Source: Archaeoglobaceae archaeon (GTDB lineage: Archaea; Halobacteriota; Archaeoglobi; Archaeoglobales; Archaeoglobaceae). Taken from it: 64,000 nt of DNA. Both the position numbers and the translations under genes were made by a program. The notes beneath the pieces were generated by a model. The model did not search any database. It saw only the letters and a program-made list of their open reading frames with translations, and was not told where the DNA came from. Positions 1 to 64,000 of the stretch are shown here, piece by piece. Numbering within the stretch: the stretch's first letter is position 1; each line of letters begins with the position of its first letter. Where the stretch lies: assembly GCA_026988525.1 (NCBI GenBank), contig JALSLC010000004.1, positions 1-64,000 on the forward strand, read 5' to 3'.

Positions 1-66
1 ATTTACTATACATCCAAGCATCACCAAAACCAACAATACGCATATTAGTCTTCTAACCCGTTTCAT
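1..66 (-). CDS. Lipoprotein, N-terminal fragment (runs off window)
   Basis: Only the first 22 codons lie in the window. On the minus strand a GAGGTGAG Shine-Dalgarno sits just before an ATG at 66. The peptide has a Lys/Arg-rich start, a hydrophobic run and the lipobox LGC (residues 17-19), so the mature protein would be lipid-anchored at Cys19 on the outer face of the membrane. The rest of the gene lies upstream of base 1 and its function cannot be judged. Confidence 0.6.
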   Translation of the reverse strand, partial: MKRVRRLICVLLVLVMLGCIVN

Positions 67-645
67 CTTCTCACCTCACTTTTTAGAATTATAAAACTCA
101 ATCCTATAATTATTTTCTGACCATATTTTAAGAATTATTCTTTAATTTTCATATTCTAATAGCATATTTATAAAATTTTTATATAGTAATTAACATTAAA
201 AGTCGATAGTGTATTGTCTTGTCAAGCAAACCTATGAATAACACATAAATAAAAAATTAAAAATCCAGATAAAACTTCCAACCAATTCATGCTAAAAATT
301 AAAACTGAAAAGCTCGTAGGGGGTGAGGAATTTCATCCAACACACAATTCATAACAAAGTTCATATAAGATTGGAATGTGGAGAACGGATGAGTGACTGC
401 CGTTGATATTAAAACAAAACAGATAACATCCTAATTGAGTGAATGAATAGATCCATGGCGATAGAAAATCTGTTAATAAATCTTGTAAAAAAGCAGGATT
501 TTGTTAAAATAAATGTTTGAATAAAAGTTTAATAAATATTTAAAGATAAATAATTTAGTTCGTAGATTATAGTTTGATGGTTATCTGATAAAGCGAGCAA
601 AAAAACAAACAAAAACTTAATCTCATACATCGTTCAATTAAGCTT
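67..645. other. Long intergenic region without a convincing gene
   Basis: About 580 bases between the lipoprotein start and rlmE. The outer parts are very AT-rich and probably hold divergent promoters. The stretch at roughly 300-470 is richer in G and C and contains a small stem (AACGG at 384-388 pairing with CCGTT at 400-404). A 25-codon open frame (443-520, plus strand) follows a GAGTGA, but it resembles no family I know. The region could be an unannotated RNA or a decayed gene. I assign no function. Confidence 0.4.
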
Positions 646-1266
646 ATGCCAAAACCAAGAAGGAGTCAAGACAGGCAGGATTACTATTACTGGGAAGCAA
701 AAAAGAGAGGATATAGGAGTAGAGCCGCATTCAAGCTAATTCAGATGAATAAAACGTTTAAATTGATAAAAGAGGGGGATAGAGTATTAGATCTTGGAGC
801 CACTCCTGGTGGATGGAGTCAAGTGTGTGTGGAGTTTGGTGCTAAGGTAGTAGCAGTCGATTTAAATCCTATGAAGCCAATAGAAGGCGTAACTTTTATT
901 AGGGGTGATATAAACGACGAAGAAACCATAGATATGATAAAGTCCGTCTGCAAAGAGTACGACGTAGTTATTTGCGATGCCGCACCTAAAATAACAGGTC
1001 ATTGGTCCATAGACCATCTTAGATCTGTAGATCTCGTTAGATCTGCTTTTAGGATTGCGAGGGTTGTATTAAAGCCGGGAGGCAATTTCTTAGTTAAAAT
1101 GTTTCAAGGAGAAGAAAGTCAAAAAGTGTTTAAAGAGATGAAACCATTTTTCAGATTTAAAAAGTTTCACAGCCCACCAGCATCAAGAAAAAGAAGTGCA
1201 GAAATTTATTTTGTTGGTAAAGGATTTAGAAGGGTAAAAAACATATTTTTTGTTGAGCAAGTTTAA
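646..1266 (+). CDS. rlmE: RlmE/FtsJ-type 23S rRNA 2'-O-methyltransferase
   Basis: A 206-residue SAM-dependent methylase of the FtsJ/RrmJ family, expected to 2'-O-methylate a uridine in the large-subunit rRNA. Motif I is VLDLGATPGGWSQV (about residues 48-61). The family's K-D-K-E catalytic set is visible: Lys in RAAFKLIQ, Asp in VVICDAAP, Lys in FLVKMFQG and Glu in SAEIYFVG. Length is normal for the family. ATG at 646 follows an AT-rich leader without a clear Shine-Dalgarno, so it may be leaderless. The next gene is tRNA-Thr. Some archaeal FtsJ-like proteins act on tRNA instead, so the exact target is inferred. Confidence 0.9.
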   Translation: MPKPRRSQDRQDYYYWEAKKRGYRSRAAFKLIQMNKTFKLIKEGDRVLDLGATPGGWSQVCVEFGAKVVAVDLNPMKPIEGVTFIRGDINDEETIDMIKSVCKEYDVVICDAAPKITGHWSIDHLRSVDLVRSAFRIARVVLKPGGNFLVKMFQGEESQKVFKEMKPFFRFKKFHSPPASRKRSAEIYFVGKGFRRVKNIFFVEQV

Positions 1267-1321
1267 GTCGAGCAAAATTTTTTTAATCACTTTACTTCAT
1301 TTTGTTCTTGAGCAATACTGA

Positions 1322-1394
1322 GCCGCCGTGGCTTAGCTGGCAGAGCGGGTGACTTGTAATCACCAGGTCCCGGGTTCAAATCCCGGCGGCGGCT
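1322..1394 (+). tRNA. tRNA-Thr (anticodon TGT)
   Basis: A full cloverleaf can be drawn. The acceptor stem GCCGCCG pairs with CGGCGGC. The anticodon loop CTTGTAA gives anticodon TGT. The T arm is CCGGG-TTCAAAT-CCCGG, and the discriminator is T, as expected for archaeal tRNA-Thr. CCA is not encoded. The very GC-rich stems in an AT-rich genome point to growth at high temperature. Confidence 0.95.
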
Positions 1395-1504
1395 TCTAAA
1401 TTTTTTCTTGTCTTTTAGGGTCTTCACCCTCTATTATCAGCTTTTTAAATACATCTATGCTTGCAAAACAAAATTTAAATTTTTAAGCAAAATAAGTGGA
1501 AATT

Positions 1505-1996
1505 ATGGATAAATACGCATTGTTTAGTTTGAGTAATAAAGAGGGCTGTGAAAAACTTGCAGAAATCATATCTAAGTATCGAAAAATAATTGCTACGGGA
1601 GGCACCGCCAATTATTTGAGAAACAAAGGTATTGATGTTGTGGAACTTTCGAAAATAACGGGGTTAAAAGAAAAAAGAGAAATAAAAACATTACATCCAT
1701 GGATTTTTGAAATGATTTATTCGGGGGTTATTGATGTTGTCGTTGTTAATTTATACCCCTTTAGCGAAAAACCATGCTTAAACAATATAGATATTGGAGG
1801 AGTTACACTTCTTAGAGCTGCTGCAAAAAACTATGAAAAAGTTTTAGTTGTATGTAAAATTGATCAATATTCTGAAGTAATTAAGAAATTTCCATTTATT
1901 GAAGATTTAAGACTTAAATTTGCTTGTGAGGCTTTTAAACTAACTTCAAGTTACGACAAAATTATATGTGATTGGCTATGCAATTTAAGACGATGA
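1505..1996 (+). CDS. purH: Stand-alone IMP cyclohydrolase (PurH N-terminal, MGS-like domain)
   Basis: About 163 residues matching the first half of bacterial PurH, which closes the ring of FAICAR to make IMP in purine synthesis. Recognisable family motifs are ATGGTA (MGS phosphate-binding loop), KTLHP, VVVNLYPF and IDIGGVTLLRAAAKN. The AICAR transformylase half is absent. Formylation must therefore be done elsewhere, for example by a PurP-type ligase. A GTG nine bases upstream (1496) is in frame, but ATG at 1505 is the simpler start. The stop overlaps the aroK start as ATGA, so the two are probably co-translated. Confidence 0.82.
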   Translation: MDKYALFSLSNKEGCEKLAEIISKYRKIIATGGTANYLRNKGIDVVELSKITGLKEKREIKTLHPWIFEMIYSGVIDVVVVNLYPFSEKPCLNNIDIGGVTLLRAAAKNYEKVLVVCKIDQYSEVIKKFPFIEDLRLKFACEAFKLTSSYDKIICDWLCNLRR

Positions 1997-2820
1997 AAGC
2001 AACTGGTGTAGCGTATGCAGCTGGAACGGTTATTAACGCTCTAAGCTTAGGTGTAGGCTCCGCTTTCGCTTTAAATTTAAAAACAATAACCGAAGTTGAA
2101 AAAAGTAAAGAAACTGTTCTCGTATCTGATGGATTGAAATCAAAATCTCAAATCGTTGAAACAGCATTGGAGTATCTCGGTATAAAAGAGGGAGTTACTG
2201 TAAAAGTTAAGAGCAGCATTCCAAAAAGTTCAGGATTGGGTAGTAGTAGTGCTTTTGTAAACTCTCTACTTTTAGCTTTGTCTAAGTTGTTTGACTTGGA
2301 TTTTGATCCAATTGAAATAGTTAAAATAAATGCTAAAATTTCTCTTGATTGTGGTATAAGTTATACTGGTGCTATGGATGATGCTGCCGCATCTTTACTT
2401 GGGGGTTTTGTTGTAACAGACAATAAAAAATTGGAATTGCTGAGACACGATAAAATAAATAGTAGAGCAGCTATTTTAATACCTCCTTGGAATAGGAAAA
2501 AAATTGACGTTGATAAAATGAGACATGGTGAAACTGAAATAATAAAATCGGCAATTGATTTGGCATTGGAGGGAATGTACTGTGAGGCTATGAAATTAAA
2601 CTCAGATTACTGTTGTGCTATCTTAGGCTACGATACAACACCAGTAAGATTAGCGGAAAAATCAAATCTATGTGCTGGATTATCTGGTAATGGTCCGGCA
2701 TACGTTGCTTTTGGATCATCAGTAGATATATGCAGGTTGCTGGGGGAGTGGACAAAATTTGGAAAAGTAATTTTAACAACAATACCCTCTGATCCAGCTT
2801 TTAAACATCTAAATTCTTAA
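1993..2820 (+). CDS. aroK: Archaeal shikimate kinase (GHMP family)
   Basis: A 275-residue GHMP-superfamily kinase of the archaeal shikimate kinase type, which phosphorylates shikimate on the route to chorismate. The ATP-binding loop is PKSSGLGSSSAF (about residues 76-87), and the C-terminal GHMP motif is AGLSGNGPAYVAFG. The N-terminus MKATGVAYAAGT is typical. I chose ATG at 1993, which overlaps the preceding stop as ATGA. TTG at 1972 and ATG at 1978 are in-frame alternatives. The 3' end overlaps convergent gyrB by 20 bases. Confidence 0.9.
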   Translation: MKATGVAYAAGTVINALSLGVGSAFALNLKTITEVEKSKETVLVSDGLKSKSQIVETALEYLGIKEGVTVKVKSSIPKSSGLGSSSAFVNSLLLALSKLFDLDFDPIEIVKINAKISLDCGISYTGAMDDAAASLLGGFVVTDNKKLELLRHDKINSRAAILIPPWNRKKIDVDKMRHGETEIIKSAIDLALEGMYCEAMKLNSDYCCAILGYDTTPVRLAEKSNLCAGLSGNGPAYVAFGSSVDICRLLGEWTKFGKVILTTIPSDPAFKHLNS

Positions 2821-4735
2821 CTTCTTTGGAATGTTCTATTATAAACTTTCTTCTGGCTTCCACATCTTCTCCCATAAGTATTGTGAACAACTCATCTGCC
2901 TTTTTTGCGTCCTCTATAGTCACTTGGATCAGGTATCTGTTTTTAGGGTTCATTGTAGTTTCCCAGAGCTGTTCTGGATTCATTTCACCTAAACCTTTGT
3001 ATCTTTGCACTTCCACATTGTTTCCTAATCTTTTAAGGAACTCTTCAAGCTCTCTATCGGAGTATGCATAGTATATTTTCTTTCCTTTTTTAATTCTATA
3101 CAATGGTGGTTGAGCTATATATAGATATCCACTTTCAATTAATGGTCTCATGTATCTATAAAAGAATGTTAACAGCAAAGTCCTTATATGTGCTCCATCA
3201 ACGTCAGCATCAGTCATAATTATAACTTTTCTGTATCTTGCCTTGGTTATGTCAAAATCTTTATCTATTCCTGCACCTATTGCAGCAACTATCGATTTTA
3301 TTTCCTCATTTTTCATTGCTTTATTCATTCCCGATTTTTCTACGTTTATTATCTTACCCCTTATAGGTAGTATTGCTTGGAATCTTCTATCTCTTGCCTG
3401 TTTTGCAGAACCACCCGCAGACTCACCTTCTACTATAAACAACTCTCTTTCCTCAGGTCTTCTTGAAGAACAATCTGCAAGTTTCCCAGGCAAAGTTATA
3501 CCTTCTCTTTTTCTTTTTATAAGTTCTCTTGCTCTTTTAGCCGCTTCTCTCGCTCTTCTTGCTATCATGCATTTTTCTAATATCTTCATTGCTAAGTTTG
3601 GATGTTCCTCCAACCATTCGAGAACGCCCGAATAAACAATAGTTTCAACAGCTGTTTTTACTTCACTGTTGGTTAGTTTTGTTTTTGTCTGTCCTTCAAA
3701 CTGCGGTTCTGGAACTTTAACAGATACTATTGCAGTTAGCCCTTCTCTAATATCAATACCAGTCAAAGGTTTAAACTTCTTTATGTGCTTTCTTCCAAAT
3801 TCATTTATAGCTCTTGTAAGTCCAGCTCTAAAACCAGCAGCATGCGTTCCACCTTCTATTGTTTTTATATTGTTGGCAAAAAACAGAGTTTTTTCTACAT
3901 CGCTTTCTGTGAATTGAATTGCTACTTCAACTAATACATCATTTTTCTCTCCTTCCAAATATATTACATCATGTAAAGTAGCTTTTCCTGAATTTAGTTT
4001 TTTGACAAATCCTACAATACCTTCATCATAACAGTATACTTCTTTTTCACCAGTTCTTTCATCGTATAACTCTATCTTTATGCCTTTATTAAGATAAGCT
4101 AACTCTTTTAATCTTTGAGAAACAATTTCTTTACTAAATTCAGTAACTTCAAATATTTCTTCATCTGGCTTAAATCTGATGTAAGTTCCTGTTCTGTTTG
4201 TGCTTCCAACTACTTTCAAAGGTTCGACTGGTTTACCTCTTATATACTTTTGATAGTATTCTTTTCCGTTTCTCCAGACTCTGACCTCTAACCATTCGGA
4301 TAGGGCATTAACAACAGATAGACCTACACCGTGCAATCCACCAGAAACTCTATATGCCTTTCTATCAAATTTGCCTCCGGCGTGAAGCTTAGTTAAAACT
4401 ATTTCTAAAGCTGGTTTACCCAATTCATGCATTTCAGTAGGAATTCCTCTTCCATCGTCTTCTACACTTGCAGATCCATCTTTATGTAGAACTACTTTTA
4501 TATTTTTACAGTATCCAGCTAAGGCTTCATCTATTGAGTTATCTATTATTTCCCAGAGTAAGTGATGCAGACCTCCAATGCCAACTCCTCCTATGTACAT
4601 TCCCGGTCTTTTTCTTACAGCTTCGATATCTCCAAGTACCTCAATTTGCTCTGCAGAATAGTTCTCACGTACTTCGTCAAATTTTTCAAGACTCGCATTT
4701 CTGGACTTTTTTGTTGTTTTTGTATCTGTTTTCAT
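2801..4735 (-). CDS. gyrB: DNA gyrase subunit B
   Basis: A 644-residue type IIA topoisomerase ATPase subunit, which together with GyrA introduces negative supercoils. The GHKL ATPase domain (VRKRPGMYIGG, DDGRGIP) is followed by a transducer domain. The TOPRIM domain carries VEGESAGGSAKQARDR and the metal-binding DADVDGAHIR, and the C-terminus has YKGLGEMNP. EGESAGG replaces the usual EGDSAGG; the catalytic Glu is kept. The length suits the short archaeal/bacterial form without the enterobacterial insertion. No gyrA is adjacent in the window. The 3' end overlaps convergent aroK by 20 bases. Among archaea, gyrase is found mainly in euryarchaeal lineages such as Archaeoglobi. Confidence 0.97.
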   Translation of the reverse strand: MKTDTKTTKKSRNASLEKFDEVRENYSAEQIEVLGDIEAVRKRPGMYIGGVGIGGLHHLLWEIIDNSIDEALAGYCKNIKVVLHKDGSASVEDDGRGIPTEMHELGKPALEIVLTKLHAGGKFDRKAYRVSGGLHGVGLSVVNALSEWLEVRVWRNGKEYYQKYIRGKPVEPLKVVGSTNRTGTYIRFKPDEEIFEVTEFSKEIVSQRLKELAYLNKGIKIELYDERTGEKEVYCYDEGIVGFVKKLNSGKATLHDVIYLEGEKNDVLVEVAIQFTESDVEKTLFFANNIKTIEGGTHAAGFRAGLTRAINEFGRKHIKKFKPLTGIDIREGLTAIVSVKVPEPQFEGQTKTKLTNSEVKTAVETIVYSGVLEWLEEHPNLAMKILEKCMIARRAREAAKRARELIKRKREGITLPGKLADCSSRRPEERELFIVEGESAGGSAKQARDRRFQAILPIRGKIINVEKSGMNKAMKNEEIKSIVAAIGAGIDKDFDITKARYRKVIIMTDADVDGAHIRTLLLTFFYRYMRPLIESGYLYIAQPPLYRIKKGKKIYYAYSDRELEEFLKRLGNNVEVQRYKGLGEMNPEQLWETTMNPKNRYLIQVTIEDAKKADELFTILMGEDVEARRKFIIEHSKEVKNLDV

Positions 4736-4841
4736 TAATCTATGCCTTTTGGGGATGTAAATAAACTTTCTCTATGCTTTATTTTATCATCATAATGACT
4801 ATTACAAAAAATTTAAGTTATCAATAATAAAAACTAAATTA

Positions 4842-5600
4842 ATGTCCTTCAAATTTTTTAGATCTCCAAGATTAATTCAGATCTTAAAAGAGTTAAAATC
4901 TGGTCCTAAAAGTAAAAATGAATTAAAAAATTGTTTAAAAGTCTCTACATCTAGAATAACACAGATATTGAGTATGGCTAAATCAATGGGTTTAGTAGAT
5001 GTTTCGCTTGACATGTATATAATAACGTCGAAGGGCTTACTTGTTTTGAATGCTTACGAAATCTTGGAGAACTTTGATAATATTTGCAAGACAAATTCTT
5101 TAAACGATTATTATTTGGATGATATACCTTCATATTTATTAGATAGGATTTATCAACTTAGTAATATTAAAATATTGGATGAATGTGATATATTCTATAC
5201 TAATAAAAATTTTTCCAAAATATTAATTGAATCTTACTCAGTTAAATGCTATACTAATGTTTTCTGCTCAGAATACATTGATTTGTTTTCTAATTTGGTT
5301 GAAAGTGGGAAGGACGTAAATATAATAGTTAGTAAAAATGTTTTAAAAGAGATTCTATTAAATCACAAAAAAGAACTAAAAGATATTTTAAAAAAGTCGA
5401 ATATAAGGTTTTATATATCTAACAAAGATTATAAGATATCTTTACTGATCTTAGACACCAAGCTAATAATATCTTTTTATTTAAAAAATAAAATTTTTAA
5501 TTATAAAAAAATATTTATATGCAATGATGAAGATTGCTTAGATTGGGGGGAAGAGTTGTATTCCTACATTCTAAAAAATTCAAAAGAATATAATTTTTAA
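4842..5600 (+). CDS. FilR1-type winged-helix transcriptional regulator
   Basis: A 252-residue protein with an N-terminal ArsR-like winged helix (residues about 8-70: LIQILKELKSGPKSKNEL, then a recognition helix around STSRITQILSM). It is followed by a domain resembling the FilR1 middle domain (starting at IPSYLLDRIYQLSN), a family common in methanogens and Archaeoglobi. The target genes are unknown. It ends with a four-base convergent overlap on the [FeFe] hydrogenase cytochrome gene, but this tail-to-tail arrangement alone does not make it the regulator of that locus. Confidence 0.75.
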   Translation: MSFKFFRSPRLIQILKELKSGPKSKNELKNCLKVSTSRITQILSMAKSMGLVDVSLDMYIITSKGLLVLNAYEILENFDNICKTNSLNDYYLDDIPSYLLDRIYQLSNIKILDECDIFYTNKNFSKILIESYSVKCYTNVFCSEYIDLFSNLVESGKDVNIIVSKNVLKEILLNHKKELKDILKKSNIRFYISNKDYKISLLILDTKLIISFYLKNKIFNYKKIFICNDEDCLDWGEELYSYILKNSKEYNF

Positions 5601-6289
5601 TCTTCTTTTAATTCTGCTACTTCTCTTTCAAACCATTTTGGATTGTGTTCTTTTGCCCATTCTACTGGTACAGTTCCACTACCCAGCCTAAACATAGACA
5701 CAAAGTCTGGCCAGTTTACTAAGACAAGAGGTATGTGTACGAATGTAACAAATAGCGTTACTATTATAGCTATCCATACATGTAAGTTAAAAAACAGTAG
5801 AACTCCGTTTTTTCCAAGAGCTTCTCTAAAGAAGTACAGAAACCAACCAGTAAATCCAAGAATTGCTAAGCTAAATATCACTGTTAAACCAAGCAATTTT
5901 TGACCGGCGTTGTACTTTGTTTGTGGAGGACAACCGGGTTTTGCAAACCAAAATTTCTCTATGTATTTGTATATTTTCGTTTTACCTAAGAATTTGTATG
6001 GATATCCTCCAAAGTTTTTCCACCATGCTATAGTATCCTTATCCCAGTTCAGTACTTCCTGCATAAAGAGAAATACCCTATCTGGTGTAACTACTATGTA
6101 TGAGACAATTACAAGCGTTAATATTGCAGCAAACAGTATGTGTAACTTCATCAAAAACGCCCTTTCATAGTTATCTACCATTTTAAAGTAAACAAGAATA
6201 CCACTGAGGAATAAACCATACCAACATATCATGTTTACAAAGTGAACTATCCTGCTTGAAAGAGGATGTCTTAAAACTACTTCTTTCAA
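5597..6289 (-). CDS. Cytochrome b subunit of the [FeFe] hydrogenase
   Basis: A 230-residue integral membrane protein of the formate dehydrogenase gamma / hydrogenase cytochrome b type, with four predicted transmembrane helices. Histidines suited to ligate two b hemes occur in RIVHFVNM, MKLHILFA, NLHVWIA and TFVHIPLV. It should take electrons from HydAB on the outer face of the membrane and pass them to the quinone-like pool. The TTG start at 6289 follows a GGGGGTGTT Shine-Dalgarno. It lies 21 bases after hydB and is the last gene of the hydA-hydB-cytochrome b operon. The assignment to this hydrogenase rests on operon context. Confidence 0.85.
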   Translation of the reverse strand: MKEVVLRHPLSSRIVHFVNMICWYGLFLSGILVYFKMVDNYERAFLMKLHILFAAILTLVIVSYIVVTPDRVFLFMQEVLNWDKDTIAWWKNFGGYPYKFLGKTKIYKYIEKFWFAKPGCPPQTKYNAGQKLLGLTVIFSLAILGFTGWFLYFFREALGKNGVLLFFNLHVWIAIIVTLFVTFVHIPLVLVNWPDFVSMFRLGSGTVPVEWAKEHNPKWFEREVAELKED

Positions 6290-6310
6290 CTTAACACCCC
6301 CTAATTGCTT

Positions 6311-6634
6311 TCAAAAACCACCAGTCCTCTTAAAATAGGTTGTATGTAGTAGCTCCTCACTAACCTCTCCAAATGGTTGAATAGCAAATTCATCGTAAAA
6401 TCTTTTTATCATTGGATTCTGATGAGATGCAGCGAGTTTGTACACTTTTCTAACTCTCTCATCATCTTTGTACTGTCCTTTTTGTCTCATTTTTATATAC
6501 TTGTTTCTATGGGCAAATAAATCTGTAATTTTATAGGCTCCAACTGCTATTGCTGCTATAGATATACCAAATATTTTTAAAAGAGCCCTTCTACTTAACC
6601 TAACACTTGCTGGTTTTTCCACAAACCACTTCAT
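6311..6634 (-). CDS. hydB: [FeFe] hydrogenase small subunit with Tat signal
   Basis: About 107 residues. A twin-arginine signal (SRRALLK, Arg15-Arg16) is followed by a hydrophobic stretch. The mature part matches the iron-hydrogenase small subunit family: helical segments with VRKVYKLAASHQNPMIK, then PFGEVSEELLHTTYF, close to the PLGHKSHDLLHTHW region of Desulfovibrio HydB. The small subunit carries the export signal for the pair and wraps around HydA. A strong GAGGTGAT site places the start at ATG 6634; a GTG at 6643 is in frame but overlaps the site. Its stop is 21 bases from the cytochrome b start. Confidence 0.9.
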   Translation of the reverse strand: MKWFVEKPASVRLSRRALLKIFGISIAAIAVGAYKITDLFAHRNKYIKMRQKGQYKDDERVRKVYKLAASHQNPMIKRFYDEFAIQPFGEVSEELLHTTYFKRTGGF

Positions 6635-6644
6635 AACTATCACC

Positions 6645-8048
6645 TCACAGAGGTAGAGGTAAGACAGGATCTATCCAAGATGTCCCCATAGGTTCAACAG
6701 GCTGACCACCACCATTTAAGCAACCACCTGGGCAAGTCATAACTTCTATAAAGTGGTATTTACTCGTTCCCGCGAGAACTTCTTCTAAAACATCTTTTAT
6801 GTGTAAACCTCTATAACCAATTCCGTTAACGACGCAAACATTCAGAGTTACTTCGTCTAATCCAATTTCTTTTTTCAATTCTGATTTGAGTGGTATTGTT
6901 ATCTTAGCCTCAACTCTTGGGTGTGTGTATCCTCTAACTTTGACAAAGTTCCATTTTTCACTCAAAGCTGGAGGTTCTTGACCAGATAGGACGCTCCAAG
7001 CAAACCTAAGAGCAGCTTCCATAACTCCACCGCTTGTACCAAAAATAGTTCCTCCACCACTATACCATTCGAAATTTTCGGGTTTCTCGTTTTCTGAAAA
7101 TTCAATAGGATTTATTCCTTTTCTTCTGAAAAGTTCTGCGAGATCTCTTGTTGTTAATACAGCATCAACATCTTTAAACTTGGTAGTAACCAATCCTTTC
7201 TCTTTTAGCCATCTCCAGGCACTATCAAATTCCGGTCTTGAGGCTTCGTATATTTTTGCAGTACACGGCATAATTCCTACTGTATATATTCTCTCTGGAT
7301 TTACCTTCCAAACTTTTAGTGCCCCGTACGTTTTTGCTGTTGGTCCTGCCATTTGTTGTGGGGATTTACAGCTTGATAAATGTGGTAAAATTTCTGGGTA
7401 ATACACTTCTGCATATCTAACCCACGCAGGACAGCAAGATGTAAATTGAGGTAACGGTTTGTTTTCAAATTCTTTTAAGTCAAGTTTTACTTTTTTAACC
7501 CAGCTGATTGGTCTAATATCTTTTATTTCGAATTCAATTTCTTTCAACCCCAACTCCCAGTATGCAATTCTACCTATGAGTTCAGTCCCCTCTTCCATTA
7601 TAGTTTGGTCAGCTGCAAAGTTGTTTTCAAATATATGAAATCCTGCCTTTTTTAAAGCTAAGTGCAATCTTGAAACTGTCAAAGTTCCCGGTGGCTTTCC
7701 AAATTCTTCTGCTAACGCAACTCTTACTGCTGGAGCTACTATTGCCACAACAAAAGAGTTTTTGTCTTCTAATTTTTTCATTACTTCATCGAGAAAACTC
7801 ATTTGTTCTATTGCTCCAAAAGGACAATTTATTAAGCATTGACCGCAGTTTATACATCTATCGTAGTCTATTTTGTGTCTTGTTCCTATTTCCCCCATCA
7901 TTGCCCCAGTGGGACACTGAGTTCTGCAAGTGTCACATCCTACGCATCTATCGGATACTCTTACAATTCCTGCTAATTCTCCTTTTCTATAAGTTTTCAG
8001 CTTTTCATTTACTGGGGAAGGTGGAAAAGTTCTAATCTTTTCTACCAA
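6645..8048 (-). CDS. hydA: [FeFe] hydrogenase catalytic subunit (group A, dimeric periplasmic type)
   Basis: A 467-residue protein. Two [4Fe-4S] ferredoxin motifs come first (Cys35/38/41/45 and Cys65/68/71/75). The H-cluster domain carries all three signatures: L1 TSCCPAW (203-209), L2 MPCTAK (260-265, then Glu268) and L3 EVMTCPGGCLNGGGQP (435-450). The extra SSCKSPQQM and IMEEGTE motifs are also intact, so the enzyme looks functional. It lacks its own signal peptide, as in Desulfovibrio, where HydB carries the Tat signal. The likely role is H2 oxidation on the outside of the membrane. The start is TTG at 8048 after GGGGGTGAGG. [FeFe] hydrogenases are rare in archaea. The HydE, HydF and HydG maturases needed for the H cluster are not in this window. 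Confidence 0.95.
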   Translation of the reverse strand: MVEKIRTFPPSPVNEKLKTYRKGELAGIVRVSDRCVGCDTCRTQCPTGAMMGEIGTRHKIDYDRCINCGQCLINCPFGAIEQMSFLDEVMKKLEDKNSFVVAIVAPAVRVALAEEFGKPPGTLTVSRLHLALKKAGFHIFENNFAADQTIMEEGTELIGRIAYWELGLKEIEFEIKDIRPISWVKKVKLDLKEFENKPLPQFTSCCPAWVRYAEVYYPEILPHLSSCKSPQQMAGPTAKTYGALKVWKVNPERIYTVGIMPCTAKIYEASRPEFDSAWRWLKEKGLVTTKFKDVDAVLTTRDLAELFRRKGINPIEFSENEKPENFEWYSGGGTIFGTSGGVMEAALRFAWSVLSGQEPPALSEKWNFVKVRGYTHPRVEAKITIPLKSELKKEIGLDEVTLNVCVVNGIGYRGLHIKDVLEEVLAGTSKYHFIEVMTCPGGCLNGGGQPVEPMGTSWIDPVLPLPL

Positions 8049-8079
8049 TCCCTCACCCCCTTTAATACATAAAGACACT

Positions 8080-8096
8080 ATAATATATCTTTTTTG
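8080..8096 (-). promoter_or_regulatory. Probable promoter of the [FeFe] hydrogenase operon
   Basis: On the minus strand an A-rich BRE-like run followed by GATATATTAT forms a good archaeal TATA box. It lies about 35 bases before the TTG start of hydA, leaving room for a short leader that contains the Shine-Dalgarno. Confidence 0.5.
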
Positions 8097-8173
8097 CTAC
8101 TATTTTCTATAAAAGTATTAATAAATTAGAATAATTCGAAATAGACTGAATAAAAAATAAAAAATGAATAAAA

Positions 8174-8386
8174 TTACAACTTCCTTGCAATTAGACTTCG
8201 GAGTTTTATGAGCTCCATGAAAAGTGATTTTTCTTCTTCACTTAAGTGAGGAAAACAGTCAATGAATACGTCATATCCAAAAGGACAAAGCCCAGAAACG
8301 CATTTAAAGCAACAACCTTTTTCTACACATGCAGGCCTTCTAAACAAGTTATTTTCATCTTTATCTAAGGTTATACATAACAACAC
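8174..8386 (-). CDS. Small Cys-rich protein upstream of the [FeFe] hydrogenase
   Basis: Seventy residues. The N-terminal half has clustered cysteines: CVEKGCCFKCVSGLC gives C-x4-CC-x2-C-x4-C, with further Cys residues before and after. This suits an Fe-S cluster or zinc site. The C-terminal half is a charged helix. A GTG start at 8386 sits six bases after AGGAGGGG. I do not recognise the family. It reads in the same direction as hydA, 125 bases ahead of it, with a TATA box between. It could be a small redox or metal-binding partner or a regulator, but position is the only hint. Confidence 0.6.
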   Translation of the reverse strand: MLLCITLDKDENNLFRRPACVEKGCCFKCVSGLCPFGYDVFIDCFPHLSEEEKSLFMELIKLRSLIARKL

Positions 8387-8434
8387 TTTAAACCCCTCCT
8401 TAAATTACGGTTTATATGACGGTATCAACGGCAA

Positions 8435-8450
8435 GATATATATTACTTTC
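8435..8450 (-). promoter_or_regulatory. Probable promoter of the small Cys-rich gene
   Basis: On the minus strand GAAAG followed by TAATATATATC resembles a BRE plus TATA box, about 50 bases ahead of the GTG start at 8386. Confidence 0.4.
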
Positions 8451-8567
8451 TATTTTTTTGAAAACATAATTAAAAGCGACATCAATAATGTGTAAAATTT
8501 TTAATTATTTTTAAGCTATATTGGAAATATTTGAATTCTTAGACTAAAAACAGTATAACTTTAAAAT

Positions 8568-8604
8568 TTTTAAAAAATTAGATATATTTTAAAAAATTAG
8601 AAAT
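8568..8604. repeat. Two direct copies of an 18-base AT-rich unit
   Basis: TTTTAAAAAATTAGATAT and TTTTAAAAAATTAGAAAT occur in tandem with a 19-base period, right after the stop of the actin-like gene. They differ at one position. The T-runs could serve as transcription terminators on either strand. No other role is evident. Confidence 0.5.
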
Positions 8605-8605
8605 A

Positions 8606-9595
8606 TCACTTACTCTTTTTCTTCTCTTTTTTCTCCTTTACTTCTTTTTTATTTGGTTCTACCTGCTCTTCCTCCTTATTTTCAACTATAGCCGATGCAA
8701 GTATGTAGTATCCTAAAGCATTTGCAGCTATTGGATTGTCTGGGACTTTTATTTCTGTAATCTCTTTGAAAGAATTTTCAAACCCCTCTTTAACTCCAGG
8801 CAAAAGAGCTCCTCCACCAGTTAAAACCAAGTTATCCACTATTGTTGTAGATAGACCTTCAAGCAGTAATTTAACTCTATTTGCAATTCTTTCAATCCAG
8901 TTTTTGATAAGTTTTTCGTATTCTTCAGCTATATCTTTGTAGCTGACTGTAATTCTTCTACCACTCCTAATCCTACCAACTTCTTTCTTTTCTACTATCA
9001 ATTTTGTTAGCTCTTCGGGGGTTAAATTTATGCCAGCTTTATTTCTGATTATCACTTCTATATTATCAAAAAGCCAGTCTATTCCAAGTAGCATGGTGTC
9101 TCCTTTTAAATACTCCATTTTACTCAGAACCAATATATCTGTTGTTCCAAATCCAATGTCTATGCAAACTCCAGTGTCTATTCCTAAGTATGCAAGAGTT
9201 CCAACTGGTTCCGGGAAAATAAGTGCATCTACTCCAATTTCTGATTTAATGCTCGATAAAAGCTCTTCTCTCTCCTTTTTTGATGATTTTACTGGAAGAC
9301 CCGTAGCTATTACATTTGGTTTTACGTCTAATACTTTTATAGCATATTTTGCAAGTTCTATGTAAGAGCTGTGAATTAACCTACCATCGTGTATTGGCCT
9401 TAGAGCTTCTATATTCTCTGCGTTTTCGGTTAAAGTAAGAGCTTCTTCACCTATGTATATATTTTTTGACTTTCCTGTTAGATTCCAATCTTTTTCTTCT
9501 CCATAAACGACTATACTCGGGAAAATCGTAACATTTTTCCCGTCTTTTGTCGCTTTTGTGTAGTTTGTGCCTATATCCAAACCTATGTGAACCAT
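8606..9595 (-). CDS. Actin-like ATPase (ParM/Ta0583-like)
   Basis: A 329-residue actin/Hsp70-fold ATPase. Phosphate-1 loop: GLDIGTNYTKA at the N-terminus. Phosphate-2: DIGFGTTDILVL (about 145-156). Adenosine motif: LVLTGGGALLPGV (about 262-274). The length and spacing fit the ParM/Alp group and the archaeal Ta0583-like proteins rather than crenactin or MreB. These form filaments that act in plasmid or chromosome segregation or in cell shape. The last 25 residues are almost all Lys and Glu, a charged tail. ATG at 9595 is close to the likely transcription start. It is divergent from the TlyA-like gene; the cellular role is not shown by context. Confidence 0.8.
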   Translation of the reverse strand: MVHIGLDIGTNYTKATKDGKNVTIFPSIVVYGEEKDWNLTGKSKNIYIGEEALTLTENAENIEALRPIHDGRLIHSSYIELAKYAIKVLDVKPNVIATGLPVKSSKKEREELLSSIKSEIGVDALIFPEPVGTLAYLGIDTGVCIDIGFGTTDILVLSKMEYLKGDTMLLGIDWLFDNIEVIIRNKAGINLTPEELTKLIVEKKEVGRIRSGRRITVSYKDIAEEYEKLIKNWIERIANRVKLLLEGLSTTIVDNLVLTGGGALLPGVKEGFENSFKEITEIKVPDNPIAANALGYYILASAIVENKEEEQVEPNKKEVKEKKEKKKSK

Positions 9596-9666
9596 ACTTT
9601 AAGGTCTAATTAGAATATAAAATACTTTCAGAATGGTTAATTACTGCTTTTGTACACTCTATTTTG

Positions 9667-10296
9667 ATGAGATTAGATACCTACTTAGTTAAGTTGGGTT
9701 ACTTTGATAGCAGGCAGAAAGCTAAGGAAGCTATAAAGAGAGGCTTTGTAAGCATAGACAGTGTAGTTGTGACTAAACCATCTAAGAATGTAACTGGAGT
9801 TGAAAAAATAGAAGTTAGATGTGAAGGTAAGCCAAAAGGATACTGGAAATTAAAAGAGATAGATGAGAAATTTGGTTTACTTAAAAGTGATTATGAAGTC
9901 TTGGATGTGGGCAGTAGTGCTGGTGGTTTTTTAATGTATTCCGCTGAAAAATGCAAAAAAGTTTTGGGTGTAGAGTTTAGTGAGGAATTTAGACCACATC
10001 TAATTAAAATTACTAAAAAATATAGAAATGTTGATATTATTTTTGCAGATATTTTTACGCTTGAGATAAAAACAAATTTTGATGTAATTCTTGTTGATGT
10101 CTCTCTTGATTTAAAAGATTCTTTGAAGATAGTTTCAAAATTATCTAAGAAAGTTAGAGAAAAGATGTTGCTTGTTGCGAAAGATGTAAGGCTTAACAGT
10201 GTTGAGCAAGCTAAGAGATACATTGAAAGTTGTCCTCTTGAGGTTACAAATGTTATGACATCCAAAAAAAGAGAAAGCTACTTGCTTTTAGAATAG
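9667..10296 (+). CDS. tlyA: TlyA-like rRNA 2'-O-methyltransferase (S4 + FtsJ domains)
   Basis: About 209 residues. An N-terminal S4 RNA-binding domain (RLDTYLVKLGYFDSRQKA, with GFVSID) is followed by an FtsJ-like SAM methylase domain with motif I VLDVGSSAGGF (about residues 78-88). TlyA enzymes 2'-O-methylate cytidines of rRNA. The protein is shorter than bacterial TlyA (about 270 residues) and the methylase part appears compact. ATG at 9667 is preferred to the adjacent TTG at 9664. The 3' end overlaps a convergent small gene by 19 bases. Confidence 0.8.
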   Translation: MRLDTYLVKLGYFDSRQKAKEAIKRGFVSIDSVVVTKPSKNVTGVEKIEVRCEGKPKGYWKLKEIDEKFGLLKSDYEVLDVGSSAGGFLMYSAEKCKKVLGVEFSEEFRPHLIKITKKYRNVDIIFADIFTLEIKTNFDVILVDVSLDLKDSLKIVSKLSKKVREKMLLVAKDVRLNSVEQAKRYIESCPLEVTNVMTSKKRESYLLLE

Positions 10297-10490
10297 ACGA
10301 CCTCTTTTAACCTGTCCATCACATCTAAAACGTTGTTTTCCAAATCTTCTGCTATTTTAAGCGTTTTTAGAAATCCAAATTCTTCCATGTCTTCTAACAT
10401 TTCTGGATGTGATGCAACAAAATCTTTGAGGTTTCTAACCAACAACACTACATCTGAATATATGTCATTCAGCATTATTAACATCAACAT
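10278..10490 (-). CDS. Small helical protein of unknown function
   Basis: Seventy residues, predicted to be almost entirely alpha-helical and acidic, with no cysteine and no recognisable motif. It follows the phosphodiesterase gene in the same direction after 26 bases, so it is probably in the same transcript. The exact start is uncertain because three in-frame ATGs lie within the first six codons and the Shine-Dalgarno is weak. Confidence 0.5.
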   Translation of the reverse strand: MLMLIMLNDIYSDVVLLVRNLKDFVASHPEMLEDMEEFGFLKTLKIAEDLENNVLDVMDRLKEVVYSKSK

Positions 10491-10516
10491 CGCTTTACTT
10501 TTTTTGTCAAGCAGAG

Positions 10517-10984
10517 TTACACCTCCAGTATGCTTATTTCTCCATCCTCACAAATAGCATAAGTTCTTTTTCCAGTTAAATAACCACAAACTTCTCCGGG
10601 ATTAATCACTGTTACTTTACCCTTCTCCAATAGAGGTTCATGTGTATGCCCCAAAACTAAATACTCGATTTCGCATTTTTTGAGTATTTTTACAATTCTG
10701 CTATCCGTTCCATGATATACAATACCCTCAGGGAACTCCACTATTTCTCCAATTTCCCAGTTTTTTTCATTTGATATTTTCTTTAACAGTTTCTTTTCTC
10801 CATCGTTGTTACCAAAAGCTATGTACATTTTTACATTAAGAGGGAAGAATTCCTTTAATGTAAATGGAGCTATAACGTCTCCAGCATGTACTATGAAATC
10901 GATCTTCTCTTTTTTTAGTTGTTCAACTAAATCTCTTACAGCTATCAAATTGTCGTGGGTATCTGAAATTGCTACAAACTTCAT
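10517..10984 (-). CDS. YfcE/MJ0936-type metallophosphoesterase
   Basis: A 155-residue calcineurin-like phosphodiesterase. The metal ligands are clear: SDTHDN (residues 7-12), HAGD (34-37), GNND (58-61), YHGT and LGHTHEP (about 113-119). Family members such as MJ0936 hydrolyse phosphodiesters with Mn or Ni; the natural substrate is unknown. Length is typical. The ATG start at 10984 has no strong Shine-Dalgarno. Confidence 0.88.
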   Translation of the reverse strand: MKFVAISDTHDNLIAVRDLVEQLKKEKIDFIVHAGDVIAPFTLKEFFPLNVKMYIAFGNNDGEKKLLKKISNEKNWEIGEIVEFPEGIVYHGTDSRIVKILKKCEIEYLVLGHTHEPLLEKGKVTVINPGEVCGYLTGKRTYAICEDGEISILEV

Positions 10985-11133
10985 AGGCTATTATTTTTCT
11001 CTATGTCTGAAATTTTTTATTGTCAGTTTGATTCTTTTGAATCTTCTACTTCCAATATTTCTTTTGAAATATTAATATTTACAATTTTGTCAAATTCTTT
11101 TGATATTTAATCTAAAAAATTGGAGGTAATGCC

Positions 11134-11781
11134 TTGCATATATCCGACGGAATATTAAGCCTGAAGTGGTGTGCATTCTGGTATGCCGTATGCATTCCAT
11201 TCTGGTATCTGGGAATAAGAGAAATAAGAAAGAAAAGTGAGAAAAATCCAAAATACAAGCCTATGCTAGCTTTAATGGGTGCAGCGGTGTTCATAATATC
11301 GGTCTGGCACATTCCAGTTCCAGTAACGGGTTCTTGTTCCCATCCAGTGGGAACGCCGATGGCAGCAATAATAGTCGGGTCTTTTGCAACTGTAGTGATA
11401 ACTTCAATAGCTCTATTCTTTCAGCGTTTCTTGGACATGGAGGTATCACAACTCTTGGAGCTAACACTTTTTCCATGGGAATTATGGGCACTTTTACTGG
11501 ATACGCTACTTACGTTTTGCTTAGAAAAGGCGAAAGTTCCTCTCTGGCTCTCAGCAGGCTCAGCGGAATTCGTTGGAGATATGGTAACGTATCTAACTTC
11601 CTCTTTCGAATTAGCAGTTGGACTTCACGCTAACAATGTGCTACACTACTGGTGGCTTTACTTCATGGGATACGGGCCAACTCAGATACCTCTCGCCATA
11701 GGAGAGTTCATATTCACGGCTGCCGTCGTTCAGTACATTGCCGAAAGGTCTAACGTAACGTGGGGTATCGCCTATGCGTAA
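11134..11781 (+). CDS. cbiM: Cobalt/nickel ECF transporter substrate-binding protein CbiM, with two compensating frameshifts
   Basis: CbiM is the membrane S component that binds Co2+ or Ni2+ through its processed N-terminal Met-His. The N-terminus MHISDGILS is intact, starting at TTG 11134 after GGAGGTAAT. The open frame runs without a stop to 11781. However, from about 11424 to 11552 the CbiM sequence, including the diagnostic GHGGITTLGAN motif, is in the -1 frame. The native frame resumes at SAGSAEFVGDMVTY. The continuous frame thus replaces about 43 central residues with unrelated sequence. One missing base near 11424 and one extra base near 11550 would explain this. As read, the product would probably be inactive. 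A sequencing error is the main alternative. Confidence 0.8.
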   Translation: MHISDGILSLKWCAFWYAVCIPFWYLGIREIRKKSEKNPKYKPMLALMGAAVFIISVWHIPVPVTGSCSHPVGTPMAAIIVGSFATVVITSIALFFQRFLDMEVSQLLELTLFPWELWALLLDTLLTFCLEKAKVPLWLSAGSAEFVGDMVTYLTSSFELAVGLHANNVLHYWWLYFMGYGPTQIPLAIGEFIFTAAVVQYIAERSNVTWGIAYA

Positions 11782-12049
11782 GTTCGCTATTACTTGCCTA
11801 ATTTTGATGGCAGTTGTAACTCTATCTATACTCGCCTCGGCTTACTACAGTTATAGCACTGGCAAGAGTCTGGAGGCGACTGACGATATAGTGAATGACA
11901 TGGCGTCACACGCAGCGAAAGCTAAGCCGACTGACTACCTGCCTGCTATTCCGGAGAAAATGGAACCAATAGGCTTTACCTTAGCCGGAATATTTGCTGG
12001 ACTGATAGTTGGATACCTGTGGGATGAGATAGAAGAGCTTGCGAGGTGA
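11774..12049 (+). CDS. cbiN: CbiN-like accessory membrane protein of the Co/Ni transporter
   Basis: Ninety-one residues with an N-terminal transmembrane helix (residues about 5-23), an acidic and polar external segment and a second helix near the C-terminus (GFTLAGIFAGLIVGYL). This is the topology of CbiN, the small component needed for CbiM activity. Sequence resemblance to classical CbiN is weak, so the call leans on position between cbiM and cbiQ. The ATG at 11774 overlaps the cbiM stop by eight bases. Confidence 0.65.
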   Translation: MRKFAITCLILMAVVTLSILASAYYSYSTGKSLEATDDIVNDMASHAAKAKPTDYLPAIPEKMEPIGFTLAGIFAGLIVGYLWDEIEELAR

Positions 12050-12054
12050 AAGTC

Positions 12055-12165
12055 GTGCCTCCTTGGTTTACGGGAGATGTCGTCAACGGAGTAGGAACGA
12101 CTGTTGGATTTTTCTTGGCAGCAATAGTTGGAAGGGCGATAAAGGAGATGAGAAAAAAGAAGTGA
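12055..12165 (+). CDS. 36-residue membrane peptide between cbiN and cbiQ
   Basis: A GTG at 12055 follows GAGGTGA (12044-12050) by four bases and opens a 36-codon frame. The peptide has a PPWFTGD start, a glycine-rich hydrophobic stretch (VGTTVGFFLAAIVG) and a strongly basic end (MRKKK), so it looks like a single-pass membrane peptide with its tail inside the cell. It exactly fills the gap between cbiN and cbiQ. I do not recognise a family. Confidence 0.55.
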   Translation: MPPWFTGDVVNGVGTTVGFFLAAIVGRAIKEMRKKK

Positions 12166-12180
12166 GAAAGAGGCGATTCT

Positions 12181-12909
12181 TTGTTAGAGTTAAGAAGGGA
12201 GGGCAAGGAGAAGATAAACGGAAAAGTAAAAGCAATATCCACTTTCATTCTTCTTTTTACAGTTACTGCCATGAAGGATTTATTAATTCCACTAATAATT
12301 CTTATATCATTAGTACCTCTTATAGTTAAGTTCAAAATTTCCTTTAAAAAATTGGTTTACCCAGTTTATATAGCCATAGTCGTCTTTTTAATCGTGCTGT
12401 TCACATATCCCGGAGGAGTTTTGTGGAAGTGGTGGATACTGAGAGTTACAGAAAACGGCGTTTATTACTCAACTCTAATACTTATCAAAGTTCTCACGTG
12501 CGTTTCATTGCTTTTAATACTCGCAGCTTCAACGAGAATGGTAGATATTGTTTCAGCTTTGAGTTTTCTTCCAGACGAAGTTTCTGAAATAGCCTTTCTC
12601 ATGATCAGATACATAGAAACTCTTTACAGAACGAGTTGTAAGCTTAAAATGGCTGCCAAGTCCAAAAACGCCTTCTCCAAAGAGCTTTCGTTTAAAAAGA
12701 GGATACACAACTTGGGAATACTTGCCGGAGTTTTAATATCGAGGGCAATGGATAAAGCAGAAAGAATTTATCTAAGCATGGTAGCGAGAGGTTATTCAGG
12801 AAAGCTAAGGGTAGAAAACGGATGGAAAAGAAAGGAGATTTTGCAAGTGATTTTGTTCTTCTTCTTTTGCATTTTTTTGGTTTACATAGACAGGAGGGTT
12901 GTGGTTTGA
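12181..12909 (+). CDS. cbiQ: ECF transporter transmembrane (T) component CbiQ
   Basis: A 242-residue membrane protein that couples the ATPase to CbiM. It has several transmembrane helices and the T-component coupling motif near the C-terminus (MDKAERIYLSMVARGY, about 190-205, with the conserved A-R-G core). The TTG start at 12181 follows GAGGCGAT. The stop overlaps the cbiO start as TTGA. Confidence 0.88.
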   Translation: MLELRREGKEKINGKVKAISTFILLFTVTAMKDLLIPLIILISLVPLIVKFKISFKKLVYPVYIAIVVFLIVLFTYPGGVLWKWWILRVTENGVYYSTLILIKVLTCVSLLLILAASTRMVDIVSALSFLPDEVSEIAFLMIRYIETLYRTSCKLKMAAKSKNAFSKELSFKKRIHNLGILAGVLISRAMDKAERIYLSMVARGYSGKLRVENGWKRKEILQVILFFFFCIFLVYIDRRVVV

Positions 12910-13640
12910 AAGCTGTCGTTGTTGAAGATCTCCACTACTCATACGGAGAAGTTCAGGCTTTGAAAGGAGTCAGCTTAGAAGTTGACATTGGTGAAAAGTT
13001 AGCCATTCTCGGTCCAAACGGATCTGGAAAAACGACACTGTTGCTTTGCATCGCCGGTTTAATCGAACCTGAGAAAGGCATAGTAGAAGTAATGGGTGAA
13101 AGAGAAAACTTCAGAAAACATGTAGGGATAGTCTTTCAAAATCCAGATGACCAAGTTTTCATGCCAACTGTTTTTGACGACATTGCGTTCGGGCTTAGAA
13201 ATATGGGTTTGAGTGAAGATGAGGTGAAAGCCAGAGTAGAAAACGTTCTAAGGCTTTTGAACATAGAACACTTAGCAAGTAGAAATCCCGCTAATTTAAG
13301 CGGTGGGGAAAAGAAAAAAGTTGCAATAGCTGGTGTTTTAGCAATGAAGCCTTCTATAATACTAATAGACGAGCCAACAGCGGGCTTAGATCACTCAGGG
13401 ATTCACGAAATGTTCAACATTTTGACAGAACTTAACGCTGAAGGAATTACGGTAATAGTTACAACTCACGATGCCGAATTCGCATTCGCATGGGCAGACA
13501 GAATTATTACTATGAACTCTGGGAGAATAGATAAAGCCAAGGTAAAGTTACCGGGAAAAGTTAGCGTTCTTAGCAGTCTCGAAAAACTTGGATTGATAGA
13601 AAACACGGTTTTCGAACATTTAAGCAGAATTGGGTACTAA
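12906..13640 (+). CDS. cbiO: ECF transporter ATPase CbiO
   Basis: A 244-residue ABC ATPase. Walker A GPNGSGKTT (about 37-45), Q-loop FQNPDDQVF, signature LSGGEKKKVAIA, Walker B IILIDEPTAGLD and the H-loop His in VTTHDAEF are all present. It drives Co/Ni uptake with CbiQ and CbiM. The TTG start at 12906 follows AGGAGGGT and overlaps the cbiQ stop. An upstream extension of the open frame to 12822 lies inside cbiQ and is unlikely to be used. Confidence 0.93.
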   Translation: MKAVVVEDLHYSYGEVQALKGVSLEVDIGEKLAILGPNGSGKTTLLLCIAGLIEPEKGIVEVMGERENFRKHVGIVFQNPDDQVFMPTVFDDIAFGLRNMGLSEDEVKARVENVLRLLNIEHLASRNPANLSGGEKKKVAIAGVLAMKPSIILIDEPTAGLDHSGIHEMFNILTELNAEGITVIVTTHDAEFAFAWADRIITMNSGRIDKAKVKLPGKVSVLSSLEKLGLIENTVFEHLSRIGY

Positions 13641-13842
13641 GGGAAAATTAAAAATCGTCAATGGTAAAGCCGACTACTGTTATGGAATAGTTAATTTCAG
13701 TGAAATAGAAAATCCAGAGTTTGATTTAGATGTAATAGCTTTAAATTCTTATCTGGGAGAAGTAAGAGTTTCTGTCTCAAAACAAATGCTCGAAAAGTTC
13801 TTAGAAGAAATGGAAAAAAGAAATGTTTTACTCGACATCTAA
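13630..13842 (+). CDS. Small protein of unknown function after cbiO
   Basis: Seventy residues, predicted to mix beta strands with a C-terminal helix (SVSKQMLEKFLEEMEKRN). The TTG start at 13630 overlaps the cbiO end by 11 bases, which suggests it belongs to the same operon. The 3' end overlaps convergent purD by 15 bases. No family recognised. It may be a small cytosolic partner of the transporter, but only position supports that. Confidence 0.55.
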   Translation: MGTKGKLKIVNGKADYCYGIVNFSEIENPEFDLDVIALNSYLGEVRVSVSKQMLEKFLEEMEKRNVLLDI

Positions 13843-15228
13843 TCCTATGGTTTTCCTGTATCTCATTCCCGGAAATTTTATCTTTGAAATAGCAGAATAC
13901 GCTTTTTCCTTTGCTTTATCGCAATTTTCGGCTTTTCCAACCACTGTTAGAACTCTCCCTCCAGTTGTGCTGTAATGAGAATTCTTAGCTATTCCATTAG
14001 CATAAATTATCGCTTCTTTCATAGCTTCTTCTAATCCATCTATAGGCTGATTTGTGTAATGGTCAGCAGGATATCCTGGTTTAAAGCCTTCTCTTCCTTT
14101 TAAAGCCCCACTAACTGCGCAAACTGCTACGCAACAGTGATTACTAAATTTAACATTAAATTCTTCAAGTTCCTTGTTTATTACTGCCATGGACAGTTCA
14201 TAAATATCGCTTTCAAGTCTTGGAAGTTTAGCTTGGGCTCCGGGATCGCATTCTCTAACGTTTACTTCTAAAACCTTTGGTATAAGTTTATCACTCTCTT
14301 CTACGAGCATTATTACTGGATAGAGTATTCCTCTAAAGTCGTAGTTATTTATTATTGGATTTACGACCTCATCCATAATTTTTTCTTCGACTTCTCTATT
14401 AACTGCTGGGTGAGGGCTAATAGCACCCATACCACCTGTGTTTGGATTTATAAGTAATCCTTTTTCCATCATTTTCTTTGCATCTTCCAAAGTTATGTAC
14501 TTCTTTCTTACACCCATATAGAAGTTTCTCATCCCTTCTACATCGTCTGGATCAAATGCTCTTTTGTAGTCTCTTGCGTGACTAAATGTTTTGGCCGTTT
14601 TGCCATCAGTTATAGCTGTAAATGCTACTTCTATACCATAAAGTCTCTCTTCTATAACTACTTTATTTCCAGCGTCTCCAAACTTCTTTTTTATCATTAT
14701 TTCTTCTAAGGCAAATATTGCTTCCTCTACGCAATCACAAACGTAAACGCCCTTTCCAGCAGCTAAGCCGTCAGCTTTTACTACAACTTTTTTTCCACTT
14801 TCGAATTGTTCTTTAATGTACTCTTTTGCATCTTCAAAATTGTCAAAATTTTTGTATTCGGGAACGGGGACTCCTATTTTTGATAAGAAATCTTTCGCCC
14901 AACATTTACTTGCTTCTATTAAAGTTTGACTCTTTTTAGGACCAAAAACAGAAAAACCCTCTTCTTCAAGCCTATCAACAATACCTAAGCTGAGAGGTTC
15001 CTCTGGACCTATAAAAATTAGATCGGCATCCAATTTTTTTGCAAGTTTAACTATTCCTTCAATATCTCTTATTGATTTTACTTCCTTAGCTTGTTTACAC
15101 TTTGGAAAAAATTCACTTCCTGCGTTTCCGGGAGCCACATAAACGTTTTTAACTTTTTCACTTCTCGAAAAAGCATGTGCTATTGCGTTACCTCTACCTC
15201 CAGCATCTACAACAACTACTGTACTCAT
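13828..15228 (-). CDS. purD: Phosphoribosylamine-glycine ligase
   Basis: A 466-residue ATP-grasp ligase that makes GAR from phosphoribosylamine and glycine in purine synthesis. The N-terminal domain starts VVVDAGGRGNAIAHAF, a variant of the usual GxGGREHA motif with no His at that point. ATP-grasp core motifs are VVKADGLAAGKGVYVC and GGMGAISPHPAV, then EVNVRECDPGAQAKLPRL. A C-terminal domain ends in the TTGGRVLTVVG segment. Length is slightly above bacterial PurD, as common in archaea. It is convergent with the cbi operon. Confidence 0.95.
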   Translation of the reverse strand: MSTVVVVDAGGRGNAIAHAFSRSEKVKNVYVAPGNAGSEFFPKCKQAKEVKSIRDIEGIVKLAKKLDADLIFIGPEEPLSLGIVDRLEEEGFSVFGPKKSQTLIEASKCWAKDFLSKIGVPVPEYKNFDNFEDAKEYIKEQFESGKKVVVKADGLAAGKGVYVCDCVEEAIFALEEIMIKKKFGDAGNKVVIEERLYGIEVAFTAITDGKTAKTFSHARDYKRAFDPDDVEGMRNFYMGVRKKYITLEDAKKMMEKGLLINPNTGGMGAISPHPAVNREVEEKIMDEVVNPIINNYDFRGILYPVIMLVEESDKLIPKVLEVNVRECDPGAQAKLPRLESDIYELSMAVINKELEEFNVKFSNHCCVAVCAVSGALKGREGFKPGYPADHYTNQPIDGLEEAMKEAIIYANGIAKNSHYSTTGGRVLTVVGKAENCDKAKEKAYSAISKIKFPGMRYRKTIGLDVE

Positions 15229-15255
15229 ATCAAAAAATGGGTTATCAAAGAATAT

Positions 15256-17688
15256 TTAACCGTATCCTACGATACTTCTTGCAGTGGGTTTTGCCTTCTC
15301 AATTTTAGATCTCTCTTCAAATCTTTCATAGAATGTTAGCATAGATTCACTAACACTTGGTTTGATTTTCTTTAAAGCTTCCATGAAATGTCTTCTTTCA
15401 ACGTATTCTGCATTTATGTTTTCTCTCATTGCAAGCATTACTGCCTCTCTGCAAACCGCTTCTATATCTGCACCAACGTATCCTTCTGTTAATTCTGCAA
15501 GTTCCATTAAATCCACTCCTCTAAGTGGCATGTTTCTTGTGTGTATTCTAAATATTGCTAATCTACTCTTTTTGTCTGGTGGTCTAACGTATACAAGCCT
15601 ATCAAATCTACCTGGTCTTAACAGAGCTGGATCCAATATGTCCGGTCTGTTGGTTGCGCCTATGATTATTACACCCTCAAGGTCTTCCAATCCATCCATC
15701 TCTGTTAGTAATTGATTTACAACTCTTTCAACAGCTCTTGTACCTTCTTCAAACCCCCTCATTGGAGCTATAGCATCAATTTCATCAAAAAATACTATGC
15801 ACGGAGCTACTTGTCTAGCTTTTCTAAATATTTTTCTGACAGCCTTTTCACTTTCTCCAAGCCATTTACTAAGTAGTTCGCTACCTTTAACACTTATAAA
15901 GTTGGCATTACTTTCGTTAGCTACAGCCTTAGCTAACAAAGTTTTACCAGTTCCCGGTGGTCCGTAAAGCAAAACACCTTTTGGAGGTTTAATACCGAAT
16001 TTTTTGAACTTTTCTGGATACTTCAAAGGCCATTCTACAGCTTCTATTACTTCTCTTTTGACTTCTTCTAATCCACCTACATCCTCCCAACTTATTTTAG
16101 GTACTTCTACAAGCACTTCTCTCATTGCAGATGGTTCTATCCCCTTCATAGCTTCTTTGAAGTCATTCATTGTAACTCTTATTGATTCTAAAAGGTCTGC
16201 TGGTAATTCTTCACTGTTTAAGTCTATTTTTGGTAAATATCTCCTCAAAGCTACCATTGCGGCCTCTTTACACAGAGCTTCTATATCTGCACCAACGAAG
16301 CCGTGAGTTTGATCTGCTATGGTTTGAAGCATAGCTTTGATAATATTTCTTTCAAGCTCACTTCTCATTTCTTCTGGAACTAACTTCTCTAAGCAAGTCT
16401 TTATTTCTTCTTCACTTTCGGCATCTTCTACTTCCTCTATTGCCAGAAGAATTTTTTCGATATCTTCTCCGTTCTCTTCGAGAGACTTCTTTAAAGAATG
16501 TAGAGCAGGAATTACAAACTCTCTCTTATATTCTGGTTCTAAGGGCATATTTCTCGTGTGAATTTGTAGTATTTCGAATCTACCCTCTCTATCTGGAACA
16601 CCTATTTCTATCTCTCTATCAAATCTTCCCGGCCTTCTTAAAGCTGGATCTACGGCATCAAGCCTGTTAGTAGCACCTATAACTATTACTTGGCCTCTCT
16701 CCTCCAATCCATCCATTAGAGTTAGTAATTGAGCTACTACTCTTCTTTCGACCTCTCCAGTTACCTCTTCTCTCTTAGGTGCTATTGAATCTATTTCATC
16801 TATGAATATTATTGAAGGAGCATTCTCCTTAGCTTCTTCAAATATTTCTCTCAATCTCTGCTCACTTTCACCATAGAACTTGCTCATTATTTCTGGGCCA
16901 TTTATTGTGTAATAACTTGCTCCAATTTCGTTAGCTACAGCCTTAGCTATTAGCGTTTTACCAGTTCCCGGTGGTCCGTAAAGCAAAACACCTTTTGGAG
17001 GATCAATTCCCAATCTCTGGAATAACTCAGGATAACGAAGAGGTAACTCAATTATTTCTCTTACTTTCTGTAATTCTGCTTTTAGTCCGCCTATGTCTTC
17101 ATAAGTAACTCCACCTTTACCCAACCTTTCGAATCCTTTTGCGGGTCTATCTCTGTAAATTACTCTAGTCATCTCATCTATTATAACTACTCCTTTTGGC
17201 TCAGTTTTAACTGCAACAAACAACAGAGCTTGATTTTGACCATACTTCCCAAAACCTGCAAGAGCTGGAGCGCCGATTATTGGAATTAAATCTCCTTCAA
17301 GAATTGGCCTCTTTAATAGCTGATGTTTTAGATACTCTCCAACATCCATTCCATAAACTCTGAAATCCATCTTTTTTAAAGGAGCAATTATAACGACTTT
17401 TGCAGGTTGATAATTGGCTTTTCTAACTTTAACAGTATCTCCAACACTAACTCCAGCATTTTCTCTTATAAATCTGTCAATCCTTATTATATCTCTACCC
17501 CAATCTCTTTTTGGAGCCCTCCATACTTTTGCTACAGTCTTTCTTTTTCCTTCAATTTCAATTATATCTCCCGGTGAAATTTGAAGTTTGATCATTGCAT
17601 CTGGATCGAGGCGAGCAATACCTCTACCTGAATCACTTGGATAAGCTTGATTTACTTTTAGTATGAGCTCAGGTACCATGAATAACAT
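15256..17688 (-). CDS. Cdc48/VAT-type AAA ATPase
   Basis: An 810-residue archaeal homologue of p97/Cdc48, an unfoldase working with the proteasome. It has an N-terminal double-psi barrel and Cdc48 domain (to about 180) and two AAA modules. D1: [13 protein letters not shown], then [13 protein letters not shown]2: [13 protein letters not shown], then [11 protein letters not shown]. Each is followed by arginine fingers in [11 protein letters not shown] or [10 protein letters not shown]. Between D1 core and D2 there is an acidic stretch of about 60 residues ([17 protein letters not shown]) that lengthens D1. An ATG three codons later (17679) is an equally good start. A TATA-like ATTTTTATA lies about 20 bases upstream, so the mRNA may be leaderless. 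Confidence 0.95.
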
Positions 17689-17720
17689 TACTTTATATTC
17701 GTATAAAAATACTTCTGTTG

Positions 17721-18434
17721 TTATCTATCTCCTTCATTTCTCAAGCATCTAAGCCACATTTTAATTAAACACTTGAACATATAGATGCTATCTTTCAAGA
17801 CATTTACTCTCGTTTCTTCACCTTGTTTCCACTTTACAGGTATTTCATAAATTCTAAAACCTTTTTTTTGGGCTATAACTAACACTTCAGTATCCCAAAA
17901 CCAGTGATTGTCTTTTACTGAAGGAATTATAGACAGTATGATATCCTTTTTAAAAGCTTTGAATCCGCATTGGTGATCTGAAACTTTCGATTTTAGTAGC
18001 AATCTCACAAGGAAATTATACACTTTTGAAGGTATGTCTCTCTTTGCAGGCCTCTCAGTTACACTATCTTTTCTAAGTCTTGAGCCAATAGCTATTCCAT
18101 ACTCTAAAGCTTTATCTATTAATTCTGGTAAGTGAGACATATCTGTTGAGAGATCTACATCTAAAAAAGCCACAACTTCTCCCTTAGCAAAACGGAAAGC
18201 TCTCTCTAAGGCTCTACCTCTACCAAGCCTATCTTTTGAATGTAGATGCAAAATTTTTTTACCATCCGATAGCTTGGAAGCTATAACATCTGTTCCATCT
18301 GTGGATCCATCTTCAGCTATAATAATTTCATAATCGTACTTTGTTTTTTCCATAGTATCAATTACGGCTTTTACTGCTTTTTCCAAATTTCTTGCTTCGT
18401 TGTATGCAGGGAGAACTATTGACACTTTAACCAT
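17721..18434 (-). CDS. Family 2 glycosyltransferase (dolichyl-phosphate sugar synthase type)
   Basis: A 237-residue GT2 enzyme with a GT-A fold: [24 protein letters not shown], the DxD-like FLDVDLS and DHQCGFKAF. It lacks the long C-terminal membrane domain of the larger AglD-type proteins. It probably transfers a sugar from a nucleotide donor to a dolichyl phosphate for N-glycosylation or surface glycans. The flippase-like gene starts 53 bases away and reads divergently, a pairing that fits lipid-linked sugar handling. The start is ATG 18434; a GTG just before it is in frame. Confidence 0.85.
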
Positions 18435-18486
18435 CACTTGCTAAAAGACGAAAACTGTATTAAACTCTTTTCAGTAAACGCTGGCA

Positions 18487-19392
18487 ATGAAAAAGTTGAG
18501 GTTAATACAATTCATAGTTGGGTTGTTAATCTTAGTATTGTTACTCTTCAAAATAGGTGGTGGTTTAAAAGCACTTGAAAAAGTTGAAATCACAACTTTT
18601 TTGTTGTCTATTTTAATGTATGATTTGCTAAATGTAATTTTGTCATATAGAGTTTATTATTTATTAAAAAATATGAATTACAAACCAAATTTTTTTTGTT
18701 GTTTATTTGCAAACTTGGGTGGTATGGTTGCGGGGGATGTAACTCCTGGGAGAAGTGGATATGTACTCATGGCAAAATTATTAGAAAGATGTGGTGTACC
18801 TGTTTCTGATGCTATTGCTGCTGTAGTAGCACCACAAGGAATAGACTTTGTAGTTAAAGGTTTGGGGGCGAGTTTAGCTATATTAGTGCTTGGTTTCTCA
18901 AATCCATGGGCTGGTATCCTTGTAATAGCCTTTGGTGGTATTATTTTGATGTTTATGTGGTATGAAAAACCCTCTAATTTACTCAAAAATTTTTTACCTT
19001 CTCGTGTTTTAAAAATACTTGATAGATTTGGATTATCTAAGGTAATATCAGATATGCTTAAATCGAGCGTAGAAACAAGGAAATATGCATTGCAGATTCT
19101 TGTTTTATGCCTTATTGGATGGGTTTTTGTAGGTTTTCAATGGTTTTTTGTTGGACAATCTTGTAAAGTAGTATTTCCTATTTATGTTTACTTTTTGTTG
19201 CAACCTCTGCTTTCAGCTTTGATGTTTGTACCAATAACTCCAGCAGGTTTGGGAATAATGGAGAGTGGGACAGTAGTAGTTTTATATGCTTTAGGAGTAC
19301 CTCCAGAAAAAGCTACTGTTTTTGCAATTCTGATTAGAATTAGTTGTATTTTAGCAGACTTACCGGGTGTTTTAGCTTGGTTAAAGAAATAA
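18487..19392 (+). CDS. Flippase-like membrane protein (LPG synthase TM / UPF0104 family)
   Basis: A 301-residue polytopic membrane protein with about eight hydrophobic helices. The family signatures are NLGGMVAGDVTPGRSGYVLMAKLL (split here: NLGGMVAGDVTPGRSG then EYVL-like segment) and the C-terminal PITPAGLGIMESGTV. Related proteins are proposed flippases for glycolipids or the membrane half of lysyl-phosphatidylglycerol synthase. The synthase half is absent. The divergent neighbour is a GT2 dolichyl-sugar enzyme. Confidence 0.8.
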   Translation: MKKLRLIQFIVGLLILVLLLFKIGGGLKALEKVEITTFLLSILMYDLLNVILSYRVYYLLKNMNYKPNFFCCLFANLGGMVAGDVTPGRSGYVLMAKLLERCGVPVSDAIAAVVAPQGIDFVVKGLGASLAILVLGFSNPWAGILVIAFGGIILMFMWYEKPSNLLKNFLPSRVLKILDRFGLSKVISDMLKSSVETRKYALQILVLCLIGWVFVGFQWFFVGQSCKVVFPIYVYFLLQPLLSALMFVPITPAGLGIMESGTVVVLYALGVPPEKATVFAILIRISCILADLPGVLAWLKK

Positions 19393-19400
19393 AAATAAAA

Positions 19401-19652
19401 TTATACATTAAAAGTTATATTTTCTATTTCGTTTAGTTGAGATAACAACTGATCAACGTTTTCAATAGTGTTGTTTAAATTCTGCTCTATCTCTGTTAAA
19501 TTGTTTTGCTTAATTTTGTTAGTTGCGGGAGGAATTTCGGGTTGGTTGACGGGTTTATTGGTTTTAACTTTTTGTATTTTTTGTGCACATCCCATGCTTA
19601 GAGCCGCTATTATCAAAAAAATTAGTATTATTTTTGTTTTCATAGCTTTCAT
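19401..19652 (-). CDS. Small lipoprotein
   Basis: Eighty-three residues. An N-terminal Lys-rich signal and hydrophobic core end in the lipobox LSMGC, so the mature protein of about 62 residues would be anchored by its Cys. The rest is Asn-, Gln- and Pro-rich followed by a helical segment with heptad-like leucines (IENVDQLLSQLNEIENI). It starts at ATG 19652 after GGGAGGTGGT and overlaps the stop of the upstream secreted-protein gene (ATGA), so the two are translationally coupled. Function unknown. Confidence 0.7.
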   Translation of the reverse strand: MKAMKTKIILIFLIIAALSMGCAQKIQKVKTNKPVNQPEIPPATNKIKQNNLTEIEQNLNNTIENVDQLLSQLNEIENITFNV

Positions 19653-21019
19653 TGATTACCACCTCCCAACGTTAATTCTACACTACCGTTCAAAGTTTCA
19701 TGTTGCATTGTGTTACCCCAGTAAGTGCCATTTCCATTCAAGTACACTTTTCCAGTCCCTCTTATGAACATTCTAATCCATTCTCCATTTACCTTTACTG
19801 TTATGTTTTCTCCCTTTATTGTAGCTTTACCGCTGCCACTAAGAGATTCATTAGCCACAACAAACCCCGTGTTGTTTAGGAGTTGTCCTGTATAGCTTAT
19901 TGTGGCATTCTTTGCAACTACAACAACTAAGCCGCTTCCCGTAAATTCAAATGTACCTTTTCCTGCGACGTTTAAAATGTCCAATTTGTTGCTGGCCATT
20001 TTAGTTGTATTTATTAGCTCTCTTCCTTGCATGTTTATTTCTCTTACTATTAGCTTGGCATCTAAGAATGCCTTTTTAAGATTCATTACTGCCATTCTTA
20101 TTGATTTTCTAGCCTCTATTAAGTTTCCAGAGTTTAGATTGAGTTTTGCATTTTCAACTAAGTTCTTTGCTTCCTGAACTTTGTTAGTGTAGTCCTGTAT
20201 TAACGAGCTGTTTGGTGCTAATGTTGTTAGTTTAACTTCTAATTTCTCTGCTACGTTTACAGTTCTTTCAAGTTTTACTATTGCAACTTCCAAAGCTACC
20301 TTTTCTATGACTTTCTTAGCCTTGATCCACTCTTCCTTTATTTCTCTAACCACTTGTCTAAACTGTTCTTGATTTTCAGTTGTATTGACATTTTTGAGCT
20401 TGCTCTCAAAGGACATTTTCTCCTGTTCTAACTGGGTTATAAGTTGATCTTTTATACTCTCGTTGAGGTTTGAATTTAGTATTGCACTTTCTATTTTGTC
20501 AAACCAATTTATCACTAAGTTTCCAGCGGCGAGGCAGAACATTTTTTCATGTCTTAAGTCAAGTTTGCCTTCCATTTTCAGTCTTATACACTCTTCTTTT
20601 AGTTTCATGTATTGTTCTTTTGCTGAAACAAACTTTCTTTCAACAGCTCTTATTCCTCCAGCCCTTCTAATTCTTTCTTCTACTTTAATTCTAAGCTTTT
20701 GTATGTTCTTTACTCTTTCTCTAACTTTTAGCGTGTTGTTTAGAGTTTCAGTAGTTACTGTTTCAGTAGTATTTGTTCTGTTGTACATTGTTCTATTTTC
20801 AACTCTATTCTCAACTCTTTTTTCTATTCTCTTTTCTTCATGTGTGCAGTTTACATAGTTGGTGTAGTTGTTTTTGTAACTGTTTGTGTAGTTGCAACTC
20901 TTGTTCACTGCTGTGTTGTACAATATATTTTGCCCCATACCCTGTTTGTGTGGAAATCCATATGCAGTTCCTATTCCGATACTTGCAATCAACAACAACA
21001 CAACTACTAACTTTTTCAT
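19649..21019 (-). CDS. Secreted coiled-coil protein with a C-terminal beta domain
   Basis: A 456-residue protein with an N-terminal signal peptide (cleavage likely after TAYG, about residue 21). It begins with an Asn/Thr-rich segment of many N-glycosylation sequons. A long, charged coiled-coil region follows (about 80-340). The C-terminal beta-rich part has repeated GSG/GTG turns (GTFEFTGSG, SLSGSGKATIKGE, RGTGKVYLNGNG). It has no transmembrane anchor at the C-terminus, so it may be attached through its partner, the lipoprotein encoded next. It starts at ATG 21019 after GAGGTGAGGTGAG. I do not recognise a family. Confidence 0.7.
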   Translation of the reverse strand: MKKLVVVLLLIASIGIGTAYGFPHKQGMGQNILYNTAVNKSCNYTNSYKNNYTNYVNCTHEEKRIEKRVENRVENRTMYNRTNTTETVTTETLNNTLKVRERVKNIQKLRIKVEERIRRAGGIRAVERKFVSAKEQYMKLKEECIRLKMEGKLDLRHEKMFCLAAGNLVINWFDKIESAILNSNLNESIKDQLITQLEQEKMSFESKLKNVNTTENQEQFRQVVREIKEEWIKAKKVIEKVALEVAIVKLERTVNVAEKLEVKLTTLAPNSSLIQDYTNKVQEAKNLVENAKLNLNSGNLIEARKSIRMAVMNLKKAFLDAKLIVREINMQGRELINTTKMASNKLDILNVAGKGTFEFTGSGLVVVVAKNATISYTGQLLNNTGFVVANESLSGSGKATIKGENITVKVNGEWIRMFIRGTGKVYLNGNGTYWGNTMQHETLNGSVELTLGGGNQ

Positions 21020-21270
21020 CTCACCTCACCTCAACAACAACTTTTCCTCAAAAAATATAACGATTCTTTTTATTCAAATATTTATTAAAATTTTTTGTAG
21101 CTTATTTTACTTTACAAATCTTTATTTTACTTTATCTTGCTTTAGATTGGCATTAAACTAAATTATTTTAAATTTTAATAGTCGAATAACTTTATAAGCT
21201 TTAAGATCCCTTGAATTAGCAGAGGCAAAAATAATATTATATATAATAAATTAAAACAAATTCAACAAAA

Positions 21271-21915
21271 TTATCCCAGTATGCTAACTTCAAATTCACT
21301 CCAACTAATATCTTCTATAAATTTCCAGAGTCTCTGTCCTTTTTTAGCATTTTTTGAGTAAAACGTTATTATTTTCTCAACAAGTTTTTCTGCTTCTTCA
21401 ATACTTAAATTTTCAGCTAAAATTCTTCCTATTCTTGGTTCTCTTCCTGCAGACCCACCTACGTATAATGTAAATCCATCTTTTTTACCCATAAGCCCAA
21501 TATCTCTAACTGCTGGCTCTGTACAGGAGTTTGGACATCCAGAAATAGCTATTTTCATTTTATCTGGCAACTCCATACCTTCAAATTTTGCGAGTTTCTC
21601 AGCCATAGTTATTGTATCTTGCAAACCCAATATGCACAATGTTTTTCCGGGACAGAATTTAATACTTCTAACACCTTTTCCTATGGCAGGAGCTACTTTT
21701 ACATTAGCTTTTTTACAAAACTCTTCAACTTTTTCTGGATCTATTCCAATAATTACCATTCTCTGGGATTCAGTGAACTTTACAAGGTTTACGTTGAATT
21801 CTTCCATTACTTCTGCTATCTTTTTTAGTTCGTCGGGTGTAGTTATAGCTTTATCTATAACAATTGCGTAGCTACCATCTCTCTGTTTTATAGGGTCTGT
21901 CATATTTCTTGTCAT
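21271..21915 (-). CDS. Small siroheme sulfite/nitrite reductase-like protein
   Basis: A 214-residue protein containing one nitrite/sulfite reductase half-domain followed by the siroheme-[4Fe-4S] domain. The cluster cysteines are in FCPGKTLCILG (C-x5-C) and SGCPNSCTEPAV (C-x3-C). This size matches the low-molecular-weight assimilatory-type sulfite reductases and Dsr-like proteins of group I in methanogens and sulfate reducers, not DsrA or DsrB, which are much longer. Its electron donor and substrate are not shown by context; no ferredoxin or F420 domain is fused. Start at ATG 21915. Confidence 0.85.
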   Translation of the reverse strand: MTRNMTDPIKQRDGSYAIVIDKAITTPDELKKIAEVMEEFNVNLVKFTESQRMVIIGIDPEKVEEFCKKANVKVAPAIGKGVRSIKFCPGKTLCILGLQDTITMAEKLAKFEGMELPDKMKIAISGCPNSCTEPAVRDIGLMGKKDGFTLYVGGSAGREPRIGRILAENLSIEEAEKLVEKIITFYSKNAKKGQRLWKFIEDISWSEFEVSILG

Positions 21916-21998
21916 AGTTAGACCATTATTAATCAGGTAATAAACTTTTTATGCGAATATATCCAAAATTAATGTTACTTAATAACTGGGTGGTAATA

Positions 21999-22514
21999 AT
22001 GTTAAAAGTAAAGATAGAGACGAAAAAACCCAAGTACTGTATAGCTAAAGATGGTGAGGTATATGTAATAAAACACATAGCCAAAAACAATGGAAAAATT
22101 AGAGCTGTTGTAGATGTAAAAGTAAAATCCAGGGAATCATATATTTACATAGATGAACATCCCTGCCCTCTTGCGGTAAAAATATTAGATTCGGGATGTA
22201 TTATAACATCTGCAGAAGTATATAACGATAGAGTTATCTGGAATCTTATATGTGGTGGAGAATCTTTTATTAAACTTATGAATACAGTAAGTTGTAAAAT
22301 TATAGATAAAAGATATTTTAGAGAAAAAGATAAAATAACTCACAGGGAATATGTTGTACTAAAAAAAGCTCTTGAAAAAGGATTTTTTGACAATCCAAGA
22401 AAGGTAAATTTGGGAGAATTAGCAAAGGAAACGGGGCTTGCAAAATCAACTCTTTCGGATTGTCTTAGAAGAGGAATAAAGAAAGTTTTGAAATCATACT
22501 TTGAAAATCTGTAG
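21999..22514 (+). CDS. HTH-10 (Bat-type) transcriptional regulator
   Basis: About 171 residues. The last 55 residues form the HTH-10 domain seen in archaeal Bat-like regulators (ITHREYVVLKKALEKGFFDNPRK, split as a long helix, then ELAKETGLAKSTLSDCLRRG). The N-terminal 110 residues are a beta-rich domain with three cysteines (HPCPL, DSGCI, LICGG) that might sense a ligand or metal. ATG 21999 is preferred since it follows GGTGGTAAT; the frame is open further upstream to 21951. It ends next to the convergent tRNA-Leu. Targets unknown. Confidence 0.78.
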   Translation: MLKVKIETKKPKYCIAKDGEVYVIKHIAKNNGKIRAVVDVKVKSRESYIYIDEHPCPLAVKILDSGCIITSAEVYNDRVIWNLICGGESFIKLMNTVSCKIIDKRYFREKDKITHREYVVLKKALEKGFFDNPRKVNLGELAKETGLAKSTLSDCLRRGIKKVLKSYFENL

Positions 22515-22598
22515 TGCGGGGGGAGGGATTTGAACCCTCGAACCCCTACGGGACGGGACCCTAAATCCCGCGCCTTTTCCTGACTCGGCAACCCCCGC
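22515..22598 (-). tRNA. tRNA-Leu (anticodon TAG)
   Basis: A class II tRNA with a long variable arm. The acceptor stem GCGGGGG pairs with CCCCCGC, the anticodon loop gives TAG (reads CUA and related Leu codons), the T loop contains GGTTCAAATCC and the discriminator is A, as required for Leu. CCA is not encoded. The 3' end abuts the stop of the convergent HTH-10 gene. Confidence 0.93.
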
Positions 22599-22602
22599 TT
22601 AG

Positions 22603-22788
22603 TTAATCTATTTCTATTTTTTTCAGTTCCTTTGGATTACTTGCCTTTTCTTCAACTTTCTTTATTTGGGTATCAATTAGACATCTTGCAGCAAGTAGCA
22701 GCTCTTTGTATGCATTAACCATGTGCTTTAAAAATTCTTCTGAAAACACATCTTCCGCTGTAGGTACTTTAATTTTTATTTCTTTCAT
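22603..22788 (-). CDS. Small conserved-looking protein upstream of tRNA-Leu
   Basis: Sixty-one residues, helical, charged, with one Cys (AARCLID). It begins with MKEIKIKVPTAEDVF and ends five bases before the tRNA-Leu gene, so tRNA and mRNA may be cut from a common transcript. No family recognised; a weak similarity in pattern to small archaeal helical proteins only. Confidence 0.5.
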   Translation of the reverse strand: MKEIKIKVPTAEDVFSEEFLKHMVNAYKELLLAARCLIDTQIKKVEEKASNPKELKKIEID

Positions 22789-22829
22789 GATTCAATGTTA
22801 TTAAGATTACTGTAAATTAATGTTTTGCA

Positions 22830-23981
22830 TCATTCAAATATTATCTTTAACAAACCTCCTTCAAACTTTGCACTTTTTGGCTCTCTTATCGCTAAACTTT
22901 GTGGGAGAAAAATTATTCTTTTCCACTGCTTAGCTATTATTACTAACTCCTCACCTCTTTTAAATAGCTTTATATCTTTTTTCTCCACGAAAGGTGCCTG
23001 GATTTTTAAGACGAATTTTTCATCTTCTTTTTCTATTGTCATAGGTTTTCCTTCATGGAATATTTTTAGTGGGTCGTTATCTCCATAAACTTCGTAGGCT
23101 ATATCTTTTAGCAGCTCACCTGTAACTTCTTTTGATTTAAATTCTAACTTGAATATTGGCAGTGGAAATTTTTCTTCAATCTCTTTTAAGTACTCCTTCT
23201 GTATTTTTGTCCATTCTGAAAAGTAATCTCCAGCCACATCTGGAAATATTTTGTTGACTATTATACAGTCAACCCTATATCCGAACAAATTTAGGTATGT
23301 AAAAGCCCTTTCAGATTCTCTAATTACCATTTTTTCTGGATTCATTACAATTCTAACGCTGGTGTCCTTACTTTCCAGTATATCTTTTAGCTCACTAATT
23401 TTTATATATAATTCTTGAATTTTATCCAGTACTTCATCACTTGGTAGAGGTACGTCTATTAATGGTTCGGCAATAGGCTTTATTATTTTTAGAACTTTTT
23501 TTTCTATACCAAAAAATCTGTTCATATACCATTTAGCTACTTCTGGAACACTGAGCAACCTTAAAGTTTCTCCAGTAGGAGCACAATCTAATATTATTGC
23601 ATCGTATTCCGAGCTTTTATAAAACTTCAATAAATGCATTAAACTGGCTAATTCATCAAAACCGGGAAAGATGGCAAGTTCTTCTGCAATAACATCTTCT
23701 ATTCCCTGCGATCTAAAAAACAATGATAAATACTCTTTTATTACACTCCAGTGTTTTTCTAATTCATATTCTACGTTTACTTCCATACCTTCTAAGTTAT
23801 TAGAAATTTTAGTTGGATATGGATTCAAGTTTACACCAAAAGCATCGGAAAGACTGTGAGCAGGATCAGTTGAAATGACCAATGTTTTTTTACCTAATTC
23901 AGCACTTTTAATAGCAGTAGCAGCGGCTATAGTTGTTTTCCCAACTCCCCCTTTTCCTGTAAAAAGCACTATTCGAGTCAT
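22830..23981 (-). CDS. Get3/ArsA-family ATPase with C-terminal HSP20-like domain
   Basis: A 383-residue SIMIBI ATPase. The deviant Walker A is TGKGGVGKTT (about 8-17), switch I is STDPAHSLSDAFG and switch II is LDCAPTGETLRLL. After the ATPase core comes a 70-residue beta-rich domain (from about 315, KPMTIEKEDEKFVLKIQAP) that matches the HSP20-like domain often fused to archaeal ArsA. Homologues either deliver tail-anchored membrane proteins (Get3) or export arsenite with ArsB. No arsenical permease is nearby, which favours a Get3-like role. Divergent from the prenyltransferase gene. Confidence 0.9.
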   Translation of the reverse strand: MTRIVLFTGKGGVGKTTIAAATAIKSAELGKKTLVISTDPAHSLSDAFGVNLNPYPTKISNNLEGMEVNVEYELEKHWSVIKEYLSLFFRSQGIEDVIAEELAIFPGFDELASLMHLLKFYKSSEYDAIILDCAPTGETLRLLSVPEVAKWYMNRFFGIEKKVLKIIKPIAEPLIDVPLPSDEVLDKIQELYIKISELKDILESKDTSVRIVMNPEKMVIRESERAFTYLNLFGYRVDCIIVNKIFPDVAGDYFSEWTKIQKEYLKEIEEKFPLPIFKLEFKSKEVTGELLKDIAYEVYGDNDPLKIFHEGKPMTIEKEDEKFVLKIQAPFVEKKDIKLFKRGEELVIIAKQWKRIIFLPQSLAIREPKSAKFEGGLLKIIFE

Positions 23982-24061
23982 CTTACAAAGAGTATTGAGA
24001 TTGAATATATATCTTCTTGTGACCGAAATTTTGAAGTATCCTCTTTTTTAATTCTTTTTCC

Positions 24062-24928
24062 ATGCCTGATGCTAAAGCATTTATGGAGGTTATAAAGCCC
24101 AAGCAAACTACTTTGCTTATGGTTACCTGTGTTGTAGCTTACTTTATTGCTCTCAAACTTCACAAAAATCAGTTTTATTTAGAAAAATTTATTTTGACAT
24201 TTGTAGCTACACTACTCGCAGTTGCTGGAACTACTGCCCTGAACATGTGGTTGGATAGTGATATAGATGCGATGATGTGTAGGACTTGTAGAAGGCCAGT
24301 ACCTTCTGGAAGATTGTCTCCAGTTGGCTGTGCAATTTACGGTATTTTGCTGTTTAGCTCTGGATTTATCTTAGGGTATATTGTAAACTTTTCTCTACCA
24401 ATTGTGTTGTTTCTTGGTTTATTTTTTGATATAGTTGTCTATACTATACTGTTGAAAAGAAAAAGCCCTTATTCGATAGTTCTTGGTGGTCTTGCGGGGG
24501 CTATGCCTTGTCTTGCTGGGTGGACAGCTGCAGCAGGAAAAATTGAAGTTGCTGGAATTTTAGCTGCTCTAATAATTCTTCTATGGATCCCAGCTCATAT
24601 ATGGTATCTTTCCATGTACTATGAGGAAGATTACAGAAATGCAAAAATTCCAATGCTACCTTTAGTAGTTGGTATGGAGAAAGCATCTTGGGTAATTGTT
24701 GTTAGTGTAGCGTTTATGCTTATAGCTGTATCAATCTTATTTTTTGTAGCTCCGCTTGGATTAACTTACCTTATAATATCTGTGTCTGTTGTTGGATTTT
24801 TGCTCTACAATTCAATAAAGTTTGCTTTATCTCCAAGCAGAGAAAAGGCAAGAAAAATGTATAGACTTGCGAGCATAACACTTGGAATTGTTTATCTTGC
24901 TATGGTCGTAGGAGCTATAATTGGCTGA
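24062..24928 (+). CDS. Protoheme IX farnesyltransferase-like UbiA prenyltransferase
   Basis: A 288-residue polytopic UbiA-family enzyme with about eight or nine helices. The first Asp-rich motif NMWLDSDIDAMMCRTCRRP and the basic RPVPSGRLSP segment are those of heme o synthase (CtaB/CyoE). The second polar motif is YEEDYRNAKIPMLP. It would transfer a farnesyl or longer chain to heme b. No heme-copper oxidase is in the window, so a heme o product is inferred from family alone. Other UbiA substrates are possible but less likely given the conserved CyoE motifs. Confidence 0.82.
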   Translation: MPDAKAFMEVIKPKQTTLLMVTCVVAYFIALKLHKNQFYLEKFILTFVATLLAVAGTTALNMWLDSDIDAMMCRTCRRPVPSGRLSPVGCAIYGILLFSSGFILGYIVNFSLPIVLFLGLFFDIVVYTILLKRKSPYSIVLGGLAGAMPCLAGWTAAAGKIEVAGILAALIILLWIPAHIWYLSMYYEEDYRNAKIPMLPLVVGMEKASWVIVVSVAFMLIAVSILFFVAPLGLTYLIISVSVVGFLLYNSIKFALSPSREKARKMYRLASITLGIVYLAMVVGAIIG

Positions 24929-24966
24929 GTTAGACTTATTAATCACTTACAATTCTTTTACTTAGA

Positions 24967-25791
24967 ATGTCTCTAAAAAAAATTTTAAAGGAGAGATTAC
25001 CTCTGAGTGACGAAGAGTTATCTAAGATTAGAAGAGGTTTTGAGATAATCGGAGATGTGGTTATAGTAGATATACCTGATGAAGTTTACAATCTTAAAGA
25101 TGAGATAGTTAAGGCTATACTTGAAAAACATAAACACGTTAAAACAGTCTTAAGAAAAGTTGGCGAGGTTAGTGGAGATTATAGAGTTGCAAAGTATGAA
25201 GTTATTTATGGAGGTGAAACTGAGACTGTTGTAAAGGAGCATGGATGTAAATTTCTTTTAGACCCAACAAAAGTATATTATTCTGTAAAATTGTCGGGAG
25301 AAAGAGAGAGAATTTTTAAATCTGTAAAACCAAATGAGAGAGTATTAGTGATGTTTGCAGGTGTTGGGCCTTTTGCAATAACAATAGCAAAAAAATCCAA
25401 AGCAAGAGAAGTGGTTGGTATTGAATTAAATCCAGTTGCTGTAAATTACTTTAGAAAAAATGTTGAATTAAATAAGGTTAAAGACATAGTAAAAGTCTAT
25501 GAAGGTGATGTTAGAGAGATTGTGCCTAAGTTGGACGGTTATTTTGATAGAATTTTAATGCCGTCTCCAAACAATGCTATGGAGTTTGCAGATGTAGCAT
25601 CTTTAAAAACTAAAAAAGGAACTATTATACATTACTACACCTTTGCGGGTGTTGAAGAGGAAAAGAACTTAATCAAAAAAGTAGAAGAAATCTTTTCCCC
25701 TTATTTAAACTGCAAAGGCATATTTATGAGAAGATGTGGGAACTTTGCCCCATACGTTTACAGATACGTAGTTGATTTGGTTGTTTTATAA
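24967..25791 (+). CDS. trm5: tRNA (guanine37-N1)-methyltransferase Trm5
   Basis: A 274-residue class I SAM methylase of the Trm5/Taw2 group. It has an N-terminal D1-like domain (IGDVVIVDIPDEV), motif I VMFAGVGPFAITIAKK (about 123-138), an acidic loop GIELNPVAVNYFRKNV and, in place of the common NPP/NLP motif, MPSPNNAMEF. It would make m1G37 in tRNA, or act in wyosine formation if it is a Taw2/Taw22 variant. The 3' end overlaps the convergent epimerase by six bases. Confidence 0.85.
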   Translation: MSLKKILKERLPLSDEELSKIRRGFEIIGDVVIVDIPDEVYNLKDEIVKAILEKHKHVKTVLRKVGEVSGDYRVAKYEVIYGGETETVVKEHGCKFLLDPTKVYYSVKLSGERERIFKSVKPNERVLVMFAGVGPFAITIAKKSKAREVVGIELNPVAVNYFRKNVELNKVKDIVKVYEGDVREIVPKLDGYFDRILMPSPNNAMEFADVASLKTKKGTIIHYYTFAGVEEEKNLIKKVEEIFSPYLNCKGIFMRRCGNFAPYVYRYVVDLVVL

Positions 25792-26715
25792 ATTTGTTTC
25801 AAAATCTTCCAACAAATCTCTGGTAGCTAATCTTACAGCTTTTTCTGAATTGTACTTTGGTTTCCAGCCTATGGACTTTAACTTTTCTATGGATAACAAC
25901 ATTACAGGCACATCTCCCTTCCAACCTCTCTCTCCACCAGTAAATTTAAACTTTGGACTTAAACCCATTTCCTCACACACTATTTCAGCAATTCTCTTTA
26001 CTTTAATCTGGTCCTCACTACCTATATTGAATATATTTACACCTTCATCTACTTTTAATCCGAAGAACATGGCATCTATGCAATCTGAAATGTATATGTA
26101 TGATTTATTTTGCTCACCATTCCCTAAGATTTCGAGCTCATTTGGATTGTTTTTTAGTTTGACTATAAAATCGTAGATTACGCCGTGATTACTCCTCTTT
26201 CCAATTACATTTGCAAATCTATATATCCATGCATTCATGTCAAAAGTATGGCAGTAAGATGAAATTAAAGCCTCACATGCAAGCTTAGAAGCACCATATA
26301 TAGATATTGGTACTGTTGGGTAATCTTCGGGAGTGGGTATAACTTTTGCCTCACCGTACACAGTGGATGTTGAAGTAAAAATAATTCTACTAACCTTCTC
26401 CTCTCTCATCACTTCGAGTAAATTGTATGTTGCAAGTATGTTATTTTTATATATCTTATCTGGATCTTTACTACCTATTCTTACATCTGGGTTTGCTGCT
26501 ATATGCCACACTTCTTCGAACTTGTAATGCTTAAATACATCTTTAATTTTTTCTTTATTTGTTAAATCTACTTTATAGAAATGAGCGTTTTTATTTAGAT
26601 AATTAACTCCAGATGAGAGGTTATCTATTACTATAACTTCCTCTCCTTTATCAATAAACTTATCTACAACATAACTACCTATGAATCCCGCACCACCCGT
26701 TACTAAAATTGTCAT
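25786..26715 (-). CDS. NAD-dependent sugar epimerase (GalE-like)
   Basis: A 309-residue extended short-chain dehydrogenase. The NAD-binding motif is TGGAGFIGSYV (residues 6-16). The catalytic triad is visible: Ser/Thr in FTSTSTVYG and YGASK with Tyr and Lys. Family length and the GERGWKGDVP segment match archaeal UDP-glucose 4-epimerases. It probably provides UDP-galactose or related sugars for surface glycans, consistent with the GT2 and ManC genes in the window. Substrate specificity is inferred. Confidence 0.88.
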   Translation of the reverse strand: MTILVTGGAGFIGSYVVDKFIDKGEEVIVIDNLSSGVNYLNKNAHFYKVDLTNKEKIKDVFKHYKFEEVWHIAANPDVRIGSKDPDKIYKNNILATYNLLEVMREEKVSRIIFTSTSTVYGEAKVIPTPEDYPTVPISIYGASKLACEALISSYCHTFDMNAWIYRFANVIGKRSNHGVIYDFIVKLKNNPNELEILGNGEQNKSYIYISDCIDAMFFGLKVDEGVNIFNIGSEDQIKVKRIAEIVCEEMGLSPKFKFTGGERGWKGDVPVMLLSIEKLKSIGWKPKYNSEKAVRLATRDLLEDFETNL

Positions 26716-26781
26716 TAACTCTGCTTAGCAGAAGTTATATATACGGTTTTTGATAGGGCTAAAACAGCGGAGGTGATGTGA

Positions 26782-27003
26782 TTGTTACCGAACCAAATGG
26801 TTAAGTCGTTAGTGGGCAAGGTTATTAGAGTTGAGATGAAGGGGGAGGAGAGTGAACTTGTAGGAAAACTCGAGAGCGTTGATGATTACATGAATATTCA
26901 TATAAGCAATGCTGTTGAATATAGAAATGGCGAGAAAATAAGAAATCTTGGAAACCTTGTGTTGAGAGGTAACAACATCATACTTATTCAACCTTATGAG
27001 TAA
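26782..27003 (+). CDS. Archaeal Sm-like protein (SmAP/LSm)
   Basis: Seventy-three residues with the two Sm motifs: GKVIRVEMKGEESELVGKLESVDDYMN (interrupted here by normal loop lengths) and NLVLRGNNIILIQ. It forms heptameric rings that bind U-rich RNA. The TTG start at 26782 follows a perfect GGAGGTGAT. Next downstream is a winged-helix gene. Confidence 0.93.
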   Translation: MLPNQMVKSLVGKVIRVEMKGEESELVGKLESVDDYMNIHISNAVEYRNGEKIRNLGNLVLRGNNIILIQPYE

Positions 27004-27038
27004 ATTTTAAGGAGTTTGATGAAAATAGAATTAAGTAC

Positions 27039-27407
27039 ATGATGGATACAAGAGAAGAGATACTTAAAATTCTCGAGGAGAGAGGTAGTGTTTTACAAAA
27101 AGATCTATGGAAAGAATTGAAAATAGATAGTAGTAAATGTTCAAGAATTCTCAGAAAACTTGAGAAAGAAGGGCTTATAAAAAGAGTTGAAGTAGTAGTA
27201 GATGGTGTTAAAACTTTTAAAATAGTTCCTGCTGGTGTTGAAGAGGAAGAGGAGGAGGAAGAGGACTTTAACCTTCAGGCAATAATGGAAAAAATGCAAG
27301 ATGTTTCTGGTTTACCCCCCTGCTTTGGTTGTCTCGAAAAAGATTGTGAAGCTAAATCTTGCTTAAAACTTGAAGTCTGGTTTTTGAAGAAAGCAAGCCA
27401 AATTTAG
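27039..27407 (+). CDS. Winged-helix regulator with C-terminal Cys motif
   Basis: A 122-residue protein. Residues about 3-65 form a MarR/B-block-type winged helix (REEILKILEERGSV, then KCSRILRKLEKEGLIKR). A run of glutamates links it to a C-terminal segment with CFGCLEKDCEAKSC, a likely Zn or Fe-S site. Proteins of this build are widespread in archaea and are annotated only as HTH proteins. It precedes the [NiFe] hydrogenase operon, which has its own promoter, so a regulatory link is a guess. The start is one of two adjacent ATGs. Confidence 0.72.
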   Translation: MMDTREEILKILEERGSVLQKDLWKELKIDSSKCSRILRKLEKEGLIKRVEVVVDGVKTFKIVPAGVEEEEEEEEDFNLQAIMEKMQDVSGLPPCFGCLEKDCEAKSCLKLEVWFLKKASQI

Positions 27408-27533
27408 TTTTTATTATCCTGTTATTGTCGATTATTGTTATTTCTTTGTGCCTGCAATATTTCAATAATACTATAATTCAACCCAGTATTACTTTATGTT
27501 ACTTATTATATAAATATTATACCTAAAATGTAA

Positions 27534-27550
27534 GAAAAGTTTAAATAATA
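27534..27550 (+). promoter_or_regulatory. Probable promoter of the [NiFe] hydrogenase operon
   Basis: GAAAAG followed by TTTAAATAATA matches an archaeal BRE plus TATA box about 55 bases ahead of the GTG start at 27604. The 196-base gap from 27408 holds no open frame. Confidence 0.45.
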
Positions 27551-27603
27551 CATTCAATAGACCAACAGTTAGATTGTGTTGAAACCGAAGGCGGGGTGAT
27601 TGT

Positions 27604-28659
27604 GTGAAGTTTAGTAGAAGAGGTTTTTTGAAAACGGTTGCGGCATTAGGTGCGGCAACATTTCTTGACACTTATGGCGTTGAACTTGCTGAAGCACTGA
27701 ATGAGGTTAAAGACTACTGGCATATATGTTGGTTAAACGGTGCAGCTTGCACCGGATGCACGATATCCTTTGCACAATCTGTAAATCCGGGATTAATTGA
27801 AATATTTACGAGCATACTTGTAGGCAATTCTGGATTACCAATAGTTCTACCAGACTACATGGAAACACTTCAGCCAGCATCTGGTACTTTGGCTGAAGAC
27901 TTGATAAACAGATGGAAAAATGGAAGTAAGGGTAGGAGAATACTCATTGTTGAAGGAGCAATTCCAAAGAAAGGCTTCTGTCAAATACATGGTGTGGACT
28001 TTTATGAGCGTTTAAAAGATATAGCTCCTTACGCAGACCATATAATTGCCTTTGGTGCATGTGCGTGTTTTGGAGGAGTACCATCTGCAAAACCAAATCC
28101 AACTGGAGTTAGAGGAGTTCAAGAATTCTTCAAAGAAGTTGGTATAAACAAGCCTGTGATAAACATACCTTGCTGTCCTGGCAATCCAGATCACCTTGTA
28201 ATTACTCTTGCAGCAGTTATGCTTGGAGAAAAAATAGAATTAGACAAATACAACAGACCTAAGGTCTTCTTTGGAAAGTTGATGCACGATGAACTTTGTC
28301 CGTACAGACCTTACTATGATAGAGGTATATTCGCTGAGAAACCGGGAGATGAAGGATGCCGTTATAAGATTGGTTGTAAAGGACCAATGACGCACACAGA
28401 TTGCGCTTTAAGGAAATGGAACGGTCACGTTAGTTACTGTGTTGAAGTTGGAGCTCCTTGCATAGGCTGTGCTGAACCGGGATTTCCAGACAACTTTGAA
28501 CCATTCTACAAACCGGTTGCAGAACTTCCAGCAGTTCTTGGTTTTGGTCCTGAAAAGATAGGTGAAGGTATATTGGCAGCAACTGCCGCTGGAATAGCAA
28601 TTCACGCTGTAAGGCATGTTGCTAGCAGTAAAGGTGAAAAGAAAGAGAAAAAAGAGTGA
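27604..28659 (+). CDS. [NiFe] hydrogenase small subunit with Tat signal (Vht-like)
   Basis: A 351-residue small subunit with a twin-arginine signal SRRGFLK at the N-terminus followed by a hydrophobic stretch. Fe-S ligands are seen in the proximal-cluster motif GAACTGCT, GACACFGG, IPCCPGNP and, for the distal clusters, DELCPYRPYYD, GCRYKIGCKG and GAPCIGCAEPGFPD. It would transfer electrons from the large subunit to the cytochrome b. The GTG start follows GGGGTGAT. The C-terminus ends in a short hydrophobic helix and a Lys/Glu tail, which could help membrane attachment. It resembles the methanophenazine-reducing and Archaeoglobus group 1 enzymes. Confidence 0.95.
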   Translation: MKFSRRGFLKTVAALGAATFLDTYGVELAEALNEVKDYWHICWLNGAACTGCTISFAQSVNPGLIEIFTSILVGNSGLPIVLPDYMETLQPASGTLAEDLINRWKNGSKGRRILIVEGAIPKKGFCQIHGVDFYERLKDIAPYADHIIAFGACACFGGVPSAKPNPTGVRGVQEFFKEVGINKPVINIPCCPGNPDHLVITLAAVMLGEKIELDKYNRPKVFFGKLMHDELCPYRPYYDRGIFAEKPGDEGCRYKIGCKGPMTHTDCALRKWNGHVSYCVEVGAPCIGCAEPGFPDNFEPFYKPVAELPAVLGFGPEKIGEGILAATAAGIAIHAVRHVASSKGEKKEKKE

Positions 28660-28669
28660 GGTGATGTAG

Positions 28670-30370
28670 GTGACTACTGTAGTTGTGGATCCTATAACAA
28701 GAATTGAAGGACACCTTAGAGTCGAAATGGATTTAAAAGAAGTTAAAACTTCTAAGGGGTCATTTAGTTTTGTTGAAACTGCGAGATGTTGTGGTGAATT
28801 GTTTAGAGGATTTGAAATCTTCCTTAAAGGAAGAGATCCAAGAGATGCTATATTTCTAACTCAGCGTATATGTGGTGTTTGTCCAGCACCACATGGTGAG
28901 GCTTCATGTGAGGCTGTGGAGAGAGCGTATGGTATAACTCCGCCCCCAGTGTCTGTACTCTCAAGGAATATAATGCATGGTGCGTACTACATTTACGATC
29001 ATATAATTCACACTTATGTATTAATGGGTCCTGAGCTTGGTATAGCCTGTAAATACCCTCCAATGGTTCCACCAGCTCTTGGAAAGGAGGGCATAGCTAA
29101 ATTGGGTTTGGGTAGTAGCTATGCTAAAGCTGTAGAAATTCAAAGACTTGCAAATCAAATAGTGGCACTTTGGGGAGGTAAATTCCCGCACTTTGCAAGC
29201 CAGTATCCGGGAGGTCTTACAGCCCATCCCACGCCAGCAAGAGTTTCAGATACTTTTGCAAGAATGGTAAAAATTTGGGAATTCGTAGCAATAGATATGA
29301 TAAGGGATATAAACGCAATAATTGATGCAAGTGATAAACTTGGTGAAAAAGTCAGCTCTATTCTTGGAGTTGACTTTAAGGGTTTAGAAAGCTTAGGAGT
29401 CTCTACAGGCAACTTTCTGAGTTACGGAGTCTTTCCGGATTATGAAGATTATGACGATTGGTTAGATCCTTCAAAAAGAAAGAAAGCACTATTTAGAAGT
29501 GGAGCATGGAGTAATGGCTCATTTAAAACATTTGATGAAAGTAAAGTTAGAGAATACATAAAATATTCATGGTATAGTGGTGAAAGTGGTTTAACACCCT
29601 TCAAGGAAACAACAATACCTGATAGAAACAAGAGCGAAGCATACTCTTGGATAAAAGCTCCAAGATATGACGGAAAAGTTTATGAGGTAGGTCCTCTTGC
29701 AAGAATGGTTAATACTTTTGGTACTAAATGGAGGATACAGAGAGTACACCCGGTAACTGGAGAAGATTACGGAGATTTTGTATATGAAATGAGAAATCCA
29801 AATGGATCCGTCTTAGATAGGATTGTTGCAAGAGTGGCTTGTACGTTAATAATAGCAAACAAGATGTTTGAATGGATTGAAGCAATAAAGGGCATGATGA
29901 ATGAAAAGATAATTAATTTCAAGAGCTATCCGAGCAATGGCGAAGGGTATGGTCTTTGGGATGCACCCAGAGGAGCTCTTGGTCACTGGTTAATAGTTAA
30001 GAATGGTGTTATAGACCATTATCAGTGCGTTGTTCCATCAACTTGGAACTTCAGTCCAAGAGATGACAGCGGAAAGCCCGGTGCGGTTGAACAATCCTTA
30101 GTAAACACATGGCTACCGAAGAATATGAGTATCAAGGACTTATGTAATGCTCTATATCCAGAAAAAGACGTAAACTTAGCACCTTTGGGCATTAATGCAA
30201 CTGTTAGCTGGGGTGATGCATTAGCTTCAGCGTTAAAACAGTTGGGCTTAGAAAAACTTAACTTAGAACCGGCAAATGGTGCTGAATACAATACAACTCT
30301 TGCACTTATGGCTGTTAGAAGCTTTGACCCGTGCATAGCTTGTGCAGTTCACGTTGGTAGAGTTAAGTAA
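28670..30370 (+). CDS. [NiFe] hydrogenase large subunit (Vht-like)
   Basis: A 566-residue catalytic subunit. The L1 motif RICGVCP (Cys68, Cys71) and the L2 motif DPCIACAVH (Cys555, Cys558) supply the four Ni-Fe ligands. The N-terminus DPITRIEGHLRVEM is typical. After His561 only five residues (VGRVK) remain, a much shorter tail than the usual C-terminal extension removed by the maturation endopeptidase. It is exported with the Tat-bearing small subunit. The GTG start lies ten bases after the small-subunit stop, with GAGGTGAT overlapping the junction. No maturation protease gene lies next to the operon. Confidence 0.96.
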   Translation: MTTVVVDPITRIEGHLRVEMDLKEVKTSKGSFSFVETARCCGELFRGFEIFLKGRDPRDAIFLTQRICGVCPAPHGEASCEAVERAYGITPPPVSVLSRNIMHGAYYIYDHIIHTYVLMGPELGIACKYPPMVPPALGKEGIAKLGLGSSYAKAVEIQRLANQIVALWGGKFPHFASQYPGGLTAHPTPARVSDTFARMVKIWEFVAIDMIRDINAIIDASDKLGEKVSSILGVDFKGLESLGVSTGNFLSYGVFPDYEDYDDWLDPSKRKKALFRSGAWSNGSFKTFDESKVREYIKYSWYSGESGLTPFKETTIPDRNKSEAYSWIKAPRYDGKVYEVGPLARMVNTFGTKWRIQRVHPVTGEDYGDFVYEMRNPNGSVLDRIVARVACTLIIANKMFEWIEAIKGMMNEKIINFKSYPSNGEGYGLWDAPRGALGHWLIVKNGVIDHYQCVVPSTWNFSPRDDSGKPGAVEQSLVNTWLPKNMSIKDLCNALYPEKDVNLAPLGINATVSWGDALASALKQLGLEKLNLEPANGAEYNTTLALMAVRSFDPCIACAVHVGRVK

Positions 30371-30388
30371 AAATTGGAGGGATTTACA

Positions 30389-31051
30389 ATGGCTGAGTAC
30401 GTTGAAGTTTATAGACATTCTCTTTTTTATAGAATATGTCACTGGAGCATAGTTATAACAGGTTTTATACTGGCTTTTACAGGAATGCAAATGGGCGGTT
30501 TGTATGGTATTAGAATATTGCCTAAAGGCGGAGTTTTGGCAGTACACTTGGCAGTGGGAATGATATTTGGAGGGCTATGGTTTTTAATGTTCTACTATAT
30601 AGTGGTCAAAGAATGGAAATGGTTTGGCTTGCAGAGAATACCTTACGCAATAAAGTTCTTAATAGCTGAATCCCTTGCTTGGCTTGGCATAGGCCCCCAT
30701 ATCGAGGATCCAAGAGGTTACGATCCAAAAAAGGGTGAGTACGTAGAAAAGATAATTCCAACTGAAGTTATGGTTTGGTGGATATACTTCATATTGGCCA
30801 TGCTTATGGGTATAACTGGACTTGCAATGTACTTTAGATCACAATTTGCACCACTCTACAGTATAGCTGGGGCTATTGGCCAATTCTTTGGAACGAGTAA
30901 TGGTTATGCAGTTATAAGGGCTGTGCATAGATTGGGAATGTACTTATTTGCAATGGTTATGTTCATGCACGTTTATGCAGTAATAATCTTTGAAGTTCTC
31001 GGTTCAATGATTACTGGTAAAAGGTTGGAAAAGGTTAAAACAAAGAGCTAA
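30389..31051 (+). CDS. Cytochrome b subunit of the [NiFe] hydrogenase (VhtC-like)
   Basis: A 220-residue membrane protein of the HyaC/VhtC family with four or five helices. Candidate heme-ligand histidines are in [26 protein letters not shown] and MFMHVYAVI. It passes electrons from the periplasmic-side hydrogenase to the membrane pool. ATG 30389 follows GGAGGGA; the open frame extends to 30374 but that start lies over the Shine-Dalgarno. It is the third gene of the operon and overlaps convergent pcm by four bases. Confidence 0.93.
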
Positions 31052-31701
31052 AGACGAAATCCATATTTACCCAATAAAGGGACAAACCTAACACTACCCC
31101 ATCTTTTCTTTTTTATGCCTTTTTCATCTTTTTCTATAACATACAAAGTTTGTATTTCACTTCCTATGGGTATTACCATTTTACCTCCAATCTTCAACTG
31201 TTCAACTAGTGGTTCTGGTACATCTGGTGCTGCGGCTGTAACATATATTCTATCGTATGGAGCTTCGCTTTCGTATCCTTCACTACCATCTCCAACTATC
31301 ACTTCTACGTTATCATAACCGAGAGATCTAAGTGTTTTTTTGGCTCTTTCTGCCAACTCTGGAATTCTTTCTATCATTATTACTTTTCCACCTTCCCCAA
31401 CCAATTCTGCTACTACAGCTGCGTGATAACCACTACCTCCTCCTACCTCCAGTACTTTTTGTCCCGGCAATAAATCAAGTAAATCGCACATAATAGCAAC
31501 CATGTGTGGTGCACTTATTGTCTGACCATAACCTATGGGTAGTGGATAATCGTAATACGCTTCATTACTGTATTGAGGAGGAACAAACAAATGTCTTGGA
31601 ACTTTAAGCATAGCTTTTGCTACTCTCTCACTAATTCCAAGTTCCTCTTTAAGTTTCTCAACCATTCTTTTTCTTTCTTCGATTCTTTCATCAAATTTCA
31701 T
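31048..31701 (-). CDS. pcm: Protein-L-isoaspartate O-methyltransferase
   Basis: A 217-residue repair methylase that converts isoaspartyl residues in damaged proteins back towards aspartate. Motifs: [31 protein letters not shown] (motif I), [26 protein letters not shown]. Length is standard. Start at ATG 31701. Confidence 0.95.
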
Positions 31702-31750
31702 GATATATTTATTTGCTTAACTGTTTTTCACAGTTCCGGTTCATAGTTTT

Positions 31751-32446
31751 TTAACTTAAATCTCCACAAGAACAAAAAACTTCGTTTATAGCTGAAAAAA
31801 CATCATCAAAACCCTCTTTTTTCAGTGCTGAAATTTTTATAGTTCTATACCTAACTGTAGTTTCTTCTACAAAATCTACAAGCTTTTCCATTAATTCAGA
31901 GAGTACTCCACCTTCTTTGAGCATTTCTTTAACTTTTAATGGCGTTAATTCAAATTTTGTAGTGTCACACTTGTTAAAAACGGTGATTGTTGGAATTTCA
32001 GTTCTTAAAGATATTACAGCATTTTGAGCTAATATAGATACGTAATTTTCAGGGGTTGAAGCCACTTTTGCATCTACAATAAATATAGCAATTGTCTTAT
32101 CACTATTAGCTATTTTTTCGGCGATATCTGTACCTGAGCTTAGATATAAGAATAGTTCCATTTGGCCGGGTGTATCGTACAAAACGTAGTCATCTTTTAA
32201 AATTAATTCGTCAATGTAGTTTAATGATAGCTCCATAGATTTTATCAAGGCACCATTTATACCTAAGTTAAAATCTTTCATAATTTTTTCTGTTCTAATA
32301 AAATCTCTAATATCTTTATCAGCTTTATATATTGGATCTGATGCAGGATCCAAATTTACAGCTTTTGCATCATTTAAATATTCTAAAAAAGACTTTACAA
32401 AAGTGCTTTTTCCACTACCAGCAGGTCCTATTACTACGATGTTCAT
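31751..32446 (-). CDS. GPN-loop-type GTPase with variant GIN loop
   Basis: A 231-residue SIMIBI GTPase. Walker A is GPAGSGKST (residues 6-14), switch II is YDTPGQMELF and the base-recognition motif is FNKCDTTK. The family's signature GPN loop, which inserts into the partner's active site in the dimer, is present here as GINGAL, with Ile in place of Pro. The start is ATG 32446. The frame is open back into the tRNA-Ser gene, but those codons are not credible. Archaeal homologues resemble Pab0955; eukaryotic ones help assemble RNA polymerase II. Confidence 0.88.
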   Translation of the reverse strand: MNIVVIGPAGSGKSTFVKSFLEYLNDAKAVNLDPASDPIYKADKDIRDFIRTEKIMKDFNLGINGALIKSMELSLNYIDELILKDDYVLYDTPGQMELFLYLSSGTDIAEKIANSDKTIAIFIVDAKVASTPENYVSILAQNAVISLRTEIPTITVFNKCDTTKFELTPLKVKEMLKEGGVLSELMEKLVDFVEETTVRYRTIKISALKKEGFDDVFSAINEVFCSCGDLS

Positions 32447-32504
32447 GGTTTTAAGTTGAGAGCTTAGTGAAATTTTGTTTTCGGTTTTACTTTCAAAGAA
32501 AAAA

Positions 32505-32586
32505 CGCCGGGGCTGGGATTCGAACCCAGGAGCCCTTTCGGGCACCGGCTCTCAAGGCCGGCGCAGTACCTCTCTGCAACCCCGGC
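32505..32586 (-). tRNA. tRNA-Ser (anticodon TGA)
   Basis: A class II tRNA. The acceptor GCCGGGG pairs with CCCCGGC, the anticodon stem CCGGC/GCCGG carries loop CTTGAGA (anticodon TGA), the variable arm is long (GCCCGAAAGGGC), the T arm is CTGGG-TTCGAAT-CCCAG and the discriminator is G, as expected for Ser. CCA is not encoded. It lies about 60 bases upstream of the GPN GTPase start on the same strand. Confidence 0.93.
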
Positions 32587-32672
32587 TTAACCATTTATTT
32601 TTACGATGGTTATATTAAATTTGAGGTTGTATCTAAGAGAAAGTTTTAAGAACTTTTTGTTTAAGAGTTTTT

Positions 32673-32756
32673 ATGGAACATGAAAGGATAAAAGCTAAGA
32701 GATTGACGAAAAATGAACTTTCAAAATTATTAATATATCTCATTAATCAGAATTGA
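32673..32756 (+). CDS. Possible 27-residue protein
   Basis: An ATG opens 27 codons of lysine-rich helical sequence (MEHERIKAKRLTKNELSK, then a short hydrophobic end). It is the only open frame in the gap between tRNA-Ser and the DUF460 gene. There is no clear Shine-Dalgarno and no family match, so this may be chance. Confidence 0.25.
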   Translation: MEHERIKAKRLTKNELSKLLIYLINQN

Positions 32757-32818
32757 ACGATTGGCTAAGGGGTTTGAAATTAAGTTTAAATAAGTTTAAA
32801 AAATTAAGATAAATTAAG

Positions 32819-34717
32819 ATGTCCTGCATATTTGGTGTAGATATAGTAAAAGGAAGTTTAAGAGGTAAAAGAAGACCAAAGTATGCTGTTTACGTTCTTA
32901 GAAATGAAAAGAACAATCTTGAATTTAAAGAAATTTCTCGAGCCAAACTTTTTAGACTCGTAAAAATGTACTCTCCAAACATTATCGCTATAGATAATAC
33001 ATCAGAGCTTTTTAGCTCAAAGGAGGATTTAATATCCTTTTTAAAGAAATTACCAAACGTAACCTTAGTACAAGTTGCGGGAAAGCATTCTTTACCATAT
33101 CTTGCAAAAAGATTTGGGTTGAAGATAGATATTAAAAAACCAATAGATGAAGCAAAAGTCTGTGCAATACTTGCCAGTTTTGGCGTTGGAGAGGAAGTTT
33201 CAGTATTCTCGGATATAACTACAATAACTATCTCAAGAAATAGAAGTCTTGGAAAAGGGGGCTGGAGTCAGAATAGGTATAGGAGAAGAGTACATTCAGA
33301 AGTTATGAGAGTTTACAAAGAAATAAAGGAAGTTCTTGAAGAAAAAGGATTTGAATACATTGAAGAAATAAAACATGGATATGGTGGGATTTCAAAAGGA
33401 AAAATTACTGTAAAAGCACCGAGAAATGAAATTCCTATAACATCCTTTAGAATGGGTAATGTGCAGGTAAAAGTTGAAGCTGTTGAAAAAGATAGAATTG
33501 AGTATATACCTCTATCTAAGCAAACAACTTACACTATTGTAGGAGTAGATCCGGGAACTACAACAGCAGTAGCTATCTTAGACATAAATGGAAAACTTTT
33601 GGGTGTAAAAAGTAAAAAAGGTTGGAATACTTCCGAAGTAGTAGAGTATATTCTGTCTTTTGGAAAACCAGTAATAATAGCTACAGACAAAAGCAACCCT
33701 CCAGAATTCGTTAGTAAGCTTAAAGCAAGTTTCAATGCTGTAATATATACTCCAAAAGAAGATACAAGTGTAGAAAAAAAGAAAAGTCTTGTTATACCAT
33801 TCAAAAGCTTAATATCTAACGATCATGAGAGAGATGCTCTTTCAGCGGCAATTGATGCATACAACAACCATAAAAACAAACTTATTAATGTGGAAAAGAA
33901 AGTTCCACCGGGAATGGATGTAGATGCTGTAAAAGCTGGCATTCTAAAAGGTTTAACTTTGAAAGAACTTATAGATAAAAAAATTGAAAGTAAGCGTGAG
34001 AAACATAAGCCTACAGTAGTTAAAACTGTTGTAAATGAAAAAGATTACAAAACAGAAGAAGTGCTAAAAGAATTGGAGATTGAAAATAGAATTCTCAAAA
34101 AAGAAGTTAAAGATCTTAGAGATACAGTTGAGAGATTAAGAAGCAAAATAGTTTCTTTATCAAAAGATGAACACGAAAGAATTAGAAGGGATAACTATAT
34201 CAGATCTCTTGAAATGGAAATTTTAGAATTAAAGAAAATTTTAAAAGATAAAGATAAAATTATAAAAGAATTAAAAGAAAAAGTCGAAGCTTTGAAATCG
34301 ATGAAAATACTCGAATTCACTGGGTGGAAGAGTGTAAAATTGCTTGAAAGCTTCACGAGAAACGAAATCGAAAAACTTGAAAAAGAAATGGGTATCAACG
34401 AGGGAGATGTTATATACATTGTCTCCCCCGATGGTGGAGGTAAATCTCAGGCAGAATACTTATGTTCAAAAAAGATTAAGGCAATAATTACAGATTCTGG
34501 AAAAATGGCACATACGGCGATAAATGTTTTTAAAGAAAATGAAATCCCTATAATAGATAAGAGTGAAATTAGTGTTAAAGTTGCAGAATATTTTGCTATG
34601 GTAAATATAAAAGAGTTTGACAAAAAGTATATGGAAAAATTAGAGGAGTTAAAGAGTGATAAAGTTGAGAATTTGGAGAAAATTATAATTGAATATAGAA
34701 ATAGGTTCAAAATCTAA
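32819..34717 (+). CDS. DUF460 protein with RNase H-like fold and coiled coil
   Basis: A 632-residue protein of the archaeal DUF460 family. Residues about 1-230 form an N-terminal domain. A RNase H/RuvC-like domain follows, starting at IVGVDPGTTTAVAILD and including ATDKSNPPEF and NDHERDALSAAIDAY, whose acidic residues suggest a metal-dependent nuclease-like fold. Next comes a coiled coil (about 400-500), then a C-terminal domain with VIYIVSPDGGGKSQAEYL. Function is unproven; a role in nucleic acid processing is inferred from the fold. Start ATG 32819. Confidence 0.82.
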   Translation: MSCIFGVDIVKGSLRGKRRPKYAVYVLRNEKNNLEFKEISRAKLFRLVKMYSPNIIAIDNTSELFSSKEDLISFLKKLPNVTLVQVAGKHSLPYLAKRFGLKIDIKKPIDEAKVCAILASFGVGEEVSVFSDITTITISRNRSLGKGGWSQNRYRRRVHSEVMRVYKEIKEVLEEKGFEYIEEIKHGYGGISKGKITVKAPRNEIPITSFRMGNVQVKVEAVEKDRIEYIPLSKQTTYTIVGVDPGTTTAVAILDINGKLLGVKSKKGWNTSEVVEYILSFGKPVIIATDKSNPPEFVSKLKASFNAVIYTPKEDTSVEKKKSLVIPFKSLISNDHERDALSAAIDAYNNHKNKLINVEKKVPPGMDVDAVKAGILKGLTLKELIDKKIESKREKHKPTVVKTVVNEKDYKTEEVLKELEIENRILKKEVKDLRDTVERLRSKIVSLSKDEHERIRRDNYIRSLEMEILELKKILKDKDKIIKELKEKVEALKSMKILEFTGWKSVKLLESFTRNEIEKLEKEMGINEGDVIYIVSPDGGGKSQAEYLCSKKIKAIITDSGKMAHTAINVFKENEIPIIDKSEISVKVAEYFAMVNIKEFDKKYMEKLEELKSDKVENLEKIIIEYRNRFKI

Positions 34718-34722
34718 AAACA

Positions 34723-35028
34723 TCAGCACTCTTTTGTTTTTATCAAAAATCTTTTAAAAGTTGTTGAAGTTAGAGCAATACACCAGTTTTTAACTATATT
34801 AATATCGGAGTCGTTTCTGGAATATAGAATCCCATTCTTAGTTAGTATTACTACTTCTTCTCCATTTTCTTTCAATAATATTTTATTCTTTAGAATTTCC
34901 AGTGTGTATGGTGGATCATATATTACAAATGAATCGCCTTCCCATTTGCCTGTACTTATAACCTTAGATATTTGCTTGATTGAGGATAGTATTTTTTCGC
35001 ACATTTTTTCCAGATTATCTTGAGTCAT
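34723..35028 (-). CDS. Hypothetical protein
   Basis: A 101-residue protein with a helical start (MTQDNLEKMCEKILSSIKQ) followed by beta strands and two C-terminal cysteines. No family recognised. It is divergent from the thermosome gene and convergent with the DUF460 gene. ATG at 35028. Confidence 0.55.
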   Translation of the reverse strand: MTQDNLEKMCEKILSSIKQISKVISTGKWEGDSFVIYDPPYTLEILKNKILLKENGEEVVILTKNGILYSRNDSDINIVKNWCIALTSTTFKRFLIKTKEC

Positions 35029-35073
35029 GTTTATCCTTAGATTCTCTTGCTTTTTGAATTTTTTACCAAAAAA

Positions 35074-35082
35074 CTTATATAG
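35074..35082 (+). promoter_or_regulatory. TATA box of the thermosome gene
   Basis: CTTATATAG preceded by the A-rich BRE-like CCAAAAAA lies about 70 bases before the start codon. This predicts a transcription start near 35104-35108, just before the palindrome at 35109. Confidence 0.6.
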
Positions 35083-35108
35083 AACTACAACTCCATAAAA
35101 AATTGTAA

Positions 35109-35125
35109 TTCCTGATAATCAGGAA
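35109..35125. promoter_or_regulatory. Perfect 17-base palindrome, probable heat-shock operator
   Basis: TTCCTGAT-A-ATCAGGAA is a perfect inverted repeat. It lies right after the predicted transcription start of the thermosome gene, a usual place for archaeal repressors that block polymerase. It does not match the CTAAC-N5-GTTAG site described for Archaeoglobus HSR1 nor, as I recall it, the Phr site of Pyrococcus. Confidence 0.6.
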
Positions 35126-35146
35126 GTAAAATAGGGGGTGAAAAAT

Positions 35147-36778
35147 ATGGCAACTTTGCAGGGGCAGCCTGTATTAATTTTGAAGGAAGGAACTCAGAGA
35201 ACTGTTGGTAGAGATGCCCAAAGACTAAACATAATGGCTGCAAGAGTTATTGCTGAGGCTGTAAGAACAACTCTTGGTCCAAAGGGAATGGACAAAATGC
35301 TCGTTGACAGTTTGGGAGATGTAGTAATAACAAACGATGGAGTTACAATTCTTAAAGAAATGGATGTTGAACACCCAGCAGCAAAGATGATAATTGAAGT
35401 TGCAAAGACTCAGGAAGATGAGGTTGGAGATGGAACAACTACTGCAGTCGTTCTTGCTGGAGAACTACTCAAAAGAGCTGAGGAATTGTTAGATCAGGAT
35501 ATTCATCCAAGTGTAATTGCAAGAGGTTACAGACTTGCCTGCGAGAAAGCAATGGAAATATTAAATGATATAGCCATTGGAATTGATGTTAATGATGAGG
35601 AAATACTTAAGAAGGTTGCAGCTACTGCTATAACTGGCAAACACGCTGAATATGCTGTTAATCATTTGAGTAAAATTGTAGTTGATGCAGTAAGGAAAGT
35701 GGCTGAAAAGAAGGGTGAAGGTTACTACGTCGATGATGATGCTATAAAGCTTGAGAAGAAACAGGGCGGAAGTGTTGAGGACACCGAACTAATAGATGGT
35801 ATTGTTCTCGACAAAGAAGTTGTACACCCCGGAATGCCAAAGAGAGTAGAGAACGCAAAGATTGCTGTGTTAAAAGCAGCTCTTGAAGTTAAAGAAACTG
35901 AAACTGATGCCGAAATAAGAATAACTGACCCAGAAATGCTACAGAAATTCATAGAGCAGGAAGAGAAGATGTTGAAAGAAATGGTAGATAAAATAGTAAA
36001 CGCTGGTGCTAACGTAGTCTTCTGCCAGAAGGGTATTGATGACTTAGCTCAATACTACTTAGCCAAAGCTGGAATTCTTGCAGTTAGAAGAGTCAAACAA
36101 AGCGACATAGAAAAAATAGCTAAGGCTACTGGAGCAAAGATATTAACAGACTTAAGAGACATTAAGCCAGAAGACTTAGGTGAAGCAGAATTAGTTGAGG
36201 AAAGAAAAGTTGGCGATGAAAAGATGGTATTTGTCACTGGTTGCAAGAATCCAAAGGCAGTAACCATACTCGTTAGAGGTGGAACTGAGCACATTGTGGA
36301 AGAGATTGCAAGAGGAATAGAGGATGCAGTAAGAGTTGTTGGAGTTGCAATTGAAGACGGAAAAGTAGTGGCTGGCGGTGGAGCTCCAGAAATCGAAATA
36401 AGCTTGAGACTAAAGCAGTGGGCACCAACATTGGGAGGAAGAGAACAGCTTGCAGCTGAAGCATTTGCAAACTCTCTCGAAATAATACCTAAGACTTTGG
36501 CAGAGAACGCTGGAATCGATCCAATAGATATACTTGTTGAACTCAAAGCAGCTCACGAAAAAGGCGAGAAGTACGCTGGTGTTGACGTAGAAACAGGCAA
36601 AGTCGTTGACATGAAAGAAATGGGTGTCTTAGAGCCACTTAGAGTTAAGACTCATGCCATAGAATCTGCTACTGAAGTAGCAATAATGATACTTAGAATT
36701 GACGATGTCATAGCAGCTAAGGGAATGGAGAAGACAAAGAAGACTGGATTTGAGGGAATGGGAGAACCTGAATTCTAA
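35147..36778 (+). CDS. Thermosome subunit (group II chaperonin)
   Basis: A 543-residue archaeal chaperonin subunit that folds proteins in a two-ring cage. Motifs: [35 protein letters not shown] (ATP site with catalytic Asp), [11 protein letters not shown] and [12 protein letters not shown]. The start is ATG 35147 after GGGGGTGA. The C-terminus ends in EGMGEPEF, without the Gly-Gly-Met repeats of many homologues. It is monocistronic with its own TATA box and palindrome. Confidence 0.97.
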
Positions 36779-36871
36779 ATTAATTTCAAATTTTTTAAAT
36801 TTAATTTTCTGTTGTTGTATATAATATTTTTAGTTACTTTTTTGAGTCATAAACTATTACTAAAACTTAAG

Positions 36872-36905
36872 ATATTTATTTTTAATTTACATATTTATTT
36901 TTAAT
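36872..36905. repeat. Two direct copies of a 15-base AT-rich unit
   Basis: ATATTTATTTTTAAT occurs twice with a four-base spacer (19-base period) between the thermosome stop and the PAC2 gene. The 175-base gap holds no open frame. The units may be a terminator for the thermosome transcript or part of the next promoter. Confidence 0.45.
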
Positions 36906-36953
36906 CGCTTAAATCTTGAAAAAATTAAAAAACTACTTGAGCATACTATATGC

Positions 36954-37682
36954 ATGATACCAGTCAGTATAGATCTTTTAAAAGAACCAGATATAAAAGC
37001 TCCTATAGTCCTTACAAGTTTTCCCGGAATAGGTCTTGTTGGCACTATTTTAGCAGCACATTACATAATGGAGTTAAAACCAGAACAAATTGGAATTATA
37101 TCTTCAGATGTGTTACCACCAATTGCCACTCTTTCAGATGGGATTATAACACCACCTGTAAGAATATATCAAATACCAGAAATGGAAGCTATTTTAATTC
37201 ATTCGGATGTACCTATTCCCCCAGAACTCGCAAATAGGATGAGCAGGTTAATTGTAGAGTGGTGCAAAGATATGGGTGCAAAAAGAATAATATCTGTAGC
37301 TGGAATAACAACTTTTGAAAATAAAAAGAGAGTTTTTGGTGCTGCTACATGTAAAGATTTGCTTGAGGAAATAAAAGATAAAGTTGAAGTTTTTAAGAGT
37401 GGGACTATTTCGGGAATTGCCGGCTCTCTTATGAATGAGTGTGTGGCAAAAAACTTTCCGGGTATGGCTCTTCTTGGAGAAACAATGGGATTTAATCCAG
37501 ATCCAAGAGCAGCAGCGGAAGTAGCTAAGGTTTTAAACGAATTGTTCGGTTGGAATGTTAGTATTGAAAAGTTGATAAAAGAGGCTGAAATCATTGAAGC
37601 TCAGATGCAAAAACTTGCGGAACAAACGAAAATGCAAGAAAGCAAGAGTAGAGAAGAAAAAGAATTACCCATGTTTGGATGA
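36954..37682 (+). CDS. PAC2-family proteasome assembly chaperone homologue
   Basis: A 242-residue protein of the PAC2 family (DUF75), related to eukaryotic PAC2 and archaeal PbaB. The N-terminal APIVLTSFPGIGLVGTI and SDVLPPIATL segments are typical, then SVAGITTFE, SGTISGIAGSLMNE and ALLGETMGFNPDPRAA. The C-terminal tail is a charged helix with Gln and Glu. It should help assemble the 20S proteasome or a related complex. The DUF473 gene follows 11 bases later, so they are likely co-transcribed. Confidence 0.88.
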   Translation: MIPVSIDLLKEPDIKAPIVLTSFPGIGLVGTILAAHYIMELKPEQIGIISSDVLPPIATLSDGIITPPVRIYQIPEMEAILIHSDVPIPPELANRMSRLIVEWCKDMGAKRIISVAGITTFENKKRVFGAATCKDLLEEIKDKVEVFKSGTISGIAGSLMNECVAKNFPGMALLGETMGFNPDPRAAAEVAKVLNELFGWNVSIEKLIKEAEIIEAQMQKLAEQTKMQESKSREEKELPMFG

Positions 37683-37693
37683 GGTGATGGTAT

Positions 37694-38095
37694 ATGAATG
37701 AAAAATTAAGATGTCTCGTTTTAACGGGCATATCTAAAAGCACTCTTGATGCTTTACTTAAAAGAGAAATTAGAAGCATTGAACTTAGAAGTGCGCACAA
37801 CGTTGTTACAGCACTTAAAGCAGAAGTTGGCAGTTATGTTCTCTTAACACCAGCGAGATTGAATGATTTGGATAAAGGTATAACGGGAATTGTAGCTGAA
37901 GTAATGGGCAAAGAAGTAATGTCTCATTCGCTGTTTTTTGCATCTAATAGCTATTTTGAGGAGTGTGAAATGACTGCAGTAAGGTTAATTCTAAAACCTA
38001 AGGGATTTGGTAGAGTGATATCCATATCAAATCCCGGTATTTTGGATATTAGAGAGGCTGAAGTTGTTTGCATTACTCATTTTGACGCTGGATAA
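37694..38095 (+). CDS. DUF473 protein
   Basis: A 133-residue archaeal protein matching the DUF473 family by its pattern: LTGISKSTLDALL, IELRSAHN, GSYVLLTP, GITGIVAEVMGKEV and MTAVRLILKPKGFGRV. It is beta-rich and probably cytosolic. Function unknown. GAGGTGATGGTAT precedes ATG 37694. The last 23 bases overlap the convergent sua5 gene. Confidence 0.8.
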   Translation: MNEKLRCLVLTGISKSTLDALLKREIRSIELRSAHNVVTALKAEVGSYVLLTPARLNDLDKGITGIVAEVMGKEVMSHSLFFASNSYFEECEMTAVRLILKPKGFGRVISISNPGILDIREAEVVCITHFDAG

Positions 38096-39032
38096 ATTTT
38101 TCACTTGTTGATTTAGCCTCTCTTAACCTCTCCATAATTGCTTTACCAACTCCCCTTTCTTCTACTTTTTGAAAAATAACTACATCCAAATCAAGCTTAT
38201 TTATTTCTCTCATTATCAAAAATAATTTTTTGGAATAGTCTTTTTCAGTAACTGAAAATGTTTTAACGTTAGATTTTAATTTTTCTATAATTTCAGGGAA
38301 TGCACAAACTCCAATTTTACTACCTTTTAAACTTTCAACTATTTCTGGAATTTCATCTTTTTCTGCTATAATTATTTTTGCTTTTATGTTATAGTGCCCA
38401 CTTCTGTTTTCGATTTTAACTTTACCGACTATTTTTTCAATCTCCTCTACGCTAATTGCACCAACTCTTAGTATTCTTGCTGGTTTCTTAGTTAAATCTA
38501 TGACAGTTGATTCTATACCAACTTCAGTTTCTCCACCATTCACCACAGCATCTATTTCATCTTTGAATTCTTCAATTACATCTTCTGCCTTAGTTGGGCT
38601 TATACCTCCAGTTTTGTTGGCTGAAGGTGCAGCAACTAACGTTTGGCTTAGTTCAATTAATTTTAAGGCTATACTGTTAGCTGGCATTCTTATAGCTATC
38701 TTATTACTACCTCCCGATGTTATATCAGGAACGCATGCCTTTTTTTCAAGAACTATTGTTAATGGTCCGGGAAAAAATTCATCCATAAGTTTTTTTGCAA
38801 GTTTATTTACTTCTGCCACCTCATAAGCCTGAGAAATATCGTAAATATGCAGTGTTACAGGTCTATTTGGAGGCCTACCTTTAACTTTAAATAAACGTTT
38901 AACAGCTTTTTCATTTAATCCATCACAACCAAGACCATAAACAGTTTCAGTTGGAAAGGCAACTAATCCTCCTTTTTTTATTATTTCTGCAGCTTTTTTC
39001 AAGCTTTTTTCGTCAATACTTAGTATTTCCAT
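38073..39032 (-). CDS. L-threonylcarbamoyladenylate synthase Sua5
   Basis: A 319-residue protein with the YrdC domain (ARGs: GGLVAFPTETVYGLGCDGLN broken at 20, FKVKGRPPNRPVTLH, APSANKTGGISPT, ESTVIDL) and the C-terminal Sua5 domain (from about 225). It makes threonylcarbamoyl-AMP for t6A37 of ANN-decoding tRNAs. Length fits the two-domain form. Start at ATG 39032. Confidence 0.92.
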   Translation of the reverse strand: MEILSIDEKSLKKAAEIIKKGGLVAFPTETVYGLGCDGLNEKAVKRLFKVKGRPPNRPVTLHIYDISQAYEVAEVNKLAKKLMDEFFPGPLTIVLEKKACVPDITSGGSNKIAIRMPANSIALKLIELSQTLVAAPSANKTGGISPTKAEDVIEEFKDEIDAVVNGGETEVGIESTVIDLTKKPARILRVGAISVEEIEKIVGKVKIENRSGHYNIKAKIIIAEKDEIPEIVESLKGSKIGVCAFPEIIEKLKSNVKTFSVTEKDYSKKLFLIMREINKLDLDVVIFQKVEERGVGKAIMERLREAKSTSEKFIQRQNE

Positions 39033-39086
39033 ATATGTCTTTTAAAAACCAAAGATATTTAAAAATTGTATTAGATTCCTTAGTGT

Positions 39087-39533
39087 ATGTTGAGGATGAT
39101 AATAGCAGCGGCTTTTAAAGCAAAAGGAAAAAGGAGCATGTCAAAATCTGAGTTAACTTACTTTATGTCCTTTGACTTAAAGTGGTTCTCTCACGATAGC
39201 AGTAGGATGGTTATAAAAAAAGCAATAGAAAAGGGATTGTTGGTTGAAGAGGGAGACGAACTTAAACCAACGTTTGATATAACTTCAATAGAGATACCCG
39301 TTAATTTTAAACCAGATCTAAGTGCAATTGAATCCTCCACTTTTGAGGAGATAATCGAAGAAATAACTCTAAAGACAGGAATGGATAAAAAAGAAGTAAT
39401 ATCTGAAGTTAACATACTACAAGAAAAACTTGGAGGATTAGTTGATGTTGAAATTGTAGCTTTAATAATTGCAAAAAAATATGGTGTCGATGTTGAAAAA
39501 TACATTGAGGATGTTGAAAAAGAAGTACTATGA
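39087..39533 (+). CDS. DUF2240 protein
   Basis: A 148-residue archaeal protein of the DUF2240 type: AAAFKAKGKRSMSKSELTYF and KWFSHDSSRMVIKKAIEKGL at the N-terminus, which look like a winged-helix fold, and an acidic C-terminal helical part. Function unknown. The stop overlaps the next start as ATGA, so it is translated together with the phosphoesterase. This pairing suggests a shared process, perhaps in nucleic acid metabolism. Confidence 0.78.
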   Translation: MLRMIIAAAFKAKGKRSMSKSELTYFMSFDLKWFSHDSSRMVIKKAIEKGLLVEEGDELKPTFDITSIEIPVNFKPDLSAIESSTFEEIIEEITLKTGMDKKEVISEVNILQEKLGGLVDVEIVALIIAKKYGVDVEKYIEDVEKEVL

Positions 39534-40147
39534 GAATTTTAAAAGTTCTTAATAAACCAGCTTTATTAATATCGGGTAGAAAAAAATTATTAGTTGTTTC
39601 AGATTTGCATATCGGGTTGGGAGGATACTTTGATCTAAGATTAGTAGATTCATTAAAAGATCTATTTTATAAGTGTGATGCTGATGAATTGGTAATCGCT
39701 GGAGACTTTAAGCACTATATATCTTCAAAAAAAGGTGCTGAGGTATTTAATACTCTTAGAAGAGATCTGGAAGTTGTTCTTGTAAAAGGAAATCATGATG
39801 GATTGTTAGATGGATTAAGAGAGTATGAAGTTGGCGATATATGTATAATCCATGGTCATTTAAAGCCCACATCCTCTAAGAAAAAACTTGTAATGGGTCA
39901 TGCACATCCAGCTATCCTTATAAGGCATGGGGCTGGAGGTATAAAAGAGAGAGTTTGGTTGGAGGGTGAAGCTGAAATTAATGGTATCAAAAGACAAATT
40001 ACGGTAATTCCAGCTTTCAATGAGGTTTGTGCTTCCACATCACTAAACGTTGAAAAAGCACCGGGAATTTTGAAAAAAGTAGATATATCTCATTTTATAG
40101 CTACTATGCTCGATGGAACTTTTCTTGGAGAGATAAGTAATATATAG
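39530..40147 (+). CDS. Archaeal metallophosphoesterase (MJ0037-like)
   Basis: A 205-residue calcineurin-like enzyme. Metal ligands: VSDLHIGLG, AGDFKHY, KGNHDG and the pair HGH and MGHAHPAI. Family members are often annotated as exonuclease-like phosphoesterases; the substrate is unknown. It overlaps the DUF2240 gene by four bases. Confidence 0.87.
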   Translation: MRILKVLNKPALLISGRKKLLVVSDLHIGLGGYFDLRLVDSLKDLFYKCDADELVIAGDFKHYISSKKGAEVFNTLRRDLEVVLVKGNHDGLLDGLREYEVGDICIIHGHLKPTSSKKKLVMGHAHPAILIRHGAGGIKERVWLEGEAEINGIKRQITVIPAFNEVCASTSLNVEKAPGILKKVDISHFIATMLDGTFLGEISNI

Positions 40148-40148
40148 T

Positions 40149-40928
40149 TTAGTTTACTGCAACCCAACCTCCATTTTTCCAGATTTCTATTTTACCCCCT
40201 TCTCTTCTACCGAAAGATAGAACATTGCCCTTAATTTTTATTGTACCTGCTTTCATGTTTATACCTACGTATTCGCCTGCATCACCAAAAACAACTATTT
40301 TTCCACCTCTCATACTCTCACCAACTCTCCACCCCACATCTCCTTTTATTATTATCTCTCCTCCTTTCATATCCTTTCCAATACAATCTCCAGTATATCC
40401 AACAACGACAATTTTTCCACCTCTCATCCCTTCTCCTACGTATCCACCTGCGTAGCCCTTTATAATTATCTCACCCTCACTGTGCCTATATCCGAAACCC
40501 CATCTAAATCCAACTCTACTTCTTGCTATGAGTTTTGGCAATCTTATTTCAATATTTAGCTTTCTTTTACCTATTACATCATGATATAAACCAGAAATAA
40601 AATATCCGAGGTAATTTTCATAGAATTGATGACAGAGGATTGTTTTTATTTCACCAATCATCTCTTCATATGCAGGATAAACTGAGAAATTTACAAGTTT
40701 TTCAACCTCCCTTAAAGTTAAGGAGTACTCATTTCTTACTTTTCTGCCATATTCAAACGCTTTTTTTGGTTCAAGTTGAAATTCTCCTTTCACTTCTTTT
40801 TTTAAATAATCAACTACCAATTTTTTTAGATCTTCTTCACTTCTTTCAATTATTTTGATTTTTATGTCTTTTTTATTATCTCCTTTAATTCCAAACAATT
40901 CTTCTAATTCTTCTTTTTTCATTTTCAT
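40149..40928 (-). CDS. GXGXG-repeat protein (FwdC/GltB-like beta-helix) of unknown function
   Basis: About 259 residues. The C-terminal half (from about 135) is a right-handed beta-helix built of GXGXG repeats: GEIIIKGYAGGYVGEGMRGG and four similar turns, each ending near a MRGG/MKGG corner. This fold occurs in formylmethanofuran dehydrogenase subunit C and the glutamate synthase C-terminal domain. The N-terminal half is helical and unrelated to FwdC. No partner subunits of those enzymes are nearby. It shares a TGATG junction with the vWA gene, so the pair is co-translated. The start could also be ATG 40922. Confidence 0.7.
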   Translation of the reverse strand: MKMKKEELEELFGIKGDNKKDIKIKIIERSEEDLKKLVVDYLKKEVKGEFQLEPKKAFEYGRKVRNEYSLTLREVEKLVNFSVYPAYEEMIGEIKTILCHQFYENYLGYFISGLYHDVIGKRKLNIEIRLPKLIARSRVGFRWGFGYRHSEGEIIIKGYAGGYVGEGMRGGKIVVVGYTGDCIGKDMKGGEIIIKGDVGWRVGESMRGGKIVVFGDAGEYVGINMKAGTIKIKGNVLSFGRREGGKIEIWKNGGWVAVN

Positions 40929-42328
40929 CACCGTATATTTATTTTTGATATGTCTCTTTCACAACTAACTCTAAAAACTCTTGCATACTCGGAGAGAGAG
41001 GATACATAATTTTCAAAAGTTTTTGAAGCAATCCATACAATGTAGTTTTTGCAACCAAGACCTTTCAACTCCCTCAACATAAATTTAACTTCAGATAAGT
41101 TATCTATTCCAGCATCAGTTATTAAAATTACATCAAATCCTTTTGCATAAGTTTTAGCGTACTCCAAAACTTTTTTTACATTTATTTCAGTACCGCCTCC
41201 CTGATATTCAGCTAAGGCTTTGTAAACTTCCTCTCCTTTTTCTGGTTTTAGTAATTTAGTTTCACCTGAAAAATTGATAACACCTATTCTTCCTCCACTC
41301 TCAATATACTTCCTTGCAATTGCAAAAGCACAAATTATTGCATTACTGCCCTTCTCTGGATCCTCCATACTTCCGGAGGAGTCTATAATAATCAATGCGT
41401 TTTTTCTACTCTTGCCAATACCTTCAAATCCCTCAGGTTTGTATTTTTTAGCTATACTTGGTAGTATCTTACCCATACTTTCTACAGGCGCAAAAAAGTC
41501 AATTCCATCATCTAAGGATAAATCTACGATTGTACCCGGGTAATCTCCTGAAAACACACTTTCCTCTACTTTTAAGCTGTACTTTGCACTCCTCTTTAAG
41601 TACCAGTAAACATCTGCAAGTTTAGACTTTCCTTTTCCTTTGCCAATACCAAAATAATTGGAAATCTCTCTAAATTCATTAATGCCTACTTCTCCAGCCA
41701 CCTCTTCAAGAGCTCTATCCATAGAAGTTATTTTAAGTTCAAAAATTTCTTCTTTATATTCTATTAAACTATTTATTATTTTAGCAAACTTCAATATATT
41801 AATTTTTATGTCTTTTAAATTGGATCTTTCAAAGTTAATTTCTTTCATCTTTTCAACTATGCTTTCAATATCTTCTTCGTATTTAGTATCTGATAGCTTG
41901 AACTTCCTTTCTATGAATGCTTTAACTGCTATGTCAGCTCTATCTTTACAAGTTTCTTTTAGTGCATCTAAAACTTCTAAATGTCCTTTTTTTAACAAAT
42001 ATATTGAACATATAATTGTATCAAAAAGTTCCTTTATTCTCTTCTTTTTTTCAAAATTTCTCAACCAGAAATCTTCCATAAGTGAAGTTTTGAGAGAGTA
42101 TGGATGCCAGATCCATCTCGCTAAAGATAACTTGAACAAACCTTTAAGAGCTATCCTTGAATGATATAGAAACACTTCTTTTCCAACGACAACCTCTGGT
42201 TTTCTATACTTTCCCGAAAAGTTTAGTCTTATTTTGTATCCTTCAACCAATCTAAGTTTAATTGGAGGAAAGTAAAGTTCTCTTCTAACTTCATTAAATA
42301 CATCCATTATCAAATACTTCATCGGCAA
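40928..42328 (-). CDS. von Willebrand A-domain protein
   Basis: A 466-residue cytosolic protein. The N-terminal 290 residues are helical and unassigned. The vWA domain starts at ALIIIDSSGSMEDP with an intact MIDAS (D-x-S-x-S), followed by the MIDAS Thr in GGGTEIN and the Asp in VILITDAGID. Stand-alone vWA proteins often work with MoxR ATPases, but no such ATPase is adjacent; its partner is the GXGXG protein encoded next. Start is one of several Met codons (42328 or 42322). Confidence 0.75.
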   Translation of the reverse strand: MPMKYLIMDVFNEVRRELYFPPIKLRLVEGYKIRLNFSGKYRKPEVVVGKEVFLYHSRIALKGLFKLSLARWIWHPYSLKTSLMEDFWLRNFEKKKRIKELFDTIICSIYLLKKGHLEVLDALKETCKDRADIAVKAFIERKFKLSDTKYEEDIESIVEKMKEINFERSNLKDIKINILKFAKIINSLIEYKEEIFELKITSMDRALEEVAGEVGINEFREISNYFGIGKGKGKSKLADVYWYLKRSAKYSLKVEESVFSGDYPGTIVDLSLDDGIDFFAPVESMGKILPSIAKKYKPEGFEGIGKSRKNALIIIDSSGSMEDPEKGSNAIICAFAIARKYIESGGRIGVINFSGETKLLKPEKGEEVYKALAEYQGGGTEINVKKVLEYAKTYAKGFDVILITDAGIDNLSEVKFMLRELKGLGCKNYIVWIASKTFENYVSSLSEYARVFRVSCERDISKINIR

Positions 42329-42360
42329 AATGTTTTAATTTTTCGAGTGAACTATGAACA

Positions 42361-42996
42361 ATGAAATTTTTAAAAAAGTTCCTGTTTGGTGAGTCAGAGC
42401 AGGAAGTAATAAAATTGTTTGATGAGCACTTTGAACTCGTAAAGATGTCGTGTGAAGTTTTTCTAATGGCACTTGAAACTGACGATAAAGGCTTGCTAAA
42501 TCAAGTGTGTGAACTTGAAAAAAGAGGTGATAAAATCAGAAGGGAAATAGCTTTAAAATTATACAGTGGTGCATTTTTACCTGCCTTAAGAGGTACACTT
42601 TACAAGCTTGCGGAAACTGTTGATGAAATATTGGATATGCTTGAAGATACTGCAATAGATTACCTACGTTTAAATTTACATCTCGATAATGAAATAAGGG
42701 AGATGTGTATAAGAGTGGCAAAGATAAATGTGAAAATGGGTAGAGACCTCCTCGAGGCTTTTAGGGCTTTAAAAACGGGAAAGGGTTTAGAAAATACAAC
42801 GCTAAAAATTAGAACGAGGGAGAGAGAAATAGACGTTTTAAGGAACAGAATTTACGAATCATTAATAAAAAAGGAAGTAAAGAATTATTGGGAAGGAAAA
42901 ATTTTATCTGATTTTATAGATCATTTAGCTTATATCAGCGATTTAATAGAAGATTCCGCAGATCTAATACAAATATTAAACGTGAGTTTGAGGTAG
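42361..42996 (+). CDS. DUF47 PhoU-like accessory protein of the phosphate permease
   Basis: A 211-residue all-helical protein of the DUF47/PhoU-like family, normally encoded next to Pit-type phosphate permeases and thought to regulate them. Six helices with typical acidic metal-binding patches (CELEKRGDKIRREI; EILDMLEDTAIDYL). It lies six bases ahead of the permease gene. Confidence 0.88.
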   Translation: MKFLKKFLFGESEQEVIKLFDEHFELVKMSCEVFLMALETDDKGLLNQVCELEKRGDKIRREIALKLYSGAFLPALRGTLYKLAETVDEILDMLEDTAIDYLRLNLHLDNEIREMCIRVAKINVKMGRDLLEAFRALKTGKGLENTTLKIRTREREIDVLRNRIYESLIKKEVKNYWEGKILSDFIDHLAYISDLIEDSADLIQILNVSLR

Positions 42997-43002
42997 AGAG
43001 AA

Positions 43003-43911
43003 ATGTTGTCAGAGTTGGCTGCTGCAATAATATCTTTCAGTTTAGGATCCAACAATACATCTAATGCATTTGGAATCCCCGTTGGTTGTGGAATTTTAAG
43101 TTTTAGGACTGCGTTAGTATTGATAGGAATCTTTGTAACTATAGGCTCTTTACACAGGAAAGTTATGGAGACTGTTGGAAGCTTGACAAATTTGAACAAA
43201 ACGCTTGCAGTAGTAGTGTTAGTTATATCTGCCACTATGATAATATTTTCTAACTGGAAAAAACTACCAGTTTCCAGTCACCAAGTAATAGTTGGTAGTA
43301 TTGTGGGTGCTGGATTTGCTGTGGGAATTGTAAGATTTAAAATTTTAATTCCAATAGTTGTTTCATGGTTTGTTTCTCCAATAGGTGCTATGTTTTTGTC
43401 AATAGTAATATACTCTATAATTGAAAAGTTTATTTCAGCTTACTCTATATTTGTTGTTGAAAGATTTCTGTTCTTTTTTCTTATTTTTAGTGGAATTTTA
43501 GTGGCATACAACACCGGAGCTAATGAACTTGCATCTGCTTTGGCACCTCTTGTATATTCAAAACTTATGTCTCCATTGGAGGCGTCTTTACTTGGGTCTA
43601 TATCTTTTTTTGTAGGAGCTTTATTAATGGGAGGTAGAGTAATAGAAACTGTGGGCAAAAATATAACAGTTTTGGATCCATTATCTGGTTTTTCCGCACA
43701 ATTTTCAGCAGGTTTAACGGTATTTTTCTTTACTAACATAGGTATGCCCGTCTCTACTACATACAGTTTAGTAGGAGGAATAGTTGGGGTGGGAATTCTC
43801 AAAGGCATAAATTCCGTTAAATTTAGTTTGATAAAGAAAATATTGGCTGCTTGGGTGTTAGCTCCAACTACATCTTTTTTGTTAACATATTTAATTGTGA
43901 GGGGGTGGTAA
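43003..43911 (+). CDS. Pit-family inorganic phosphate permease
   Basis: A 302-residue membrane transporter with two internal halves, each holding the PiT signature: GSNNTSNAFGIPVG at the N-terminus and NTGANELASAL in the second half. Around ten transmembrane helices, phosphate symport with H+ or Na+. The DUF47 partner is just upstream and cofC follows after three bases. Confidence 0.9.
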   Translation: MLSELAAAIISFSLGSNNTSNAFGIPVGCGILSFRTALVLIGIFVTIGSLHRKVMETVGSLTNLNKTLAVVVLVISATMIIFSNWKKLPVSSHQVIVGSIVGAGFAVGIVRFKILIPIVVSWFVSPIGAMFLSIVIYSIIEKFISAYSIFVVERFLFFFLIFSGILVAYNTGANELASALAPLVYSKLMSPLEASLLGSISFFVGALLMGGRVIETVGKNITVLDPLSGFSAQFSAGLTVFFFTNIGMPVSTTYSLVGGIVGVGILKGINSVKFSLIKKILAAWVLAPTTSFLLTYLIVRGW

Positions 43912-43914
43912 GTT

Positions 43915-44556
43915 TTGGATAACATTAAAGTGTTAATACCCTTCCGATATGATAATCCTAAGGTGAGGTTATCTCTTTACTTAAAAAAGGAGGAAAGAGA
44001 ACAATTAGCAATTTCCATGCTTTCTGATGTATTGAATGCAATTAAAAATGCAGGAATAGAGGATGTGACAGTTTTACTTCAGAGTATTACACCAAACAAT
44101 GAAATAACCGAAAAAATTGAAGCGAAAGTGGAATTAGACAATAGCGATTTAAATAATGCAATAAACCGAAGAATTGATAAAAATACGGCAGTAATAGTTT
44201 CAGATTTACCACTAATTAATGAACGCATTTTAAAGAAGTTCTTTGAAACTGAGGGGGATGTAGTAATCTCCCCGGGAAGAAGAGGTGGCACTAACATGCT
44301 TTTTGTTAGAAAAAAGTTTAAAGTCAACTATCATTATGGAAGTTATTTAAAGCATATTACAATTGCTAAAAATATGGATTACAGAGTAAGTATATTTGAT
44401 TCTTTTTTTGCGGGGTGTGATATAGATACACCTGACGATCTAATTGAAGTTTTAATTCATGCTCCAAACTCAAAAACTGGAAAATTTTTGAAAAAACTTG
44501 GTTTTAGGCTTGTACTTGAGAAAAATCCAAAGTTAATTAGAGTTATGGAGGTGTAA
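43915..44556 (+). CDS. cofC: 2-phospho-L-lactate guanylyltransferase
   Basis: A 213-residue nucleotidyltransferase that activates phospholactate (or phosphoenolpyruvate) for coenzyme F420 synthesis. Family features: VLIPFRYDNPKVRLS near the start (the usual archaeal CofC P-loop-like segment), SPGRRGGTNMLF, FDSFFAGCDIDTPDDL. Start TTG 43915 following GAGGGGGTGG. The presence of F420 biosynthesis fits an Archaeoglobi-like or methanogen-like lineage. Confidence 0.9.
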   Translation: MDNIKVLIPFRYDNPKVRLSLYLKKEEREQLAISMLSDVLNAIKNAGIEDVTVLLQSITPNNEITEKIEAKVELDNSDLNNAINRRIDKNTAVIVSDLPLINERILKKFFETEGDVVISPGRRGGTNMLFVRKKFKVNYHYGSYLKHITIAKNMDYRVSIFDSFFAGCDIDTPDDLIEVLIHAPNSKTGKFLKKLGFRLVLEKNPKLIRVMEV

Positions 44557-44559
44557 ATT

Positions 44560-45045
44560 TTGTATGAACTTGACGTTGATAGAAGTGTAAAAATTATAAC
44601 TTCTATTGCTCTAATTTTCCTTTTAATTTTTGGTTATATTTGTTACATATACGATGAATTGAAAATATTCGTAGTTTTGGTATTGTTTATTTTTTTTCTT
44701 TTTTTGATGATGCCGACATCAGTGGAAATTAAATCAGATCATATAAAGGTTAATAGAGTCTTAGGCTCAGTTAAATGTCCTATAAGCAAAGATGTCGAAA
44801 TTTTAGATGACTTAGGCATTGGTTTATTGATTGGAACTGCTGGTCTTTTTGGGTGGTACGGTGTTTACAGTATAAGAGGTAAGACTGCTCTTGTTTACTC
44901 AAGAAAAAACAAAAACTTAGTATTGATTAAAGCGGGAAGAAATTACGTTTTTGGAGTTAAAGATCCTGATGAATTCATTTCTAAGTTAAAACAATCGGAT
45001 GGTAAAACTACTTGTGTCCTAAATACTGGAAAACTTTCGCAATAG
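44560..45045 (+). CDS. Small membrane protein with PH-like domain
   Basis: A 161-residue protein with two adjacent transmembrane helices near the N-terminus (about 10-48) followed by a beta-rich cytosolic domain resembling the bacterial-type PH domains (IKVNRVLGSVKCPISKDVEI, GWYGVYSIRGKTALVYS). TTG 44560 follows GGAGGTGTAA. The last 103 bases overlap the convergent DUF123 gene. Function unknown. Confidence 0.6.
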   Translation: MYELDVDRSVKIITSIALIFLLIFGYICYIYDELKIFVVLVLFIFFLFLMMPTSVEIKSDHIKVNRVLGSVKCPISKDVEILDDLGIGLLIGTAGLFGWYGVYSIRGKTALVYSRKNKNLVLIKAGRNYVFGVKDPDEFISKLKQSDGKTTCVLNTGKLSQ

Positions 45046-45368
45046 TATAGGTGTGATTTACACTTACAATCTGAGCAACCAAAACCTTTAATAAAACTAT
45101 ATTTTTTTGCCAGATCTTTTGATAGTTCACACTCTTCTTTATTAAATAAGTAAGCACAAACCGGTAAGGCTTGATTTGATGTAGTTAGATAGTCTATATG
45201 CCATCTTAACTTTTTATCTTTTTTGAAATGTCTGCAAACTCTGTGAATCCCATTCTTTGCACTTCCAACGTACATGTAATAGCCTCTACAAAATTCCACT
45301 TTCCCAAGAGATCCAACACTTGCAGAAAAATTATTTAAGACTCTAACAATTAATATATAAGATTGCAT
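44943..45368 (-). CDS. DUF123 GIY-YIG-like nuclease domain protein
   Basis: A 141-residue protein of the archaeal DUF123 family, related to GIY-YIG nucleases: GYYMYVGSAKNGIHRVCRHF, KLRWHIDYL, GFGCSDCKCKSHLYY. The Cys/His-rich GCSDCKCKSH motif is typical. Family members end shortly after this motif; here about 30 further residues follow, exactly in the stretch that overlaps the convergent gene. ATG 45368 lies three bases after the last pilin-like gene, so it may be the end of that operon by read-through. Confidence 0.78.
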   Translation of the reverse strand: MQSYILIVRVLNNFSASVGSLGKVEFCRGYYMYVGSAKNGIHRVCRHFKKDKKLRWHIDYLTTSNQALPVCAYLFNKEECELSKDLAKKYSFIKGFGCSDCKCKSHLYYCESFPVFRTQVVLPSDCFNLEMNSSGSLTPKT

Positions 45369-45371
45369 TTT

Positions 45372-46127
45372 TTATTCCACCTTTACATTTAAGTTGTACT
45401 TTGTAAGAATCATTTCAGAAAAATGTATTGTTACATACACTTTGTTACCCTCTAATAGAGTTTGTATTTCAGCATTGTTTTGATTTCCTCTCTTAATTCT
45501 GTTAAAGAAATCGTACCAAGCCTTAGCGTAGTCAGATGTTATATTTAATTTGGCATATCCCGGTCCAAAAACTCTAACTTTTGAAGAATTGAATTTTACA
45601 TTAACTCCTACAAAGCTGTTGCCTCCTACAGCTCCACTTCCATTCAAAATGATCAACGACATAAAAAACACAGTTTGGTTATGAATAACTTTTTTATAAA
45701 TAAAAATCCTTGGTGCAGAAACTATTGTTTCACCACTACTTTTAAGCCATACTCCTCCATTTTCAAATGAGATTTTGTAATTTTTGTATGCGTATTCTAT
45801 TGAACCAGTATATCCATTAAAAGTGTAAATTGGTTTTAAACCTGAAGTATTGTAAACTTTTAGCTCAATGTAGCCACCTTTTCCAACAGACATACTTCCT
45901 CCGCTTAAAAGTATTCTGACATATCTATTGTATGTGCCAGAGTATGCTACATAGTTAATCATGTTCTGAATTTTTTCAAATCCTTGGGCTAAGCTTTCAT
46001 ACTTAACTTTCTCTTTGGCTTCACCAACCAAATAGTACGTATGAGAGAATACTAAGGATAGCACAGCTACCACTATGGCAAGAATCATTGTGTATCCAAG
46101 TACACTTGAAACAGCTTTATCTTTCAC
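45372..46127 (-). CDS. Type IV pilin-like protein (operon gene 6)
   Basis: A 251-residue protein with an N-terminal archaeal class III signal: KDKA then VSSVLGYTMILAIVVAVLSLV, cleaved by an FlaK/PibD-type prepilin peptidase after Ala. The hydrophobic segment would form the filament core helix. The rest is a beta-rich external domain with glycine runs (GGSMSVGKGG). The GTG start follows GAGGTGAT. Sixth gene of the pilin-like operon. It could be a minor pilin. Confidence 0.75.
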   Translation of the reverse strand: MKDKAVSSVLGYTMILAIVVAVLSLVFSHTYYLVGEAKEKVKYESLAQGFEKIQNMINYVAYSGTYNRYVRILLSGGSMSVGKGGYIELKVYNTSGLKPIYTFNGYTGSIEYAYKNYKISFENGGVWLKSSGETIVSAPRIFIYKKVIHNQTVFFMSLIILNGSGAVGGNSFVGVNVKFNSSKVRVFGPGYAKLNITSDYAKAWYDFFNRIKRGNQNNAEIQTLLEGNKVYVTIHFSEMILTKYNLNVKVE

Positions 46128-46136
46128 AGTATCACC

Positions 46137-46835
46137 TCAAATCAGTATTTTTATTCCATAAACACATACAGTAACGTTTCCCTCAGTTTCAGCTGTTACC
46201 TCATTACCACTAACACTGACTTTAAATCCCTGTTTTTTAAGATACCTTTCCCACGCAGAAGGATAGTTCGTTTTCATTACTATTTTAAGTTCAGAGTTAG
46301 GATAGTAGTACGTTTTCTGGTAAATATACCTCATATATACGTTAACTATTCCATAACCACCCGCGGAGCCTTCCCCACTCAAATCTATAATATTAATAGC
46401 TATATTGTTTCCAGATTTAATTAGCTCAGGTGGATAAATTATCCAATCGTTTATACCCTCTTTTTTGAATACTCCCCCCATTTCCACTGCTAAATACTTA
46501 TTTCCAGAATTATATACCAATTCACCGGGATTGTTGGTTACATCAATTAGTGAATTGTTAATGTATATGTAAATATAGAAATTGTGCGACACTCCAATAT
46601 ACCCTCCAGATGGAGGAAACTTGACAGTGGTTGATGGAACTACATCTGAAGAGACTAAATCCATCTTCTCTTTTGCGAAAACAATTGCTGAAACGACATT
46701 TCTCATTTTTATATTTTCTTGACTTGAAAGTATAAGAGGGTAGCTATATGATAGAATGGCAGATAGCGATATTGCGATAATTATTAGAATCATTAAGTTT
46801 CCGACAACTTCTGATACACCTTTTGAATTTCTCAT
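46137..46835 (-). CDS. Type IV pilin-like protein (operon gene 5)
   Basis: A 232-residue protein. The class III signal NSKG precedes VSEVVGNLMILIIIAISLS, with Glu near the usual +5 position lying at +3. A beta-rich external domain follows (GGYIGVSHNFYIYIYINN). ATG 46835 after GAGGTGAAT. It ends nine bases ahead of the next gene. Related in layout, not obviously in sequence, to gene 6. Confidence 0.75.
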   Translation of the reverse strand: MRNSKGVSEVVGNLMILIIIAISLSAILSYSYPLILSSQENIKMRNVVSAIVFAKEKMDLVSSDVVPSTTVKFPPSGGYIGVSHNFYIYIYINNSLIDVTNNPGELVYNSGNKYLAVEMGGVFKKEGINDWIIYPPELIKSGNNIAINIIDLSGEGSAGGYGIVNVYMRYIYQKTYYYPNSELKIVMKTNYPSAWERYLKKQGFKVSVSGNEVTAETEGNVTVCVYGIKILI

Positions 46836-46840
46836 TAAAT

Positions 46841-49222
46841 TCACCTCAGCTTAAAACTTGCCGTTTTTATAGTGGTAACGTTTAACTTTCTTGCTGGTAG
46901 GGGTATGGTTACAACCTTAGACTTAACTACATCAAAGTATGTTACATTTGATACATTTACGACATCTGTTAGTAAAATACCTGTTTTTGAAGTCTTGATT
47001 GTAATGCTTCCCAACCAGCTTTGATTAATTCTTATTGCCGGAATGCTCCAAGAAACTTTGGTTCCATTAGATGTTGGAGTTATTTTTGCACTTCCGGAGG
47101 CAGAAACTACCTGTAAATCAGGTGGTATAACATCGGTGATTGTAACGTTTTCGGCAACCTTAGTTAAAACATCTTTTGCTATCGACGTATATATGCTCTT
47201 TAATTCTTCAGCATTTGCTGCAAAGTAGTATTTACCCCCCGTAATTTCTGCTATTTCTTGTAATAAAGTTGCGTTTGCATCACTTCCGTAACCTATTGTG
47301 TATATTATATAACCTAAGTTCTTAGCTCTATTAGCCTCGTAAATAACGTCTTTTATAGCTTGTCTAACGTTGTATTGCCCTTTGAGATCTATGTTTGCGT
47401 TCCCATCTGTAAGTAGTATTATTACATCTATAGCAGGACTGTTTTTACTGTTGTTAAAACTTTGTAGTTCATCTATTGCCTTGTCTATTCCTGAAGCCAT
47501 TGCAGTATAACCTCCAGCAGTTAGCGTATCTATTGATGAATTAACGTACGATGTATCGTTTGTAGGTGGCACAACTACATAGTAAGCATAAGTACTAAAT
47601 CCAACAACACCTACATAGTCAAACTTTCTTAAAAATCCGTTGAATGTTTTAGCTGCAATCTTTGCAGCATCTATTTTTGGTATGTATGTATTTAGATAAA
47701 AGTTTTCGATAGTATTTGGAGGAAGTATTGGTACTACATAAGCTGTATATCCAGGTGAAGGATTTGTTACGTTTATCCAGGCGGAACTACTATTTGCGAC
47801 AGCAAGTAGCTTTGAACTTGTTGTATTATCCTGAAGCCAAAGATATAAAGTTGCAGGAGTTTGAACTGGAATCAATTGAATTCCAAGTTCAGTAGCTTCT
47901 TTCGGCACATCTATTCCGTATGACTTATAACTTGGATTAACTGTTACTGTATCTGATAGTATTGTTTTTACTATGCTATAAACACCAAAGAAGGAACTTT
48001 TAACTTCAAAAACATAGACGTTGGCTACTTCAGAGGTTATTTTGGCATCCTCTATTGCCAAACTCCAAGTTCCACTTTGAGGGTTATTTATCAAATATCC
48101 ATAACCTAACTGTCCATCATAAATCCAAATGTCAGAAGCTTGAACATAATTACCGTTGGGGGACTTTATAAATATTGAAATTGGATAAATATTGTAATTA
48201 GCGTAGAAAGTTTCAAAATCCGATGTCGTTACAAAGATGAAATAACTCTTACCTGACGTTAAATTAAACGAAACTACTGCCGGATTTGGTGAAATTGACC
48301 CTGTATTACTGCTTAGTGGTGTAAACTCACTCATACTGCCTGAGGTATCTATTGTGTGAATTACAGTTATATTAACAGATGTTTGATTTATCCCATTTCC
48401 GTATAAAAATATGTTTACAGTCGAAGTACTACCGGGAGCAATAGTTGAAGGTACAACGAATTTATTGACGTAAAGTTTTGCTACCGGACTTCGAGTTACA
48501 TTTACATTTACTTTATCATAACTTACATAGCCATAACTATCCTTTACTTCAAGAGTTACTGTATAGTTGCCCGGTGAACTGTATGAATGATATATTATTC
48601 CACTCTGTGGATTTAGTGGATCGTACTCTTTCCAACCACTTGATGGATAGCTACTTCCATCACCAAAATACCATTTATAGTAGAGTGTACCCTCTCCATA
48701 AGAATTTGTCATATCAAAAGTAACATTTTCATTAACTAATGCTTCAGTTGGATAGACTATTGCAACTGCAGTTGGCATAAGATGTATTGATGTATTTAAC
48801 ACTATTTCATGCGTAATTTCGCTACTAAATGTTGTACCCTCTGTTACAAAACCAAGTGTAGATTGCCCGAGATCCACTTTTTCACTCCATACGCTCGATT
48901 TCACTGTTAGCTTATTGTTTTTAATTTCAATGCTATACGTATGTTTGCCTACGGATTCGGGCATGTAAACTTTGCTTACTACAGTGCCATTTTTTGGAGC
49001 AATAATCATCATATCTGTTATTTGGGAAGTTATCTCACTGGCAACATCTTGAAACTGATTTTTCATAGCATTTGAAACCGGTAACTTAGACATCAATGTA
49101 TTTAGTTGAGGAATCATAAAAGCCATTACAAGAGCGAGAATACCTACTATTAATATATATTCAACCATTACAGATACTCCTGATTTTTCATCTTTAAACG
49201 ACAACTGTTTCCGTATCGACAT
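46841..49222 (-). CDS. Large pilin-anchored PKD/vWA surface protein (operon gene 4)
   Basis: A 793-residue protein. A class III-like start (KSG then VSVMVEYILIVGILALVM, residues 14-34) anchors it like a pilin. A PKD domain follows at about 155-242 (WYFGDGS, SPGNYTVTLEV). The vWA domain has its MIDAS motif DTSGS at 292-296, but the remaining vWA parts resume only at about 518 (DAAKIAAKTFNGFL), with Thr573 and the DGNAN Asp606. The roughly 215 residues between carry two beta domains. The C-terminal part (690-780) is a DUF11/CARDB-like beta domain. ATG 49222 after AGGTG. It may be a tip adhesin of a filament made by its neighbours. This is inference from domain layout. Confidence 0.8.
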   Translation of the reverse strand: MSIRKQLSFKDEKSGVSVMVEYILIVGILALVMAFMIPQLNTLMSKLPVSNAMKNQFQDVASEITSQITDMMIIAPKNGTVVSKVYMPESVGKHTYSIEIKNNKLTVKSSVWSEKVDLGQSTLGFVTEGTTFSSEITHEIVLNTSIHLMPTAVAIVYPTEALVNENVTFDMTNSYGEGTLYYKWYFGDGSSYPSSGWKEYDPLNPQSGIIYHSYSSPGNYTVTLEVKDSYGYVSYDKVNVNVTRSPVAKLYVNKFVVPSTIAPGSTSTVNIFLYGNGINQTSVNITVIHTIDTSGSMSEFTPLSSNTGSISPNPAVVSFNLTSGKSYFIFVTTSDFETFYANYNIYPISIFIKSPNGNYVQASDIWIYDGQLGYGYLINNPQSGTWSLAIEDAKITSEVANVYVFEVKSSFFGVYSIVKTILSDTVTVNPSYKSYGIDVPKEATELGIQLIPVQTPATLYLWLQDNTTSSKLLAVANSSSAWINVTNPSPGYTAYVVPILPPNTIENFYLNTYIPKIDAAKIAAKTFNGFLRKFDYVGVVGFSTYAYYVVVPPTNDTSYVNSSIDTLTAGGYTAMASGIDKAIDELQSFNNSKNSPAIDVIILLTDGNANIDLKGQYNVRQAIKDVIYEANRAKNLGYIIYTIGYGSDANATLLQEIAEITGGKYYFAANAEELKSIYTSIAKDVLTKVAENVTITDVIPPDLQVVSASGSAKITPTSNGTKVSWSIPAIRINQSWLGSITIKTSKTGILLTDVVNVSNVTYFDVVKSKVVTIPLPARKLNVTTIKTASFKLR

Positions 49223-49616
49223 ATTTAACACCTTGATTAAAGAAAATTATTCTTACAGTATAACAAGAAATTTTGTTTGTGCTTGTATATTTAACATCTA
49301 AAATATTTATACTGGCATAACATCCATGTTCTGCATAGAGTGCTTCTACTTGCTCGTTTAACTTTAAAGCGTAATTTAAAAATCCAGATGGTTTTGACTT
49401 TGCGTAGTTTTTTAAATCAACTAATGCTATTTTTCTCAAATTCTCTATTGGATATTTGGGAAATGTGAGCTGAGTTGTACTGCTCTCCATACCTGCTAAT
49501 ATATTTTGAGTATATACTAAGGACAGTTCTGCAAGTAAAACTGAGATGAACAAAGCTATAATTATTATAATTTGTCCTTTTTTATCTTTTATAAATTTGA
49601 AATTCAAACTCTCCAT
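49194..49616 (-). CDS. Type IV pilin-like protein (operon gene 3)
   Basis: A 140-residue protein with the signal KDKKG followed by QIIIIIALFISVLLAELS, a class III-type leader. The short external domain has two Cys residues about 18 apart (GCYAS, ISCYT), possibly forming a disulfide. Start ATG 49616 with GGTGAG nine bases upstream; it overlaps gene 2 by 13 bases and gene 4 by 29 bases, so translation is coupled. It is one of the smallest in the set. Confidence 0.72.
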   Translation of the reverse strand: MESLNFKFIKDKKGQIIIIIALFISVLLAELSLVYTQNILAGMESSTTQLTFPKYPIENLRKIALVDLKNYAKSKPSGFLNYALKLNEQVEALYAEHGCYASINILDVKYTSTNKISCYTVRIIFFNQGVKYVDTETVVV

Positions 49617-50110
49617 AGTGTTAGTCTCACCTCCAAAACAACTGGATAACTCGAACTTTCTGCAGTCTTTGTAACAAACGGAGAATTATTAACAAAATTA
49701 CTGCTATCTATAACCAAATATCTCGATACTGTGATTGTATTCGATGTGGGAATATTGTGAGTTATTTTATAATCCAAAATAGATGTGTTGTTGTAGTAAT
49801 ATACATCCAAGTTAAACATCACATCTTTTGGCAAACACTTTTTAATAGAATTAATTAGGGACAAGGTAGATGAATTGCTTGAATTGATGTGTTCGAGAGC
49901 GTATTCAAGAGTGTCGTTAAGTAAACTTTGTTTTGGATTATCAAACAGTCTTAAAATATCTTTACCATATTGACTTAATTGAACATCTGTTATTTGAGCT
50001 GATTGAGGAGCTATTAAAAGAGTTGATCTGAAGAGGAAGTAGGCTACTACAAGCAAAAGTAAGGAGGCTACAATACTTTCAAGAGTGAAAGTCTGACCTT
50101 TATCATTCAT
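49604..50110 (-). CDS. Type IV pilin-like protein (operon gene 2)
   Basis: A 168-residue protein with leader NDKG followed by QTFTLESIVASLLLLVVAY; the Glu near +6 is as in pilins. The external domain is helical then beta-rich. ATG 50110 is three bases after GGTGAT; an open frame to 50146 exists but lies within gene 1. Part of a tightly packed operon. Confidence 0.75.
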   Translation of the reverse strand: MNDKGQTFTLESIVASLLLLVVAYFLFRSTLLIAPQSAQITDVQLSQYGKDILRLFDNPKQSLLNDTLEYALEHINSSNSSTLSLINSIKKCLPKDVMFNLDVYYYNNTSILDYKITHNIPTSNTITVSRYLVIDSSNFVNNSPFVTKTAESSSYPVVLEVRLTLWRV

Positions 50111-50114
50111 AGTA

Positions 50115-50999
50115 TCACCATACACAAACAACCAACTTTGCTGCAATTCTTCCAGCTACATACTCTCCAACTGGAGAGTATATCAGATATCCGGCTAAGT
50201 TATGGGATACTATAGTTAGATTTAGTAGACCTGAAGGTAAGTTAGATACACTGTATATTCCAGGGGATAGAGTTCCCTTACTCGGTATTCTCAAAATTTT
50301 TGGGCCACCCCATCCTTTTCTGCTAACTTTTATTTGTATCCAGCTACCATATCCACTCCCCCAAACAGATGTATTTGTTACTACAAACAAAAAGGTAGAG
50401 GGAGTTGTTACATTGAAGAGTTTTGTTCTATTAACTCCTTTTTGAGATGTAGTTATATCATATACTACGGATGCATTTTTGAAGTAAACAATTCTTTCAA
50501 ATCTAAGTACATCTCCATACTTTGGAACTGGCAAACCTATTAGTAGGAGTGGTTTTCCATTGTAGTAAGAGTAGATTGGATTGGATGAGTTACTATCTAA
50601 GTATTGAATAGATATGTTGTAGTTTTTAACACCAAACATATTTGCTATGTAATCGTAACCTCTGTAGTTATACAGTTCAGAAAAGTTTAGAATTTTTTTA
50701 ATGGATAACTCACACGGATTTCCATCACTCAAACCAACTCTGATAGTTACATCATCGCTTTTCCAATGATTCTCCCAATCCGTTCCATTGCAACTTCCGT
50801 TAGTCCAGTAGCCCGGACTTTCGGAGAGTAGAGAAGCTATTCTATATGCATTGGCTGTTAAGGATATATCACTCCTTTGAACAACAAATATTGAAGGTAT
50901 ATACTGAAGTATAAATATGAAAGTAACCATGAATATTGTAAGGGCTACAAGCACATCGAGACTTAACTGCCCCTTGCAATCATTTAATTCTTTCACCAT
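50115..50999 (-). CDS. Type IV pilin-like protein (operon gene 1)
   Basis: A 294-residue protein whose leader is DCKG followed by QLSLDVLVALTIFMVTFIF. A large external domain rich in Asn, Ser and Tyr, with two Cys residues (GSCNGTDW, GNPCELS), follows. ATG 50999 is preferred; a TATA-like TTTATACATT about 25 bases upstream suggests a leaderless mRNA. An extension to 51047 would add a second hydrophobic run and is unlikely. First gene of the six-gene pilin-like operon. Confidence 0.75.
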   Translation of the reverse strand: MVKELNDCKGQLSLDVLVALTIFMVTFIFILQYIPSIFVVQRSDISLTANAYRIASLLSESPGYWTNGSCNGTDWENHWKSDDVTIRVGLSDGNPCELSIKKILNFSELYNYRGYDYIANMFGVKNYNISIQYLDSNSSNPIYSYYNGKPLLLIGLPVPKYGDVLRFERIVYFKNASVVYDITTSQKGVNRTKLFNVTTPSTFLFVVTNTSVWGSGYGSWIQIKVSRKGWGGPKILRIPSKGTLSPGIYSVSNLPSGLLNLTIVSHNLAGYLIYSPVGEYVAGRIAAKLVVCVW

Positions 51000-51110
51000 T
51001 ACAATTATGATACTTATTGAATGTATAAATCTATTTCGCCATTGCAATATAAAGTATGCAGTACAACAAATTAGAAAACACTTATAAACGATGAGTAACC
51101 TCTTAAATCG

Positions 51111-51938
51111 ATGAAGTACGCTACAGAGAAAGCAGTTATAGTTATATCTTTTTTAGTAGGTGTAGCCGTACTTTCAGCATCAATTATTTCTATGTATAAT
51201 GATTTTTCGACTGGAAAAAGTTTTGAATACTTAATGACAGATATTGTGTTCTTTGTTTTTGGTGTCGTTCTTACAGGAGGTGCTTTAAGAATTTACAAAA
51301 AACTTATCACTCTTTCAACTATTGCTGATGATCTTTTTGAAGAGTTGGTATTTACAAGATTAAGACCTGTCTTAGAGGAGGTGGCCTACAATACTGTAGA
51401 ACTCAGCGAAGTTAAGGCTGAACTTGAAAAATTAACAAAAAAAGTGGATTCTCTTGAAAGTTTTAAAGCTCAAACGGGCTTTGTAGGAGATGTTTCATTT
51501 TACATGAGAACTATTATTGTTAGTTTTGTTTATGTTTGTTCTTATCTTTTAATGCTAAACTACTATACAGATTATACACCCTATCTTTTTGTTGTACTCT
51601 ACATAATATGGTGGGCTTTTATAACAAGGGAATTCAAATTGTTTAGTAGATTTGAAGCTTGGCTTGTTATGGGTATTCCAGTTTTGATAGTTCCAGCCAT
51701 GTCAATTGTCATACAAAACTTACTCGGAATTCCCACACTAATGGGCATAATTTTCTCAACATCTCTACTTTACGCATACATGTACTACCTTTATGCAAAA
51801 GAATTGAGTTTGGAGTCCGGTAAACAAAAATCAGATAATCAAAAAGAAAGTTACCAAAAGAAAAAAGAAAAGCCCAATTTCTTTTTAAGAAAAACGTCAT
51901 CTTTTGTTAGCGATATTATAAGATGGCTAAAAAGCTAA
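51111..51938 (+). CDS. Polytopic membrane protein with internal coiled coil
   Basis: A 275-residue protein. Two N-terminal transmembrane helices are followed by a cytosolic helical/coiled-coil section (about 85-130, LEEVAYNTVELSEVKAELEKL broken at 20), then four more helices and a Lys/Ser-rich cytosolic tail. No family recognised. It is divergent from the pilin-like operon and convergent with the signal peptidase gene (the stops abut). Its place suggests a role in the surface structure. Confidence 0.6.
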   Translation: MKYATEKAVIVISFLVGVAVLSASIISMYNDFSTGKSFEYLMTDIVFFVFGVVLTGGALRIYKKLITLSTIADDLFEELVFTRLRPVLEEVAYNTVELSEVKAELEKLTKKVDSLESFKAQTGFVGDVSFYMRTIIVSFVYVCSYLLMLNYYTDYTPYLFVVLYIIWWAFITREFKLFSRFEAWLVMGIPVLIVPAMSIVIQNLLGIPTLMGIIFSTSLLYAYMYYLYAKELSLESGKQKSDNQKESYQKKKEKPNFFLRKTSSFVSDIIRWLKS

Positions 51939-52679
51939 TTATTTAATCTTTTTCCTGTAACTATAACTTTCAAGCTCTAAGTAAACGTAGGCACTTAAAC
52001 ATATTATGATTATTGCTATAGCATAGCTCTTAAAAGTTTTTATTAAATTCTGGTAAAATAGAAATTCTTCACCGTATGGACCAATACTTCTCATTTCTTT
52101 TGCATTCAATATAAAGTACTTACCTAAGCCGGGGATAACTACTGGTTTACCCCCTATCATAACAGCCTGTGCTATTACATCACTTCTATGTATTGGTATT
52201 AGATCTGGGCCTGAGGCATCGCCACCAGTATATATTAAATTTCCAACAATTCTGAGAACTCGGTGTGAAACTGGAAGACCAACATCAGGCCTTCTAAACA
52301 TTATTATGTCGCCGGGTTTTGGATTAATGTATATTGCTTGTGCTAAGTACATATCACCTCTATGAAATGTGGGGTACATACTATCGGACACTACTACTGC
52401 AAAAAACAGTTTGTGTGTAAGAGTCAGTGTAAGTAACACACTAAAAACAGCTAAGGTTAAGGCAATTCTTCCATAAGGCGGATTTTCATGTTTAGATAGT
52501 TTTATTGCATTTTTAACGAAATCTTTTCTCTTTTTCCCAAACATATATGTTCTAAATCTTTCTACATGTGCAATTTTACATCCAGCTTTGATAAGTGTAA
52601 CTATTATAGACATACCCGCTATAACTATCAATCCAAAAGTTTCTGATACTATCAGTTCTAACTCCATAGAACCCACCAT
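51939..52679 (-). CDS. Signal peptidase I (Sec11/S26B type)
   Basis: A 246-residue membrane peptidase that removes Sec signals. The catalytic Ser is in VSDSMYPTF and the His of the archaeal/ER-type Ser-His pair is in PVSHRVLRI; the conserved Asp region is GGDASGPD. Extra hydrophobic helices at both ends are longer than in typical archaeal Sec11. The start is ATG 52679 or 52667, overlapping the winged-helix gene by about 20 bases. It may serve the secreted proteins encoded around it. Confidence 0.88.
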   Translation of the reverse strand: MVGSMELELIVSETFGLIVIAGMSIIVTLIKAGCKIAHVERFRTYMFGKKRKDFVKNAIKLSKHENPPYGRIALTLAVFSVLLTLTLTHKLFFAVVVSDSMYPTFHRGDMYLAQAIYINPKPGDIIMFRRPDVGLPVSHRVLRIVGNLIYTGGDASGPDLIPIHRSDVIAQAVMIGGKPVVIPGLGKYFILNAKEMRSIGPYGEEFLFYQNLIKTFKSYAIAIIIICLSAYVYLELESYSYRKKIK

Positions 52680-52978
52680 GTGACTAAAATTAGTGTTACA
52701 AAGAACATAACTACAATTGCAATTTCAATAGTCATTTTTAAAAATTTTTTTGTATTTACATAGTATTCGATTGGATACACTCCATTAACCCACTTTAGTT
52801 CTCTGTATGCTTTTTCAGTTGGGTTTATCTCCCAGTCAATGTAACCCTCATCAATCAATCTTTTTAAAATTACATTTAGAGTTACTTCTGTAATTCCACA
52901 ACTATCAGCAATTTTTTTTGAATTTTTTTCACCAAATATTATTTTTTTAAGAACACACTCTTCTATGTCTGAGATCAA
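52658..52978 (-). CDS. Membrane-tethered winged-helix protein
   Basis: A 106-residue protein: a winged-helix domain (residues about 5-60; SKKIADSCGITEVTLNVIL, then RLIDEGYIDWEI) followed by one C-terminal transmembrane helix (TIEIAIVVMFFVTLILVTWW). The DNA-binding part would face the cytoplasm. TTG 52978 after GGTGAG. It sits between the large secreted protein and the signal peptidase in one operon. Similar in build to the protein encoded at 55709. Confidence 0.65.
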   Translation of the reverse strand: MISDIEECVLKKIIFGEKNSKKIADSCGITEVTLNVILKRLIDEGYIDWEINPTEKAYRELKWVNGVYPIEYYVNTKKFLKMTIEIAIVVMFFVTLILVTWWVLWS

Positions 52979-53002
52979 AATTTCTCACCTTTTTTGTTTG
53001 TT

Positions 53003-54883
53003 TTAATCTCTCATGAATATCCTTACTATTATCAGTATAGCCAATATAGCTGCTGATAGCGCAACTATCAAAGCACCAGTTTTTCTTTCAGGTTTTCTTA
53101 TAGGTGTTGAAATAGGTACTGGCGTTTTTGATTTGACAAAAAATACTTGCATTAAATTGGTTCCTGGTATTGTAACTCTATAGCTACCCGGTTTTTCTGG
53201 TATATACTGGAAAGTTATCTTTTCAGATTGTCCTGTTTTAAGAAATATTGATTTGTTAAACACTACTTTACCGTTTACTGCAACTTCTACAAGCTTTTTA
53301 CCACTTGTTCCAAAGTTCTTAACTTCAAAAGTTATATTGATTGGCGTACTTACATTTACAAGAGGAGGCATCCCTGTTCCTGGAGGACCTTTAACTTCGA
53401 GGGATAGATATTTGAACTTGGTTGGAATTTCTGTTATGGTAGATATTTTAACTACAATTCCTTTATCTATTCTTAAGTTGTAGTAAGAGTCGTATAAGGA
53501 TTGAGGTGTAGTTGGATTCCACTCTCCAAGTACTGATAGTTTAATTGCAAGTTCGTCTTTGTAGGTAGTCCAGTAACTGGGATTATCACAAATAAGCGTA
53601 CCGTTATCTTCAAAGAATTGTTTTAGCAAATTAACATTAAACTTGGGATTTGCTCCAACATAAAATAGTACTTTAACGTCTTTTAAATTGTACTCATCTC
53701 TAACTCCAACGTACCTTATTGGTGCATGCGACTCTTTTTTAATAATATCTAAAAGTATTGGTAAAATTTTTTCTGCCCTGCTATCACTACCTTTCAGAAG
53801 GGCTACATTTACGATTCCCTTGTATTTGTTGTGAGTGTAAACGTAGGCGAGTATATTTGTAAGCATTTTCACCGCACTCTCTCTATTTAAACTTGAAGTA
53901 TTCAGATTGTTTAAAGCCTCACTAATGCTAAGGTTGTTTTCTGAGCTAATTCCTGCACTACCAAGAACATAGTTGTTTGGAGAATACACTACCGTACCAT
54001 TCAAAATTTTTCCAAGAACAACATTTCCATCGTATATTAGTGGAGAAATTACAATTGGTTGTGTTAAAATATATTTTGCATGATTAGCATAGACTTTTAT
54101 TTTGTGAGTACCACCTTTTAGTGGTGGAATTTCAAGAGAAACAACTTTAACACTTCTGGCGGATATAGTTACATCTTTGGAATCCAAAATTTTGCCATCT
54201 ACAATTAGATTAACAGTCGTTTTTGCTTCAATGTCTGTTGGATTTAAGATAGATACTTTAAGTTTATTAGATACACCAACTGGTAGTGTTTTAGCCTCTA
54301 ATTTTTCATTAAATATATATAATTTTATAGGTAAAACTTTACTTATATAAAAATTCAATTTTTTCTCTACGTAAGGAGCTTCCTTTCTTGGAATAGTAGA
54401 TATTGATGGTGAAGTTTCTCCTGAGTATAGTATTTTATAATAAAGATCATTGTAGCTAACCTGCGTTGGGAGTGTATTTAAAACATCAAATGCATATGCA
54501 TCTATTGTGTATCTACCACCTATCCAATCATCAGGAATATCTATTTTCAAAACTTTGTAGATCTTATCTTTATAGCTAAGAGTAGAAACACTTACTACTT
54601 TTCCATAAACAACGTATCCTTTTGGATCCTTTATTATAACTACAAAATCAACAGCAGCAGCCCTATTTATATTAACATTTTCAACTCCAAGATACAGTTT
54701 TATTGTACTTCCCGGTTTGAAAACAACAGGATTTCTTGGGATATAGTGATCGTAGTCATAAACTTTACTAACTATGGCAACATGAAAATCTTCAGAGGAG
54801 AAAGCTGCACATAGATGGATTGAAGTAAATAGAAGCAATATTGAGATAACAAGGATAGCAACCCTTATACGGAGAGTTGGCAT
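53003..54883 (-). CDS. Large secreted, C-terminally anchored CARDB-like protein
   Basis: A 626-residue protein with a signal peptide (residues about 5-27), several beta-sandwich domains, a central alpha/beta segment (about 330-470) that looks like a flavodoxin-like or GATase-like fold, a CARDB-like domain (about 500-590, NITFEVKNFGTSGKKLVEV) and a C-terminal transmembrane helix with a short basic tail. It is the first gene of the operon that continues with the winged-helix protein and signal peptidase. No firm family; probably exposed at the cell surface. Confidence 0.65.
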   Translation of the reverse strand: MPTLRIRVAILVISILLLFTSIHLCAAFSSEDFHVAIVSKVYDYDHYIPRNPVVFKPGSTIKLYLGVENVNINRAAAVDFVVIIKDPKGYVVYGKVVSVSTLSYKDKIYKVLKIDIPDDWIGGRYTIDAYAFDVLNTLPTQVSYNDLYYKILYSGETSPSISTIPRKEAPYVEKKLNFYISKVLPIKLYIFNEKLEAKTLPVGVSNKLKVSILNPTDIEAKTTVNLIVDGKILDSKDVTISARSVKVVSLEIPPLKGGTHKIKVYANHAKYILTQPIVISPLIYDGNVVLGKILNGTVVYSPNNYVLGSAGISSENNLSISEALNNLNTSSLNRESAVKMLTNILAYVYTHNKYKGIVNVALLKGSDSRAEKILPILLDIIKKESHAPIRYVGVRDEYNLKDVKVLFYVGANPKFNVNLLKQFFEDNGTLICDNPSYWTTYKDELAIKLSVLGEWNPTTPQSLYDSYYNLRIDKGIVVKISTITEIPTKFKYLSLEVKGPPGTGMPPLVNVSTPINITFEVKNFGTSGKKLVEVAVNGKVVFNKSIFLKTGQSEKITFQYIPEKPGSYRVTIPGTNLMQVFFVKSKTPVPISTPIRKPERKTGALIVALSAAILAILIIVRIFMRD

Positions 54884-54973
54884 AATTCAGAAGGTTATGA
54901 AAAGAGATAAATAATTTATCATTTTTTTCTAAATAGGGTTAGACTTTCTTGGAATTTCAATAAAGGTGATAAT

Positions 54974-55705
54974 ATGCCAATAGTGGGCATATGTTCTGGT
55001 AAAGGTGGTGTTGGAAAGACTACTATCTCAGCAAATCTTTCTGTAACTTTATCACTCTTTGGTAAGGTTGTAGTAGTTGATGGTGATGTCATCCTACCAA
55101 ACTTACACACAATTTTTGCTCTTGAACCTTCTGTAACTTTGCAGGATGTTTTAGAGGATAAAGTATCATTAAAAGATGCTGTATATGCTCTAAAAATTGG
55201 AGACTTTTCTATTGATATTCTGCCATCCCGTTCAGAGGATATAGCTATGGACAAATTTATTGAAATAGTTTATTCCCTAAGGGATGTTTATGACTTTGTA
55301 GTATTGGATATTGCTGCTGGTTTAAACAAGTACGCTGTAATGCCAATGATGACTTGCGATAAAGTGTATATTGTAGTAAACCCAGAAGAAACTTCGATTG
55401 TTGATGCATGCAAAGTGAAAAAAGTGATTGATAAAATGGACGTTAAATTTGATGGAGTTGTAATAAATAGATACAAGGGGGAAAAATGGGCAGTAGCTAT
55501 GGTAGAAAAAAGAATAGGAAATATTGCGGGAATAATTAGAGAATCGAAAGCAATAAAAAGAGGATGGGAAGAAGGTTTTATCGTAACTGCAGTAAAACCA
55601 GAGGCTAAAGTGTCTGAGGAATTTTACGTTCTTGCAAGGAGAGTAGCTGGTGAGAATGTATATCCAAAACCTTATGGTAAAATAAAGTATATCCTGAGGT
55701 GGTAA
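54974..55705 (+). CDS. MinD/ParA-family ATPase
   Basis: A 243-residue deviant-Walker ATPase: CSGKGGVGKTTISANL (residues 7-22), VVDGDVILPNLH, VVLDIAAGLNKY. Archaeal MinD-like proteins position archaella, pili and other surface machinery, which suits this neighbourhood. No C-terminal amphipathic helix for membrane binding is obvious. ATG 54974 after AGGTGATA. The membrane-tethered winged-helix gene follows after three bases and may supply membrane attachment. Confidence 0.88.
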   Translation: MPIVGICSGKGGVGKTTISANLSVTLSLFGKVVVVDGDVILPNLHTIFALEPSVTLQDVLEDKVSLKDAVYALKIGDFSIDILPSRSEDIAMDKFIEIVYSLRDVYDFVVLDIAAGLNKYAVMPMMTCDKVYIVVNPEETSIVDACKVKKVIDKMDVKFDGVVINRYKGEKWAVAMVEKRIGNIAGIIRESKAIKRGWEEGFIVTAVKPEAKVSEEFYVLARRVAGENVYPKPYGKIKYILRW

Positions 55706-55708
55706 GTT

Positions 55709-56098
55709 ATGGGTGATTTAGATTTTTTAATAGATGATGGGTCATTTCATGAAAAAAGATTTGAATTAGATATTAAAAAAGAAATTAAAAATAAAAAAAA
55801 GAGTGTAGAATATATTACTGAAGTTGAAAGAGCAATTTTACTTTGCTTAAAAGACACTAAGAATGTAAGATTGATATCCAAGATGACTGGTTATCCGGAA
55901 GTAGTAATTACAAAAGCAATAGAAAGATTGATTGAAAAGGGGTATGTTGATGACCAATTGAATATACTGGTAGATATTAATAAAAGAAGAAAAAAATTGG
56001 AAAACAAAAGAAGCAACAAGTTACTTGCAATAGACATTGCAATTGCAATAGCAGTTTTAGTGTTTATAGTAGCTCTTGTTTACTACTTCTTTTCGTAA
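55709..56098 (+). CDS. Membrane-tethered winged-helix protein, partner of MinD
   Basis: A 129-residue protein. After an acidic N-terminus comes a winged-helix domain (about 45-85: AILLCLKDTKNVRLISKM, YPEVVITKAIERLIEKGYV), a basic linker and one C-terminal transmembrane helix (IDIAIAIAVLVFIVALVYYFF). It is in the same operon as the MinD ATPase. The 3' end overlaps the convergent pfkB-type gene by 35 bases. Same layout as the protein at 52658. Confidence 0.68.
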   Translation: MGDLDFLIDDGSFHEKRFELDIKKEIKNKKKSVEYITEVERAILLCLKDTKNVRLISKMTGYPEVVITKAIERLIEKGYVDDQLNILVDINKRRKKLENKRSNKLLAIDIAIAIAVLVFIVALVYYFFS

Positions 56099-56978
56099 GA
56101 AAGAATTCCATCTCCTTTTTACTGGGAAAGTTTCGGGCACCATATTTTTCAACACATTTTGATGCCGAGAAATTTCCTGCAAGCATACATGTTTTTAAAT
56201 CGTACCCTCTTATCCACGAGTGTATAAATCCTGCATTGAAAGCATCGCCTGCTCCAGTTGTATCAACTAATTTAACATCAAATGAATCGACTTTCAATTC
56301 AATTTCACCATCTGTTGCATAACAACCATCTTTCCCAAGTTTTACTACAACTATACCATCCATAATTTTTGAAATTTTTTTTGCCCCTTCTTTGTAGTTC
56401 ATTCCAGTAATAATTTCTATTTCTTTTTTATTTGGTAAAAATATAGTGCATGCTTCAATCAATTTTATTATATCTTTTCTTCTTGCGTAGATGGCTCCAG
56501 GATCGAGGCTTACATTATCAAAACTTTCTGTAGCTTTTAATTGTGCATAAAATGGTTTATCACTGTTTTTACAAACAAAAGATGTTAGGTGAAGTAATTT
56601 TCCATTAACATCTGGAAATTCACTTATTTCATCGTTAGATCCCGGATCAACGACAATTGATCTATTTCCATCCAAATCTACGAAAACTAAAGCTTTTCCA
56701 CTTCTTTCTCCGTAATGTAGGATTGGTTTTACGCCCCAATGAATTAAATCTTCTTTTAATTTTTTACCAAATTCATCCATTCCTACTGCTCCAACAAAAA
56801 TAACGTTGTTGCCAAATTCAGCAAGAGCTACAGCAGTGTTTGCAGCTGATCCACCTGAAAAAGTATCTACTTTTAAGACATAGCTTTCTCCATCAGGATA
56901 TGGTAAAGAATCTACAACGTAGAGCACGTCCATATTAAGTGCACCAAAACAAACAACGTCAGCCGAGTTTTCCGGCAT
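56064..56978 (-). CDS. PfkB-family sugar/nucleoside kinase
   Basis: A 304-residue ribokinase-like enzyme. The N-terminal signature FSGGSAANTAVALAEFG and the C-terminal DTTGAGDAFNAGFIH with the catalytic Asp are intact. The substrate may be a sugar, sugar phosphate or nucleoside. ATG 56978 overlaps the upstream HAD-phosphatase gene by 20 bases; last gene of an apparent five-gene operon headed by PadR. Confidence 0.9.
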   Translation of the reverse strand: MPENSADVVCFGALNMDVLYVVDSLPYPDGESYVLKVDTFSGGSAANTAVALAEFGNNVIFVGAVGMDEFGKKLKEDLIHWGVKPILHYGERSGKALVFVDLDGNRSIVVDPGSNDEISEFPDVNGKLLHLTSFVCKNSDKPFYAQLKATESFDNVSLDPGAIYARRKDIIKLIEACTIFLPNKKEIEIITGMNYKEGAKKISKIMDGIVVVKLGKDGCYATDGEIELKVDSFDVKLVDTTGAGDAFNAGFIHSWIRGYDLKTCMLAGNFSASKCVEKYGARNFPSKKEMEFFLTKRSSKQELL

Positions 56979-57855
56979 TACCTCTCACCAATTTTCTCAT
57001 TTTTTCTGATTTTCTAACTACTTCCTCAAGTTCTTTATCTTTCAATTCTGGGAGGTAATAAAATCCATCTTTTGCTTCGCAAAGAGTCTTAACTCCACTA
57101 ATACCTTTTTTAGCGTAAATGTGAATTATCAAAGCTAAATCAGATACGCTATCAGAAATCACAGCAACATTGGCTTTTTCCAATGCATACTTATTTCCAT
57201 TAAAAGATATAGCAAGACCATCTTTCGATACCCATTCAAGCATCTTTGAATCAGAAATACTGTCACCTACACAAACGTTTGCTTCAAACTCTTCTGCAAT
57301 CTCTTTCTTTCTAATACCACCAGTAACTTTAACGTCATTCAGTATTTCCCAACTCGTTTTTAGTTTTTTCATTTCTTTCCAAAAAAAATGATCAAGCCAT
57401 TCGTAATCTTTCTCTGGAATTAACTTGGATACTTCTATAAGATATTTTCTTTCTTCCTCATCCATTTCATATTTTTCTGGTTTAAAGTTAGTTCCTCTAA
57501 AGTCCATATCCAGACAGCTAACTTCAAGGAATTGTTCATACGCTGTTGAAACTACCAGTAAATTGAAGAAGTTTAAAGCTTTTCTTGCAGAAAATGCTTT
57601 TTTTAAATATTTAGGTTTAGACATCTGCTTGAGAGTATCTGATGTGACATTTTTTGCTACTAAAAAAGGTGCTATAAGTTTTAAAGTGTTTCCCGGTTCG
57701 TATTCTGGTTTTTTGACTACATAAGCTAAATAGTCGTCGTAATTGCTTAATTTTTCAAAAAACTGTGGTGAGTAAAGCTTTGAGCACACTTCGTAGGCAA
57801 AATCGTTTGTTACCCACGGACCCTCCCAATCAGTGGCAATCTTTATTTCATTCAT
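56959..57855 (-). CDS. HAD-superfamily phosphatase (EhaR-like)
   Basis: A 298-residue HAD-family protein. Motif I is TDWEGPW (the nucleophile Asp8 with Trp-Glu in place of the general base Asp), and motif IV is VGDSISDSKML. The middle is a helical cap. The N-terminus closely resembles proteins annotated as energy-converting hydrogenase A subunit R in methanogens, although no Eha genes are present here and that name may be misleading. The gene starts six bases after the MFS stop and overlaps pfkB. Confidence 0.75.
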   Translation of the reverse strand: MNEIKIATDWEGPWVTNDFAYEVCSKLYSPQFFEKLSNYDDYLAYVVKKPEYEPGNTLKLIAPFLVAKNVTSDTLKQMSKPKYLKKAFSARKALNFFNLLVVSTAYEQFLEVSCLDMDFRGTNFKPEKYEMDEEERKYLIEVSKLIPEKDYEWLDHFFWKEMKKLKTSWEILNDVKVTGGIRKKEIAEEFEANVCVGDSISDSKMLEWVSKDGLAISFNGNKYALEKANVAVISDSVSDLALIIHIYAKKGISGVKTLCEAKDGFYYLPELKDKELEEVVRKSEKMRKLVRGNAGKLG

Positions 57856-57861
57856 AGTTGT

Positions 57862-59376
57862 TCACCCTGCAAGTCCAAACTCACTAACTCTTTTTACATG
57901 TTCACTACCCCTCACAAACACTGCAGCTATAATTAAGCTTACTATTATTATTGGTATCGCTGCACTAAACACAGCATGTAAGCTTTTTAGAAAAGCGTCC
58001 ACTATTTCAAGTAAAGGTAACGGATTTCCTTTTACGGCTAAAACACCCAAAAGTTTTATTTCTTGGGGGCTGGGAATTCTGTTACCTGCATTAACTATTA
58101 ATTCATTCATTTTGTTTGTAAATACTACACCTCCAAAACTTATGCCTATGCTCCTCGCCAAAGAATTAGATGTTTGAATAGTACCACTCGCCATTCCAGC
58201 TTTTTCCTTTGGAACTGAACTCATCATAACGTTCATAGCTGCCGGCATCATCATACCTATCCCAGATCCAAGTGTTGCAAAGGGTAATGCAAGGCTCCAA
58301 AAATCGTTGTTAACTCCTATATTGGATAACATATATAGTCCGGAGATAAACAAGAATGGAGCAGTACACATCAATATTTGTGGGTTTATTCTATCACTCA
58401 ACCTTCCTGCAATAGGTGCAATAATTATGTTAACTACTGAGATTGGAAGCATCCATATTCCAGCACTCTGTGCAGTTAAACACAAAACTCCCTGTAAGTA
58501 GTAAGGTATTAGAAATATTACAGAAGCGAGAGCCCATGACATGAAAAACAAAGCCATCATCGAGGATGTGAAATTTCTTATCTTAAATAAGCTAATATCT
58601 AAAATTGGATACTCGTAGTTAATTTCTCTTGCAATAAAGGCTAAAAGCCAAGCAAACGAAATTATAAAACTCCATACTGTCTTTCTACTCCACCAACCCC
58701 AGTCCTGTCCTTTTATAACTGCGAGGGTGAAAAATCCAAGTCCAATTGTTAGTAAAAACACACCTATAAAGTCGATCGGCTCTTTTGAAACGCCACCAAG
58801 TGGTGGAAATAACAGAAATGCAGTCACAATTCCAAATATACCAATGGGTATGTTTATATAGAAAACCCAGTGCCAGCTGAGGTTAGTTGTAAGCCACCCA
58901 CCAATAACTGGGCCAAGAGCAAAGGATGTGGCAATTAGTATTGATTCTACACCCATAGCAGTTCCTCTTTGCCCAGGTGGAAAAAGCTCAGTTATCAAAG
59001 CAAGACTATTACCCATGATAACTGCTCCACCGATGGCTTGAACTACTCTAAAGAGTATGAAAACACCTATATTCCAAGATTTTGCAGAACAATAACTTCC
59101 AATTATAAATATAAACATTCCAACTGCATAGAGTATATCTCTTCTTGTAGTATCTCCGATCTTCCCAAATACTATTAGCAAGATTACAAGAGTTATTAAG
59201 TATGCATTTAATAACCATTGAACATCAGATGCTGTAGCGTGAAAGTCCTGAGTTATTTTTGGTAGAGCTACCATCAATATACTCATATCGAGAACTACCA
59301 TGAACAATCCGACTATTACTGGAATTAGAGATAACCATGGGCTAATTTTACCAATTCTTGCCTCTACTTTAGTCAT
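57862..59376 (-). CDS. DHA2-family MFS exporter (EmrB/QacA type)
   Basis: A 504-residue transporter with 14 predicted helices. Features: LDMSILMVALPKI in helix 1, motif A GKIGDTTRRD, RVVQAIGGAVIM, motif C GPVIGGWLTT. These belong to proton-driven multidrug exporters. ATG 59376 after GGGTGAT. It lies between the COG1361 protein and the HAD phosphatase genes in one direction. Confidence 0.9.
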   Translation of the reverse strand: MTKVEARIGKISPWLSLIPVIVGLFMVVLDMSILMVALPKITQDFHATASDVQWLLNAYLITLVILLIVFGKIGDTTRRDILYAVGMFIFIIGSYCSAKSWNIGVFILFRVVQAIGGAVIMGNSLALITELFPPGQRGTAMGVESILIATSFALGPVIGGWLTTNLSWHWVFYINIPIGIFGIVTAFLLFPPLGGVSKEPIDFIGVFLLTIGLGFFTLAVIKGQDWGWWSRKTVWSFIISFAWLLAFIAREINYEYPILDISLFKIRNFTSSMMALFFMSWALASVIFLIPYYLQGVLCLTAQSAGIWMLPISVVNIIIAPIAGRLSDRINPQILMCTAPFLFISGLYMLSNIGVNNDFWSLALPFATLGSGIGMMMPAAMNVMMSSVPKEKAGMASGTIQTSNSLARSIGISFGGVVFTNKMNELIVNAGNRIPSPQEIKLLGVLAVKGNPLPLLEIVDAFLKSLHAVFSAAIPIIIVSLIIAAVFVRGSEHVKRVSEFGLAG

Positions 59377-59405
59377 TTTTATCACCCTAAAAAATTAAAA
59401 AATAA

Positions 59406-61451
59406 TTATTTATTGTTTTTATTCTTTCTCTTTTTAGCGTACCTTATAGCTAAAATAAAACCTATGGCTGTAAATATTGTTGCTGAAATCGTCAGAGGTG
59501 TTAAAAGAGGTTTGTTTTTAACTTCAACTGAGACAGTTATAGAGTTTGATAGATGTTTGTACCCGTTACTATCGTAGTAAAGTATTCTTACATTAGCTGG
59601 GTAGTTTCCAGCTCCTGCATGCTTATCAACTTTTATTCTGAAACTCGCAGTTGCACTCTGTCCGGGCTTTAGCGTTCCTACAAAGTACGTTCCTGGTATT
59701 GTTACACCAATCATACTGCCTATTGCACTCTCTCCAGCTATTGATAGCGGAGCTGAAACACCCAACTCCACAACAGCATTGTAAACAGGCGCATTTCCTG
59801 CGTTTACAACTGTTACTTTTACAGTTCCAGTTTCATCGGGGTATAACCCTATGCTCTCTACTTTTTCGACTCTGAAGAGAACAGTCTTTGGCTCAACGAA
59901 GATCGGAATTTTTACTATTGATACGAGGTTGTTTGCATCACCTTCATCGTACCTTCCAACTAAGTACATGCAATGATATCCATCCGTAGATTGGGAATAC
60001 ACATAAACTCTAAAGTGTAGAGTTGAGTTTGAATTTGGTGCATAGCTCGTTAAACTTACAGGTTTGATGGACGGGTCTGGAGAAATTAAGTAGAAATTGG
60101 CATTGGTTATGTTTCCAGTAACTTTAACATCTACTTCTCCAATATTTCCGACGTACAAGTTTTTAGTTGAGATCTTTACGACTTTAAACGGTGGAGAACA
60201 TACTCTAATCGCTACTGGGTACTTTTTACTAATTACGCTATCTCCGGCGGAATTCTTATAGGATACTACTATAAATGCTTTGTAAGTTCCCTCTGGAGCC
60301 ATAGACCTTATGTAGAATATAGCTTCTTTACTTTCTCCCGGTTTTAGAGTGCCTACGTATGGATTCGTTATAGCTGTTATCATTGGATTTGTAGATATCA
60401 TGTTTAAAGTAACGTCTTTTGCTAAGGTATTACTTGTAACTTTAACTACGACGTATCCAATCGAATATATAGTATCCATCGTATTCATTTGTGTTTGTTC
60501 TGGGTTTTGTGTTGTTGTAAACTGACTGTTGCTTGTAGTTGTTGTAGATGGGGGAGGCAAATTTACGGTAGGTGGAAGAGGTACGTACCTTGGAACGTTG
60601 GAACTTATAACTTTTAGGTTGAAAATGTCTTTACTGATTACCCTTATTCCAATGATTTTTGGAAAGATGATAGGCTTACCTCCGGGAGTATTGAACGAAA
60701 TCAGTAATTTGAGAGGATAAGTCTGATTTAGCGCTGAGCTTGATACAAAAAGCTTTATTTCGGCATATTTCGTTTGTCCCGGATTAATTTTACCTAAAAA
60801 CGCTGTATTTGATCCGGGATTTGGTTTAAACGGTGGAGTTAAATTTGCAACTATGCTTAAATTGTCCATTGTGTATTTACCAGTGTTCGTTACAGCAATC
60901 TTTACTGTACCCTCTTCTCCAGCAAGCAGAGAAGTTAAGGATTTTAAACTTATGTCAAAATCTTTTTTGACGATATTTATTTTAACGTAAACTGTATCAA
61001 CTTGCTCGAGATAAGTAAGCATAAATCCATTAGTTGTCTGAGTTGCAACTATCTGAGTGTATTTTAGATGGACTGGTACGCTGTAAGTTCCCGATTTGGC
61101 GTTATCCGGTACTTTTACGATAAAAATCGCTTTTCCCACTCTTGCTGAGGGTATAGTTCCTACTAGCTGATAGTGAGCATTTTCAACTGTAAAAGGTAAA
61201 TCTCCACTCATATTAGCTCTGACGTTGTAAGCTGTTGTTATAATGTTCATCAAATCTGATGTATTTGGATTGACAACAAAACCGTTTGCACGTGCATCGT
61301 TGTCTATTAAAACCGTTATTTTAGTTAGCTCTCCCGGATGCAAAGTGTCGGGTATGCAAGTCGCATGAAACTTCATTTCAGCTGAGAGAGCCGCTGTTGG
61401 AGTAATCATAGCAATTACCATTAGAACAGCTATTAACAAAGCTCTCTTCAT
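59406..61451 (-). CDS. COG1361-type secreted protein with C-terminal anchor
   Basis: A 681-residue protein with signal peptide (residues about 2-23, ending AALSA), four or five repeats of a beta-sandwich domain (NEW3/CARDB type; repeats of TLHPGELTKITV, SLLAGEEGTVKIAV, LYVGNIGEVDVKV, LYPDETGTVKVTV), a Thr/Ser/Pro-rich linker near 300-330 and a C-terminal transmembrane helix with basic tail. COG1361 proteins are often encoded with archaeal exporters and may be their external partners. ATGA overlap with padR upstream. Confidence 0.82.
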   Translation of the reverse strand: MKRALLIAVLMVIAMITPTAALSAEMKFHATCIPDTLHPGELTKITVLIDNDARANGFVVNPNTSDLMNIITTAYNVRANMSGDLPFTVENAHYQLVGTIPSARVGKAIFIVKVPDNAKSGTYSVPVHLKYTQIVATQTTNGFMLTYLEQVDTVYVKINIVKKDFDISLKSLTSLLAGEEGTVKIAVTNTGKYTMDNLSIVANLTPPFKPNPGSNTAFLGKINPGQTKYAEIKLFVSSSALNQTYPLKLLISFNTPGGKPIIFPKIIGIRVISKDIFNLKVISSNVPRYVPLPPTVNLPPPSTTTTSNSQFTTTQNPEQTQMNTMDTIYSIGYVVVKVTSNTLAKDVTLNMISTNPMITAITNPYVGTLKPGESKEAIFYIRSMAPEGTYKAFIVVSYKNSAGDSVISKKYPVAIRVCSPPFKVVKISTKNLYVGNIGEVDVKVTGNITNANFYLISPDPSIKPVSLTSYAPNSNSTLHFRVYVYSQSTDGYHCMYLVGRYDEGDANNLVSIVKIPIFVEPKTVLFRVEKVESIGLYPDETGTVKVTVVNAGNAPVYNAVVELGVSAPLSIAGESAIGSMIGVTIPGTYFVGTLKPGQSATASFRIKVDKHAGAGNYPANVRILYYDSNGYKHLSNSITVSVEVKNKPLLTPLTISATIFTAIGFILAIRYAKKRKNKNNK

Positions 61452-61963
61452 TTATCATCACCCCTTATTTTTTCTAATTTATTTAGACACTCTGAAATAA
61501 TTGATTCAGCTAACTCCGGATCAGATTCTGCTATTTCAGAAAACAGGTCAATAAACTTCAACCAATTTTTTAGTTTGTATAATTTGAACCATCTCTGTCT
61601 TTTTTCACTAATAAACGTATTTATGTATTCTGCTTCCTCTTTGCTGATCACTCCTGCAAGTCTAAGTATTCTAACCTTGTTGAATATTGCTTCCTTTTCT
61701 GTCTCGTATATTTTACCTAAGAGCTCTTTTCCTTTTTCAGATAATGTATATAGTTTTTTACTTCCAACTTCTTTACAATTCAGAATTCCACTATCCGTCA
61801 ATTCTTTGAGTATCGGATATACTGAACCAGGTGATGGTTTTTTTGTTATTTTTTCGCTTATTCTTTGTATGACCTCATATCCTGTAATTTCGTTGTTTTC
61901 AAGTTCATTTAAAATTAATAGTTTAAGTAAACCTCTAATCTCTTGACTCGGTTTTTTTGTCAT
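61448..61963 (-). CDS. PadR-family transcriptional regulator
   Basis: A 171-residue regulator. The N-terminal PadR winged helix is typical (LKLLILNELENNEITGYEV, PSPGSVYPILKELTDSGIL), followed by a C-terminal dimerisation helix region. PadR proteins repress exporter genes and release DNA when they bind a small molecule. ATG 61963 is at the expected transcription start from the TATA box at 61984-61992, so the mRNA is likely leaderless. An operator-like palindrome lies upstream at 61999-62024. Confidence 0.9.
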   Translation of the reverse strand: MTKKPSQEIRGLLKLLILNELENNEITGYEVIQRISEKITKKPSPGSVYPILKELTDSGILNCKEVGSKKLYTLSEKGKELLGKIYETEKEAIFNKVRILRLAGVISKEEAEYINTFISEKRQRWFKLYKLKNWLKFIDLFSEIAESDPELAESIISECLNKLEKIRGDDK

Positions 61964-61983
61964 CTTCGCACTTTAATAAATTA

Positions 61984-61992
61984 AGATATATA
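61984..61992 (-). promoter_or_regulatory. TATA box of the padR operon
   Basis: On the minus strand TTATATATC lies about 25 bases before the padR ATG, in the right place for a leaderless transcript, and directly next to the palindrome. Confidence 0.55.
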
Positions 61993-61998
61993 ACTATA

Positions 61999-62024
61999 TC
62001 GGTTAGCGAACATTCGATTACCGA
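61999..62024. promoter_or_regulatory. 26-base interrupted palindrome, probable PadR operator
   Basis: TCGGTTA and TTACCGA flank an inner CGAA-CA-TTCG. Ten of 13 base pairs are symmetric. It sits immediately upstream of the padR TATA box in the 88-base gap behind manC, so a bound protein would block TBP/TFB. Autoregulation by PadR is the natural reading. Confidence 0.6.
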
Positions 62025-62051
62025 AATATTTTATTAAAAAACGAACTTAAA

Positions 62052-63413
62052 TTAGTCAGGGTTTTCAAAGTAAACGATGTCATCTTCTCCAAGATACTCT
62101 CCAATTTGTACTTCCAAAAGTTCAAGTGGGATCTTACCAGGATTTTCAATTTTATATTTAGTTCCAGCAGGAACAAACATGCTTTCCCCACCACGTAAGT
62201 AAAATTCTCTATCTTGCATTACCACTTTTGCCATACCTCTAACAACAACCCAATGCTCGTTTCTGTGATAGTGCATCCTCATTGAAAGTCCTCTTTCTGG
62301 TAAGATTGTCATCTTCCTTATCTTGTAAAACTCGCTCTCTTCAAGTAATGTGTGTGAACCCCATGGTCTGTAGACTGTGAGATGTGTTTCAACTCTTCTA
62401 TCTCCACTCTCCTTTAAGATTTTAACTACATCTTTAACTCTTTGAGCTAAACCTCTTGAGCAAACAAGTAGAGCATCTTTTGTATCGACTATTATAGAAT
62501 TTTCAACTCCCACAGCGGCAACGAGCCTCTCACTGTATATTAAATTGTTTGATGAATCTACTGTTACGCATTCTCCACTTTTAGCATTGCCAGAGTGGTC
62601 TTTTTCCATAACTTCGTACAGTGCATCAAAACTGCCTACATCACTCCAGAATGTGTTAAGAGAGACTACTGCAGCTCTATTTGTCTTCTCCATCAATCCA
62701 TGGTCTATCGATATTTCTCTAACATCCCCGTAATTTTTAAGGCCCCCCTCTTTTAAAGCTTCTAAGATATCTGATGCATACTTTTCACATTCTTCTAAGA
62801 AAACGTCGGTTGAAAATAAAAACATCCCACTATTCCATAAATACCCCTCTTGAATGTACTTTTTTGCTTTCTCTTCATTTGGTTTTTCTACAAATTTTTC
62901 AACTTTGTATGCTTTACAACCAAAGTTTAATTCCTCGCCCGGTTTTATGTATCCATATCCTGTATGAGGTTTGTTTGGTTTTATACCAAAAGTTACAAGG
63001 TAGTTATCTGCAAGCTTGGACGCGCATCTAAAAGCTTTTTTATATTCACTTCCTGCCTCTACTAAATGATCTGAAGGTAAAACTGCTACTTTTGAAGTGC
63101 CACTTTCAGCTATTAGTAGAATGGCATAACATATTGCTGGTAATGTGTTTCTTGGACAAGGTTCAGCTATAACGTTATCTTCTGGAATCTTTAAACCAAG
63201 CTCAGAGATCTGATCAATAGCCATAAATCTTTGTCTTTCATTTGTTACTACAAATATGTCAGCGGGGGAGGAGAAAATTCTTGCCCTCTCTAAGGTTAAT
63301 TGAAACAAAGTTTTTTTCCTATTTACAAGCTTTATGAACTGTTTTGGGTAGTACTCTCTACTAAGTGGCCAAAGCCTTGTACCACTGCCGCCAGCTAGTA
63401 TTATAGTCTTCAT
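62052..63413 (-). CDS. manC: Mannose-1-phosphate guanylyltransferase / mannose-6-phosphate isomerase
   Basis: A 453-residue bifunctional enzyme giving GDP-mannose. The nucleotidyltransferase domain has GGSGTRLWPLSREYYPKQF and FVEKPNEEKA. The C-terminal cupin (from about 335, VYRPWGSHTLLE) has the metal-binding MHYHRNEHWVVV. Supplies donor sugar for glycan or compatible-solute synthesis. ATG 63413; divergent from the adenosyltransferase gene. Confidence 0.93.
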   Translation of the reverse strand: MKTIILAGGSGTRLWPLSREYYPKQFIKLVNRKKTLFQLTLERARIFSSPADIFVVTNERQRFMAIDQISELGLKIPEDNVIAEPCPRNTLPAICYAILLIAESGTSKVAVLPSDHLVEAGSEYKKAFRCASKLADNYLVTFGIKPNKPHTGYGYIKPGEELNFGCKAYKVEKFVEKPNEEKAKKYIQEGYLWNSGMFLFSTDVFLEECEKYASDILEALKEGGLKNYGDVREISIDHGLMEKTNRAAVVSLNTFWSDVGSFDALYEVMEKDHSGNAKSGECVTVDSSNNLIYSERLVAAVGVENSIIVDTKDALLVCSRGLAQRVKDVVKILKESGDRRVETHLTVYRPWGSHTLLEESEFYKIRKMTILPERGLSMRMHYHRNEHWVVVRGMAKVVMQDREFYLRGGESMFVPAGTKYKIENPGKIPLELLEVQIGEYLGEDDIVYFENPD

Positions 63414-63467
63414 AATTTTTAATATATATTTGAAAAAATATATTGTTTCCTATTTGGGGGTGTTAGA

Positions 63468-63971
63468 TTGAAAGACTTAAGGGATGGGCAAAAGGACCCT
63501 TCAAAAACAAAAACATTATCTGGTGAACTTTGGAAAGATTCGGAAATTGTTGAATGCATAGGCTGTATTGATGAAGCAAACGCCTTTTTGGGGTTGGCGA
63601 GAATCTTTTGTAAAGAGGAAGTTTTGAGGGATTTAATTCTTAAGATTCAAAAAAAGATGTTTTCAGTTGGGTGTGAAGTTTCAATGGGTGAAAGAAAAAT
63701 TGATGAAAAAGATGTAGAGTGGATTGAAAACACGATAAAAGAGATTGAAAAATGTATAGATCTACCAAAATCATTTCTAATACTTGAAACTTCAGGAGAA
63801 ACGGCATTTCTAAATGTAGCAAGAACTGTAGTTAGAAGAGCTGAGAGAAGAGCTGTAACACTTTATAAAAAAGGTATAGTCGGAATACACCTTGTACAAT
63901 GGTTAAACAAATTGAGTTACTTACTGTACCTTATGATTCTTTTTGCCAGTAATGAAAGAATATACGTTTAA
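63468..63971 (+). CDS. PduO-type cob(I)alamin adenosyltransferase
   Basis: A 167-residue protein of the PduO/CobO2 family that adds the adenosyl group to cobalamin. The family core is present: GCIDEANAFLGLAR, FLILETSGETAFLNVARTVVRRAERRAV and LNKLSYLLY. The usual N-terminal GDxGxT ATP-binding motif is replaced by KDPSKTKTLSGELW, which could lower or change activity. TTG 63468 after GGGGGTGTT. With the cbi transporter it suggests B12 use. Confidence 0.8.
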   Translation: MKDLRDGQKDPSKTKTLSGELWKDSEIVECIGCIDEANAFLGLARIFCKEEVLRDLILKIQKKMFSVGCEVSMGERKIDEKDVEWIENTIKEIEKCIDLPKSFLILETSGETAFLNVARTVVRRAERRAVTLYKKGIVGIHLVQWLNKLSYLLYLMILFASNERIYV

Positions 63972-64000
63972 GCTAAAATGTTAAATAGCCGGAGTTGATT

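Follow-up and report, generated by a model that had tools for sequence, protein, structure and literature searches.

A predicted exported [FeFe] hydrogenase with its own cytochrome b in Archaeoglobaceae: a bacterial module in an archaeal host

The periplasmic HydAB hydrogenase of Desulfovibrio uses soluble cytochrome c3 and, to our knowledge, its hydAB operon lacks a cytochrome b gene. In Campylobacterota and Shewanella the gene order is hydA-hydB-cytB-hydG-hydE-hydF, which is matched by the published hyd clusters of S. cavolei, C. rectus and S. oneidensis, the cluster of Sulfurospirillum cavolei being described as hydA-hydB-membrane component-hydG-(aspA)-hydE-hydF (PMC4794192). The Vht/Vho [NiFe] hydrogenase of Archaeoglobus is exported, is Tat-signalled and has its own cytochrome b, and the periplasmic Vht of A. 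fulgidus has been proposed to couple to menaquinone (PMC3949148). [FeFe] hydrogenases were formerly thought to be absent from archaea (PMC8924675), but archaeal representatives have been reported (Greening et al. 2024, Cell 187:3357, as cited in PMC11406978), and a survey of Tengchong names archaeal group A enzymes only in Micrarchaeia and Nanoarchaeia (PMC11094006). A literature search, whose scope did not extend to the enzyme list of Greening et al. 2024, returned no earlier report of an exported HydAB-cytochrome b system in Archaeoglobi.

Here we consider a stretch of 64,000 nucleotides (the window) from an Archaeoglobaceae archaeon, whose minus strand carries between positions 8048 and 5597 an operon in the order hydA, hydB, cytochrome b. 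The first two genes are separated by 1 base and the last two by 21 bases, the latter spacing being just that of the original prediction. Chance is excluded as an explanation for this operon by homology over the full length of the proteins, by its occurrence in five genomes and by conserved synteny. The gene hydA (6645..8048, minus strand) encodes the catalytic large subunit, which on the combined evidence of motifs, Pfam profile and PDB comparison is assigned to the group-A [FeFe] hydrogenases with two F-type [4Fe-4S] clusters. Its coding sequence ends at 6645 and likely starts with the TTG at 8048, downstream of GGGGGTGAGG, and an ATG is found at the equivalent codon of the syntenic copy on contig L003. 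The three H-cluster motifs (TSCCPAW, MPCTAK and EVMTCPGGC) and the two 4Fe-4S motifs (CVGCDTCRTQCP and CINCGQCLINCP) that had been claimed for the protein were all recovered at the correct coordinates. Every H-cluster and F-cluster residue is furthermore invariant among 14 homologues, including C204, C205, C261, C438 and C442, which make up the four cubane cysteines and the proton-relay cysteine. The Pfam profile Fe_hyd_lg_C (PF02906) matches far over its cut-off (244.6 bits, E=1.5e-72), and although the score of 389.7 bits against NCBIfam TIGR02512 falls 16 bits short of the cut-off of 405.95, this is still the top match of the library and the shortfall is probably due to inserts. In comparisons with the PDB by both sequence and fold, Desulfovibrio HydA structures such as 1hfe_L are the top matches, the HydA model (pLDDT 74) having been used for its overall fold alone.

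The third gene of the operon (5597..6289, minus strand) encodes a cytochrome b matching PF01292 (55.7 bits, E=7.1e-15), which is the predicted membrane electron acceptor. Four histidines (His16, His50, His170 and His185) are invariant in 14 homologues, and the best fold match of the structural model (pLDDT 87.8) is FdnI (1kqf_C, TM 0.70/0.74), so that the protein is predicted to be a diheme cytochrome of the FdnI/HyaC family with these four histidines as heme ligands. It was also considered as a formate dehydrogenase gamma subunit, but with 51.5 bits against a TIGR01583 cut-off of 115.85 this was rejected, and it is to be seen as a relative only. Convergent with the operon lies a gene on the plus strand (4842..5600) for a transcriptional regulator with a FilR1 middle domain (PF08350, 90.5 bits), which is fast-evolving and yet found in the same place in the related species (L003:9165-9923). 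It is possible that this gene regulates the hyd operon.

The original prediction saw in this layout the periplasmic Desulfovibrio enzyme with a dedicated acceptor added. That description has to be corrected, and the idea of a Desulfovibrio enzyme plus an extra gene is rejected by the HydA phylogeny as well as by the Campylobacterota and Shewanella clusters, in which hydA-hydB-cytochrome b, with or without the following hydG-hydE-hydF, is the standard arrangement. A tree of 49 HydA sequences (support given as pairs of values) places the five archaeal proteins in a single clade (100/99), which lies inside a Campylobacterota-containing clade (100/99), followed by Shewanella and then, weakly, by Desulfovibrio; Syntrophomonas and the fused enzymes branch outside these clades. 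The prediction's suggestion that HydA be placed among bacterial and archaeal sequences has thus given a position nested in bacterial HydAB and closest to Campylobacterota. The nearest single bacterium, G625, is reached via the Campylobacterota group and has a HydA that is 63% identical, with weak support for the sister position (86/59); this is also the best bacterial HydA match seen, and no close match to any single bacterial contig was found. The cytochrome b tree gives the same neighbours as HydA (SH-aLRT 92). Because the archaeal clade is nested within bacterial HydAB, the direction of transfer was in all likelihood from bacteria to archaea, and judging from the trees the gene set is a horizontal acquisition from bacteria whose HydAB belongs to the Campylobacterota-type lineage. 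The trees of HydG, HydE and HydF are long-branched and do not settle donor or direction, and a search of plasmids found more distant group-A enzymes only, with 38% identity at best. The simplest account is that one cluster was transferred from a bacterium and that the maturase genes were scattered later. As a separate observation, genes for a NifH-like ATPase and for two proteins resembling NifDK lie next to the hyd cluster of G625, beyond its hydE, its hydF and a gene similar to aspartase (L181:2082-8866).

The trio is thus a module already known from bacteria, here met in another domain of life. The Campylobacterota HydAB-cytochrome b systems resemble it in subunits and gene order, with HydAs that are 56-63% identical, and have the same set of maturases, which in the relative G045 are likewise linked. 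They differ from it in that the host and membrane are here archaeal, the maturase genes of the window genome are scattered and sequence-distant, and an exported [NiFe] enzyme coexists; the aspA gene of S. cavolei was furthermore not noticed in the archaeal clusters inspected. The Shewanella operon has the same gene set, but its HydA shows about 50-57% identity across the region that could be matched and falls outside the clade of archaeal and Campylobacterota proteins. Desulfovibrio HydAB (1hfe) shares the dimer with a separate HydB, the two F clusters and the Tat signal on the small subunit, and is the best fold match, but is only about 40% identical to the archaeal enzyme. Archaeoglobus Vht/Vho is comparable in its export, its own cytochrome b and its proposed acceptor, whereas its catalytic protein and cofactor are unrelated to those of HydA. 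The archaeal enzymes described by Greening and colleagues, where the stress is reportedly on minimal and [FeFe]/[NiFe] hybrid enzymes, have in common with the present one that a [FeFe] hydrogenase is found in an archaeon.

Considering its gene content, we regard it as probable that the trio forms an extracytoplasmic, membrane-anchored H2:menaquinone oxidoreductase, horizontally acquired from bacteria, which feeds sulfate respiration. A search of the genome for the maturases found all three, HydE (C7), HydF (C10) and HydG (C6), over their curated cut-offs, and HydG and HydF are over the cut-offs also in the genome of the L003 species. Of nine genomes tested, the five with HydA, and no others, have a HydE that passes its cut-off. 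In the window genome the maturase genes and that of a second [FeFe] hydrogenase, HydA2, are located on contigs other than that of the operon, while G045 has hydF-hydG-cytB-hydB-hydA in one cluster with hydE adjoining and divergent, and in G042 hydE alone of the maturase genes is linked to hydA-hydB-cytB. DsrA and DsrB are likewise present in the window genome together with QmoC (403 bits against a cut-off of 300), which indicate a chain for the respiration of sulfate that includes a quinone-linked complex in the membrane. We infer that the three gene products form a complex and that a quinone is the acceptor. The exported HydA would then split H2 outside, and electrons would pass from the H-cluster via the two [4Fe-4S] clusters and the cytochrome's two b hemes to the quinone. 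Quinone reduction would take place at the cytoplasmic face of the membrane, with the result that protons are set free on the outside and consumed on the inside, and the quinol would be used in sulfate respiration (Qmo/Apr, Dsr).

Uptake appears the likelier direction, the main rival being that the system runs in reverse, with menaquinol passing electrons to the external HydAB and H2 being released, either as a redox valve or in syntrophic growth. A homologous trio does occur in Syntrophomonas, syntrophs obliged to make H2, and [FeFe] hydrogenases work in both directions, frequently with a bias towards making H2, but the HydA clade is nearer to Campylobacterota than to Syntrophomonas, the genome holds genes for sulfate respiration, and producing H2 from menaquinol is strongly endergonic and calls for reverse electron transport. 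H2 release as the main role therefore seems unlikely to us, if well worth keeping in mind, and uptake is preferred.

HydA itself carries no signal peptide. The small subunit hydB (6311..6643, minus strand, starting with either the GTG at 6643 or the ATG at 6634) is a separate gene whose product matches Fe_hyd_SSU (PF02256; 58.9 bits, E=5.1e-16) and begins with a twin-arginine signal, SRRALLK followed by a hydrophobic stretch. The SRRALLK motif is present as first described, and its RR pair is kept in all five archaeal and all sampled bacterial HydBs. HydB furthermore aligns to 1hfe_S from the twin arginine onward, in the signal as well as the mature part. The signal was judged by motif and conservation rather than by a dedicated signal predictor, and the Pfam TAT_signal profile gave no match to HydB. 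The hydrophobic stretch is without a clear AxA cleavage site, and the signal may consequently stay in place as a membrane anchor. A search by profile for tatC, which the original prediction had pointed to along with the maturases, found two copies in the window genome. In the cytoplasm HydA would be folded and would receive its H-cluster from HydE, HydF and HydG, after which Tat would carry it out as a passenger of HydB, the one twin-arginine signal serving both subunits; on the strength of this signal the two should be exported together.

The missing Pfam match, and the departure from SRRxFLK in three copies (SRRALLK in the window, KRRTLLK and TRRGLLK), would agree with a non-functional Tat signal and a cytoplasmic, ferredoxin-type HydA and HydB. 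This is nevertheless quite improbable, since the RR pair is invariant in the archaeal and bacterial proteins, two relatives (G042 and G037) have a perfect SRRTFLK, TatC is present, the adjacent dedicated cytochrome b makes most sense with an exported enzyme, and the cytoplasmic role is already filled by the fused, signal-less HydA2. HydA2 (L001:754-2682; L139:7715-9643, G000 contig C6), whose gene adjoins hydG, has a fused small-subunit domain, an N-terminal domain without the usual 2Fe-2S cysteines and no signal, and is monophyletic within the genus. Its motif TSCSPGW has a serine in place of the expected cubane cysteine, but this cannot be regarded as unique to HydA2, given that TSCSP is found in 39 of 109 sampled motif-bearing ORFs, many of them bacterial group-A enzymes.

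The locus is found in a genome of 1.43 Mb in 39 contigs, estimated as 99.8% complete. The closest match outside it is a contig (L003) of a metagenome-assembled genome of another species, likewise named 'Archaeoglobaceae archaeon', with a HydA that is 93% identical. The two share their flanks on both sides, with actin-like, TlyA-like and phosphodiesterase genes on one side and those of the FilR1-domain regulator, DNA gyrase B, a GHMP kinase and FtsJ on the other, the names having been assigned by sequence resemblance. The concern that the contig might be chimeric is answered by these same archaeal neighbours in an independent assembly, which support a joined chromosome. The GC3 of hydA, hydB and cytB (0.26, 0.25 and 0.30) is within that of the flanking archaeal genes (0.23-0.27, with one at 0.35). 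A bacterial fragment misjoined to an archaeal contig in assembly or binning might be suspected from the bacterial type of HydA and its patchiness within the order, but is so improbable in view of the flanks shared with a different species, the GC3 and the single clade of five archaeal HydAs that it can be dismissed. The distribution is indeed patchy, hydA being found in five of 57 Archaeoglobales species examined (G000, G043, G045, G042 and G037). The complete trio of hydA, hydB and cytochrome b occurs in the window genome, in the L003 species and in three more Archaeoglobaceae genomes. Across the phylum, an [FeFe] large subunit of any kind is present in only eight of 394 genomes.

The [FeFe] enzyme is predicted not to be the sole route for H2 in this organism, because a Vht-like exported [NiFe] hydrogenase, the usual archaeal counterpart, is encoded about 20 kb away (27604..31051, plus strand) as a Tat-signalled small subunit, a large subunit and its own cytochrome b. 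The window genome thus encodes two unrelated hydrogenases predicted to be exported, each paired with a cytochrome b of its own, and the [NiFe] enzyme could serve the same function as HydAB-cytochrome b. In G042, which belongs to the same genus and is 99% complete, a search for [NiFe] large subunits found none, whereas HydAB-cytochrome b, HydE, HydG, HydF and HydA2 are all present (loci L136 and L141). We would tentatively raise the possibility that [FeFe] enzymes have begun replacing [NiFe] enzymes in the genus and have replaced them in at least one species, leaving an all-[FeFe] H2 metabolism with HydA2 inside and HydAB-cytochrome b outside. This might even extend to hydrogen cycling, in which H2 made inside by HydA2 would be reoxidised outside by HydAB. 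Should the main reading of the window trio hold, an archaeon would have an exported, cytochrome-linked [FeFe] hydrogenase, and a bacterial module would be seen to undergo maturation, Tat export and coupling to the membrane of an archaeon. The genus would furthermore offer a natural comparison between species with both an exported [NiFe] and an exported [FeFe] enzyme and one that is [FeFe]-only, in which displacement of one hydrogenase class by another becomes directly testable, as well as candidates for heat-stable periplasmic [FeFe] enzymes.

It should also be mentioned that in G037 (genus g12) hydA is frameshifted and the cytochrome b gene is interrupted by an in-frame stop (L137:5100-7764), so that the hyd system of this genome is either decaying or badly assembled. 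The same genome has a second, very divergent HydF-like GTPase encoded directly behind hydE (L145:5515-6822), in addition to a normal HydF in L142.

Follow-up and report, generated by a model that had tools for sequence, protein, structure and literature searches.

A pilin operon of an Archaeoglobaceae archaeon that probably encodes a type IV pilus tip complex with a VWA-bearing subunit and assembly machinery in trans

Introduction

Class III prepilin-type leaders are cut by prepilin peptidases, and the pilins are assembled by an ATPase together with a TadC platform protein. For the type IV pili of bacteria, complexes that prime the filament or form its tip are well documented. In archaea, pilin sets and ATPase/TadC modules are exchangeable and sometimes unlinked, which allows modules to act in trans (Makarova et al., 2016; PMC4858521). 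PilB3-C3 of H. volcanii, for example, serves pilins whose genes lie at other loci and can stand in for PilB1-C1 (PMC4858521, PMC6491452).

The described systems closest to the locus studied here are the euryarchaeal clade-2 PilB4-like type IV pili (PMC4858521), represented by a locus on pHME505 of H. mediterranei (E6P09_RS16570-RS16615). This locus encodes a KaiC-like DUF7125 protein, a PilB-type ATPase of 931 aa, TadC, and proteins of the DUF7287, DUF7288, DUF7261, DUF7266 and DUF7289 families, with a Pilin_N gene near the set. From the extra N- and C-terminal parts of its ATPase, we infer that it is equivalent to the HVO_1160 (PilB4) locus of H. volcanii. Here we compare with these systems a six-gene operon from a heat-loving Archaeoglobaceae archaeon, located in a window of 64,000 nucleotides (the whole stretch of DNA analysed), which is contig C4 of a 1.43 Mb genome that is 99.8% complete. 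A previous sequence-only reading had described the six genes as adjacent, overlapping pilin-like genes with no assembly ATPase or platform gene nearby, which may form either a minor-pilin complex served by machinery encoded elsewhere or a new surface filament.

Results

All six open reading frames are present at 45372-50999 on the minus strand and are transcribed in the order p6, p5, p4, p3, p2, p1, the first gene starting with the ATG at 50999. The features of the operon and its surroundings are as follows, with a slash at the predicted cleavage site.

50115-50999, minus strand: p6, DUF7287 pilin, leader MVKELNDCKG/QLSLDVLV (longest ORF to 51047; Pfam DUF7287 E=1.1e-6, over the cut-off)
49604-50146, minus strand: p5, DUF7288 pilin, leader ..MNDKG/QTFTLESIV (Pfam DUF7288 E=9.8e-16)
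49194-49616, minus strand: p4, small pilin in the DUF7261 slot, leader KDKKG/QIIIIIALF (DUF7261 E=0.24)
46841-49231, minus strand: p3, modular pilin, leader KSG/VSVMVEY (Pfam DUF7266 2e-7, PKD_4 4e-11, VWA 1.6e-14)
46137-46844, minus strand: p2, DUF7289 pilin, leader NSKG/VSEVVGN (Pfam DUF7289 7.9e-17)
45372-46127, minus strand: p1, DUF7289 pilin, leader KDKA/VSSVLGY (Pfam DUF7289 4.6e-17)
44943-45368, minus strand: DUF123 gene directly after p1 (DUF123 E=1e-25)
51111-51938, plus strand: membrane/coiled-coil protein accompanying the pilin set (38% identical to a neighbour of a distant pilin set in locus L066)
51939-52679, minus strand: S26 signal peptidase, conserved neighbour (TIGR02228 2.7e-14; beside the set in L062, L066 and L069)
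53003-54883, minus strand: surface protein with CARDB repeats and a C-terminal membrane segment, conserved neighbour (CARDB 1e-10; L062, L066 and L069)
54974-55705, plus strand: MinD/ParA-type ATPase, conserved neighbour (CbiA 5.5e-15; L062, L066 and L069)

With longest-ORF starts, the genes overlap by 32, 13, 38 and 4 bases and leave one gap of 9 bases, so that the earlier description of overlapping genes holds at four of the five junctions and fails at one. Comparison with one congener places all six under purifying selection (pN 0.11-0.22, pS 0.72-0.84). A promoter scan returned fewer sites than shuffled sequences, using a bacterial promoter model that is not applicable to archaea. Next to the operon, a block at 51111-56098 (membrane protein, S26 signal peptidase, HTH protein, CARDB protein, MinD, HTH protein) adjoins the pilin set in genus g1, that of the window genome, and most of its genes also lie beside the set in genome G037 of another family, where the pilins are about 25% identical. 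The S26 signal peptidase of this block may be a dedicated part of the pilus system.

Class III prepilin-type leaders are predicted on 6/6 of the operon proteins, in agreement with the earlier reading, by a rule that calls for K/R plus a G/A/S cleavage site followed by an uncharged hydrophobic stretch. In the part of the same genome that was scanned, 8 of 208 other ORFs pass this rule, and four of these eight are an archaellin and pilins. At this background rate six leaders in a row would be expected with a probability of about 3e-9, a value that is merely indicative because the rule was tuned on these six leaders. The motif also recurs in orthologues, some of which have a shorter predicted N-terminus (M-EKG/VSEVLG, MNEKG/QAFTLES). 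A stricter rule, in which acidic and amide residues were forbidden in the helix, caught three of the six and missed p2, p4 and p5, and was relaxed.

Pfam assigns p6 to DUF7287, p5 to DUF7288, the start of p3 to DUF7266, and both p2 and p1 to DUF7289. The DUF7261 match of p4 is weak in the window and stays below the cut-off in relatives, though it is stronger in some of them; the positional equivalent of p4 in H. mediterranei passes the cut-off, and within the genus p4 is the most conserved of the six (77-82% identity). p1 has a weak similarity to Pilin_N (E=0.014), and its AlphaFold model (mean pLDDT 87) shows a long N-terminal helix and a beta head, which is a pilin fold; a PDB fold search with this model gave no significant match. 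An NCBIfam search found no pilin families for the six proteins. Against Pfam, the set had no match to the N_methyl domain of type IV pilins at E up to 1 and none to TadE/TadG, the only related hit being a weak Flp_Fap match to p3 (E=0.098).

The gene order p6-p5-p4-p3-p2-p1 is kept throughout Archaeoglobaceae. Outside this family single-protein tblastn was too weak, and iterated profiles were used instead. Of 60 related genomes, 47 yielded DUF7288, and of 296 genomes sampled from the phylum, 180 yielded DUF7266. On H. mediterranei pHME505 the five pilin families of the window stand in identical order directly behind the ATPase and TadC. The suggestion of a new surface filament is not supported, since euryarchaea widely share this pilin set.

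The subunit that sets this operon apart is p3, a protein of 796 aa that consists of a DUF7266 pilin module of about 150 aa, a PKD domain, a VWA domain split by beta domains, and a DUF11-like end. Its first MIDAS motif (DTSGS) lies at residue 295 and is separated by about 220 residues of beta domains from the remainder of the VWA domain, where further motifs (GYTAM near 574, LLTDG near 604) complete a MIDAS scored as intact. Among 21 long p3 proteins, the first motif (DxSxS) is kept in all and the third, by pattern, in 15. The AlphaFold model of p3 has a pLDDT of 60.6, under 50 for the pilin part and moderate for the VWA and inserted domains, and in a PDB search it matches solved VWA and PKD domains. 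The p3 proteins of Archaeoglobaceae metagenome genomes are 60-75% identical to that of the window. The long form, with PKD, split VWA and further beta domains, occurs in most Archaeoglobales, and other euryarchaea have a short form of 137-180 aa, which ends where the PKD domain begins in the window p3 (147 aa for the DUF7266 subunit of H. mediterranei). In G015 (L055:7382-9769) and G037 (L066:7042-9765), the p4 slot rather than p3 is occupied by an Ig-like-domain protein of 795 or 907 aa, and G016 has, next to the set, a gene for a separate VWA protein whose signal peptide is of the ordinary kind. A changeable adhesive head would be expected to show up in this way, as a module carried by one subunit or another. 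Elsewhere in the window genome, contig C35 encodes, next to another ATPase-TadC pair, a protein of 784 aa (L040:6391-8745) that combines a prepilin-type leader with Ig-like Big_1 and DUF2341 domains; it is a possible second modular pilin adhesin.

The lack of nearby machinery genes that had been noted is confirmed: for about 13 kb to either side of the operon there is no assembly ATPase and no TadC gene, and none was found in the window; a 266-aa sub-cutoff match at 32309-32473 is 13 kb away. Among 40 related loci, a linked ATPase and TadC occur in 9 and are absent from the fetched stretch in 31, several of which are on short contigs. Since a linked ATPase is lacking from most orthologous loci too, its absence here has no diagnostic value, and the rule that pilins without a nearby ATPase are unusual fails in this group.

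The proposed search for orphan machinery genes in the rest of the genome was productive. An archaellum ATPase and platform are encoded on C36, a pilus ATPase-TadC pair on C35, and another such pair on C3, whose ATPase (L041:9294-10685) has one in-frame TAG. An orphan ATPase is found on C21, and TadC genes are found on C32 and C39, for a total of five TadC proteins in the genome. The TadC gene of C32 is preceded, right at the contig start, by a 73-aa ORF that looks like the tail of another ATPase truncated by the contig end. The genome also has one prepilin peptidase, encoded at C3:56281-56577, and, elsewhere, four PilA-family Pilin_N genes.

A link between the operon and two of these genes comes from genome G010 of the sister genus g6, where the locus L058 reads p6-p5-p4-p3-p2-p1-ATPase-TadC-DUF123. 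In the window the DUF123 gene begins 3 bases after p1, and the ATPase-TadC pair is missing at exactly that junction. The G010 ATPase is 74% identical to the C21 ATPase and the G010 TadC 67-69% identical to the C39 TadC, these being the closest relatives of the G010 pair in the window genome, and in the tree the g1 and g6 ATPases group together as a single clade (bootstrap 100%). ATPase and TadC are on different contigs, with unrelated flanking genes, in every g1 genome in which both were found. In the g1 genomes checked, the C39-type TadC is longer by about 130 residues at its N-terminus and its gene lies behind a MinD-like gene; in two of these genomes the C21-type ATPase gene is followed by TBP. 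On C39 (L045:56-3685), a coiled-coil gene, the MinD-like gene and the extended TadC form a unit that is kept in genus g1. The pair may have left the g1 operon or may have entered the g6 operon, and the direction is ambiguous because more distant genera hold the ATPase-TadC pair as an operon apart from the pilins.

The ATPase tree (bootstrap 54% for clade A, 87% for clade B) offers a second line of comparison. Both VWA-bearing sets with a linked ATPase (G010 and G011) have clade-A ATPases, and clade-B ATPases are found in all eight linked sets that lack a VWA domain (G012, G016, G022, G026, G028, G031, G046 and H. mediterranei). This match between ATPase clade and head type is a pointer to C21 and C39 as partners rather than proof, because the lineages are non-independent and clade A is weak. 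The C32 TadC, with its truncated ATPase tail, is a second candidate partner.

Discussion

We think it rather likely that the operon supplies pilins to a type IV pilus of the euryarchaeal kind, encoding a six-subunit tip or initiation complex in which the VWA head of p3 acts as an adhesin and for which the machinery is supplied in trans. The single prepilin peptidase of the genome would cut all six leaders, and the six subunits would together build a small hetero-complex to initiate and cap a filament. The shaft of that filament is probably made of a PilA-family pilin from another locus. The small DUF7266 module would anchor p3 in the tip, with its PKD domain and MIDAS-bearing VWA head exposed as adhesin, and the ATPase and TadC platform would come from other loci, those on C21 and C39 being the best candidates. 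The earlier idea of a minor-pilin complex with machinery elsewhere gains support from the peptidase, ATPase and TadC genes of the genome and from the orthologous sets that adjoin an ATPase and TadC.

Instead of a tip on a PilA filament, the six genes could specify a whole pilus of their own, with p4 or one of the two DUF7289 proteins as its major pilin. A dedicated major pilin has been proposed for the PilB4-type system (Makarova et al., 2016; PMC4858521), p4 has the small size and high conservation that would suit this role, and the Pilin_N similarity of p1 points the same way. However, each pilin family has only one or two members and small pilins do not occur as a tandem family; a Pilin_N gene also adjoins the H. 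mediterranei set, and the window genome has Pilin_N genes of its own, which leaves this arrangement doubtful in our view. Some features of the operon, namely the lack of a major pilin and the signal peptidase and CARDB surface protein as conserved neighbours, would also suit a membrane-bound pseudopilin complex without a filament, such as a surface sensor or a secretion piston, in which the VWA head would stay near the cell surface. That several relatives have a linked ATPase and TadC, and that the related PilB1 operon of H. volcanii is experimentally tied to adhesion (PMC6491452), makes such a complex quite improbable. The absence of the G010-type pair could finally mean that the locus lost its machinery and survives as a relic that makes no structure, but six intact genes kept across the genus under purifying selection lead us to reject this reading, and the ATPase, TadC and peptidase genes in the genome add to making it highly implausible.

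Taking the tip complex with machinery in trans as the preferred explanation, a broader and more tentative proposal is that archaeal pili carry an exchangeable tip complex whose adhesive head is added to a different subunit in different lineages. In most Archaeoglobaceae p3 would bear it as VWA/PKD, in G015 and G037 p4 would bear it as Ig-like domains, and in G016 its place would be taken by a separate secreted VWA protein. Head type would shift along with ATPase clade, and tip and motor could thus co-evolve even when unlinked. A limited literature search turned up no account of a modular archaeal pilin with a VWA domain. The present set supplies names, an order and a testable candidate adhesin for such a protein, and it is a clear natural case of a pilin operon separated from its motor genes.

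Like the PilB4-like pili of euryarchaea (PMC4858521; H. mediterranei pHME505), the window set has the DUF7287-DUF7288-DUF7261-DUF7266-DUF7289 order and prepilin-type leaders. It differs from them in having no ATPase or TadC in the operon, in the separation of ATPase and TadC from each other in genus g1, and in the PKD-VWA head of its DUF7266 subunit. With PilB of Streptococcus sanguinis (PMC8179133), for which a tip adhesin role has been proposed, p3 shares a small pilin module and a MIDAS-bearing VWA domain. However, p3 is archaeal, has DUF7266 instead of N_methyl, and carries an extra PKD domain and inserted beta domains, and its adhesin role is drawn by analogy. The bacterial Tad tips formed by TadE, TadF and TadG (PMC12075869) likewise combine a few minor pilins with a single large subunit of modular build, their genes lying close to those of the motor or apart from them, but they have two or three subunits where the window set has six, and the window set has no TadE/TadG family match. 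Judged by sequence families, the set groups with the pilin sets of euryarchaeal type IV pili. In the proposed model it would act in the manner of modular-pilin tip complexes, but it fails the family tests for bacterial PilB and TadE/G. What it adds to the described systems is an archaeal pilin that bears a VWA domain, the short and long forms of that pilin, and the split machinery of genus g1.
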